Positions 1 through 36,912 of a stretch of 36,912 nt of DNA are shown one piece after another. The stretch lies in IMG/VR virus record IMGVR_UViG_3300008114_000242, positions 1-36,912 of that record, one strand, 5' to 3'. Position 1 is the first letter of the stretch. Each line of letters starts with the position of its first letter. The notes under the pieces were generated by a model that made no database searches, was not told where the DNA came from, and worked only from the letters and a program-made list of their open reading frames with translations. The DNA comes from a virus. Made by a program: the position numbers and the translations under genes.

Positions 1-7
1 TTTTTTT

Positions 8-17
8 CTATTTATAA
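8..17 (+). promoter_or_regulatory. Candidate phage promoter motif CTATTTATAA
   Basis: The sequence CTATTTATAA lies 28 bases before the scaffold start codon. The same or a closely similar string sits before several other plus-strand transcription units in this window (for example 20282 and 23299). It is AT-rich and could occur by chance, so the promoter role is inference from recurrence and placement. Confidence 0.35.
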
Positions 18-45
18 CAAAATATCTATTATTTAAATAAATAAT

Positions 46-1557
46 ATGTTAAATAAAAACATCATAAAAGATGCATTAGCTGATGCTAAAGAAATAGAGA
101 AGTTTGCTATTGAGCAAGCTAAAAAGTCTTTAGAAGAAGCATTGATGCCTCAAATAGAAAAGGCTATTCAAGAAAGCCTACAAGAAAATAAATCAGAACA
201 ATTTATTTCTGAAGAATCGGAAGTTAATAATATTAATGAAAATATTATAACATCTGAAAATTTAATTTCTGAAAATACAAATTCAAAAAATATACAAGAA
301 ATGTACAACGAAAAAGAAGAAACAAACGAAGAATTATATGAGGTTGAAGGTCTTTTTGAAGATGAAACTGCCCAAGAACCTGCTGAGGCTTCGTTAGAGT
401 CTAAACTCGATGCTATGGCTGCAAAGCTTGATACATTAATAGCAGCTGCTCAAGGTAGCGAAGAAACTTCTGCCGAAGGTGAAGTTGAAGTTGTAGACGA
501 TGAAGCTGCTGCTCCCGCAGAAGCTCCTGCTGCTGCTCCAGCTGAAGCACCAGCTCCTGCAGAAGCTCCGGCTCCTGCTGCACCAGCACCAGCACCTGCT
601 GAACAACCTACCGTTACAGAAGATACTATGTTCGAAATCGAAATGGAAGAAGATATGGAAGAAGGTCTTTTTGAAATGGAAGAAGATATGGAAGAGGGTG
701 ATAAAGTTTATGAAATAAATGTTGAGGAAGATATGGAAGAAGAAGGTTGGAATAAAGTTGAAGAAGATATGGAAGAAGGTATGTATGAAATCAATTTAGA
801 AGAAGATATGGAAGAAGAAGGTATGTATGAAATTGAAATGGAAGAAGATATGGAAGAAGGAGAAGAAGGTGTTGATCCGAAAACAGGATTACCACTTCCT
901 CCAAAAGAATTTGGTGGAATTAAAGGTGGAATGTTTGGAGAAGACATGGAAGAAGGAATGTTTGAAATTGAAATGGAAGAAGACATGGAAGAAAATACCA
1001 TGCAAAATTTAGTAAATACACATAGAGCAAAAGAAAGAGGTAAAAGACAACCGGGATATGTTTCTCCTGCATCTGTAGCTTCAATCAATGAATCTAAGAA
1101 AATAAAAGCTCAATATGAGTCTAAAGTAGACGAGCTTATAAAGGAAAACGCTAGTTTGAAAAACGTGATCAAAAATTACAAGTCGAATTTGAAAGAATTT
1201 GAAAATTCATTTGTAGAATTAAAATCACAACTTAATGAAATGCAGATTTTCAATGGAAAATTAGCTTATGCAAATAAGCTTTTGACCAAAGGAGGATTGA
1301 CAAATGACGAGAAAATTAGAATAGCTGAGGAATTTGATAAGTGTGCAACTGTTGAAGATGCAAAAAAACTTTACAACAAAATCATCAGTGAAAACACCTT
1401 CTCTTCAAAAAACAATTCTACGGATAAATTGAAATCTGTAAAGCCAAGCACGGCTGTTCAAAATCTTTCTGAAAATAAAACTGAAAAGTTATTTGAAAGT
1501 GAAGAGAGAAGAAGAATGAGAATGCTCGCTGGTATCGTAAAACCAATAAATGAATAA
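46..1557 (+). CDS. Prohead core scaffold protein, gp22-like
   Basis: Predicted internal scaffold on which the capsid assembles. It is 503 aa and sits directly upstream (16 bases) of the gp23-like capsid gene, the T4 gene 22-23 order. The N-terminus (about 1-60) and the region from 340 to 440 are charged and helical, typical of scaffold cores. Residues about 150-187 are Ala/Pro-rich with repeated APAEAP. Residues about 195-320 are an extremely acidic array with eight copies of EDMEE. The C-terminus, SEERRRMRMLAGI (485-497), resembles the N-terminus of the protein encoded at 17076-17948. The acidic array is unusual. The call rests on context and composition rather than on a domain signature; the prohead protease that normally precedes it would lie outside the window. 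Confidence 0.75.
   Translation: MLNKNIIKDALADAKEIEKFAIEQAKKSLEEALMPQIEKAIQESLQENKSEQFISEESEVNNINENIITSENLISENTNSKNIQEMYNEKEETNEELYEVEGLFEDETAQEPAEASLESKLDAMAAKLDTLIAAAQGSEETSAEGEVEVVDDEAAAPAEAPAAAPAEAPAPAEAPAPAAPAPAPAEQPTVTEDTMFEIEMEEDMEEGLFEMEEDMEEGDKVYEINVEEDMEEEGWNKVEEDMEEGMYEINLEEDMEEEGMYEIEMEEDMEEGEEGVDPKTGLPLPPKEFGGIKGGMFGEDMEEGMFEIEMEEDMEENTMQNLVNTHRAKERGKRQPGYVSPASVASINESKKIKAQYESKVDELIKENASLKNVIKNYKSNLKEFENSFVELKSQLNEMQIFNGKLAYANKLLTKGGLTNDEKIRIAEEFDKCATVEDAKKLYNKIISENTFSSKNNSTDKLKSVKPSTAVQNLSENKTEKLFESEERRRMRMLAGIVKPINE
622..1000 (+). repeat. Degenerate in-gene repeat encoding eight EDMEE units
   Basis: Within the scaffold gene, short DNA units around GAAGATATGGAAGAAGG recur eight times with variable spacers, encoding EDMEE flanked by FEIEM, YEINV or MYEIN. 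The last two units use GACATGGAAGAA. The layout suggests expansion by slippage or unequal recombination. Long antisense open frames across this block are a by-product of the repeat. Confidence 0.85.
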
Positions 1558-1573
1558 AAAAAAATAACGAAAA

Positions 1574-3193
1574 ATGTCTGAATTATTAAACAGCGGACAA
1601 GTTGGTATGACCGTATTACGCAACTTGTCTGAACAAAGAAAACAAATCGTTAAGAACTGGGAAAACTCAGGTCTTCTCGAAGGTATTGCCGGTCAAAAAA
1701 AAGCTAACATCGCTCAATTGTTAGAGAACCAAGCATCTCACATGCTTAATGAGGTAACTCTAGATAGTTCTGCAGGTCGTTTCGACACTGTTGCATTTCC
1801 GATGGTAAGACGTATCTTCTCAAGATTACTTGCTTCTGAAATCGTATCAGTTCAACCTCTTGCTTTACCTTCTGGTTTGTTATTCTATATGGACGCTCAA
1901 GTATCTTCTGATAAAGTAGCTCCTTATTCTATAGCAAATTCTGGTGGTGGTTCTGGTCCTACATTCCCTAACAAATCTGCTTACGAGCGTTTCTATGACA
2001 ATCGTGGATATGATGCATCTTGGGGTGCTGCAACTCAGCGTGTAGGTTCTGCAATCAGCATCGGTTCTGGTTCTACTACAACTGGTTTGATTGCTACGGC
2101 TGTAACATTAAGCTCTAATTTTGATGTAACTCTTAATCAGTCTTACACTTCTTTAGTACTTTCTGCTAATACAGCTATTGCTTACAACGGTGTGGCTTTA
2201 TTTGCTGCAGGTCAAACAGGTGTTACATTCTACTCTAATTTACAGACTTATGGTGCTGAATTAGTACAGAGTAACACTCCGGGTAACGTGAACAACATCT
2301 ATAACATTGTTATCGATTTACGTCCTGCTCCAACTTCTACTGCTGCTTATTCATGGGTACAATCTGGATTAACTGCAGGTGTTGGTGGTGTAGGTGCTGG
2401 TATCATCCTTACTCCGATGTTCTACACTTACAACACGATTGAGGCTAGTCCAAACATGTCTGAATTAACTCTTCGTTTCTCTTCTGTAACTGTAAACTCA
2501 ATTACAAGAAAAATGAGAGCACATTGGACACCTGAATTAGCTCAAGATTTAGAAGCATACCACTCAATTGATGCTGAGGCTGAATTGATAGCTTTATTGT
2601 CAGAAGAAGTTGCTGCTGAAATCGATCGTGAAATCATCCGTGATCTTGTTATCGGTGCTATGTTCGAAGCTCGTTGGGATTACCAAGGCTTACGTGACAA
2701 CGTAAACTTCTTCGGTACTCAGAAAGACTGGAACCAAACTCTTATCACTCGTATCAACGAAATTTCTGCCCAGATCCACAAAGCTACCCTTCGTGGTGGT
2801 GCTAACTGGGTTATCTGTTCTGCAGAAGCTGGTGCGATCTTCGATGATCTTGAGTACTTCCATGTAGATTCTTCTGCATCACCTGAGACTGAAAAGTATA
2901 ACTTAGGTATGGAAAAAATCGGTAACTTAGGTAACCGTTATGTAGTGTACAAAGATCCTTACATGCCTGCTAACATCGTGTTGGTTGGACACAAAGGTAA
3001 TACCTTCCTTGAGGCTGGTTACGTGTACGCTCCTTACATTCCTCTTCAATTAACTCAGACGATCTACGATCCGAATGACTTTACACCTCGTAAAGGTATC
3101 ATGACTCGTTATGCGAAGAAGATGATCAACAACCGTTTCTATGGTGTGATCTACCTTGACAATCTTAACACTTATACTCAGGTATATAGCTAA
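1574..3193 (+). CDS. Major capsid protein, gp23-like
   Basis: Main shell protein of the phage head, 539 aa, close to T4 gp23 (521 aa). The N-terminus has the gp23-family pattern W-x-x-x-G-L-L-E-G at 29-37 and KKANIAQLLENQ at 42-53, followed by SHMLNE ending at residue 60. The L-N-E at 58-60 fits the T4 prohead protease rule and lies close to the T4 gp23 cleavage position (residue 65), so a mature form starting near V61 is predicted. Codon use is richer in G/C-ending and CGT codons than in neighbouring genes, as expected for very high expression. It follows the scaffold gene and ends in a strong terminator. Confidence 0.93.
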   Translation: MSELLNSGQVGMTVLRNLSEQRKQIVKNWENSGLLEGIAGQKKANIAQLLENQASHMLNEVTLDSSAGRFDTVAFPMVRRIFSRLLASEIVSVQPLALPSGLLFYMDAQVSSDKVAPYSIANSGGGSGPTFPNKSAYERFYDNRGYDASWGAATQRVGSAISIGSGSTTTGLIATAVTLSSNFDVTLNQSYTSLVLSANTAIAYNGVALFAAGQTGVTFYSNLQTYGAELVQSNTPGNVNNIYNIVIDLRPAPTSTAAYSWVQSGLTAGVGGVGAGIILTPMFYTYNTIEASPNMSELTLRFSSVTVNSITRKMRAHWTPELAQDLEAYHSIDAEAELIALLSEEVAAEIDREIIRDLVIGAMFEARWDYQGLRDNVNFFGTQKDWNQTLITRINEISAQIHKATLRGGANWVICSAEAGAIFDDLEYFHVDSSASPETEKYNLGMEKIGNLGNRYVVYKDPYMPANIVLVGHKGNTFLEAGYVYAPYIPLQLTQTIYDPNDFTPRKGIMTRYAKKMINNRFYGVIYLDNLNTYTQVYS

Positions 3194-3216
3194 TCTTAAG
3201 ATTGGTAATAATAGAA

Positions 3217-3245
3217 AAGGGCGAGATTATTCTCGCCTTTTTCTT
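3217..3245 (+). terminator. Rho-independent terminator after the capsid gene
   Basis: A GC-rich stem GGCGAGA / TCTCGCC (3220-3226 and 3231-3237) with a TTAT loop is followed by a run of T. It begins 27 bases after the capsid stop codon and separates the head genes from the reductase gene. Confidence 0.9.
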
Positions 3246-3254
3246 TTTATTTAA

Positions 3255-3263
3255 TATTTATAT
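3255..3263 (+). promoter_or_regulatory. Candidate promoter motif TATTTATAT abutting a start codon
   Basis: The motif touches the ATG at 3264. If it is a promoter, the transcript would have almost no leader or would start inside the gene. This is weaker support than the motif copies placed 13-28 bases upstream of other genes. Confidence 0.2.
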
Positions 3264-4016
3264 ATGATGGCTTCGAATAATTTAAATAAAACAATAAAGT
3301 ATTTAAAAAATAAGAAAAAAATACTTTTTTTAACCACATCGAATAGATGGGTGGACAGTCAAGAAATACCTAAATCAAGTCAATTAGCAAATCATATTGC
3401 TGAAAAAGTAGGTATGGATAAAGTAACTATTATCGATATCACAAAATTAAAGATTTATCCTTGTGAGGGAAATGTATCTAGTGTTACAGGGAATGGTTGT
3501 GGAGCAAAAGATTCAGCTTTGAAAGATGAAAAAAAGAATCCTAGTGGCAATCATAGATGTTGGGCAAGTATTAATAATCCTGATGATGAATTATGGAAAG
3601 TTTCTAAAAATCTTTTTGAGTCAGATGTAGTTGTTTTTTTCTCTTCCTCAAGGTGGGGTCAAACAAATGCTTATTATCAAAAATTAATTGAAAGACTTAC
3701 TTGGATAGAAAATATTCACGCTGCTTTTGAAGAAAAGAATTTAGTTGAAAATATTGAAGCTGGTTTTATAACTGTAGGTCATAATTGGAGAGCAAAAGAG
3801 ATTATAGAAGTTCAAAAAGATGTTTTAAAATTTTTTGGCTTTAAAACACCAAATGAACTTTTTTGGGGTTATCAATATACAATGGATGCTAATGATGAAA
3901 CAGCCGAGTCTTACAGAAAAACTATTCCAGCTTTCGAAAAATTATATGGTTTTATTCTTAATAAAACTGCCATACACGAAATAAAATTATCTATAAAGAA
4001 ATTACTAAAATTTTAA
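3264..4016 (+). CDS. Flavodoxin-fold NAD(P)H-dependent reductase-like protein
   Basis: Predicted FMN-binding oxidoreductase of the flavodoxin-like fold, 250 aa. A first beta strand KKILFLTT (18-25) is followed by a Ser/Thr-rich loop, TTSNRWVDSQEIPKSS (24-39), in the position of the FMN phosphate-binding loop. A second strand DVVVFFSSSRWGQTN (121-135) leads into a helix, as in NADPH-dependent FMN reductases. C67, C79 and C99 could form a metal or redox site, which is unusual for the family. Two ATG codons stand in tandem at the start; either could be used. It stands between the capsid terminator and the 4022 gene, 5 bases apart, so the two are likely co-transcribed. The substrate is unknown. 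Confidence 0.65.
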   Translation: MMASNNLNKTIKYLKNKKKILFLTTSNRWVDSQEIPKSSQLANHIAEKVGMDKVTIIDITKLKIYPCEGNVSSVTGNGCGAKDSALKDEKKNPSGNHRCWASINNPDDELWKVSKNLFESDVVVFFSSSRWGQTNAYYQKLIERLTWIENIHAAFEEKNLVENIEAGFITVGHNWRAKEIIEVQKDVLKFFGFKTPNELFWGYQYTMDANDETAESYRKTIPAFEKLYGFILNKTAIHEIKLSIKKLLKF

Positions 4017-4021
4017 TTGCA

Positions 4022-4873
4022 ATGGACAGAATTAATTTAAAGGAATTAGATTTTTTAATTAAAAATCATTTAGACCAACTAAATGAAGCTTTAATTGCTG
4101 GTGAAAATATTGATTCTGGGGATTTTATCGTAAAAAACTCAGAAAAAGATAAATTAACTGGTGAATTATCTAATGATCTTAAATACCTTTTTAAAATAAC
4201 AGAATTTACAAAGTCTGGAAAAGCTTTAGTTATTAAACCGGATCAATTACAGAAATGGAGAAATTCAACTAATGTGGATAGATCTTTAATGTCTAAAGAA
4301 GTAAATCTTGAAATTGAAAGAGTTTCTAAATTAAAATCTTATGACCCTTCTGCATATGGAAAATGGGAAGCAGATTATAAAGCAAGAAATACAAAATCAG
4401 GCAAACCTCATAAAACAAAAAAAAGTGCTGCTACTATAGCTTATGAGAAAAAGTTTGGTAAAAAAAATGAAAACATAGATATGAAAAACGAATTAATAAC
4501 TGAAGATATTGACAAAGCTTTGGCAAATAAAGCAAAAGCATCAGGAATCTCTAAGTCTATTTTAAAAAGAGTATATTCGAAAGGAGCAGCTGCTTGGAAA
4601 AGTGGACATCGTCCCGGTGTTTCTCAACAACAATGGGCTATGGGTCGCGTAAATTCATTTATCACTGGAAGTGGTGGTGCAAGAAAAGCTGATGCAGACC
4701 TTTGGGCAAAAGCCAAAAAATCCAAGAAAAGAAAAAATGAGAATCTTGAAGAGGAATTGTTAAGAAGAAAAATACGAGAAATTATAAGCGAAGAATATTT
4801 CACCAAAGAAGAATTGGATGAATTATATCCTATGTTAGTAGGTGAGGACGAAATTAATAATGAAGAGGAATAA
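4022..4873 (+). CDS. DUF5824-like phage protein with C-terminal [I/L]-x-E tag
   Basis: Protein of 283 aa with no established function. Residues about 160-230 carry a pattern I associate with the phage family DUF5824: KALANKAKASGISKSILKRV, then AAWKSGHRPG, QQWAMGRVNSFI and KADADLW. A short segment around 108-120 (SYDPSAYGKWEADY) is also seen in phage proteins. Near the C-terminus is LRRKIREIISEEYF, with I255-S256-E257 fitting the prohead protease consensus, followed by an acidic tail. The family name is from memory and not checked. Encoded 5 bases after the reductase gene. Possibly a head-packaged protein, by inference. Confidence 0.6.
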   Translation: MDRINLKELDFLIKNHLDQLNEALIAGENIDSGDFIVKNSEKDKLTGELSNDLKYLFKITEFTKSGKALVIKPDQLQKWRNSTNVDRSLMSKEVNLEIERVSKLKSYDPSAYGKWEADYKARNTKSGKPHKTKKSAATIAYEKKFGKKNENIDMKNELITEDIDKALANKAKASGISKSILKRVYSKGAAAWKSGHRPGVSQQQWAMGRVNSFITGSGGARKADADLWAKAKKSKKRKNENLEEELLRRKIREIISEEYFTKEELDELYPMLVGEDEINNEEE

Positions 4874-4909
4874 TAAAATATTCTTTATTATTATTACGAT
4901 ATTCTCTTA

Positions 4910-5272
4910 TTAAATTGGTACTCCAATTTTTCTAAATGACTCTACAAAATCTTCTGAAAGTTCTATCTCAATATCGTTTATGACCTGATTTAACCAAAAT
5001 TCAATACTTTCTTTAATTGTATTTTTTATCTCAGAAAGTATTATGTTATCAGTTTTTGATAAATTATTCCAAGGTATTGAACCATATGGTGTTATTACAT
5101 AAACGTCAGAATAATCTCCAACTAAAGAGCTAGGATATGTTCCACCATGTAATCTACCTTCTCCTGTAGATCCCTCCATTGCATCCCTAGCTATTCGAGC
5201 GAATATAGCAGATAATAATTCTATTTTCTTTTTTTCAGAAATATCTGATTTTTTAAATCTATTTTTTTTCAT
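4910..5272 (-). CDS. Hypothetical cytoplasmic protein, 120 aa
   Basis: No family recognised. The N-terminus is Lys-rich (MKKNRFKKSDISEKKK), followed by a helix and a segment with EGSTGEGRLHGGTYPSS near 34-50, then a mostly helical C-terminal half ending in VPI. No signal peptide or membrane segment is visible. It is the last gene of a five-gene minus-strand run (7152 to 4910), 10 bases after its upstream neighbour, and converges on the 4022 gene. Confidence 0.65.
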   Translation of the reverse strand: MKKNRFKKSDISEKKKIELLSAIFARIARDAMEGSTGEGRLHGGTYPSSLVGDYSDVYVITPYGSIPWNNLSKTDNIILSEIKNTIKESIEFWLNQVINDIEIELSEDFVESFRKIGVPI

Positions 5273-5282
5273 AATAAATAAA

Positions 5283-5678
5283 TTATTTAATTGCTAGACA
5301 CATTGTTAAACCTTCTCTTTTTACTGAAACAAATAAATTTTTATTTATTCCATTGACACTAGTCAACACAAGTCCTGTTGCTAGTATTGTCATGACTCCA
5401 CCAATACCGTATATAGTAGTGTTATTCATATAATACTCGTGTTTTACAGCTTGTTGACCTATAACAAGACCACCTACCAATAATCCAGTATACATCATCG
5501 TTTTAGCGAAACGATTATTCTTTTTTTCTTTATACCTTCCTGACTTATATTCATCTTCATAAAGCTGAAGTGAATTCAAATCATTTTTACTTAGGTTATA
5601 AGTAGACATCAAATCTTGTGCTCTCGTTTCTGACTTTGTAATAACAATAATCAGTAGAATAAATAATATCTTTTTCAT
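5283..5678 (-). CDS. Small exported membrane protein with signal peptide
   Basis: 131 aa. The N-terminus MKKILFILLIIVITKSETRAQ is a typical Bacteroidota signal peptide with likely cleavage after RAQ or before the Q. The middle (about 63-110) holds two hydrophobic stretches, TMMYTGLLVGGLVIG and GIGGVMTILATGLVLT, so it is probably a membrane protein after export. Family unknown. It lies 6 bases downstream of the next exported-protein gene, suggesting joint expression. Confidence 0.65.
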   Translation of the reverse strand: MKKILFILLIIVITKSETRAQDLMSTYNLSKNDLNSLQLYEDEYKSGRYKEKKNNRFAKTMMYTGLLVGGLVIGQQAVKHEYYMNNTTIYGIGGVMTILATGLVLTSVNGINKNLFVSVKREGLTMCLAIK

Positions 5679-5684
5679 GATATG

Positions 5685-6095
5685 TTATTTTACAATTTTT
5701 AAATTATCAAGAACTATTTTTGCAGAATCATTTTCAACTACAGTCTTCATACGAACAACCTTATTTGTTGCCATAATATTAGCATTGTATGAAAGGATAT
5801 AATACTTACCATCCGTAGTCTTATTTATAATTTTTATTTTATATCCAAAATCACAGTTCTGGTAGTAATCTAAAATATTATCTTTTCCATATTTTTTAAT
5901 AGATTCCTGAGAAGTAAATTTTAACATTTCATCATACCTACCAAGTCTGTATAATGTCTGGAAAAACTGTCCAAAATTAGTTCCCATCATAAATGAGGGG
6001 TTGGAAAATGGTTTATTAGAATCAACTGAACTTTGAGCGTTTGTTTGAGTCGATCCGACAAAAATTATGAACAATATAATAATAGTGCGTTTCAT
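5685..6095 (-). CDS. Small secreted or periplasmic protein
   Basis: 136 aa with a clear signal peptide, MKRTIIILFIIFVGSTQTNA then QSS. The mature part (about 115 aa) has a helix around LYRLGRYDEMLKFTSQES and several short strands near the C-terminus, reminiscent of small alpha+beta NTF2-like domains, but I cannot claim the family. It is encoded in the exported-protein run, followed closely by the 5283 gene. A role at the host envelope is an inference from the signal peptide only. Confidence 0.65.
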   Translation of the reverse strand: MKRTIIILFIIFVGSTQTNAQSSVDSNKPFSNPSFMMGTNFGQFFQTLYRLGRYDEMLKFTSQESIKKYGKDNILDYYQNCDFGYKIKIINKTTDGKYYILSYNANIMATNKVVRMKTVVENDSAKIVLDNLKIVK

Positions 6096-6175
6096 CGTTT
6101 TTTCTAATTTAAACGCACTTTTTAAACGGAAAGTTACATATTTTTATGTATTTTATTGATTATCAATAAGTTACA

Positions 6176-6367
6176 CTATTCTTCATTTTTAAAAAATTCC
6201 CTAATTAATAGAAAAATAAGACCAAAAATTGCAATAATATTAATAGAAGCTATTAAATAAAGGATCCATTTATAAGTAAAAATTAAGTATAGGAAAAGAA
6301 ACATCAAAAATATAGCAAATATATAACTTGCTAATTGGGCAATTTTGTCCTCTAAGAGCATTTTCAT
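6176..6367 (-). CDS. Small two-helix membrane protein
   Basis: 63 aa with two hydrophobic helices (about 10-30 and 32-52) and a charged C-terminus ending FFKNEE. Its start overlaps the stop of the 262-aa gene by 4 bases, so translation is probably coupled. The pair with an anchored upstream protein could form a membrane complex. A holin role is possible from size and topology but nothing specific supports it. Confidence 0.6.
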   Translation of the reverse strand: MKMLLEDKIAQLASYIFAIFLMFLFLYLIFTYKWILYLIASINIIAIFGLIFLLIREFFKNEE

Positions 6368-7152
6368 TTAAACTGGAATTGAACTATCTTCAAATCTACG
6401 AAAGAATCCCGATTTTTCAAATTTTGTCTAATTTCTATTCCACCAATATTCATATTAAATTTCTTACTATTGAATACTATCGGCTCTAAACCAGCTTTTG
6501 CAACAATTCCACCGTTGATTAAATCATAGTTTGCTCCAACATAAGGTTTATAATTAAACTCCCATTTTTTCGCTTTACCCGGTAAAACATAAGTCAAAGA
6601 TTTATTAATTTTTAAACTATCTCCGGTTGTTCTATTATAGGCAGTAACAAAGACTTGAACTTTAGTATTATCTTTTGGATCAGGATTAGCTTGTACAGTG
6701 GTTAATTCTATTTCCTGTGGAACAACAATTAAAAGCGATGAATCACCGTTCAAAGGTACAACCTTAGCAGTTTTAGTGATAATCCCATCCTGATTCAAAA
6801 ATAAAGCACTATCACCCTCGATAACAAAACTACTTTTAGTTATAGTAGTTGTAGAGTTCTCTATTTTAAGGTTTTTCATTTCACCCCTAACAGCTTGGGG
6901 AATCATGTTCTTAATATCATTAAATTGTTTATTTAATGCAGTATTAAATACTTTATCAAATAGTCCCGGTTGAGCAACTACCTGTACCTCAGATTTTGCA
7001 CTAACACTATCAGATAATGTTTTAAATTGATTATCTACATCGCTATTCAAATTAGTAACTTGATCTTGCATTTTTGACATTTTCCAATTAAAGAAAAATA
7101 CCACTCCAGCCATCAATAGCCCAAAAAATACATAGTCTTTTATTTTGCTCAT
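6364..7152 (-). CDS. Membrane-anchored protein with coiled-coil stalk
   Basis: 262 aa. One N-terminal membrane helix (about 7-24), VFFGLLMAGVVFFF, is followed by a heptad-like stretch QDQVTNLNSDVDNQFKTL (about 30-47), a variable linker and a beta-rich C-terminal domain (about 95-262). This would sit as a signal-anchored protein facing the periplasm. The family is unknown. It is the first gene of a minus-strand run of five and shares a short divergent promoter region (7153-7225) with the CCA-enzyme gene. A spanin is possible from topology, but the C-terminal domain is larger than usual. Confidence 0.65.
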   Translation of the reverse strand: MSKIKDYVFFGLLMAGVVFFFNWKMSKMQDQVTNLNSDVDNQFKTLSDSVSAKSEVQVVAQPGLFDKVFNTALNKQFNDIKNMIPQAVRGEMKNLKIENSTTTITKSSFVIEGDSALFLNQDGIITKTAKVVPLNGDSSLLIVVPQEIELTTVQANPDPKDNTKVQVFVTAYNRTTGDSLKINKSLTYVLPGKAKKWEFNYKPYVGANYDLINGGIVAKAGLEPIVFNSKKFNMNIGGIEIRQNLKNRDSFVDLKIVQFQFK

Positions 7153-7210
7153 TTTATTAAATTATATACTAATAAATAATTTGTTTTTTTAATTTTAATA
7201 AATTATAGAT

Positions 7211-7220
7211 TATTTATATT
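7211..7220 (+). promoter_or_regulatory. Candidate promoter motif TATTTATATT in divergent region
   Basis: This copy lies 5 bases before the CCA-enzyme start. In the same 73-base gap the minus strand carries a similar TTATTTATTAG (7169-7179) 17 bases before the 262-aa gene. Both orientations being marked is suggestive, but the distances vary and the region is nearly all A/T. Confidence 0.3.
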
Positions 7221-7225
7221 TAACC

Positions 7226-8398
7226 ATGGAAATAAGAGAATTAATAAAAAAAGTAATTAAAGAGTCTTTTTTAACAGAAAATGAAGTTAAAAGAATAGAT
7301 TTTAGCTACCCTTTACCTGATGATTTAAATAAATTGAAGAATTATTTCGATGAGAATAATTTTGAACTTTTTGTAGTAGGTGGAGCCGTGCGTGATATGA
7401 TCTTAGGTAAGGAACCTAAAGACATAGATTTAGTATCTGATGCTACTCCTGATGACGTAAAAAGGATTTTACCAGATGAATATAGAATAATTCCCAAAGG
7501 AGAAGCTTTTGGTATCCTTCAAATAATTACTCCAGAAGGTGGTGATTACGAGATTGCTCGTTATCGTGAGGATATTGGAAAAAAAGATGGAAGAAGACCA
7601 GATTCGGTCAAATTTTCTACTATTGATTCAGATGCTTTAAGAAGGGATTTAACAATTAATGCTCTATATTACGATATAAATAAAAATCAAATTATAGATT
7701 TTGTTAATGGTTATGAAGATATTCTCAAAAGAAATATTAAAACTGTTGGTAAAGCAGAAGATAGATTTGAAGAGGATCGATTAAGAATATTGAGAGCATT
7801 TAGATTTGCAGCTAGATTTAATTCAAACTTAGATCAGGATATAATAGAGGCTTTAAGAAAAAATAATTCTCTAAAAGGGGTATCTGAAGAGAGAATTAGA
7901 GATGAATTCCTTAAAGGTATAAAAAGTGCTCAATCTGTTGTAAAATTCCTTACCGATTTAGAAAATTATGGATTACTAAAACAAATTTTAGATGATTTGA
8001 ATTATAGTCAATCTGAATTCGTAGAATCAAAAGATTATATCGTGTTATTGGCTAATTTACTTAAAAATAATCCAGTTCATAAAATTCAAACTATTCTTAA
8101 TAATCTTAAATATACAACTGATGAAATAAGAAAAATTATTTTCCTTGTTTTGTTTTTAAATTTCGATCCTGAATCTGTATATAATTTTAAAGTAAAAGAA
8201 AATGTTTCGAAAATATCTCCAGAAGAATTAAAGGAATTTGCCAGAATAAATTCTATAAATTCAAATATGGTAGATAAATTCATAGATTTTAAATTATCTG
8301 TTTCAGGGGATGAACTTTTACAGAAGGGATTCAAGGGAGCATCATTAGGAAAAGAAAAAGAAAGATTAGAGACTGTTAACTTCCTTGATACTCTTTAG
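7226..8398 (+). CDS. cca: tRNA CCA-adding enzyme (class II nucleotidyltransferase)
   Basis: Adds or repairs the 3' CCA end of tRNAs from CTP and ATP. 390 aa. The nucleotidyltransferase head is clear: FVVGGAVRDMILG at 49-61 with the metal-binding DID at 66-68, then ARYREDIGKKDGRRPD, the class II signature RRDLTINALYYD, and EDRLRILRAFRFAARF of the neck domain. The C-terminal body and tail domains are shorter and more divergent. An N-terminal extension MEIRELIKKVIKESF precedes the catalytic domain and contains I11-K12-E13, the [I/L]-x-E pattern shared with other proteins here. None of the four tRNAs in the window encodes CCA, so the enzyme has an obvious use. Could also be a poly(A) polymerase paralogue, but the motif set favours CCA addition. 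Confidence 0.92.
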   Translation: MEIRELIKKVIKESFLTENEVKRIDFSYPLPDDLNKLKNYFDENNFELFVVGGAVRDMILGKEPKDIDLVSDATPDDVKRILPDEYRIIPKGEAFGILQIITPEGGDYEIARYREDIGKKDGRRPDSVKFSTIDSDALRRDLTINALYYDINKNQIIDFVNGYEDILKRNIKTVGKAEDRFEEDRLRILRAFRFAARFNSNLDQDIIEALRKNNSLKGVSEERIRDEFLKGIKSAQSVVKFLTDLENYGLLKQILDDLNYSQSEFVESKDYIVLLANLLKNNPVHKIQTILNNLKYTTDEIRKIIFLVLFLNFDPESVYNFKVKENVSKISPEELKEFARINSINSNMVDKFIDFKLSVSGDELLQKGFKGASLGKEKERLETVNFLDTL

Positions 8399-8419
8399 TT
8401 TTTTCGACTATTTATTTAC

Positions 8420-9436
8420 ATGAAAAAGGATAAAATTCCCGGAGGCAAAGCAAAAGGCAAATCTTTAAAAGATATTGCGATTATGCACTGTAAATCTGAT
8501 TCAAAAAACAAATCAGATGAAAGAAAAATTGAAAAAATGTTAGACCATTTAAAGTTGGAATTAAAAAAAGGGATTAAAACTGAATTGGAACATACAACCA
8601 GTGAAGAATTTGCCAAAGAAATAGCTATGGATCATTTATATGAAGATCCAAAATATTATACAAAACTTTTAAAAATTGAAGAAATGAAAAAAACAAAAAA
8701 AATAAACATCAACGATATATCTGAAATGGTTAAGAAAGCTCTTAATGAAGAATTTGTTGGTGGTGTAAATTATGATAATGTTTTAGCAACTGAACTAAAA
8801 GAAAAAGTTGGTGATTTAAGCAAATTAACTCCTTATGTTTTAGAACTAGGTAATGAAATTCAATCAGATTCATCTGGTAAAATTCATGTTTATGATGAGG
8901 GAAAAAAAGTTAAGATATTCAACAATATTGATGACTTTTTAAAAGGTATCAAATACGGTCCTGTTAGAATTACCGAAGAAGATTCTTCAATGCCACATAA
9001 AGATCATGAAGCTATGATGGCAAAAGGAGAAATCAGAGATATGGTTAAAAATGCAAAAGAAGTTTATAAAATGATTCAACCCGGTGATGAACTTCCCGGA
9101 TGGATTTCTGCTTATATTACTTTAGCTTCAGATTATATGCATAGCATCGCTGAATACATGACTGAAAAACATAGTGGTGGTGAAGAACTAACTGAAGATA
9201 CAGAAGATGCACCAAAGAAATTAACAATGGATCAATTTTGTGAATGGTTAGGTTTGCCAACAGATAAAGTTCAATTAGGAATTGAAATTGCAAAGGTTTC
9301 AGACCCGGATGGAGCATACACTCACTTACAGGATATGGGTGAAGATGAAGCAGCGGAAGCAATAGAAGCCATATATTTTGAACATGGTTCTCTTAAAGAA
9401 GCAATTGCTGCTTGTAAAGAAGATTTAGGCATTTAA
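8420..9436 (+). CDS. DUF5661-like N-terminal domain fused to a tagged phage protein
   Basis: 338 aa, function unknown. Residues 1-87 match what I recall of DUF5661: GGKAKGKSLKDIA at 8-20 and KTELEHTTSEEFAKEIAMDH (53-72) followed by YEDPKYYTKLLKIE. At 89-112 the text reads like a second protein start, MKKTKKININDISEMVKKAL, with L108-N109-E110 fitting the prohead protease rule. The rest includes a helical central part and a C-terminal domain from about 266 (KKLTMDQFCEWLGLP). The arrangement suggests a fusion of two once separate genes. It begins 21 bases after the CCA gene and ends at a strong terminator. Confidence 0.6.
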   Translation: MKKDKIPGGKAKGKSLKDIAIMHCKSDSKNKSDERKIEKMLDHLKLELKKGIKTELEHTTSEEFAKEIAMDHLYEDPKYYTKLLKIEEMKKTKKININDISEMVKKALNEEFVGGVNYDNVLATELKEKVGDLSKLTPYVLELGNEIQSDSSGKIHVYDEGKKVKIFNNIDDFLKGIKYGPVRITEEDSSMPHKDHEAMMAKGEIRDMVKNAKEVYKMIQPGDELPGWISAYITLASDYMHSIAEYMTEKHSGGEELTEDTEDAPKKLTMDQFCEWLGLPTDKVQLGIEIAKVSDPDGAYTHLQDMGEDEAAEAIEAIYFEHGSLKEAIAACKEDLGI

Positions 9437-9456
9437 ATAAATTTATTTTTTTACAT

Positions 9457-9490
9457 AACCATAGTTTTTTATTAAACTATGGTTTTTTTT
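9457..9490 (+). terminator. Rho-independent terminator
   Basis: Perfect 11-bp stem AACCATAGTTT / AAACTATGGTT with a 6-base loop and a run of eight T. It starts 21 bases after the stop of the DUF5661-like gene and closes the 7226-9436 unit. Confidence 0.88.
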
Positions 9491-9513
9491 ATTTAAATAA
9501 TATCTTTATATTA

Positions 9514-10203
9514 ATGAAAAAGGACATAATTATTTTTCACCACAGTTATTTAGTAAATAATTGGTTAGAAATTATGAGTGAACAACTAGACCTTTTAAAG
9601 AAAAGCGAACTTTATGAAAATGCTCAACAAATACATTTTTGTTGTTTTTCTGAAATAAAAGAAAATATTATTGATTTTGTTAAATTGATCCAAGAATTTG
9701 ATTTAGATGAAAAATGTACAATTGTAGTTGAACCTTATAATGATAATGAAAGATTAACTCTTACATATATGCAAACAATTTGTAAGAATTTATCTGATGA
9801 AAAAGTTCTTTATTTTCACACAAAAGGTGTTACATCATACTTAAGATACGGAGAATCTGGAGATAGAAATATAAAATCTTGGCGAAATATAATGGAATTT
9901 TATTTAATTGAAAATTGGAGGAAATGTTTTGAATTGATGAATAATCATGATGTGGTAGGAGCATTTTATGGCCCATGGCATCAATTAACAGGACAGATCA
10001 TTAATTATTATTCAGGTAACTTTTGGTGGTCCAAGGTATCTCACATAAAAAACACTCCCGATATGAAGAAGAGAGATAATTGGTTAGGTTGTGAATCTTT
10101 GATCACCTCAATACCTCATGTTTGGTATAATTTCAGATTTGCCCCCCCTAATTCAAGTATGTATGATGTTTATTTCGACCCAAATGAATATAGATTGAAT
10201 TAA
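9514..10203 (+). CDS. Glycosyltransferase-like protein
   Basis: 229 aa. It resembles a glycosyltransferase-like family seen in large viruses and bacterial polysaccharide loci: IIIFHHSYLV near the N-terminus, a helical region, VLYFHTKGVTSY (98-109), SWRNIMEFYLIENWRKCFEL (122-141), then NYYSGNFWWSKVSHI (164-178) and a late GCESLI. The FHTKG and SGNFWW motifs are the strongest clues. A DxD metal site is not evident. It could modify phage fibres, host polysaccharide or phage DNA; the sequence does not say which. Its stop overlaps tail-to-tail by 4 bases with the RNA ligase gene. Confidence 0.6.
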   Translation: MKKDIIIFHHSYLVNNWLEIMSEQLDLLKKSELYENAQQIHFCCFSEIKENIIDFVKLIQEFDLDEKCTIVVEPYNDNERLTLTYMQTICKNLSDEKVLYFHTKGVTSYLRYGESGDRNIKSWRNIMEFYLIENWRKCFELMNNHDVVGAFYGPWHQLTGQIINYYSGNFWWSKVSHIKNTPDMKKRDNWLGCESLITSIPHVWYNFRFAPPNSSMYDVYFDPNEYRLN

Positions 10204-11240
10204 ATTTCTATATTTTTTATAAATGGTTTTTCGTATTTAGGTTCAATTATTTTCCATATAATATTATCATAGCTTTTTTTATCTAACATTTTAAATAATA
10301 TGGCTGGATATTTTTGTTTTTTTGCATACGCTGCAAATTCAGCTCTGGTGTCTCCCATTTTCCAATGGAAAAATCTATGGAATGATTTGTTAGATTCTTC
10401 TTCTACTAATCTATAATTTCTTTCTAAATTAATTCTGGTTTCCTTTACCCAATCATAAAATTCGTCTGGAACCCTCTCTAATATCTCAGCAAAGTCATTA
10501 CCATCAACTAAATGTTGCCATATAGTCCTAGATGAAACATTAGTTAGAATCCTATGTAATCGAACATAATCGTCAAACTTTACTTTTAATCTAAAACCGT
10601 TTTGGAATTTAACAACAAAACCCTCTTTGTTATTCTCTTCCAATTTTTTTAGCTGTGAAATATCTTGAATACCATCGTACCTTTTTACAATAGGAAAACC
10701 TATTGGTTCTAATTCACAATCCAATCCTGTAGCCTTATCTATTACAGCTAACAAAACCAAATCATCAACATTACCATAATTTACAACTATTCTATTTTCC
10801 GGATAAATTATCTCGAACAAATATGTTTTTGATTTATCTAAATTAGGAATTACATACTTATATCTGTTATGTAAAATGTTTGTTGCATAAATAGCTTGAT
10901 CAGATTCAAAAGATCCTCTAGTGGCTATGTATGGCATGTCTCCAATCCAATATAAAATACCTAGTGAACCATCCATTTTTTCATATACTTCAAAAGATGT
11001 TTTAGGTATATCATCGTGTGTATGTTCTTCGAGGTTGAAAAACTTTCTAAATGGCCTTGCTACTACATTGTAATTTGAATCAAGAATTAAACCTCGACAC
11101 TGTAAAGTAATTTCGTTCCAAACCCTCTCATATTGAGCTTTTGGACCATAGTTATAAATAAAATAATCAGCCTTTTTGTGCTTCTGCACAATGACTAATT
11201 TTTCATCTATCATTTTATTTAATTCGTTGATATCTAACAT
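10200..11240 (-). CDS. T4 Rnl1-type RNA ligase
   Basis: ATP-dependent RNA ligase that joins 5'-phosphate and 3'-OH RNA ends; the T4 homologue reseals tRNAs cut by host anticodon nucleases. 346 aa (T4 RnlA is 374). Motif I is EKMDGSLG with K88 as the adenylated lysine. Upstream are LQCRGLILD (46-54) and ARPFRKFFNLEE, typical of the Rnl1 nucleotide-binding domain. YLFEIIYPENRIVVNYG matches motif III/IIIa, EGFVVKF motif IV, and RLKVKF motif V. The C-terminal part is the tRNA-specificity-type helical domain of reduced similarity. Transcribed opposite to its neighbours. Confidence 0.9.
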   Translation of the reverse strand: MLDINELNKMIDEKLVIVQKHKKADYFIYNYGPKAQYERVWNEITLQCRGLILDSNYNVVARPFRKFFNLEEHTHDDIPKTSFEVYEKMDGSLGILYWIGDMPYIATRGSFESDQAIYATNILHNRYKYVIPNLDKSKTYLFEIIYPENRIVVNYGNVDDLVLLAVIDKATGLDCELEPIGFPIVKRYDGIQDISQLKKLEENNKEGFVVKFQNGFRLKVKFDDYVRLHRILTNVSSRTIWQHLVDGNDFAEILERVPDEFYDWVKETRINLERNYRLVEEESNKSFHRFFHWKMGDTRAEFAAYAKKQKYPAILFKMLDKKSYDNIIWKIIEPKYEKPFIKNIEI

Positions 11241-11300
11241 TTTGTATACTTACAAACAATTTAAACGTTAAATTAATTAAATTTGTTACAAAAATAAGGA

Positions 11301-11309
11301 TATTTATAA
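11301..11309 (+). promoter_or_regulatory. Candidate promoter motif TATTTATAA
   Basis: Located 13 bases upstream of the 11323 start, the same spacing as at 17979 and 23299. The gap of 82 bases between divergent genes makes a promoter here likely; identity of the motif is inference. Confidence 0.35.
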
Positions 11310-11322
11310 TAAAAATTATTTT

Positions 11323-11802
11323 ATGTTCGAAAGAAAACTAAGAAAGACTGTACGTTCAATCATGGAGAGTGAATATGTGAAAGATCAGTCCATCTACAAT
11401 ATCGTAGGAAAAAAAATGGTAGATATATTCTCAAATAATCCCGGTATAAATAAAATTAGAAATAAAATTATAACCTATGCGAAATTCTTTGAAGGTGGTG
11501 AAGAATTCAAGGGTTACTATTCAGCAAAAGAATATTTGCGTATGGAAGGATATGAATCAGGATCAATGATGAGAGATTATCCTATACCATTTATGAAAAT
11601 GGGTAAAACTACAGTAGATAATAGAGGTAATACAATTATAATTACAAAATACGAGGAAGAAAGACCATTGATAATTACCAAATATGATGCTCTGTCTCAA
11701 GAAAGTTTTGATGAATTAGATGGTGTAATAATTCCATCTCCTGATCAAAACAATATGAGAGATGGAAACATTTATGTCGTTTTCTTTAATTTCCCAGATT
11801 GA
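11323..11802 (+). CDS. Hypothetical protein with N-terminal [I/L]-x-E tag
   Basis: 159 aa, no family recognised. The N-terminus MFERKLRKTVRSIMESEYV is basic and amphipathic with I13-M14-E15, resembling the start of other proteins in this window. The rest is mixed: FEGGEEFKGYYSAKEYLRM in the centre and a beta-rich C-terminal half with KTTVDNRGNTIIITKYEEER. No membrane segment. If the first 15 residues were removed by a prohead protease, a protein of about 144 aa would remain. Confidence 0.6.
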   Translation: MFERKLRKTVRSIMESEYVKDQSIYNIVGKKMVDIFSNNPGINKIRNKIITYAKFFEGGEEFKGYYSAKEYLRMEGYESGSMMRDYPIPFMKMGKTTVDNRGNTIIITKYEEERPLIITKYDALSQESFDELDGVIIPSPDQNNMRDGNIYVVFFNFPD

Positions 11803-12186
11803 TTATTTTATCTCGTCAATAAATCCAAATAAATGTTTATTGACAATTCTATACCATAATTCTCTCTGCCACTCGAATCCTAAATTTCCATAGTGCTTTT
11901 CAAATTCTATTATCTCTTTAACTATCAAAGCTCTGTCATCTGGAGTAATTCTGTTCCATTCTTCTAAAACCCAATCTACTATTCGTTGAACTGATCCTGT
12001 TTTTCTTCCAAGTGCATACCTGAGTGCAAAAATCATTAAGGTAGAATCGCATACAAAACGTTCTTCTTTCCATAGAAATTGATTGTCACTTAAAATATTA
12101 AGGATATAATCCTTGTTTGATTTTAAATAATTTATGAATATTTTTTCACTGGAAAAGGTTTTAGGAAATTTGATTTTCTTTTTCAT
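11803..12186 (-). CDS. Hypothetical protein, 127 aa
   Basis: No family recognised. Predicted soluble, mostly helical, with several Trp residues (WKEER, WVLEEWNRI, WQRELWYRI). It lies immediately adjacent (0 bases) tail-to-tail with the 11323 gene and divergent from the 12226 gene. No tag motif is evident. Confidence 0.6.
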   Translation of the reverse strand: MKKKIKFPKTFSSEKIFINYLKSNKDYILNILSDNQFLWKEERFVCDSTLMIFALRYALGRKTGSVQRIVDWVLEEWNRITPDDRALIVKEIIEFEKHYGNLGFEWQRELWYRIVNKHLFGFIDEIK

Positions 12187-12194
12187 TTTTAAAA

Positions 12195-12205
12195 CTATTT
12201 ATTAA
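12195..12205 (+). promoter_or_regulatory. Candidate promoter motif CTATTTATTAA
   Basis: Situated 20 bases before the 12226 start in a 39-base divergent gap. One base differs from the best motif copies. Confidence 0.3.
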
Positions 12206-12225
12206 TATAATAAAATTCTATAAAA

Positions 12226-12501
12226 ATGAAACTTACTAAAAAGGAATTTGAGAACCTTATTAAAGAAGAAGTGAAGAAAGCTATCGAGGAAATTAATATT
12301 CTTGGTGAAGGTAAATCTAAACCCTCGGCTGGTCTTTCTGCAAAACAAAAATCCAAAGTTGCTAAAAAAGCAAAAAAAGGTGGTGATATCGGTAAGCCCG
12401 GTAAAGGTTTCAAAGATGTTGAAGCTAAAGCAAAAGAATGGGGTGCTGATGATCCTAAAGCCGTAGCAGCAGCTGTATTATGGAAAAATGTGAAAAGATA
12501 G
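12226..12501 (+). CDS. Small basic tagged phage protein
   Basis: 91 aa, highly basic. The N-terminus MKLTKKEFENLIKEEVKKAI carries I12-K13-E14 in an amphipathic helix of the kind that opens many short proteins in large myoviruses. The C-terminal part, KKGGDIGKPGKGFKDVEAKA followed by AVAAAVLWKNVKR, resembles a common small phage module of unknown function. Basic charge would suit a DNA-associated head protein. The 3' end overlaps the HNH gene by 22 bases. Confidence 0.65.
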   Translation: MKLTKKEFENLIKEEVKKAIEEINILGEGKSKPSAGLSAKQKSKVAKKAKKGGDIGKPGKGFKDVEAKAKEWGADDPKAVAAAVLWKNVKR

Positions 12502-12929
12502 ATCTTAAATGTAATGTTTGTTCTGATAAATTAAATAATTTTAATTGGTCTTCAGGAAAACAGAAAAAAGGATGGTTTATTTGTAATAATTGTCATACGG
12601 ACAAATATAAAAAATACAGAAAAAAACATCCGTTCAAGGCTCGTCTTTCATATTTTAACAAAAGATACGATGGAAATTTGAAAGTTCAAGATCTTGAATT
12701 AATTTACGAAAATCAAAAAAAGAACTGTCCACTATGTGGTGATCCTATTGATATAAAAGATAAATTTTGTTTAGATCATGTCGTTGCTAGAAATAGTGAA
12801 GGTTTAACAACAAAAGAAAATATCCAAATATTATGTGAAAATTGTAATATTGGAAAATTTAAAATGAGTACAGAAGATTATATAAAACATTGTGAAAAAG
12901 TAGTAAATAATTATAAAAAAAATGATTGA
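12480..12929 (+). CDS. HNH endonuclease (free-standing, homing type)
   Basis: 149 aa. Two Cys pairs, C11/C14 and C35/C38, form an N-terminal zinc site. The HNH fold follows: CPLCGD (83-88), LDHVVARNSEGLT with D99-H100, ENIQILCENCNIGK with N114 and the C119/C122 pair. Such genes are usually mobile and cut near their own insertion site in phage DNA. Its ATG lies inside the preceding gene (22-base overlap) and its stop overlaps the next gene by 8 bases, so insertion did not leave a clear scar. Confidence 0.88.
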   Translation: MEKCEKIDLKCNVCSDKLNNFNWSSGKQKKGWFICNNCHTDKYKKYRKKHPFKARLSYFNKRYDGNLKVQDLELIYENQKKNCPLCGDPIDIKDKFCLDHVVARNSEGLTTKENIQILCENCNIGKFKMSTEDYIKHCEKVVNNYKKND

Positions 12930-13236
12930 CGTTTATGCTGAACCCGGCTCCTATATAGCTGGAGCTAATAATATCGCTTTGACTAATGCATTCAAAAAAT
13001 TATTGAACGCAAGACCAAATACAACTATTCCTTTCTTTTTTGAAAAGGATGGAAGAAAACTCATGGGAAGAGCTAAAACTTTTCAAGGCTCTCAAGGTGA
13101 TTATCCAACTTACTATATCAATTTTTTTGATTTGGATAACGAAGAAGATGGTATGAAAATGTTAGAAGGTAAAGTTTTTGCCAAAGGAAGATTGCAATTA
13201 GAAGAAAGATTATTCGATTATTATAATTCAATTTAA
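12922..13236 (+). CDS. Hypothetical protein, 104 aa
   Basis: No family recognised. The N-terminal part MIDVYAEPGSYIAGANNIAL is followed by a beta-rich region, TTIPFFFEKDGRKLMGRAKT and TYYINFFDLDNEEDGMKML. No signal peptide or tag. Overlaps the HNH gene by 8 bases and is followed 3 bases later by a small membrane protein, so it is part of the same transcript. Confidence 0.55.
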   Translation: MIDVYAEPGSYIAGANNIALTNAFKKLLNARPNTTIPFFFEKDGRKLMGRAKTFQGSQGDYPTYYINFFDLDNEEDGMKMLEGKVFAKGRLQLEERLFDYYNSI

Positions 13237-13239
13237 AAA

Positions 13240-13470
13240 ATGAAGAATTTTATTAGAAAACCTTTTACTGTTTTTTTAATAATAATATCATTTTTGTTTA
13301 TCTTCAACAACTCAAATAATAAAGTACCTGAAAAAAGTTCAATTTTGGACTTTGACCCAAACTCAACAGTAATAGTCCCTAACTATAGACAGTTATTTTT
13401 AAGGCACTATGAATCAAAATATAAAGTAAATTATAGTAAAGATAATACTATAAACAGTCAGAGCAAGTAA
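13240..13470 (+). CDS. Small single-span membrane protein
   Basis: 76 aa with one hydrophobic helix (about 8-24), FTVFLIIISFLFIF, preceded by a basic N-terminus, then a polar tail rich in Asn, Ser and Lys. It may be an uncleaved inner-membrane anchor. Function unknown. The start is 3 bases after the preceding stop. Confidence 0.55.
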   Translation: MKNFIRKPFTVFLIIISFLFIFNNSNNKVPEKSSILDFDPNSTVIVPNYRQLFLRHYESKYKVNYSKDNTINSQSK

Positions 13471-13497
13471 GTTTTTATTTGTTCTTAAAAACTTTTT
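13469..13497 (+). terminator. Possible weak terminator
   Basis: AAGTTTTTA and TAAAAACTT pair across an 8-base loop, followed by a short T-run. The stem is A/T only, so the call is weak. It would separate the 12226-13470 genes from the lipoprotein gene. Confidence 0.35.
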
Positions 13498-13510
13498 AAA
13501 AAAAAATATC

Positions 13511-14611
13511 ATGAAAAATTTATTGAAAAATAAACTGCTATCTATTAAAGTAAGTGTAGTGTTATTATTAGTGTTTTTGACTACTATAACTTGTAGTAAA
13601 ACCGATGAATCACCTAAAATTATTCAAGAAGAAATAAATTCTTCTGTTGTATATGATGATACACTAATGGATCCCGGACCAGATCCTGAATTTGTTTCAG
13701 TTGAAAATAGAATTAATGTTGAAAATCTTTCAGCAAGAGTAATTGGTGTTAATACAATTAACACTTGGGAAAGATATATGTATATAGATAAAACTGATAC
13801 AATATATAATTCAATATCAGCTTCAAGAAGGTTATCAGGGTATCTTAAAAAATATGGCTTTAAAGGTGTTTATTTGTATAGTACCTCAGCAATTGTTTCC
13901 TCTACTTCAAACTATTCTAACTTTAGTAGATTTGTAAAAACACTTAGTGATAGTGGAATCGTATATAGAGGAGTAGCAAGCGGTAGTGCCACAACTTTTA
14001 AATCTGGTGGAGGAATATCAAATTATAATAACTCCCAATCTGATGCAACTAAAAAAATTAATAGAGCTAATTTGGAATTGGAATGGTGGAACAATGTAAC
14101 AACTTGGGATAACTGGAACTCTATAAATCAACAAATATCTTTAGCAACCATAACCGATAATGATTTCTATGAAGGTTGGTATAAAAATATGGGCTCCACC
14201 ATAGATACTGTCGCAGCTAGAGATCAAGTTAGATTTTCTGATAGAGTACTTTTACATTGCTATCAAAATGGTATCCCGACTTATTCATATGCAAATGCCC
14301 AAAGCACCGGTGCAACCGGAGGAAGATTGGATATAATTGCTAAAGGAGCAAGACAAGTTGGAAGAAAAATAGATTTGTATATTATAATCTCTTCAGAAAA
14401 TACTGCTTGGGGAGCTAGTAATACTTTTACAGGGCCAGCACTTGCTAATGCCTATCTATCAGGTCAAGCTAATCCCTATCTTTTTATAGAAAATCAAGCC
14501 TATAATAATATTTTTAATAATATGACCACCTTTCAAAAACAATGGATCAACTTAAAAGGTTTCGTTTGGTTTACTAAACGATACTGCTACAAAGCTGTAC
14601 CTCCAAGATAA
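13511..14611 (+). CDS. Predicted surface lipoprotein of unknown function
   Basis: 366 aa. A basic start, a hydrophobic helix VSVVLLLVFLTTITC and Cys followed by SKTDESPK look like a lipoprotein signal, although T-I-T-C is not the best lipobox. The mature part starts with an acidic linker, then a domain beginning SARVIGVNTINTWERY, with GYLKKYGFKGVYLYST and LLHCYQNGIPTYSYANA; alternating strands and helices suggest a TIM-barrel-like secreted hydrolase fold. No catalytic residues can be assigned. It converges on the tRNA cluster with a bidirectional terminator between. Phage lipoproteins often block superinfection, but this is inference. Confidence 0.65.
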   Translation: MKNLLKNKLLSIKVSVVLLLVFLTTITCSKTDESPKIIQEEINSSVVYDDTLMDPGPDPEFVSVENRINVENLSARVIGVNTINTWERYMYIDKTDTIYNSISASRRLSGYLKKYGFKGVYLYSTSAIVSSTSNYSNFSRFVKTLSDSGIVYRGVASGSATTFKSGGGISNYNNSQSDATKKINRANLELEWWNNVTTWDNWNSINQQISLATITDNDFYEGWYKNMGSTIDTVAARDQVRFSDRVLLHCYQNGIPTYSYANAQSTGATGGRLDIIAKGARQVGRKIDLYIIISSENTAWGASNTFTGPALANAYLSGQANPYLFIENQAYNNIFNNMTTFQKQWINLKGFVWFTKRYCYKAVPPR

Positions 14612-14699
14612 TCTTTTTGCGAAAAGTATTGAATTGTGATACTTTGTGCAAAAAAATTCTGTTTCTGGAATTTGACATTTTTAGTAAAAAATAGAAATA

Positions 14700-14731
14700 A
14701 AAAACCCTAGAGAATCTCTAGGGGTTTTTTT
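14700..14731. terminator. Bidirectional terminator between lipoprotein gene and tRNA cluster
   Basis: CCCTAGA / TCTAGGG (14705-14711 and 14717-14723) with A-run on one side and T-run on the other, so it can stop transcription from both directions: the lipoprotein gene on plus and the tRNA cluster on minus. Confidence 0.88.
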
Positions 14732-14732
14732 G

Positions 14733-14806
14733 TAGTCCCGAGGCGATTCGAACGCCTGACCGTCTGCTTAGAAGGCAGATGCTCTATCCAGCTGAGCTAC
14801 AGGACC
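14733..14806 (-). tRNA. tRNA-Arg (anticodon TCT)
   Basis: 74 nt cloverleaf on the minus strand. Acceptor GGTCCTG pairs with CGGGACT (G1-T72 and T6-G67 wobbles), D stem GCTC/GAGC, anticodon loop CTTCTAA giving UCU, T arm AGGCG-TTCGAAT-CGCCT, discriminator A. No CCA is encoded. Reads AGA, common in AT-rich phage genes. Confidence 0.95.
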
Positions 14807-14812
14807 AATTAG

Positions 14813-14884
14813 TAGCGGGAAGAGGATTCGAACCTCTGACTTCCAGATTATGAGTCTGGTGACCTACCTCTGGTCCATCCCGCA
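14813..14884 (-). tRNA. tRNA-Met (anticodon CAT) with initiator-like features
   Basis: 72 nt cloverleaf. D stem GACC/GGTC, anticodon stem CCAGA/TCTGG with loop CTCATAA, T arm AGAGG-TTCGAAT-CCTCT, no CCA encoded. With position 8 fixed at T, the acceptor is TGCGGGA against TCCCGCT, leaving T1-T72 unpaired. A11-T24 in the D stem and the 1-72 mismatch are hallmarks of bacterial initiator tRNA; the three G-C pairs at 29-31:39-41 are absent. It may be a divergent initiator, an elongator Met, or an Ile tRNA needing lysidine at C34. Confidence 0.92.
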
Positions 14885-14956
14885 GTATTTTTTTCTTATT
14901 ACAAAAATAGTAATAAAAAATTAAAAACAAATTTTATAATAAAATTATAAGATTTG

Positions 14957-15030
14957 CTCTCCTGACTGGGCTCGAACCAGTGACCCATTGATTAACAGTC
15001 AATTGCTCTGACCTACTGAGCTACAGGAGA
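14957..15030 (-). tRNA. tRNA-Asn (anticodon GTT)
   Basis: 74 nt on the minus strand. Acceptor TCTCCTG pairs fully with CAGGAGA, D stem GCTC/GAGC, anticodon stem around loop CTGTTAA giving GUU, T arm CTGG-TTCGAGC-CCAG, discriminator G, no CCA. Asn codons are very frequent in the phage proteins, notably the fibres. Confidence 0.95.
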
Positions 15031-15096
15031 TTTTTTTAATTTATGTAGCCGGGGCGGGAATCGAACCCGCAAGACCTTTAGGGGTCAATGGATTTT

Positions 15097-15702
15097 CTTA
15101 CTACTATAGTTTTCACTACCCTTTCGGTTTGTAGTCTGGACTATACCTTCACCATATTTATCAACTTAGGTGTTCCGTGTCTAGTCTCTACACACGCCCA
15201 GTTATAATTATTATAACTTGCTTGGCTCGGTATTCCCATTTTACAGGGTTCACCGAATTTACGGAATTCTACTCTCGAAATTTCTAACGAGGCACTCTAT
15301 TTTTATTTTTTCCACGATAAGTAAAAGTAAAAGCGTGACAGTTTGGACATAAAATTTTTAAATTTTCTATTCTATTATCATCATTTATACCATTAATATG
15401 CTCTAATTCAAATAAGGAGAATTTTCTATTAGAATTTCTTCTATTTTAAATTCTTTACCAAACTTTCTAAATTTCTCTCCTTGATTCCAAGCAGATCCTG
15501 TAAAATGAGAAATATCAATATTAAATTTCTTGAATTTTAGTTTCAACGTTTTATAATTACCACCAACTGGTAATATTTTTAGTTGCCTACAAACTTCAGC
15601 TATTGATAAACTATTTTTTACAATTACTTCTAATTCTTCTTTCGTATATTTATATTTCATGAATATAAATAGTAAGAAAAAAGTTAAACGTGGTTATAGT
15701 CA
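15097..15702 (-). ncRNA. Group I self-splicing intron in tRNA-Leu(UAA)
   Basis: 606-nt intron ending in G. Minus-strand core elements are all present: P3 TTCCGT/ACGGAA (15261-15266 with 15173-15178), P4 TTCGGT/ACCGAG, the Q segment ACCGAGCCAAGC (15220-15231), palindromic P6a AGTTATAATAATTATAACT (15200-15218), R segment GTAGAGACTAGACACGG, P8 CACC/GGTG (15150-15172), S segment GGTATAGTCCAGACT with P7 GACTA/TAGTC, and a P9 hairpin with GAAA loop (15116-15134). P2 is CTCG/CGAG (15274-15291). The insertion point equals that of the cyanobacterial and plastid trnL(UAA) intron. An HNH gene fills the space between the 5' splice site and P2. Confidence 0.93.
15284..15660 (-). pseudogene. Intron-encoded HNH homing endonuclease, frameshifted
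   Basis: Frame 1 (15403-15660, 85 aa) starts MKYKYTKEELEVIVKNSLSI and contains GGNYKTLKLKFKKFNIDISH then FTGSAWNQGEKF, the N-terminal DNA-binding half of a known HNH family. It stops at a TAG. From about 15413 the -1 frame continues with LFELEHINGINDDNRIENLK, ILCPNCHAFT and TYRGKNKNR, the catalytic HNH half (EH, N, CxxC-half), ending at a TAG at 15284-15286 inside the intron P2 loop. One missing base near 15410 would restore a 126-codon frame. Either an inactivated nuclease, a -1 frameshift, or a sequence error. Confidence 0.88.
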
Positions 15703-15787
15703 AAGTCCATCGTGTTTGCCTATTTCACCACCCGGCCATTAATTCAAAGAACAACGATACAAATATATATAAAATATATATAAAAAC

Positions 15788-15817
15788 AAAAGAGCTGGAA
15801 TTATCCAGCTCTTTTTC
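15788..15817. terminator. Bidirectional terminator downstream of the outer-membrane protein gene
   Basis: Stem AGAGCTGGA / TCCAGCTCT (15791-15799, 15804-15812) with loop ATTA, flanked by A-run and T-run. It lies 30 bases beyond the stop of the 236-aa barrel gene (minus) and also upstream of the tRNA-Leu gene, insulating the two. Confidence 0.88.
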
Positions 15818-15844
15818 TAATTATTTATATTCTAAATTATTGAT

Positions 15845-16555
15845 TTAGAATGACATACTTACAATAAAATTTACGGGTGCTTGAGAGATACCGGGTGCAT
15901 CCAAAACATTTTTATAAGAAGGATTTACATATAAACCTGTTTTAACTTTAGAAGTCCAAGAATCAGAAATTTTAAGATCTCTAGTTCCATTAATTCCGAT
16001 ATGAGTGATACCTGCATCAGTTCTCAAATTTACACCAGAAGCATCAGTAACATAACCTGCTGTTACTTCTAAGTTTTCTTTTACTTTATAACCTGCTTCG
16101 AAATAGATACCTGCTGCATTATCGGCACCTGCTTCACTTTGATAAGCGGTATAAGCTACTAAACCATAAACATCTTCATTCTTATATTTAAGAGATGTTT
16201 CGATAAAGTGCGAAGTGTTTTTTCCATAGTCCCAATAATCATTGGAAACACCAGCGTAGTAGTAATCTTTAACAGTCAAAGACAAATTCTTTTTAGTAAA
16301 AGTCATATAACTATTAAGATTATTACCAAAACCTTCGGTTGCATTAAGTGCTACGGTAGCTTCAGTTCCGAGGGTAAACCAGTCACAGAATTTGTAGTGC
16401 ATATCACCTTCTACAGTTGGTGCTACAGAGAAAGCTACACCACGATTCCAGTGTTGTGTTGCGAGTCCGAAACCAGTGTGTAAACCTTTTTCTTCTTGAG
16501 CATAAGCTCCGATAGCAGTAAATACTGCAAGACATAAGACAATTAGTTTTTTCAT
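15845..16555 (-). CDS. Predicted outer-membrane beta-barrel protein
   Basis: 236 aa. Signal peptide MKKLIVLCLAVFTAIGAYA followed by QEE, a classical Bacteroidota export signal. The mature protein is made of alternating amphipathic strands, such as GLHTGFGLATQHW, LSLTVKDYYYAGVS, DVYGLVAYTAYQSE and GIYFEAGYKV, and ends in VNFIVSMSF with the terminal Phe needed for barrel insertion by the BAM complex. Ten to twelve strands are plausible. Codon use is richer in GC than in neighbours, suggesting high expression or recent acquisition from a host. A role in blocking a receptor or as a decoy is an inference. Confidence 0.8.
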   Translation of the reverse strand: MKKLIVLCLAVFTAIGAYAQEEKGLHTGFGLATQHWNRGVAFSVAPTVEGDMHYKFCDWFTLGTEATVALNATEGFGNNLNSYMTFTKKNLSLTVKDYYYAGVSNDYWDYGKNTSHFIETSLKYKNEDVYGLVAYTAYQSEAGADNAAGIYFEAGYKVKENLEVTAGYVTDASGVNLRTDAGITHIGINGTRDLKISDSWTSKVKTGLYVNPSYKNVLDAPGISQAPVNFIVSMSF

Positions 16556-16652
16556 TTTTTTTAATTTTTAATTTTTAATATTTGGATTAAGTTCCAAGTA
16601 TATATAAATATTATAAAATATAAAGAATTGATTTACATAGTTATTAACAATA

Positions 16653-16690
16653 AAAAAACGGCATAATTTTGAGTTTTTATGCCGTTTTTT
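16653..16690 (-). terminator. Rho-independent terminator
   Basis: CGGCATAA / TTATGCCG stem (16659-16666, 16677-16684) extended by A and T runs on both sides. It lies 23 bases beyond the stop of the small minus-strand gene at 16713-16849. Confidence 0.85.
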
Positions 16691-16712
16691 AAAAGTTTTT
16701 AACTAAACTTTC

Positions 16713-16849
16713 TTATCGTCCCCACCATTTCATAAGGCGACGATGAGTAGCTTCAACTGTACGCATCATGCTACGAACTTGCTGACGCTCTTCGGTAGGC
16801 ATACCATCAACTCCATAAGAGTTTTTGTTTTTTGACTTACTGTTTTCAT
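16713..16849 (-). pseudogene. Small gene, about 45 codons, with a one-base frameshift
   Basis: The minus strand reads SYGVDGMPTEERQQVRSMMR followed by TVEATHRRLMKWWGR and stop at 16713. This frame uses CGT codons and looks coding, but its first ATG is at 16800-16802 (29 aa). A better start, ATG at 16847-16849 behind an A-rich leader, is one base out of frame; adding one A to the run in ATGAAAAC would give a 45-aa protein beginning MKNSKSKNKN. The gene has its own terminator. Could be a real 29-aa protein, a mutation or a homopolymer error. Confidence 0.5.
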
Positions 16850-16899
16850 AATTTTTTATTTTTGTAATTATTAATTATAAAACAAATATAATAATTATT

Positions 16900-17079
16900 A
16901 TGCAAAGTTCAAAGACATTTATTAGAACGCCAGAGGATTACCAGAAGGCTTTGGATTTATTTAGAACATTATGGTTAAATTCCAATAATTTCCCAACAAT
17001 AAAAGCAAAGGTTGCTTTAATGGAAATGATAGAGGAATACGAGTTCAATAATTTTGTAAAAAATAGAAATTTTAATTAA
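16900..17079 (+). CDS. Hypothetical small protein, 59 aa
   Basis: Open frame from ATG (MQSSKTFIRTPEDYQKALDL) to TAA, a compact helical protein ending NNFVKNRNFN. RTPEDYQKALDLFRTLW looks like a real amphipathic helix and not random coding. It overlaps the 17076 gene tail-to-tail by 4 bases. No family recognised. Confidence 0.55.
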   Translation: MQSSKTFIRTPEDYQKALDLFRTLWLNSNNFPTIKAKVALMEMIEEYEFNNFVKNRNFN

Positions 17080-17948
17080 GCTGGTTGATTAGCTCTTCTT
17101 CTGCCCCAGATATTGCCATAATTTTGATCAATTTCACCTTTTTTCATGAAAAAAAGTTCTCTTGGGGTATATAGTTGTTTTTGATCTTCTAAAGATAAGT
17201 CGGGTCCATTTACAGGATAGCTCCATTTGAAACCTTTGAATTTACCTTCGGTTTTCATTTGTTTCAGTAGATCGATAACATATTTCATGTATTTTTCTAC
17301 TGGTTTTTTATTTTGTTTCCCTTTTACTTGGGTGATATTACCTGATCCTTCATTATAAGCTATTGTTACATGAGGTTCTTTAGTTTTGGAGTTTCTAAGT
17401 GAAAATAGAGTTGTAGCTTGACCATCTCTTCCGCAGTGACCCATAGCATTTCCTTCTTCTGGGGAATTGTTTGTTTTCAAATCAATCCAATAATATCCTT
17501 CTGGATATTGTTTGAATACTTCTCCGGATTCATCTTCAATAACTCCGGAAGCGGTAAGTGATTCGTGCCATTCGATAGCAGTATTAAGTGCTTCCTCTAA
17601 ATTTTTAATTTGTTTAAGATCGACTTGTGGTCTATTAGGGAATTTAAGCCATTCCATAATAGTATTTACTGTGGTTTCGTTATTTTTTAGATATTCGATA
17701 ACTTTATTTTGGTCTAGTTGGGGTAAAATTTCTTTTAAATTAGAACTAGTTATACCATGATCTCCGGCATATTGTTTTGTTGACCAGTCTCCGAGAACCA
17801 TTGCATATTTTCCACCTATTTCATTTAAAAAAGTAGCAAATTCTTCTGAGAAACCTAATTTAACAAGTTTTTCGTTTTTATTTTCAGATAAAATACCTGC
17901 TAATTCTTTAATTCTACTAGAATATTTTTCACTTAATAACATTACCAA
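17076..17948 (-). CDS. PcfJ-like protein with N-terminal LAGI tag
   Basis: 290 aa. The N-terminus SEKYSSRIKELAGI (6-19), followed by L20-S21-E22, resembles the C-terminus of the scaffold protein (SEERRRMRMLAGI) and fits the prohead protease rule. Residues 166-213 show a pattern seen in PcfJ-type proteins: EGNAMGHCGRDG, then TTLFSLRN, EPHVTIAY and ITQVKGKQNKKP, with H171-C172 as possible active residues. The function of PcfJ-like domains is not established. The gene is divergent from the ArdC-like gene at 18001 with a 52-base gap, so both may be expressed from one regulatory region. Confidence 0.55.
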   Translation of the reverse strand: MVMLLSEKYSSRIKELAGILSENKNEKLVKLGFSEEFATFLNEIGGKYAMVLGDWSTKQYAGDHGITSSNLKEILPQLDQNKVIEYLKNNETTVNTIMEWLKFPNRPQVDLKQIKNLEEALNTAIEWHESLTASGVIEDESGEVFKQYPEGYYWIDLKTNNSPEEGNAMGHCGRDGQATTLFSLRNSKTKEPHVTIAYNEGSGNITQVKGKQNKKPVEKYMKYVIDLLKQMKTEGKFKGFKWSYPVNGPDLSLEDQKQLYTPRELFFMKKGEIDQNYGNIWGRRRANQPA

Positions 17949-17978
17949 TCTTTATATTAAATATTTAGATTTTTATAA

Positions 17979-17987
17979 TATTTATAA
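17979..17987 (+). promoter_or_regulatory. Candidate promoter motif TATTTATAA
   Basis: Lies 13 bases before the 18001 start, inside a 52-base divergent gap. Same spacing as at 11301 and 23299. Confidence 0.35.
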
Positions 17988-18000
17988 AAAAACTCTAATA

Positions 18001-19500
18001 ATGAACAAAAATAAATTTAAATTGAATTTTCACATAGTTAAATCAAAAGACAAAAAATTAAGTGAAGACGTAAGTATTTTCAGAACCACCCCTACTGTAA
18101 ATGGTTATTACTTATTATTAAGTTCAGATTTGAGGGGTGAAGATGGAACGAAAGAGACGGCAGTAATGGGTAATTTATTAAAAGTTACAAGTAAGCAGAC
18201 TTATGATAAAACCATTCCAAAACCAACTTATTTTAAAGATAATCAAACTGGTCAGTTTGGATGGGGTTATTTTTTACCTATGAATGCGACTGAGGAAAAA
18301 ACGAATCAAATATTAAATAATTTAAGAGAACTCAAAAAAGAGTATTACAAAGCAAAAAAAATGGAACCTGCTGAAGATACTGGTAATTTGAGTTTAAATG
18401 ATGTAAAAGAACTAAGAAGTGTAGTTAATAATGTTCAAGAATTAGAGAAGGCTATTGAAAACGCTGCGGATAACACTGAAAATTCAGAAATTAAAAATAG
18501 ACTCGAACAATATTTTCAAGATTTACAAAGAGCTATCGAGGATGATACTATATTCTTATTTTTGATAGATAACTACGAAAGAGCGAAAAAATTCCAGACT
18601 AGAAATACTGCTTGGAATTATTCTTTATTAAATTCACTTATTATTACAGTTGCTGACCCTACTGCATCTTTGGCTGGACCAAAAGATTATTGGGAGGGAG
18701 TTGGTTATAAAATTAAGGATGAATTTACTAAAAATGGAATTGTAATTACTAAACCTAAATCTTCATTACAAACTAAAGGAAAATCTGATATTCCACAAAA
18801 GGTTAAATGGGCGAAAGAAAATCCGGATGTAATTAGGGATTTTTTACAAGATCAAGGATATTCTATGAATGAACCGATTGAAGGTAAAGAATATCAATTA
18901 GCAAAATATATAACTTCAAAAGGTCTTTATGGTAGAAGAACTGGTGGCTTTGAAACTGCGATGGTTTATACTAATAACATGGTTGAGGCTATTCCGGGAA
19001 GAGAAATAATAGAACCGGAAGGAGATGCAGATTATAATGTTTTAGAAAAGGATTATGAACAAAATTTGACTCCCTTGTTTAATGCCATTCTTACTGTATG
19101 TGAAAAAACTGGCACATTTATACCTGAGCCTTTAAAGCAAAATAAAGAAGATTTAAAAAATTTCAATAGAGTTGTTTCTGCGTTAGCAAAGAAAATGCTG
19201 GCAGAAAGTTATGGTGGTGAAGCTAAAGTAAAACCTGAAGATCGTGAGCAATTAGAAGTTAGAACTGAAAGTGTTGCTCAAATCATTAAGAATCATTATG
19301 GAATTCAATCTGAGGCTAGTAAATACAATATTGCTGCTTTAGGTGCAGACAGAGAATCTTTAGAAAGAAGTAAATCTAAAATATTGAACACAGCTGATAA
19401 ACTAATCAATCAAATTGATTCTGAATTAAAAAATAATATTCAAGAGAGCAAGATTAGAAAGATTGTATCAAAATTAATACGAGAGAATTTCAGTAAATAA
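18001..19500 (+). CDS. ArdC-like protein with C-terminal [I/L]-x-E tag; candidate virion anti-restriction factor
   Basis: 499 aa. Residues about 205-252 follow the ArdC N-terminal (ssDNA-binding) pattern: WNYSLLNSLIITVADPTASL, then G-P-x-x-Y-W at 226-231, VGYKIKDEF and GIVITKP. From about 395 to 480 the text AESYGGEAK, then QLEVRTESVAQIIKNHYGI and DRESLERSKSKILNTADKLI resembles the helices after the metallopeptidase motif in ArdC. The HExxH zinc motif itself is not seen, so a dead peptidase fold is likely. The protein ends ESKIRKIVSKLIRENFSK with I493-R494-E495. ArdC proteins protect entering DNA from restriction. The family call is by pattern only. Confidence 0.5.
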   Translation: MNKNKFKLNFHIVKSKDKKLSEDVSIFRTTPTVNGYYLLLSSDLRGEDGTKETAVMGNLLKVTSKQTYDKTIPKPTYFKDNQTGQFGWGYFLPMNATEEKTNQILNNLRELKKEYYKAKKMEPAEDTGNLSLNDVKELRSVVNNVQELEKAIENAADNTENSEIKNRLEQYFQDLQRAIEDDTIFLFLIDNYERAKKFQTRNTAWNYSLLNSLIITVADPTASLAGPKDYWEGVGYKIKDEFTKNGIVITKPKSSLQTKGKSDIPQKVKWAKENPDVIRDFLQDQGYSMNEPIEGKEYQLAKYITSKGLYGRRTGGFETAMVYTNNMVEAIPGREIIEPEGDADYNVLEKDYEQNLTPLFNAILTVCEKTGTFIPEPLKQNKEDLKNFNRVVSALAKKMLAESYGGEAKVKPEDREQLEVRTESVAQIIKNHYGIQSEASKYNIAALGADRESLERSKSKILNTADKLINQIDSELKNNIQESKIRKIVSKLIRENFSK

Positions 19501-19663
19501 AGAAATCATCATCATAATAAGTTCTAAATTTTTTCTTTCTTTTATAACCACATCTTGCACAAATAGATTCTTCAGAATCTTTATGGAATCTTACGGTTCC
19601 AAATTTATGACCTTTGTACCAACAGAAAATAAGAAATTTTATTTGGTTATATATTTTACGCAT
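19490..19663 (-). CDS. Small zinc-ribbon-like protein, 57 aa
   Basis: Open frame of 57 aa, MRKIYNQIKFLIFCWYKGHK, then a CARCGYKRKKK segment giving one CxxC knuckle, ending YYDDDFFIY. It resembles short DUF1660-type phage proteins, from memory. It overlaps the upstream gene by 8 bases and the 18001 gene's end by 11 bases. Last gene of a four-gene minus-strand run. Confidence 0.55.
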   Translation of the reverse strand: MRKIYNQIKFLIFCWYKGHKFGTVRFHKDSEESICARCGYKRKKKFRTYYDDDFFIY

Positions 19664-19799
19664 TTATTTTCTGTTCTAAATATTTTAATAAAATTTTGAA
19701 GCTGAAATTATTCTCTATATAAACCATATAGAGATTAATTAAATCAAAATGACTATTTGTATCAGGACATAATCCAACTAAATGAAGTAAAAAATCCAT
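19656..19799 (-). CDS. Hypothetical small protein, 47 aa
   Basis: Frame MDFLLHLVGLCPDTNSHFDL continuing to a C-terminus LEQKINA. Its ATG overlaps the upstream stop as TAATG and its stop overlaps the next ATG by 8 bases, the tight packing of real phage genes. The segment GLCPDTNSHFDL is a recognisable short-phage-protein pattern, but no function is known. Confidence 0.5.
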   Translation of the reverse strand: MDFLLHLVGLCPDTNSHFDLINLYMVYIENNFSFKILLKYLEQKINA

Positions 19800-19948
19800 T
19801 ATTTTTTTTGTATTTCTAAATTTTTCTTATCTACTCGGATAAGTGAATTTTCATGAATAATTAGACAATAAGAATCAAATTCTTTTTGAATTTCAACAAA
19901 TTCACCTTTTTTCAGTCCGAGAAGTGGGTATTTTACTTTTGCTTTCAT
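19799..19948 (-). CDS. Hypothetical small protein, 49 aa
   Basis: Begins MKAKVKYPLLGLKKGEFVEI; probably a small beta barrel (LGLKKGEFVEI, CLIIHENSLIRVDKKN). The frame is open to an earlier ATG at 19987 (62 aa), but that start would overlap the upstream gene by 86 bases, so the internal ATG with 47-base overlap is preferred. Translation is probably coupled to both neighbours. Confidence 0.5.
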   Translation of the reverse strand: MKAKVKYPLLGLKKGEFVEIQKEFDSYCLIIHENSLIRVDKKNLEIQKK

Positions 19949-20246
19949 TTTGTTTTGTTTTGTTTTTTGAATTAAAACGTTTTTCAACAGAATTAGTTAC
20001 AAATTTAAACACTTTTTTTGAATTTAAAGTCAAAAACCCTGAATTTAACTGTAATTTTTTAAATTTAATAATTTCGCGGACAATTTCAACCCCTTTTTTG
20101 GAATTATGCTCATAAAAAAAATTATTTTTTTTTCCTAACCCAGTTCTAACTTTTGGAACATAATCGTTATCAATATAATGTTCGACTAATTTTTTGCTGA
20201 ATTCGTCCAAATTATTATAAAATTCTTTTATAACACTTTTCTGCAT
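19902..20246 (-). CDS. Hypothetical basic protein, 114 aa
   Basis: Strongly basic; begins MQKSVIKEFYNNLDEFSKKL and has a helical N-terminal half, YIDNDYVPKVRTGLGKK, then VEIVREIIKFKKLQLN and a Lys/Asn/Ser-rich tail. No family recognised. First gene of the four-gene minus-strand run 20246-19490, interposed between plus-strand virion genes. Confidence 0.55.
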   Translation of the reverse strand: MQKSVIKEFYNNLDEFSKKLVEHYIDNDYVPKVRTGLGKKNNFFYEHNSKKGVEIVREIIKFKKLQLNSGFLTLNSKKVFKFVTNSVEKRFNSKNKTKQNESKSKIPTSRTEKR

Positions 20247-20281
20247 GTATTAAAATTATAAAATAAAAAGTTTATTTCAAA

Positions 20282-20291
20282 CTATTTATAA
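20282..20291 (+). promoter_or_regulatory. Candidate promoter motif CTATTTATAA
   Basis: Identical to the copy at 8-17, here 23 bases before the first gene of the neck block. Strong candidate for the start of the late structural transcript, by inference. Confidence 0.4.
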
Positions 20292-20314
20292 ATTAGAAAT
20301 AATTAAAATTTATC

Positions 20315-20617
20315 ATGGGAAATACAGCAGCTAATTATCAAGCAATTCCATTGTTAACCAACGGAAATTACAATTTTTATCCGTTCGATTCTACTGGCTA
20401 TAGAACAGGAACTACTGTTCATCAGTTGTTTTGTTTGACCGCAGGATCTATAGTCATTTATCCATTGAATGGTCCATCATTTACTTGGACTCCAACGGTT
20501 AATAGTACATCTATAGATATTTTAGTATCAGGGGTAACAGTTTCTTCTGGAACTTGGGTAGCTTTCAAATCAAAATATGACACAAATCCTTTCTATAGTA
20601 AAGGTGCTAATCAATAA
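20315..20617 (+). CDS. Hypothetical small virion-region protein, 100 aa
   Basis: 100 aa, all-beta in appearance, rich in Thr, Ser, Gly and Asn: GNYNFYPFDSTGYRTGTTVH, GSIVIYPLNGPSFTW and STSIDILVSGVTVSSG. No signal peptide. It is first in the neck gene block, 11 bases before the gp13-like gene. It may be a minor head or fibre-related protein; nothing specific supports either. Confidence 0.6.
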   Translation: MGNTAANYQAIPLLTNGNYNFYPFDSTGYRTGTTVHQLFCLTAGSIVIYPLNGPSFTWTPTVNSTSIDILVSGVTVSSGTWVAFKSKYDTNPFYSKGANQ

Positions 20618-20628
20618 TTTAAATTTAA

Positions 20629-21804
20629 ATGTCTGATTGTGTATTTAATTGTCTGAGTGGAACTTCTGAAACTGATAAACAGGAGTTATTCTATATGATT
20701 CGTCAAGAACTTGGAGAACCAGTTGTCCAAGTTGAATTGGCTGATTCACAATTAGAAGTTGCTTTTTGTAAATCCATCAGAGAATATTCTACTTTTATAA
20801 ATAATTGGTCTTTAGAGAACAGAATGTCGCAGATGTTAGGTTTGCCAAAAGACATTGATTTTACATTAAAATACGTTTCAAATAATTTTTCTTTTGAAAG
20901 ATCTTTTTCTAAAGCTTATTCTGAGCAAGCTGGAGCTGGTTCTGACTCAATTAGAGAAATGAAAACAGCTTCAATTACTCTTTCTGCTGGCACACAAGAT
21001 TATTTTATACCAGCTGGAAGAGAAATAAATGAAATTTTATGGTTTACGCCATCAATGATTAATTTATTTGGTCTTGATGCGTTTTCGAATTCAAATATTG
21101 CATTTACAGAATTTGGTGCATCATTCGCTGGTCATAGTTTATATTATATTATGCCAGTTTTTGATACTTTATTAACATCTACATCAGCAAAAGTTAGAAA
21201 TAAAGTTAGATCTGCTGAATATTCTTATAGAATTACTGGTGCTGCTAATGGAACAAAAAGGTTAAGTTTATATCCAATACCAAATAATACGGGCAATACT
21301 GTTTATGGTATTACTGGTGGTGTTGGTGGTCAAACTCCCGGAACTGTATTTTATCGTTATTATGATGAAATAGGTCAAGCTGGTAACTGGTCTTACAGTG
21401 GTTATTCTGCTAATCCAAATTATACAGGAGGAACAGGATCTCAAGGAAATGGGTTAGTATCCGGTCCTGCTGATGCAAGATTAGAATTTTTAACTTATGA
21501 TGAATTAAATTCAAATGGTAAATATTGGGTTCAAAGGTATGCTCTAGCAATATCGATGAGAATTTTAGGTTTATCAATTAGAGGTAAATTTGGAGGAAAT
21601 TTACCAATTCCAGATGCCGAATTAACTTTAAACAGTTCCGATCTTTTATCAACTGCTAAAGATGATATGGCTAATTTGAAAGAAGAAATTAAAACTCAAT
21701 TAGAAAAATTAAATTTCAAAGCATTGCTTGAAAATAATTCTTCTATGCAAGAAAATATAAATAAAACACTATCCTACAATATGTTAGGAATTTACATAGG
21801 TTAA
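20629..21804 (+). CDS. Neck protein, gp13-like
   Basis: 391 aa (T4 gp13 is 309). Predicted to sit between portal and tail and complete the filled head. The N-terminal part, MIRQELGEPVVQVELADSQL (about 23-42) and VAFCKSIREYSTF, matches the pattern I associate with gp13-type head-completion proteins. The middle holds an insertion rich in Gly, Asn and Tyr (about 225-285) that probably explains the extra length. The C-terminus is helical. Order with the next genes (gp14-like, gp15-like, sheath) matches T4 13-14-15-18 and is the main support. Confidence 0.6.
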   Translation: MSDCVFNCLSGTSETDKQELFYMIRQELGEPVVQVELADSQLEVAFCKSIREYSTFINNWSLENRMSQMLGLPKDIDFTLKYVSNNFSFERSFSKAYSEQAGAGSDSIREMKTASITLSAGTQDYFIPAGREINEILWFTPSMINLFGLDAFSNSNIAFTEFGASFAGHSLYYIMPVFDTLLTSTSAKVRNKVRSAEYSYRITGAANGTKRLSLYPIPNNTGNTVYGITGGVGGQTPGTVFYRYYDEIGQAGNWSYSGYSANPNYTGGTGSQGNGLVSGPADARLEFLTYDELNSNGKYWVQRYALAISMRILGLSIRGKFGGNLPIPDAELTLNSSDLLSTAKDDMANLKEEIKTQLEKLNFKALLENNSSMQENINKTLSYNMLGIYIG

Positions 21805-21807
21805 TAA

Positions 21808-22365
21808 ATGGCAGATTTACCATCAAATAATAACGAACTCAGAAACGAGAGGGTACCCAAACCAGAGGAGGCTAAGGAATTAGACGTAAACAAAAAAGGT
21901 ATAAGATTATTTTTTGGAGAAAAAGAAAGACGTTTATTAGATGGGATGGGTAGGGAAATTGTAAATGATATTTTATTAGAAAGTTTTCTACTTTATAGAA
22001 TTGATTATCGAACTACCAAAACACATAGAGTTTACGGTGAGGCAAAACAAAAAGTTTATGAAGCACCTATTGAAATTTTCGGAAGAGTAACAGTCGAAAC
22101 AGATTCTCCAAGTTATTTTGCTCCGGGTGGATTAATTAGAGAAGGTTTAGGCAAGTTTACAGCACATGTGTATTTGACTCACTTAGAGGAAATTAACGCT
22201 ACTATTCGTATGGGTGATTTTATATATCACAAAGGAAACTACTATGAGATTATTGATAACGGTGCGTCAGATATTAATAATAAATACGCTTTTGGATCAG
22301 ATAAATTCTTCTATATAACAATAAAAGGAGTCGAGGTTAACTCTGACGTATTCCAAGCCCGTTAA
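21808..22365 (+). CDS. Neck or head-tail connector protein, gp14-like
   Basis: 185 aa. Residues about 105-180 (LGKFTAHVYLTHLEEI, MGDFIYHKGNYYEIID, GSDKFFYITIKGVEV) follow the beta-rich pattern of the T4 gp14 neck protein, where a 'GDLIYFP...LFEI' stretch occurs in the same place. It starts 3 bases after the gp13-like gene and precedes gp15. Shorter than T4 gp14 (256 aa). Identification depends partly on position. Confidence 0.5.
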   Translation: MADLPSNNNELRNERVPKPEEAKELDVNKKGIRLFFGEKERRLLDGMGREIVNDILLESFLLYRIDYRTTKTHRVYGEAKQKVYEAPIEIFGRVTVETDSPSYFAPGGLIREGLGKFTAHVYLTHLEEINATIRMGDFIYHKGNYYEIIDNGASDINNKYAFGSDKFFYITIKGVEVNSDVFQAR

Positions 22366-22404
22366 ACAATCACTTTGTTTTTTATAATTTTTTATAATAA
22401 ATTT

Positions 22405-22422
22405 GACAGTTTTCATACTGTC
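22405..22422 (+). promoter_or_regulatory. Inverted repeat just upstream of the HTH gene
   Basis: GACAGTTTTCATACTGTC: two 6-base arms around TTTCAT, ending 2 bases before the TTG start at 22425. Position over the ribosome entry region suggests an operator or an RNA hairpin for self-regulation of the adjacent HTH protein. No T-run follows, so it is not a terminator. Confidence 0.45.
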
Positions 22423-22424
22423 AG

Positions 22425-23249
22425 TTGGCAAATACTATTAAAATAAATAGAGGGCTAGTTACAATACTAGCTAAGGATAACCAATGGTTAAAAGCCATTA
22501 GTGTATTCTATTCTCTTAAATTTTTATATTCTGGAGGAATTATTTTAGATATTACTAAAAGATATAGTTTTTTTGCTAATAAATTAGGGATTTCTGAATC
22601 AAATTTAAGATCAAAAGTCAAATTCCTAATTAAAAACGGTTTAATTGAGAAAAAAAATAATAATTTATATTTCTCTAGTTTCAATAAAATTAAAGAAAAA
22701 TTTAAGATTAAAACCCAAAAGGGGTATAAGTTAGCGTATAAAAATCCGAAAGAGCTGGAAGTTATTTTGAAAACTCTGGTTTTGGAAGAAAATTTACATA
22801 CACAGGAATTTAAGTTAAAAGAGAAAATATTATCTGAAGAATTAAAGAAGTTCGGCAAAATTGAGGCAAAGTCCACACGGAAAAAAATTAAGAGGTATTT
22901 GAGAAAATATCTTAGTCATTTGACTGAAAAATATAAAAAGCGTGAACTTCAAAATTCTAATGATAATTTATTACGGAATAAAAGAATTAATACAGATCTG
23001 ACTTTATCTAGAAATAAAATAGCTAATAGTTTTGGCAGGAAGTCTAAATCCACTGGAAGTCGGTTTATAGATAAAGCTAAATCACTAGGTTTAGTTTTAG
23101 AGGATAAAAAGAGAGTAGAGAAAGTTAGATCTAACGTTAGTTATAAAATTATAAGATATATGGAATTAGACTCCTCCTATTTCATATTTAAAAATAATCT
23201 TTACAAAAGAATGTCAAATGAATTAACCTTTATCAATTTCATTGCCTAA
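22425..23249 (+). CDS. Winged-helix DNA-binding protein inserted in the neck block
   Basis: 274 aa, TTG start, very basic. The N-terminal half has a winged-helix signature: ITKRYSFFANKLGISESNLR (about 43-62) followed by KVKFLIKNGLIEKKNNNLYF. A second HTH-like segment appears near 195-220, LSRNKIANSFGRKSKSTGSR followed by FIDKAKSLGLV. The central part is a Lys-rich helix. Such two-HTH proteins occur in Bacteroidota mobile elements. It interrupts the gp14-gp15 order, suggesting a later insertion. Earlier ATG codons in frame are absent. Confidence 0.55.
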   Translation: MANTIKINRGLVTILAKDNQWLKAISVFYSLKFLYSGGIILDITKRYSFFANKLGISESNLRSKVKFLIKNGLIEKKNNNLYFSSFNKIKEKFKIKTQKGYKLAYKNPKELEVILKTLVLEENLHTQEFKLKEKILSEELKKFGKIEAKSTRKKIKRYLRKYLSHLTEKYKKRELQNSNDNLLRNKRINTDLTLSRNKIANSFGRKSKSTGSRFIDKAKSLGLVLEDKKRVEKVRSNVSYKIIRYMELDSSYFIFKNNLYKRMSNELTFINFIA

Positions 23250-23298
23250 AGTAGGTTGCATTTTTTAGAAATAGTGTTTTTTTATTAAATTATTTCTT

Positions 23299-23308
23299 CT
23301 ATTTATAG
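23299..23308 (+). promoter_or_regulatory. Candidate promoter motif CTATTTATAG
   Basis: 13 bases before the gp15-like start, restoring transcription after the inserted HTH gene. Nine of ten bases match the copies at 8 and 20282. Confidence 0.38.
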
Positions 23309-23321
23309 ATATAAAAATCAC

Positions 23322-24125
23322 ATGTCTATAACTAGAAATATTGATAATTTTTTAAATCAAAGCTTTAGAAATTTTGATTATCTTCCACAAAGGCTTCTTT
23401 TGGAAGATATGGATGATGGTCTAATATCTTTTATTCGTTCATTAGAAATTTCTGTTATTGATGAAAGGGCTAATACAAGAGCTGTTCCTGTCATATTTTT
23501 GACTCAAGAACGATGGGCTGAATTCAGGAATAATTTTAAATATCTTAGAGATGAAGCTGGGCAGGAAATTACGATGCCTTTTATGACTTTAAGGAGAAAA
23601 TCCGTTAAACCGGGTGAAAATCCTTTAAAACGTTCAACTATACCCAAAAAAAAGAAATTTACTTTTTTGAAGGTAGCGAACTTTGATGGTCTAATTAAGG
23701 GATATGATATTTATAAAGTTCCTCAACCTCCAAGGGTAGATATTGAATATGAATTAAGATTTTTTTCTCATTACATGGAAGATACTAATGTATATTATGA
23801 GGAAATAATTGCGAATACATTTTCTGACAAAGAAGCATACATAAACATTAATGGTTATCCTCTTTTCACCGAAATGAGTGATCCTTCGGAAGAAAATACT
23901 GTAGATGACATAGAAGCAGATAGAAGGTTTAGCGTTGTTGTTCCTATGACTTTACATGGTAAAATTGTGGATCCTAGATTGTGGGAAAAAGTCCAAGCAA
24001 TCAACAAGATTCGTATTGATATAAGTGAAAGTGGTGGTAGTTCTTCTTTGAATAACCCAAATCCGATGATTGGTACTGTAAATGATTTCGTGGTCAATGG
24101 ATATGTAGATGATTATTTAGAATAA
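23322..24125 (+). CDS. Tail sheath stabiliser/terminator, gp15-like
   Basis: 267 aa (T4 gp15 is 272). Predicted to cap the contractile tail and link it to the neck. The parallels with gp15 are in order: QSFRNFDYLPQRLLLEDMDD (like the FRRYATLMGDLF start), ANTRAVPVIFLTQERWAEF (like RVPITYASKEHF), TMPFMTLRR (like LPRINL), then DIEYELRFFSHYMEDTNVYY followed by EEIIANTF (like YELSIFTRYEDDMFQIVEQILPYF). The last third is beta strands and a flexible tail. Comparison is from memory. Confidence 0.72.
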   Translation: MSITRNIDNFLNQSFRNFDYLPQRLLLEDMDDGLISFIRSLEISVIDERANTRAVPVIFLTQERWAEFRNNFKYLRDEAGQEITMPFMTLRRKSVKPGENPLKRSTIPKKKKFTFLKVANFDGLIKGYDIYKVPQPPRVDIEYELRFFSHYMEDTNVYYEEIIANTFSDKEAYININGYPLFTEMSDPSEENTVDDIEADRRFSVVVPMTLHGKIVDPRLWEKVQAINKIRIDISESGGSSSLNNPNPMIGTVNDFVVNGYVDDYLE

Positions 24126-24144
24126 ATTAAAATAAAAAAAATAA

Positions 24145-26328
24145 ATGGGATTAGTATTAAGATCAGTTAAAGGTTCAAAACTTACCATATCCGAAATGGA
24201 TGGTAATTTGACATACTTACAATCGTTATCAGGAGCAAGTTCTGGTGGAACAACAAATCCAGCAGGTAATAATTCAGAGGTTCAGTTCAATGATAATAAT
24301 AGTTTTGGTGCAAGTTCAAATTTTACATTTGATTCAATATCTAATATTTTAAACTTAAGTGGGGATGTTTATGCAAATTCATTCTATGGAGATGGAAGTA
24401 ATTTGACTGGAATTATTTCTGTAGGTAGTATAGTTAGTGTTACATATGATGAATTATATAATTATTACACAGGTAGTACATTAAGTGCTGGAACTAATTA
24501 TTTAATTACTGATTTCCAGACTTGTTATGATCAACCAGATTTTGATAACATGGGAAATGCAATTACATCAGGAAATTATAAAACCGGAAATACTGAACCA
24601 TTAATAGTGTTAGCTATTTCAGGAAATGCAATTTCTTCAAATGTTTATTCTCCAACGTTTCCAAATCATACAATAAAGTATGATATAGATTTTACAACAA
24701 CTGAAGTCACTAATAACTTAGCAAAGGGTAGAATTACAGAACGTATTGACGAGTATGGTAATAGAGCTGATTATGATTTTGTCGCAGTTCAATTTAAAAG
24801 ATATAGTACATATTATTGCGAAAGATTTTATCAAGGTACAGTATCTATTGATAGTGGGAACGGATTGGTAACAGGTATAGGTACTACATTTAGTTCAGAT
24901 TTTATAGAAGGAGATGTATTGGCAGTTTATACACCGTACAATTCTCCAATTGGTTGTTTTATGTATTATGAAATAATTGCTGTTAACGATAATACTAGTA
25001 TGCAAGTTACAGGAACAACAATTGTATCAATGACTAATGTTGGTTATTCTCGTGGAGAGTATATGGGACAATTGAATCCATTTCAGTGTAATTTGTTTAC
25101 ATCCTCAGGATATAGTGAATACTATACTTTTAATAATAATCAAAATTATAATACTTATTTAGGAAATTATGCGTCTCTTTATAATAGTGATGAAAATACA
25201 TTTTTATTATCAAACAACGTTTTTTTAAATGGGAACTATGAAAATAATGTATTCGGAGATGGAGTATTTAGTAATACTTTTGATGATGATATGGATTCTA
25301 ATACTACAGGTACATATTTTCAATATAATATTATAAACGATGATTTTGATAGAAATAAAGTAGGGGTTAGATTTAGAAATAATATTATAATTTGTGATAT
25401 GGCAGATAATAGAATTGGAAATTATTTTGAATATAATATGTTGGGAGATGATGATGGACAAGATTTTGATAATAATTTTATTGGAGATGGATTCGCAAGA
25501 AATTTCTTGACTTTCAGCAATGGTGATTTCTATAATAATAATATTGGAGATGATTTTTATGAAAATCTAATTGATAGAAGTTTTCAGAATAATTCGATGA
25601 TAGGAACTGTATATCAGAATTCATTTATAGGTAATTTTAATGAAAATAAAGTAGGTTACAACTTTTATCAAAATTCTATATATAATAATTTTTGGAAAAA
25701 TAATATTGGCGACAGTTTCAATACTAATACAATAGGAATAATTAATAATATAGGAGGATATTTGTTTGAGAATAATGAAATTATGAATAATTTCAAAGGA
25801 AATTTAATATTGACAAATTTTTGGAGTAATAGATTAAAAACAGATTTCAAAGGAAATCAGATATTTCAAGAATTTGGATATAACAATATAGGTTTCGGTT
25901 GTACGGTTAATAATTTTTCTGGTCAAACTAATCAAAACACAATTGGTGATTATTGTTATTTAAATAATTTAGGTGATTTTTCTCATAATTCTATTGGTGT
26001 AAATTTTTCATCAAATGAAATACAGGATGGATTTGGTTTTGGAGGAGGTCAATATAAAGGAAATATTATAGGAAATAATTTCTATGATAATACAATAGGA
26101 GAATATTTTTATGATAATTTTATAAGAGATAATTTTACAAACAATACTGTAGTAGATTATTTCCAACAAAATACTATTACAAACGATGTCGCTTTCATAG
26201 ATTTTACAACTGCAACTACGGTTTATGGTTATTATAACTGTAATATATTCAGAAGATCGGATCAGGCTTTGAGACTTTCTTATTATGATGAAAATGATGT
26301 TTTAGTAATAACAGATATAACAAATTAA
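24145..26328 (+). CDS. Tail fibre/spike protein with Asn-rich beta-helix (fibre 1)
   Basis: 727 aa. The N-terminus VLRSVKGSKLTISEMDGNLT (4-23) is a known phage fibre start. A module TYDELYNYYTGSTLSAGTNY (about 105-124) then LITDFQT is shared with the 27580 gene. Residues about 320-690 form an open-ended repeat, for example DNNFIGDGFARN, NNNIGDDFYEN and NENKVGYNFYQN, with Asn and Gly in fixed places every 10-12 residues, as in a right-handed beta-helix. The C-terminus NIFRRSDQALRLSYYDENDV resembles the end of the 27580 product. Probable receptor-binding or adsorption function. Confidence 0.82.
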   Translation: MGLVLRSVKGSKLTISEMDGNLTYLQSLSGASSGGTTNPAGNNSEVQFNDNNSFGASSNFTFDSISNILNLSGDVYANSFYGDGSNLTGIISVGSIVSVTYDELYNYYTGSTLSAGTNYLITDFQTCYDQPDFDNMGNAITSGNYKTGNTEPLIVLAISGNAISSNVYSPTFPNHTIKYDIDFTTTEVTNNLAKGRITERIDEYGNRADYDFVAVQFKRYSTYYCERFYQGTVSIDSGNGLVTGIGTTFSSDFIEGDVLAVYTPYNSPIGCFMYYEIIAVNDNTSMQVTGTTIVSMTNVGYSRGEYMGQLNPFQCNLFTSSGYSEYYTFNNNQNYNTYLGNYASLYNSDENTFLLSNNVFLNGNYENNVFGDGVFSNTFDDDMDSNTTGTYFQYNIINDDFDRNKVGVRFRNNIIICDMADNRIGNYFEYNMLGDDDGQDFDNNFIGDGFARNFLTFSNGDFYNNNIGDDFYENLIDRSFQNNSMIGTVYQNSFIGNFNENKVGYNFYQNSIYNNFWKNNIGDSFNTNTIGIINNIGGYLFENNEIMNNFKGNLILTNFWSNRLKTDFKGNQIFQEFGYNNIGFGCTVNNFSGQTNQNTIGDYCYLNNLGDFSHNSIGVNFSSNEIQDGFGFGGGQYKGNIIGNNFYDNTIGEYFYDNFIRDNFTNNTVVDYFQQNTITNDVAFIDFTTATTVYGYYNCNIFRRSDQALRLSYYDENDVLVITDITN

Positions 26329-26467
26329 AATAATGTTAACAAGATATATAATAAATAAGCTTATTATTAACAATACCGACAAATAAAGCAAATCAATTTT
26401 GTTCGAGTGGAATATTGTCATTTGAAGTTTATGCAGATTAAAACAAAAAATTTTAAAAAATATAAAA

Positions 26468-26704
26468 ATGATAAAATTAATAAAAAGGACTACGGATAAT
26501 AAATTTTTAAAATCCATAGATAATGATAATTGGGTTGATGATTCAAGAGATGGTTTCGAAATGACTTATTTAGAATGTGAAAATATTAAATCAATACTTT
26601 TAAACTCATATTCCGAAGAACAAATCAAAGAAATAGTAAATTTAACTAAGTCTAAATTCACTACAAAACAAGAAAGAAAGATTATTAAAAATTTACTTAA
26701 ATAA
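26468..26704 (+). CDS. Hypothetical protein, 78 aa
   Basis: Charged, helical: KRTTDNKFLKSIDNDNWVDD at the start and SEEQIKEIVNLTKSKFTTKQ then ERKIIKNLLK at the end. No signal peptide. It follows a 139-base gap after fibre 1 and precedes the 26711 gene by 6 bases. Unknown; possibly a chaperone for fibre assembly, which is only a guess from position. Confidence 0.55.
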   Translation: MIKLIKRTTDNKFLKSIDNDNWVDDSRDGFEMTYLECENIKSILLNSYSEEQIKEIVNLTKSKFTTKQERKIIKNLLK

Positions 26705-26710
26705 ATAAAA

Positions 26711-26962
26711 ATGAGAATAAATATATTAACTGAAAATTCAAAAGTTGAACAAGTTAGAGAAGCTTGGGTTAGCAAAGATATTATGAAGATACCTGTTTCT
26801 CCAACTGGTGAATATCCGGCAACCCATTGGTTTTGCACTATGGCTGGAGAAGAGTCAAAAATGAATCAAATTTTAGCAAAACAAAATTTATCAATAATGG
26901 AAGCAAATATTGGTCCAAAAGAATTCTTAGATAAATGGGGTCTGAAACTTATAAAAAAATAG
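26711..26962 (+). CDS. Hypothetical protein, 83 aa
   Basis: Begins MRINILTENSKVEQVREAWV, with a central PVSPTGEYPATHWFCTMAGE (about 32-51) and ends KEFLDKWGLKLIKK. The conserved-looking PATHWFCTMA segment with H39 and C42 suggests a real, compact domain but I cannot name a family. The end overlaps the oxygenase gene by 28 bases. Confidence 0.55.
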   Translation: MRINILTENSKVEQVREAWVSKDIMKIPVSPTGEYPATHWFCTMAGEESKMNQILAKQNLSIMEANIGPKEFLDKWGLKLIKK

Positions 26963-27567
26963 AGAATTTTATCAGTGATTCACAAGTTGAACAAATAATA
27001 GTTTGGACAAAATCTTTGAATCATTCCTATAAAAAACCAAATCATCATTTAAATGAAATATCTAAAACATTAAATGGTAATTCATTTATTTTTGATATAT
27101 CTAACAACGAAATGACTAATTATATAACTGAATACCAATCAATTGGAGAAATTTTTTATAATAAACCTCCAGAATTTATACTCGATTTACAAAAAAAAAT
27201 AGCAGATCATTTTAACTTTGATTTGAACAATACTTTTTTACAAGTTGTAAATATGGATAAAGGTGGTGAAGTTAGTCCTCACTACGATGCTTCAGTAGAT
27301 GGTTTTATAAATTATAAATGTAATTTATCTGTTTTGTCAGAAGACTATGATTTTTTTGTTGAGAAAGATAAATTTTTAGTAAAAAATAAAGATTTGTATT
27401 GTTTTGAAGCCTCTTTGTTCAAGCATAAAACTGGAAAATTTAATTCACAAAGAATAATGTTAAGTTTTGGTTTTATGATTCCTTATGAAAAAATGAACAG
27501 AAATGAAAATGATCCAAGAGTTAGATTAAGTAAAAGAATTAAAAAATATTTTCAAAATAATAAATAA
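26935..27567 (+). CDS. 2-oxoglutarate/Fe(II)-dependent oxygenase
   Basis: 210 aa. The facial triad is visible: H116 and D118 in SPHYDAS, then H164 in FKHKTG, with R173 in SQRIMLSFGF as the 2-oxoglutarate-binding arginine. The spacing fits the prolyl-hydroxylase-like family often found near phage tail genes. Substrate unknown; hydroxylation of a fibre residue or of DNA is possible. It is placed between the two fibre genes, 12 bases before fibre 2, and its start overlaps the preceding gene by 28 bases. Confidence 0.8.
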   Translation: MGSETYKKIENFISDSQVEQIIVWTKSLNHSYKKPNHHLNEISKTLNGNSFIFDISNNEMTNYITEYQSIGEIFYNKPPEFILDLQKKIADHFNFDLNNTFLQVVNMDKGGEVSPHYDASVDGFINYKCNLSVLSEDYDFFVEKDKFLVKNKDLYCFEASLFKHKTGKFNSQRIMLSFGFMIPYEKMNRNENDPRVRLSKRIKKYFQNNK

Positions 27568-27579
27568 AAAAAATAAACT

Positions 27580-29424
27580 ATGGCTACAGTTACATATAAC
27601 GTAAATATTGAAACTACATACGAGAATTTAAAGAGTTTAATTACTGGCTCAACACTTTCTCCCGGTTCAACATATAAAATAACAGGATTTAATAAAAATA
27701 GATTAAGTGGTTCCACGGATAACCCATTTGGTCACTTGCCAGAAATTTTATATGATGATGGTAATGATTTGGGAATTACAATCTATATGCAAGCTATTTC
27801 GACATCAGAAATATCTGATGCTGGTTTTGGGGAATTTTATAATCCAAAATACATAACTGATCCAAATAGTTACTTAAACAATGATGGTTCTGGTTTAATG
27901 GGAATATGGGACGGTGATAATCCAGATTTATCAGCAATTCCTATTTACACTATTGGTCAAGTTGTTTACTGGGGTGGATATGCTTGGGAAAACATAAGCG
28001 GTAATACGGGTAGTTCAGTTGATGCTTTTGAATTGGATGGTACAGATTGGTTAAAATTGCCTTATTCAAATGTAACACATTACAACAAAATTATTGATGA
28101 AATAAAAGTAGATTGGACTAACGGAATTTTAATAGAGAGATATAATGCTGATAATCAAATTTTAGCTAAATATGATCCATCACAATATTCATGGTGGATA
28201 AACGAAACACAGTTATATTTAAAATATAATCCAATTGTTGGCATTCCATTTGGTCTATATTCTGATGTTTTATTTGCTGAAACTAATAATTATTTTTTAG
28301 GAATATCAAATTTGAAAATAGTAAACTCACGTTGCGAATTAATTAATTTTAAAGGAGATTTAGCAATTAATATAAGTTTAGATCATTCATATTTATATGA
28401 TAACTATTTTGGTTTACAAACTAGATTAAATGCAATTGAATTGGATAGTTTTTGTTATTTTCAAAATAATAGCCTTAATAGTGGCAGTACTATTGAGTCT
28501 TGTAAATTATATTCATCATGTGATATATATGGTAATTTTTTGACTGCTAGTACTATGAACCGCTTATTTATGAATGAAAGCTGCAATATAAATCAAAATA
28601 TATTTCTAAATAATAATTTGTATAATAATATTTTAAACTTCGAATCATCAATATATAGTAACAATGCTAGTAATTCAAACATAAGTTATAATAATATTAA
28701 TAATAGTTCGCAGATATATAATAATATTTTACAAAATTCTAGCAATATAGTTGAAAATTTTATTGATAATCACAGCAAAATTGCTGAGAATAATTTAACC
28801 TCAAGTCAAATAAATCAAAATTATTTAAAAAGTTTTTCAGAAATAACCTATAATCAATTTAGTAGTGTTTTTTGTAATTTTAATCATTGTCAAAATGCTT
28901 CTTTAATAAATTATAACATATTTGATGGGTCAAATATTTCTGAAAATACTTTGAAAAATAGTTGCAATATTAATTACAACACAGGTATTACTACATCACA
29001 TATTTATAGAAACGAATTAAATGACAGTGTCATTTCATTTAATTATAATAGGACATATTCTCTTATAGCATCAAATATTTTAGCTGCTTCATCTATTAGT
29101 TATAATCAGTTATTAGATTCTGAAATATTGTATAATAAAATAATGCCTGAATCCAGTATTGATCAATGTCTTTTGGATACAAGTGATATTGTTAGAAATT
29201 ATTTAGAAAATTCTGATCTTAATACAAACTCTTCTGGTATATTAACAGGTAAAATAATTCAAAATAATTATTGTGAAAATGCTACTGTGGTTGGAGATTT
29301 TACAAGTTCTACATACATATATGATTCTCAAACTAAAAAAATATTTACTAGAGAGGGTGGTGTATCGAAGTTAGGCTTTTATGACACTTCGAATAATTTT
29401 GTAGTATTTGATGTAAATGCTTGA
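27580..29424 (+). CDS. Tail fibre/appendage protein with Asn-rich beta-helix (fibre 2)
   Basis: 614 aa. TYENLKSLITGSTLSPGSTY then KITGF (about 13-37) matches the module in fibre 1. A domain with YTIGQVVYWGGYAWENISGN (about 127-146) looks like a carbohydrate-binding insertion. From about 270 to 560 the chain is Asn/Ser-rich solenoid (SNISYNNINNSSQIYNNI, SSQINQNYLKS). The last 30 residues, KKIFTREGGVSKLGFYDTSN, align in pattern with the end of fibre 1 and may be the trimer tip. Together the genes look like products of duplication and divergence. Confidence 0.8.
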   Translation: MATVTYNVNIETTYENLKSLITGSTLSPGSTYKITGFNKNRLSGSTDNPFGHLPEILYDDGNDLGITIYMQAISTSEISDAGFGEFYNPKYITDPNSYLNNDGSGLMGIWDGDNPDLSAIPIYTIGQVVYWGGYAWENISGNTGSSVDAFELDGTDWLKLPYSNVTHYNKIIDEIKVDWTNGILIERYNADNQILAKYDPSQYSWWINETQLYLKYNPIVGIPFGLYSDVLFAETNNYFLGISNLKIVNSRCELINFKGDLAINISLDHSYLYDNYFGLQTRLNAIELDSFCYFQNNSLNSGSTIESCKLYSSCDIYGNFLTASTMNRLFMNESCNINQNIFLNNNLYNNILNFESSIYSNNASNSNISYNNINNSSQIYNNILQNSSNIVENFIDNHSKIAENNLTSSQINQNYLKSFSEITYNQFSSVFCNFNHCQNASLINYNIFDGSNISENTLKNSCNINYNTGITTSHIYRNELNDSVISFNYNRTYSLIASNILAASSISYNQLLDSEILYNKIMPESSIDQCLLDTSDIVRNYLENSDLNTNSSGILTGKIIQNNYCENATVVGDFTSSTYIYDSQTKKIFTREGGVSKLGFYDTSNNFVVFDVNA

Positions 29425-29539
29425 TTAATTTTTGAAAGTGTATTTAATCAAAAAAGTTTAATATCATTATTGAATAATTGAAAATATCAATTTTTAAACA
29501 ATTTTAATTTTTTTTCCTGCGACTTTCAAAATTTATTTA

Positions 29540-29549
29540 CTATTTATTT
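29540..29549 (+). promoter_or_regulatory. Candidate promoter motif CTATTTATTT
   Basis: 17 bases before the TTG start of the 79-aa gene and upstream of the tail sheath pair. It sits in a 142-base gene-free gap where no other feature was found. Confidence 0.3.
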
Positions 29550-29566
29550 TAAATTGAATAGGAAAA

Positions 29567-29806
29567 TTGAAAGCTCAAAATATATCAGGAAGAAGGATCA
29601 AAGTTGAGTATGGGTTCAGAAATATCAGAAAAAGAGAACTTTTGGAGCCCGGACAAATCATCGAAATCGATGAATTTGATCAAGATTATCTGAATAAATT
29701 GGGTGTTTTTAGGATGGGAGAAATGATAATAATTAATGAGGAACCAATCGATAAAATGGCTCAAGCAAAAAAAGATGCTGAACAATATATAAACCAAAAT
29801 AAATAA
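29567..29806 (+). CDS. Small protein before the tail sheath, 79 aa
   Basis: TTG start preceded by AGGAAAA, one of the few purine-rich ribosome sites in the window, supports this start: (M)KAQNISGRRIKVEYGFRNI. Strands RIKVEYG, LEPGQIIEIDEFD and EMIIINEEP suggest a small beta barrel with a helical tail AQAKKDAEQYINQNK. No family recognised. Encoded 25 bases before the sheath; similar small genes often accompany sheath genes. Confidence 0.6.
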   Translation: MKAQNISGRRIKVEYGFRNIRKRELLEPGQIIEIDEFDQDYLNKLGVFRMGEMIIINEEPIDKMAQAKKDAEQYINQNK

Positions 29807-29831
29807 ACAAAAAAATTAAATATAAAAATAA

Positions 29832-32192
29832 ATGGCACAAACAGTATTCGTTTCACCGGGAGTATACACAAGAGAGCAAGATTTCACATTCTTCGCTTCA
29901 AGAATAGGTTTAACCAGACTTGGATTGGTCGGTTTAACGCCCAAAGGTCCTGCTTTTGAACCAATAAAAATTGCTTCATCAGAAGGGTTTTCTAATAGAT
30001 TTGGTAATCCAAACTCTGATTATCCTTTAACATATGTTGCATACAGATTTTTATCACAATCATCTGAATTGACTCTTACAAGAGTACTTGGTAAGGTTGG
30101 TTATTCAGGTTCAAATGCATGGTTGATAACTTCGGAGGCTTCTGCATATGAGTGGAGTGGTACTACGCTATCTGTTATCAAAAGTAAAAAAGATCCGAAT
30201 ACTGGAAATTTTTATTATACTGGTTCTACAGATTTAACATTATTTGGAACAAGTACTTTATTAAATTCATTTGGAATTTCTGGAACAACAGGACCTATCA
30301 CTGGATTTTCTAGTTCAGCTATAACTGTATCACTTAATGAAGCTGATGATACTTATATTTTGAAATTAGTGGGTCAAACCCCTAAAAGTTTTGATGGTGA
30401 TACTGGTTTTTATGTAGATTCAATTTTCCCACACTTAATTGGTCAATGTGCTACATATACAGCATCAACAATTGCTGGTAACATAGGAACAGCATTGACA
30501 ACTTCATTTGAATTTAAGTCAAATGATGCATATAAGGATTATACAGAACAATTCAGGAATTCTATAACTCCAATGATTGTTGGTCAGGTTGTAGGAAGTA
30601 CGGTTAGGGATTTGTTTAAAGTTGAAACTATATCTGATGGTGATGCTTCTGCTGCAGAAATAAAAGTTTCTTTTGTAAACTTAGATCCTGCCAATAATAC
30701 ATTTGATTTAGTTGTAAGAAGATTTTTCGACACTGATGCAAGTACTTTGACTAGTGGTAGATTAGAATTGTTCCGTCAATGTACAATGGATAGAACTAAG
30801 CCAAACTTTGTTGGTAAAATGATAGGTACAACGGATGAAATATATCCAAGACAATCAAATTACATAACAATAACTTTAGCAGATAATTTCCCACAAGATC
30901 AAGTTCCTGCTGGTTTCAGAGGTTATACATTAAGAACTGGCACAACTGCTAATGTTCCTCAAATTCTTTATAAAACAAGTTACCTTTCTTCAGATACTGT
31001 TTCTAAAACATATTTAGGTTGTTCTGAATTAGCATATACTGGTTTAACATCTGTTGTTGTAGGTGTAAAAAATGCAATACAAACTTTAGAAAAAGATATT
31101 TTTAAATTCCAAGGTTCTGATTCAACAGATGTAGCTACTGTTAAAGGTTTTCATATGGAAAGCACAGCTCCAACATCTACTTTCTATACTGGTATTGAAA
31201 CAAGTTTGACTGATTATGAAAAACCAGAAAGAAAATTCACAGTAGCTCCTTTTGGTGGATTTGATGGATGGCAACCTTATACAATTCCAACCTTCACTAA
31301 TGATGTTGCTGATGAAGACAATTTAGACGCATTTAAACTTTGTGTTGATTTAATGGCACCACCTGAGTCTGTGGATATAAATGTATTTGCTGCTCCAGAT
31401 GTAAATTATTCAGATAATTTGAATGCTGTTAATTATTGCTTGACTATGGTTGAAGATAGAGCAGACTCTATATATGTAATAGAAAGTCCAAGATTGTCTA
31501 CTGATTCTGCAAAAGCAACCGCTTCACAAGCTGCTGCTGCTGTAGAAGAATCTGGTATTGATTCTAGTTATGCAGCTACATATTGGCCTTGGATTCAAAT
31601 TGAAGACCCAACAAGTAATAAATTCATTTATATTTCTCCAACTTCAGAAGTTGTAAAAAATATAGCTTTAACTGATAATATTGCATATTCTTGGTACGCA
31701 CCAGCAGGTCTAAATAGAGGTCAAGTGACTTGTGTTAGAGCTGACATAAATCTCTCTAGAGATGATCGTGATACTTTGTATGATGCAAATATTAATCCGA
31801 TTAATACAGTTGCTCAACAAGGTGTAACAATTCAAGGTCAGAAAACTATGCAAATTGAACAATCTGCTTTGGATAGAATAAATGTTAGAAGATTGTTGTT
31901 ACAAGTTAGAAGATTAGTTGCAGCTGCTTCACAGACATTGTTATTCGAACCAAACGATCAAACAGTGCGTGACCAATTCTTAGCAAAAGTTGAGCCTATA
32001 TTGTTACAAATACAAAATCAGAGAGGTATATTCGCATATAAAGTTACAGTAGATGATTTTAATACAGCTACTGAAGATTCTGATAGAAATACTTTAACTG
32101 GTAAAATAGCAATTAAACCTACACCGGCTCTTGAATTTATAGATCTTACATTCCAAGTTCTTCCTACTGGAGCAAATTTTGAAGATTTCTAA
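29832..32192 (+). CDS. Contractile tail sheath protein, gp18-like (copy 1)
   Basis: 786 aa (T4 gp18 is 659). Forms the contractile sheath. N-terminus FVSPGVYTREQDFTFFASRI (6-25) is the sheath-family start; SDYPLTYVAYRFLSQSSEL (about 59-77) and LTRVLG follow. The conserved C-terminal core is intact: YWPWIQIEDP, FIYISPTSEVVKNIALTDNI, SWYAPAGLNRGQV, INVRRLLLQVRRLVAAASQT, LLFEPND and a C-terminus FIDLTFQVLPTGANFEDF. The N-terminal variable domain accounts for extra length. Confidence 0.93.
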   Translation: MAQTVFVSPGVYTREQDFTFFASRIGLTRLGLVGLTPKGPAFEPIKIASSEGFSNRFGNPNSDYPLTYVAYRFLSQSSELTLTRVLGKVGYSGSNAWLITSEASAYEWSGTTLSVIKSKKDPNTGNFYYTGSTDLTLFGTSTLLNSFGISGTTGPITGFSSSAITVSLNEADDTYILKLVGQTPKSFDGDTGFYVDSIFPHLIGQCATYTASTIAGNIGTALTTSFEFKSNDAYKDYTEQFRNSITPMIVGQVVGSTVRDLFKVETISDGDASAAEIKVSFVNLDPANNTFDLVVRRFFDTDASTLTSGRLELFRQCTMDRTKPNFVGKMIGTTDEIYPRQSNYITITLADNFPQDQVPAGFRGYTLRTGTTANVPQILYKTSYLSSDTVSKTYLGCSELAYTGLTSVVVGVKNAIQTLEKDIFKFQGSDSTDVATVKGFHMESTAPTSTFYTGIETSLTDYEKPERKFTVAPFGGFDGWQPYTIPTFTNDVADEDNLDAFKLCVDLMAPPESVDINVFAAPDVNYSDNLNAVNYCLTMVEDRADSIYVIESPRLSTDSAKATASQAAAAVEESGIDSSYAATYWPWIQIEDPTSNKFIYISPTSEVVKNIALTDNIAYSWYAPAGLNRGQVTCVRADINLSRDDRDTLYDANINPINTVAQQGVTIQGQKTMQIEQSALDRINVRRLLLQVRRLVAAASQTLLFEPNDQTVRDQFLAKVEPILLQIQNQRGIFAYKVTVDDFNTATEDSDRNTLTGKIAIKPTPALEFIDLTFQVLPTGANFEDF

Positions 32193-32245
32193 AAAAATCA
32201 AAAAAATAAAAAATAATAACATAAAATATAAAAATATAAAAATAA

Positions 32246-34787
32246 ATGGCACAAACAGTATTCGTTTCACCGGGAGTATATACAAGAGAGCAAGATTTCA
32301 CGTTCTTCGCTTCAAGAATAGGTATAACTAGATTGGGAATGGTGGGATTAACCTTAAAAGGTCCCGCATTTGAACCAGTAAAAGTTCCATCACAAGAGAA
32401 TTTCTTGTTCAGATTTGGTGGTACCAATCCAGATTATCCTTTGCCTTACGTGGCAAATGCATTTTTGAATCAATCGTCTGAGTTGACGATGACAAGAGTG
32501 TTAGGAAAAGTTGGTTTCACAAATTCTCCTGCATGGATCATCTCTGCACCTACTGGAGCTTTATATTCTGGTACAACATCTAGATCTGGAATAACTTTTA
32601 ATGCAAATACCACATCAGTTATAAACTTTACAATTAATACATTAGAGGATTATATTGGTGGTGTTAGTGGTGATATTTCTGGTAATACCGCTGGTGGTAA
32701 CACTGTAAATATTCACTTCAGTGGTTCTGTAACAACAGCTGTTTATTCTGCAGCATTCAATGTTGTAGCATCTTCGCTTGGTATTATATCTACTGGTGGT
32801 AATGGGACTGATTTGATAATTCCAGATACTTTCTCATTGAACAGTAACGTAAGTATATCGAATGACTATTCTGGAGCAACTTTATGTGTTATTAGAAGTA
32901 AAAAAGATGGAAATGGTACTCCATATTATTCGGCAGAAACAGATTTGACTGTGTCTGGTTTAGGATCTCCTCTAGGTGTATTTAGTTTATCCGGTGGATC
33001 TAATACACCATTGACTGCTTTAACTAATTCAACTCTTAATGTTTCTTTAGATGAAACACAAAAAAGTTATATAGTAAATTCTTTAGGTACTAATCCAAAA
33101 AATGTAGCAGGCGATTATGGTTTATTTGTTGATGTTGTGACACCTCATTTTATAAGACAAGCATTTTCGGCAGGAACTTTAAATCTACTTGAAGGTTTAT
33201 CGTATTCCAATACGGTTAATTTTACAAATTTTGCAGATTCATATAAGAATTCTACAACACCGATGATTGTTTCAAAAGTTATAGGTTCATCAGTAAGAGA
33301 TATGTTTTATTTTGAAACAGTTTCTGATGGAGATGCCTCATCTAGAGAAATAAAAATTTCTATAGCTAATATAGACAACACAAATAAAGTATTTGATGTT
33401 GTTATTCGTAAATTCGAGGATACAGATGCTAATACTTTAACTAATGGAAGATTGGAATTATATAGGGGTCTTACAATGGATGACACTCAGCCGAATTTCA
33501 TAGGTAAAGCAATAGGTACAACAGATGAAACATATCCAAGAGTTTCCCAATTCGTAACTGTGACTTTGGCTGATAATTTCCCAAGAAACACAGTTCCGGC
33601 AGGTTTTAAAGGTTACAATTTGAGAACATTCGCAGATTCAGGTTTAACTTCTACTCAATTATTATACAAAACATCATATGCTGCTACTGATACTGTTTCT
33701 AAAACATATTTAGGAATTTCTGAATTAGCTTATACTTTGTTTACTGCTAATTTAGTAGGTCAAAAGGCTTCAATAAAATCAATAGAAGCAGATTTATTTA
33801 AGTATCAAGGTGCTATCACAACTGGTGTTACAACAATAAAAGGCTTCCACATGGAAAGTGGTGCAACAACAGATTTGTTTGTAACTGGTACAAAAGGCTC
33901 TATTTCAGATTATACAAAATCTCAGGCTAAATTCACTGTAGCTCCGGCTGGTGGTTTCGACGGATGGAATCAATTTAGAACAGTTACATTTACTGATGAC
34001 GCTAATGATTTAGACAACGTTCAAGCATTCAAAGATGCTGTAGATTTAATGGCAATCCCTGAAACAGTAGATGTTAATTTATTTGCCACTCCTGATTTAA
34101 ATTGGTTTGATCATTATAAATCAGTAGAACATTCATTGACAATGGTTGAAAATAGAGCTGATGCAGTTTATATTATAGATGCTCCTCGTTATGCATCTGA
34201 TGGTTCTCAAGATAGTGCTGCAATAGCAACCGATTTACAAGGAGTAGGATTAGAGCATAGCATTAACTGATAACATTGCTTATCCATGGTTTGCACCTGC
34301 TGGTTTAACAAGAGGTAAAGTTGATTGTGTGAAAGCTGATGTTAAATTAACTAGAGATGATAGAGATAATCTTTATGATGTAAATATCAACCCTATAAAC
34401 ACAACAATTCAAGAAGGTGTTACAATTCAAGGTCAAAAAACTCTTCAGGTTAAGCAATCTGCTCTTGATAGAATTAACGTAAGAAGACTCTTGTTGCAAG
34501 TTCGCAGATTGATTGCTGCAGCTTCTCAGACCTTGTTATTCGAACCTAACGATCAGACTGTACGTGACCAGTTCTTAGCTAAAGTTGAACCTTTGTTATT
34601 ACAAATTCAAAACCAAAGAGGTCTTGCAGGATTCAGAGTAGTAGTTGACGATTTTAATAATGCTTCTGTAGATAGTGATAGAAATACCTTAACTGGTAAG
34701 ATTCAAATCAAGCCTACTCCAGCTCTCGAATTCATTGACTTAACTTTCCAAGTTCTTCCTACTGGTGCTAATTTTGAAGACTTTTAA
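32246..34787 (+). pseudogene. Tail sheath protein, gp18-like (copy 2), disrupted by an out-of-frame deletion
   Basis: Begins exactly like copy 1 (FVSPGVYTREQDFTFFASRI) with an added domain of about 70 residues near 105-210. The frame runs to 34270, where LQGVGLEHSIN ends at TGA. From 34260 another frame continues with ALTDNIAYPWFAPAGLTRG, INVRRLLLQVRRLIAAASQT and the same end as copy 1. Against copy 1, about 34 codons are missing, including the conserved W-P-W segment and SPTSEVV, a net loss of 98 bases. The product would be a truncated 674-aa protein plus a possible 152-aa C-terminal piece (ATG 34329). Confidence 0.9.
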
Positions 34788-34808
34788 TAAATAAAAGTTT
34801 TATAAAGA

Positions 34809-34838
34809 AAAGGGATCTGAAAAGGTCCCTTTTTTTAT
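34809..34838 (+). terminator. Rho-independent terminator after the tail sheath genes
   Basis: Stem AAAGGGATC / GGTCCCTTT (34809-34817, 34824-34832; one G-T pair) with loop TGAAAA and a T-run. It starts 22 bases after the second sheath stop. Confidence 0.88.
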
Positions 34839-34888
34839 TTTATGTATGAAAGTATTCACTATTTTTTTATATAAATTATTTTTATTAT

Positions 34889-35230
34889 GTGTCAAATAAA
34901 AATAAAATTATTTATTTATTTTTCATTCCTGAATTGAATATAAGTAAGATTGGAATAAGCAGAAATGCTACTAAAAGATTAAGTCAATTACAAACTGGTT
35001 GTCCTTATCAAATACAATTAATTAAAACATATAGTTCAGAATTTTCTACTAAAATTGAAAGAGTATTACATAGGTCATTCAGAACAAAAAAAGTTGATTC
35101 GTTTGAATATGCCTTGTTAGGAGAATGGTTTAATTTAGAAATAGATTCAATATTAAAATTCGAGGAAATTTGCTCTGAAATAGAGAAAAATATTATCTAT
35201 TTAAAGAAAGAAAACAATCCTTTTCTATGA
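34889..35230 (+). CDS. T5orf172/GIY-YIG-like protein
   Basis: 113 aa, GTG start. IIYLFFIPELNISKIGISRN (about 7-26), then ATKRLSQLQTGCPYQIQLIK and KIERVLHRSF, GEWFNLE, matches the T5orf172/Mug113 domain, a relative of GIY-YIG nucleases (K19-I20-G21 and R25, R30). Such proteins are DNA-binding or nicking enzymes found near homing genes. It overlaps the minus-strand endonuclease gene tail-to-tail by 6 bases. The cleavage competence of this short form is uncertain. Confidence 0.75.
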   Translation: MSNKNKIIYLFFIPELNISKIGISRNATKRLSQLQTGCPYQIQLIKTYSSEFSTKIERVLHRSFRTKKVDSFEYALLGEWFNLEIDSILKFEEICSEIEKNIIYLKKENNPFL

Positions 35231-36912
35231 TATGTGAAGTACAAATTTCATACTTCCGCAATCCCAAATTCTATCCATTCTATTTTTTTTTGCTATTTGC
35301 CATTCAGTCAATTCAGAATTTTCATTGAATAATTTTATTAATTTTTGTTTATTATATTTGAAACGGTGATATCTTATAAAATAGTTACTTTTTTCGAAGT
35401 AAAAATAATTAGGTTTAGTTGTATTGATATATTCGAAATTGCATTTATGGTAAACAGTATTTTCCGGATTTAAACCACTCCAACGACAATCTGCATAAGT
35501 GAAAATCTCTTTAGTTTCAGGATTGTTTTTTAAAAAATGATTTAAAAGTTTTTCAAAACCCCCAATAATATTATAGTCAATTTTAGAGCAAAAACGAGAT
35601 AATTCTACTGAATTTTCTTTGTCCTGATTATTTTTTAATTTGTTTCCAAGGGCTAGTCTAGGTTTACAAAAAGTCATTACTGAAACAATTTCATTTTTTA
35701 AAAATAAACCATAACTTTTGAAGTTCACATCATTTCCCTGTATATGATTTTCTTCTAAAAATAATTTCTTTTCCATAAATGTGATTTCTTTTATTTCACA
35801 ATTTCTTGCATAAATTTTATTAGGCGTTAAATTCAAATAATTCTTAATTCTACTTTTCACTATATCCTTTTTAAACATCCATTCATCTTCAAAAATATGT
35901 ATCAATTTAATATTTTCATTATTACATAATTGAGATTTTTTTAAATGATAATTGGGAAGTTTGTTTCCACCCATTTCAGAGTGAAAATAATTCCCATTCA
36001 ATTCAAATGCTATTTTGTGATCTTGTAAGTAGAAATCTAACTCCAGAGGAGCAATAATTTTTTTTGTATTCTCAACATATTCTAGATTTAGTGAATCTAA
36101 AAAATCTTTGAATTCACCTTGTTGTTTTGAAATGCTAGTTAATGGATAACATCTTCTACAAATTGGTATAGAATCAAAAGACCATTCGAATATATTGTCA
36201 CATAATTTACAAGTAAGTTGATATTTCAAATAGTGTAATTTGCCTTCATCTGTCTTTATTCTTAATTTATTGTATTGATTAATATCGAACTTCAAATCAT
36301 TTTTAGCTAAAATTTCCTTTATTTTATTTGTTTTGTTTAGCTTTTGGATGCCCAAATAAAGATCAGAGCTAAAATAATAATCTGAATTAAATTTATTTTG
36401 GTTTGTTTTTTTTAAATTATCTTTGCATTTATCAGTTTGTAAAGTATAATCAACTCCGTATTTATCTCTATTTGTTTGTTTGAGTTTGTCTAAGGACTCT
36501 TTAGTTTTGAGGTGATGATCAACTTTATATTTATCTAAAGTTGTTTTTTTTGCTTTCTCTCTATTATTAAAATTTGGATCATTATATTTTAATAATTTTG
36601 TTTGATCAGATTTTTCTTTATAATCCTTTATTTTAGATGGGTGTTCTACATCATACTTCTCTTTCAAAGAGCTCTTTATTTTTTCATAATTATTATATTT
36701 CTCATCTCCGTATTTTTCCTTCTTGATTTGTTTTAAATTATCATAATAATTATCAGTTTCAAAAAAACTTTTTTTACCATATTTTTTTTCTATGGTATCA
36801 AAAATTTTTTTCATCCTTTCGTCTTTATGGTTTTTTCTATATAATTCAGTGCATTTTTCACTGCAATTTTTTTTGTTTTTCTTGTTACCAGCATCGAATT
36901 CCTTTTTGCATG
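35225..36912 (-). CDS. Homing endonuclease, repeat-rich with Vsr-like nuclease domain (partial, 5' end outside window)
   Basis: At least 561 residues; the frame stays open to the window edge, upstream of the ATG at 36814. The upstream part reads CKKEFDAGNKKNKKNCSEKC, a zinc knuckle. Next come six or seven repeats built on K-Y-G (KKYGKKSF, KEKYGDEKYNN, KEKYDVEHPSK, DKYKVDHHLKTKES, RDKYGVDYTLQT), probably DNA-reading modules. A second zinc site CKLCDNIFEWSFDSIPICRR follows. The nuclease part LELDFYLQDHKIAFELNGNY and IKLIHIFEDEW resembles Vsr/PD-(D/E)xK enzymes, with a long C-terminal domain containing SRFCSK and YADCRWSG. Mobile gene of the phage. Confidence 0.8.
   Translation of the reverse strand, partial: CKKEFDAGNKKNKKNCSEKCTELYRKNHKDERMKKIFDTIEKKYGKKSFFETDNYYDNLKQIKKEKYGDEKYNNYEKIKSSLKEKYDVEHPSKIKDYKEKSDQTKLLKYNDPNFNNREKAKKTTLDKYKVDHHLKTKESLDKLKQTNRDKYGVDYTLQTDKCKDNLKKTNQNKFNSDYYFSSDLYLGIQKLNKTNKIKEILAKNDLKFDINQYNKLRIKTDEGKLHYLKYQLTCKLCDNIFEWSFDSIPICRRCYPLTSISKQQGEFKDFLDSLNLEYVENTKKIIAPLELDFYLQDHKIAFELNGNYFHSEMGGNKLPNYHLKKSQLCNNENIKLIHIFEDEWMFKKDIVKSRIKNYLNLTPNKIYARNCEIKEITFMEKKLFLEENHIQGNDVNFKSYGLFLKNEIVSVMTFCKPRLALGNKLKNNQDKENSVELSRFCSKIDYNIIGGFEKLLNHFLKNNPETKEIFTYADCRWSGLNPENTVYHKCNFEYINTTKPNYFYFEKSNYFIRYHRFKYNKQKLIKLFNENSELTEWQIAKKNRMDRIWDCGSMKFVLHIS

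Follow-up and report, generated by a model that had tools for sequence, protein, structure and literature searches.

The tRNA-Leu(UAA) gene of a large T4-like phage is interrupted within its anticodon by a group I intron, which accommodates a gene of HNH endonuclease in the loop of P1. The closest relatives of this intron occupy the same site in other phages and in Bacteroidales, suggesting a mobile element common to viruses and cells. It was found in a stretch of 36,912 nucleotides (IMG/VR virus record IMGVR_UViG_3300008114_000242, positions 1–36,912), referred to here at its full length as the window; loci compared with it carry L numbers. Very probably this group I intron is mobile, carries its own HNH gene and is specific to tRNA-Leu(UAA): it splices itself, homes and is shared by phage and bacterial genomes; self-splicing, DNA cutting, homing and the direction of transfer are what we infer in this reading.

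In its default mode, which admits no introns, ARAGORN reported three tRNAs in the window and tRNA-Leu was not among them. With introns allowed, as the preliminary description had proposed, it recovered a tRNA-Leu(taa) at 15045–15737 of the minus strand, the anticodon loop of which is interrupted by an intron of 606 nt. The tRNA cluster and one gene relevant to its maturation are as follows:

15703–15737, minus strand: 5' exon of tRNA-Leu(UAA), ending in GGACTT at U34 (ARAGORN with introns allowed, and sequence)
15097–15702, minus strand: group I intron, 606 nt in the window and 709 nt in seven otherwise matching contigs
15045–15096, minus strand: 3' exon of tRNA-Leu(UAA), beginning with AAAATCC at A35, no encoded CCA
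14956–15030, minus strand: tRNA-Asn(GUU), the next gene of the tRNA cluster (ARAGORN, default mode)
14812–14884, minus strand: tRNA with CAU anticodon, called Met (ARAGORN, default mode)
14732–14806, minus strand: tRNA-Arg(UCU) (ARAGORN, default mode)
7226–8398, plus strand: homologue of tRNA nucleotidyltransferase, the CCA-adding enzyme (PHROG 2244, E 2.3e-55)

The anticodon loop CUUAAAA is interrupted after U34, so that the split falls exactly at U34|A35, where it had been placed before from the exon ends GGACTT and AAAATCC, and the joined exons take up the standard cloverleaf fold (ARAGORN). Since the 3' exon has no encoded CCA, a CCA-adding enzyme would be needed, and the nucleotidyltransferase homologue would serve maturation of this tRNA-Leu. 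The seven matching contigs are 99.6–100% identical to the window over the aligned parts, and one of them belongs to a contig of 222,069 bp, in which four tRNAs with a single tRNA-Leu(UAA) were registered by ARAGORN in 20-kb pieces. Since this only tRNA-Leu(UAA) of the 222-kb contig is the interrupted one, and TTA accounts for 339 of the 610 leucine codons in 17 ORFs of the window, the phage tRNA should indeed depend on splicing, as had been supposed.

Genes for a major head protein of T4 type, a tail sheath, an RNA ligase and a tRNA nucleotidyltransferase were recognised in the window with PHROGs, and the carrier is a T4-like phage whose genome measures at least 222 kb. The data do not establish its previous assignment to phages of Bacteroidota: the capsid protein, approximately 43% identical to those of both Flavobacterium phage immuto and Microcystis phage Mel-JY01, is about equally near to the two, and searches with the capsid, sheath, homing-endonuclease and nucleotidyltransferase proteins picked out no single host group. 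The window also encodes a large free-standing homing-endonuclease-like protein (35225–36814, minus strand; PHROG 3339 and 559), whose relatives are Campylobacter and huge-phage proteins.

With the Rfam model Intron_gpI the match is borderline: the window intron scored 50.3 bits (E 1.3e-11; gathering score 50) in a 1-kb scan, yet it was unreported when the whole window was scanned at gathering and when the record was searched for families, so that it lies at the limit of this generic model. A fair test was provided by covariance model R2, composed of 22 bacterial trnL introns with phages excluded. It gave 133.6 bits (E 6.5e-33) for the window, and with the covariation described below this bears out the group I intron in tRNA-Leu(UAA). 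The 154.2 bits obtained with model R1 are not independent, because the window itself is a part of R1. Covariation was estimated in 45 aligned intron cores, 23 from phages (the window included) and 22 from bacteria, on a structure obtained with RNAalifold to which P7 and P9.0 were added by hand. In these cores 95.8% of cells are pairing versus 77.3% upon shuffling. Double changes were registered in 30 of 42 pairs over the 45 introns, and the total of 352 double-change cells exceeded both the shuffled mean (100.8, with a number as high in 0 of 500 shuffles) and the values given by sliding of helix partners (75 cells at most). In P7 four of five pairs are invariant, while the fifth varies as A-U, C-G or U-A. 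Helices P3, P4, P5, P6, P7, P8, P9 and P9.0 can be placed in the window, including all of P3, P4, P7, P8 and P9 that the preliminary description had found readable:

15298–15702, minus strand: loop of P1, 405 nt in the window and 508 nt in the matching contigs, housing the HNH gene
15292–15297, minus strand: internal guide sequence GAGUGC, opposite the 5' exon GGACUU (pairing read from sequence)
15261–15266, minus strand: 5' strand of P3, with its partner at 15173–15178
15252–15257 and 15226–15231, minus strand: P4; P4 and P5 together span 15226–15257
15246–15248 and 15235–15237, minus strand: P5
15182–15186 and 15139–15143, minus strand: P7 pseudoknot, enclosing P8 and the 3' strand of P3
15169–15172 and 15150–15153, minus strand: P8
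15131–15135 and 15100–15104, minus strand: P9.0
15107–15118, minus strand: P9 with a GAAA loop

In P1, inspected by eye, U34 is opposite G15297 in a U.G wobble at the splice site and there is one G.G mismatch; no P10 was seen at the window intron. Its last base is G15097, the terminal G. By subgroup the intron is probably IC3-like, since P7.1/P7.2 are absent, P5 is short and P9 bears the GAAA loop.

The HNH endonuclease gene inside the P1 loop had been overlooked in the first reading, and in the window it is broken:

15403–15660, minus strand: N-terminal fragment of the HNH homing endonuclease, which ends early (85 aa)
15284–15411, minus strand: C-terminal HNH remnant in another frame (LELEHINGINDDNRIENLKILCPNCHAF...), coordinates from sequence
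15411–15412, no strand: join point of 103 missing bp, which are present in the seven matching contigs

The remnant has its stop in the P2 loop and overlaps the internal guide sequence. The 103 bp absent at 15411 include the first CxxC of the HNH domain, and an intact frame of 159 aa is present in all seven matching viral contigs with the 709-nt intron. Relative to the 222-kb contig the window lacks approximately 150, 103, 109 and 98 bp at positions 4309, 15411, 16821 and 34254, respectively, and outside these four gaps it is at least 99.97% identical to it. No microhomology was seen at the two joins inspected. Since segments of similar size are missing at four places and the frame is intact in seven contigs of seven, the break in the HNH gene is probably an assembly fault; if it were real, the window copy could not home by itself. 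Other contigs lack other pieces, of 94 and 136 bp.

The broken frame, taken together with the marginal Rfam score, might also be read as the sign of a degenerate relic that no longer splices and leaves its tRNA a pseudogene. We consider this very unlikely: the core helices pair, the exons rejoin into a standard cloverleaf, and loss of four segments of about 100–150 bp compared with a nearly identical contig points to assembly dropout.

The intact HNH protein corresponds to PHROG 10822 (E 3.2e-49), and its scores with the Pfam HNH models are below their cut-offs. Residues C103, C106, H122, N134, C139, C142 and H143 are invariant in 19 intact sequences; the HNH motif and CxxC pairs are thus found in intact copies, and in the window copy they are not in one frame. 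The structure model (pLDDT 84.2), compared with a view to the ββα-metal fold, has many HNH-type nucleases among the fold matches listed from PDB, all of them weak (best Z 5.0), and Foldseek gave no match for it at E 0.001. The intron-encoded HNH enzyme I-HmuI was absent from the matches listed, which carries no weight. No close solved structure was found in PDB by sequence or fold; the sole sequence match, with a ribosomal protein at E 0.032, was taken as chance. I-HmuI is an HNH homing endonuclease of a phage group I intron, and with enzymes of this type the window family shares small size, coding within an intron, two CxxC pairs and the H...N...H arrangement, but it is linked to a tRNA gene rather than to a protein gene. 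Another endonuclease of a tRNA intron, I-SspI, was reportedly described by Bonocora and Shub in 2001 for cyanobacterial tRNA-fMet; it is set apart from the window protein by a different tRNA, site and host group.

Other viral introns of this kind were searched for with a pattern in which the J8/7-P7 segment of the ribozyme is joined to the 3' half of tRNA-Leu. Among 63 contigs matched, 49 contain an intron core according to the covariance model (E ≤1.5e-11), seven of them being close relatives of the window, so the rarity of such introns in phages had been overstated. The other candidates were rejected, eight as intronless tRNA-Leu genes with a chance match upstream and six because no tRNA was there. 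Two huge phages (735 and 595 kb) have a trnL intron, and so does Agrobacterium phage Atu_ph07 (L005, L045), where it is 278 nt long. The latter is unannotated, and a hypothetical protein is annotated over its end and the 3' exon. One phage lineage (L043, L067) has three such introns, in tRNA-Leu(UAA), tRNA-Thr(GGU) and a tRNA with CAU anticodon.

Several particular cases deserve mention. At L056 introns are present in tRNA-Thr(GGU) and tRNA-Leu(UAA), and at L043, L067 and L056 an HNH gene lies directly upstream of tRNA-Leu. In another set of loci (L253, L254, L260, L261, L269, L270, L310 and L034, the last being in the record of L255) introns are 920–990 nt long where measured, and the ribozyme match is in two pieces. 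In L034 the HNH frame continues through the core and then encodes an additional domain; this may reflect an insertion within a peripheral loop. In Microcoleus phage (L074, 1313–1598) a tRNA-Arg annotated as 286 nt long holds a group I intron (125.2 bits).

In bacterial genomes scanning with a general pattern gave at least 120 loci. The listed trnL introns include those of Bacteroidales, Cytophagales, Saprospiraceae, Acidobacteria, Planctomycetes, Bacillota, Alpha-, Beta- and Gammaproteobacteria, Bdellovibrionales and Cyanobacteria. The site known from cyanobacteria and plastids is thus occupied in all these other groups too. With R1 at E 1e-8 or better, matches were registered in 19 of 247 sampled genomes from the phylum of a Bacteroidales MAG and in 30 of 98 from the phylum of a cyanobacterium, some of them in other tRNA genes. 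All counts of loci given here are not prevalences, since exact-pattern scans catch only those that fit the pattern and the number of bacterial loci is a lower bound.

The maximum-likelihood tree of ribozymes comprised 169 cores (identical ones merged) and 173 columns; 11 low-scoring or truncated loci were left out (L010, L032, L034, L062, L069, L070, L071, L072, L206, L218 and L219). The window falls in a clade of 28 rows with support of 99/98, values in this tree being rough because the bootstrap had not settled. The clade consists of eight phage trnL introns (the window included), 19 introns from Bacteroidota and one from an unclassified yak-omasum MAG, i.e. all its rows are trnL introns. 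Unlike the window, trnL introns of Bacteroidota other than Bacteroidales are elsewhere in the tree: those of Cytophagales, Saprospiraceae, Lewinella and unnamed Bacteroidota lie outside the clade. Cyanobacterial trnL introns make up their own clade (100/100); it has inside it a MAG labelled Tatlockia, perhaps a contamination.

This topology bears directly on the link with cyanobacteria suggested by the preliminary description. The cyanobacterial and plastid trnL(UAA) introns resemble the window intron in the gene, the U34|A35 position, the core architecture and a guide sequence that follows closely on the 5' site. If the intron had been acquired from a cyanobacterial trnL, the common site and the similar region of the guide sequence would be explained, and the capsid protein does have a Microcystis phage among its nearest relatives. 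Such an origin is nevertheless extremely improbable, since the window groups with Bacteroidales and phages, the cyanobacterial introns are separate, and a joint clade of them with the window was rejected (p-AU 0.020). The cyanobacterial introns also differ from the window lineage, which has an HNH gene in L1: the 11 among the listed loci are 219–261 nt long, too short for such a gene. This comparison covered the cyanobacterial introns.

One clade of all phage trnL introns (31 rows), i.e. their single origin, was likewise rejected (p-AU 0.0065). The tree included one intron of a protein gene, that from the capsid gene of Pelagibacter phage HTVC120P (L004, 2990–3151). It scored 148.1 bits with the trnL model and paired with a huge-phage trnL intron (98/85), and based on this score and position introns seem to move between protein-gene and tRNA sites. 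From the same observation one can assume that an intron of some phage protein gene entered the tRNA of the window's phage independently. We regard such an entry as highly improbable here, because all rows of the window's clade are trnL introns, thin as this test is with a single protein-gene intron in the tree, and because of the link between the HNH family and tRNA-Leu(UAA).

Homologous HNH genes are located in the same loop in Bacteroidales (L087, L169, L178), in an unclassified MAG (L191) and in a genome of Bacteroidota (L196). The intact phage protein is 51% identical to that of L087 and 54% identical to that of L196. The gene is frameshifted in L126, internally deleted in L150 and remnant-like in L146, the HNH domain is lost from the 384-nt intron of L110, and most other trnL introns seen in Bacteroidota are compact. 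The trnL(UAA) introns of Bacteroidales and other Bacteroidota are like the window intron in site, those of Bacteroidales also in ribozyme clade, and some of them in the presence of a homologous HNH gene (51–54%) in the same loop. The Bacteroidales introns differ from it in that their HNH frame extends as far as the ribozyme core, whereas the phage frame stops in P2, and in being chromosomal: homologues of rodA and pbp2/mrdA flank L087, L169 and L178, which places these three loci on host chromosomes. The gene for mreC is also present at L087 and L178, and mreB at L178; the pbp2 and mreC matches are strong, yet under the NCBIfam curated cut-offs. Since the same pair of intron and HNH gene is found in tRNA-Leu(UAA) of phages, of Bacteroidales and of one Bacteroidota genome resembling Lewinella, the element has very probably moved between phage genomes and bacterial chromosomes.

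The linkage of the HNH family with its tRNA was estimated for the best 80 of 330 viral relatives, merged at 95% into 59 clusters with one representative each. A ribozyme core lies just downstream on the same strand in 26 of the 59. In 18 of these ARAGORN reports tRNA-Leu(taa), five others have Leu-like exons (GACTT and AAAAT) under another name, and three (L260, L270, L273) are without confirmation of tRNA-Leu. A further 17 clusters have no core and lie within 250 nt of an uninterrupted tRNA with UAA anticodon; 12 of these tRNAs have the length expected for tRNA-Leu (82–91 nt), while for the remaining five the name Leu rests on the anticodon, as they are 75–79 nt long. The last 16 clusters have neither core nor UAA-anticodon tRNA, and for four of them the nearest tRNA is another tRNA-Leu. 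Among these best 80 of 330 relatives the circumstantial evidence is strong that the protein is directed at tRNA-Leu. In L250, L282, L295 and similar loci the HNH gene is immediately upstream of an uninterrupted UAA-anticodon tRNA, and at L250, L271, L280 and L303 the adjoining tRNA is 75–77 nt long and has no long variable arm of tRNA-Leu. Empty sites exist as well: the exact 24 nt around the insertion point belong to an intact tRNA-Leu(taa) in all 14 viral contigs that hold them.

Both remaining groups of clusters, the 17 beside an uninterrupted tRNA and the 16 of 59 that are not at tRNA-Leu(UAA), count against the mobile-intron explanation. HNH genes that adjoin an uninterrupted tRNA either do not cut this site or face a protected one. 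Against the explanation as a whole we also count the broken HNH gene of the window, the G.G mismatch in P1, the unseen P10, the weak fold matches, the Pfam scores under cut-offs and the unsettled bootstrap of the ribozyme tree. The HNH tree follows the ribozyme tree only loosely, suggesting, though not establishing, separate histories of the two components in the window; the AU test did not reject a history common to both (p-AU 0.061 and 0.106).

An alternative history would be that the phage captured a bacterial tRNA-Leu gene complete with the intron, which has since descended vertically without homing. It agrees with the kinship of the ribozyme to Bacteroidales and with the 3' exon, which is 82% identical to trnL exons of Bacteroidales and 82% identical to the best phage relative. 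We find it unlikely, because intact HNH genes are present in the P1 loop, the HNH family is linked to tRNA-Leu(UAA), and DNA similarity of the window's phage to the loci of six other phage records from the clade hardly extends beyond the tRNA-intron segment. Moreover, phage trnL introns do not form one clade. All these points argue for repeated movement.

We therefore return to the mobile intron with its own endonuclease. The intron probably removes itself: it would be excised from pre-tRNA in the usual way, by a pair of transesterifications which guanosine starts, and the UAA anticodon would be rebuilt. The 5' splice site would be at U34, which forms a U.G pair with the guide sequence, and the 3' splice site after the terminal G. 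The HNH endonuclease would cut intronless tRNA-Leu(UAA) genes, and repair of the cut gene would copy the intron in.

Introns in phage tRNA genes as such are not novel. According to a 2014 review all phage introns then known were in protein genes (PMC3984707). Those in tRNAs of the Prevotella-associated Lak megaphages, the first in phages to the authors' knowledge, were described as "enigmatic" by Devoto et al. (2019); the accessible part of their text does not call them group I (PMC6784885). The Lak loci are like the window in having introns in tRNA genes. Lak-B1 and Lak-C1 (L071, L072) matched group I introns at 47.4 and 44.9 bits, weak and diverged, and Rfam at gathering left both introns unreported. 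In Lak-C1 another 5' exon resembling that of tRNA-Leu comes after the core, together with part of a second core. Searches of the open-licence PMC literature yielded no description of HNH-bearing trnL(UAA) introns, whether from phages or from Bacteroidota. Our data thus suggest a class to which at least two of the Lak tRNA introns may belong and place tRNA introns in many other phages. Such genes stay hidden because a default tRNA finder misses the tRNA and, among 20 related records, Rfam Intron_gpI at gathering reported the intron in six.

The linkage of endonuclease and tRNA may have a further meaning. As a second benefit, such linkage may help phages to spread or amplify anti-defence genes; a 2026 paper on SegB reportedly argues this for T6, in which a tRNA is cleaved by a defence (PMC13096335).

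The trnL(UAA) intron is the classic old and immobile intron, and its origin has been argued since 1990. The debate is summarised in PMC5733544. A more far-reaching view, which we offer tentatively and as possible rather than likely, is that U34/A35 is a standing homing site for phages and bacteria alike. The intron would shuttle between jumbo phages and Bacteroidota, loss of HNH would yield the compact 200-nt form, and the cyanobacterial and plastid intron would be one immobilised branch of a phage-carried pool. A widespread phage-carried trnL intron with its own endonuclease, present also in Bacteroidota, is a concrete vehicle of transfer, and the choice between vertical descent and lateral spread of the trnL(UAA) intron becomes testable.
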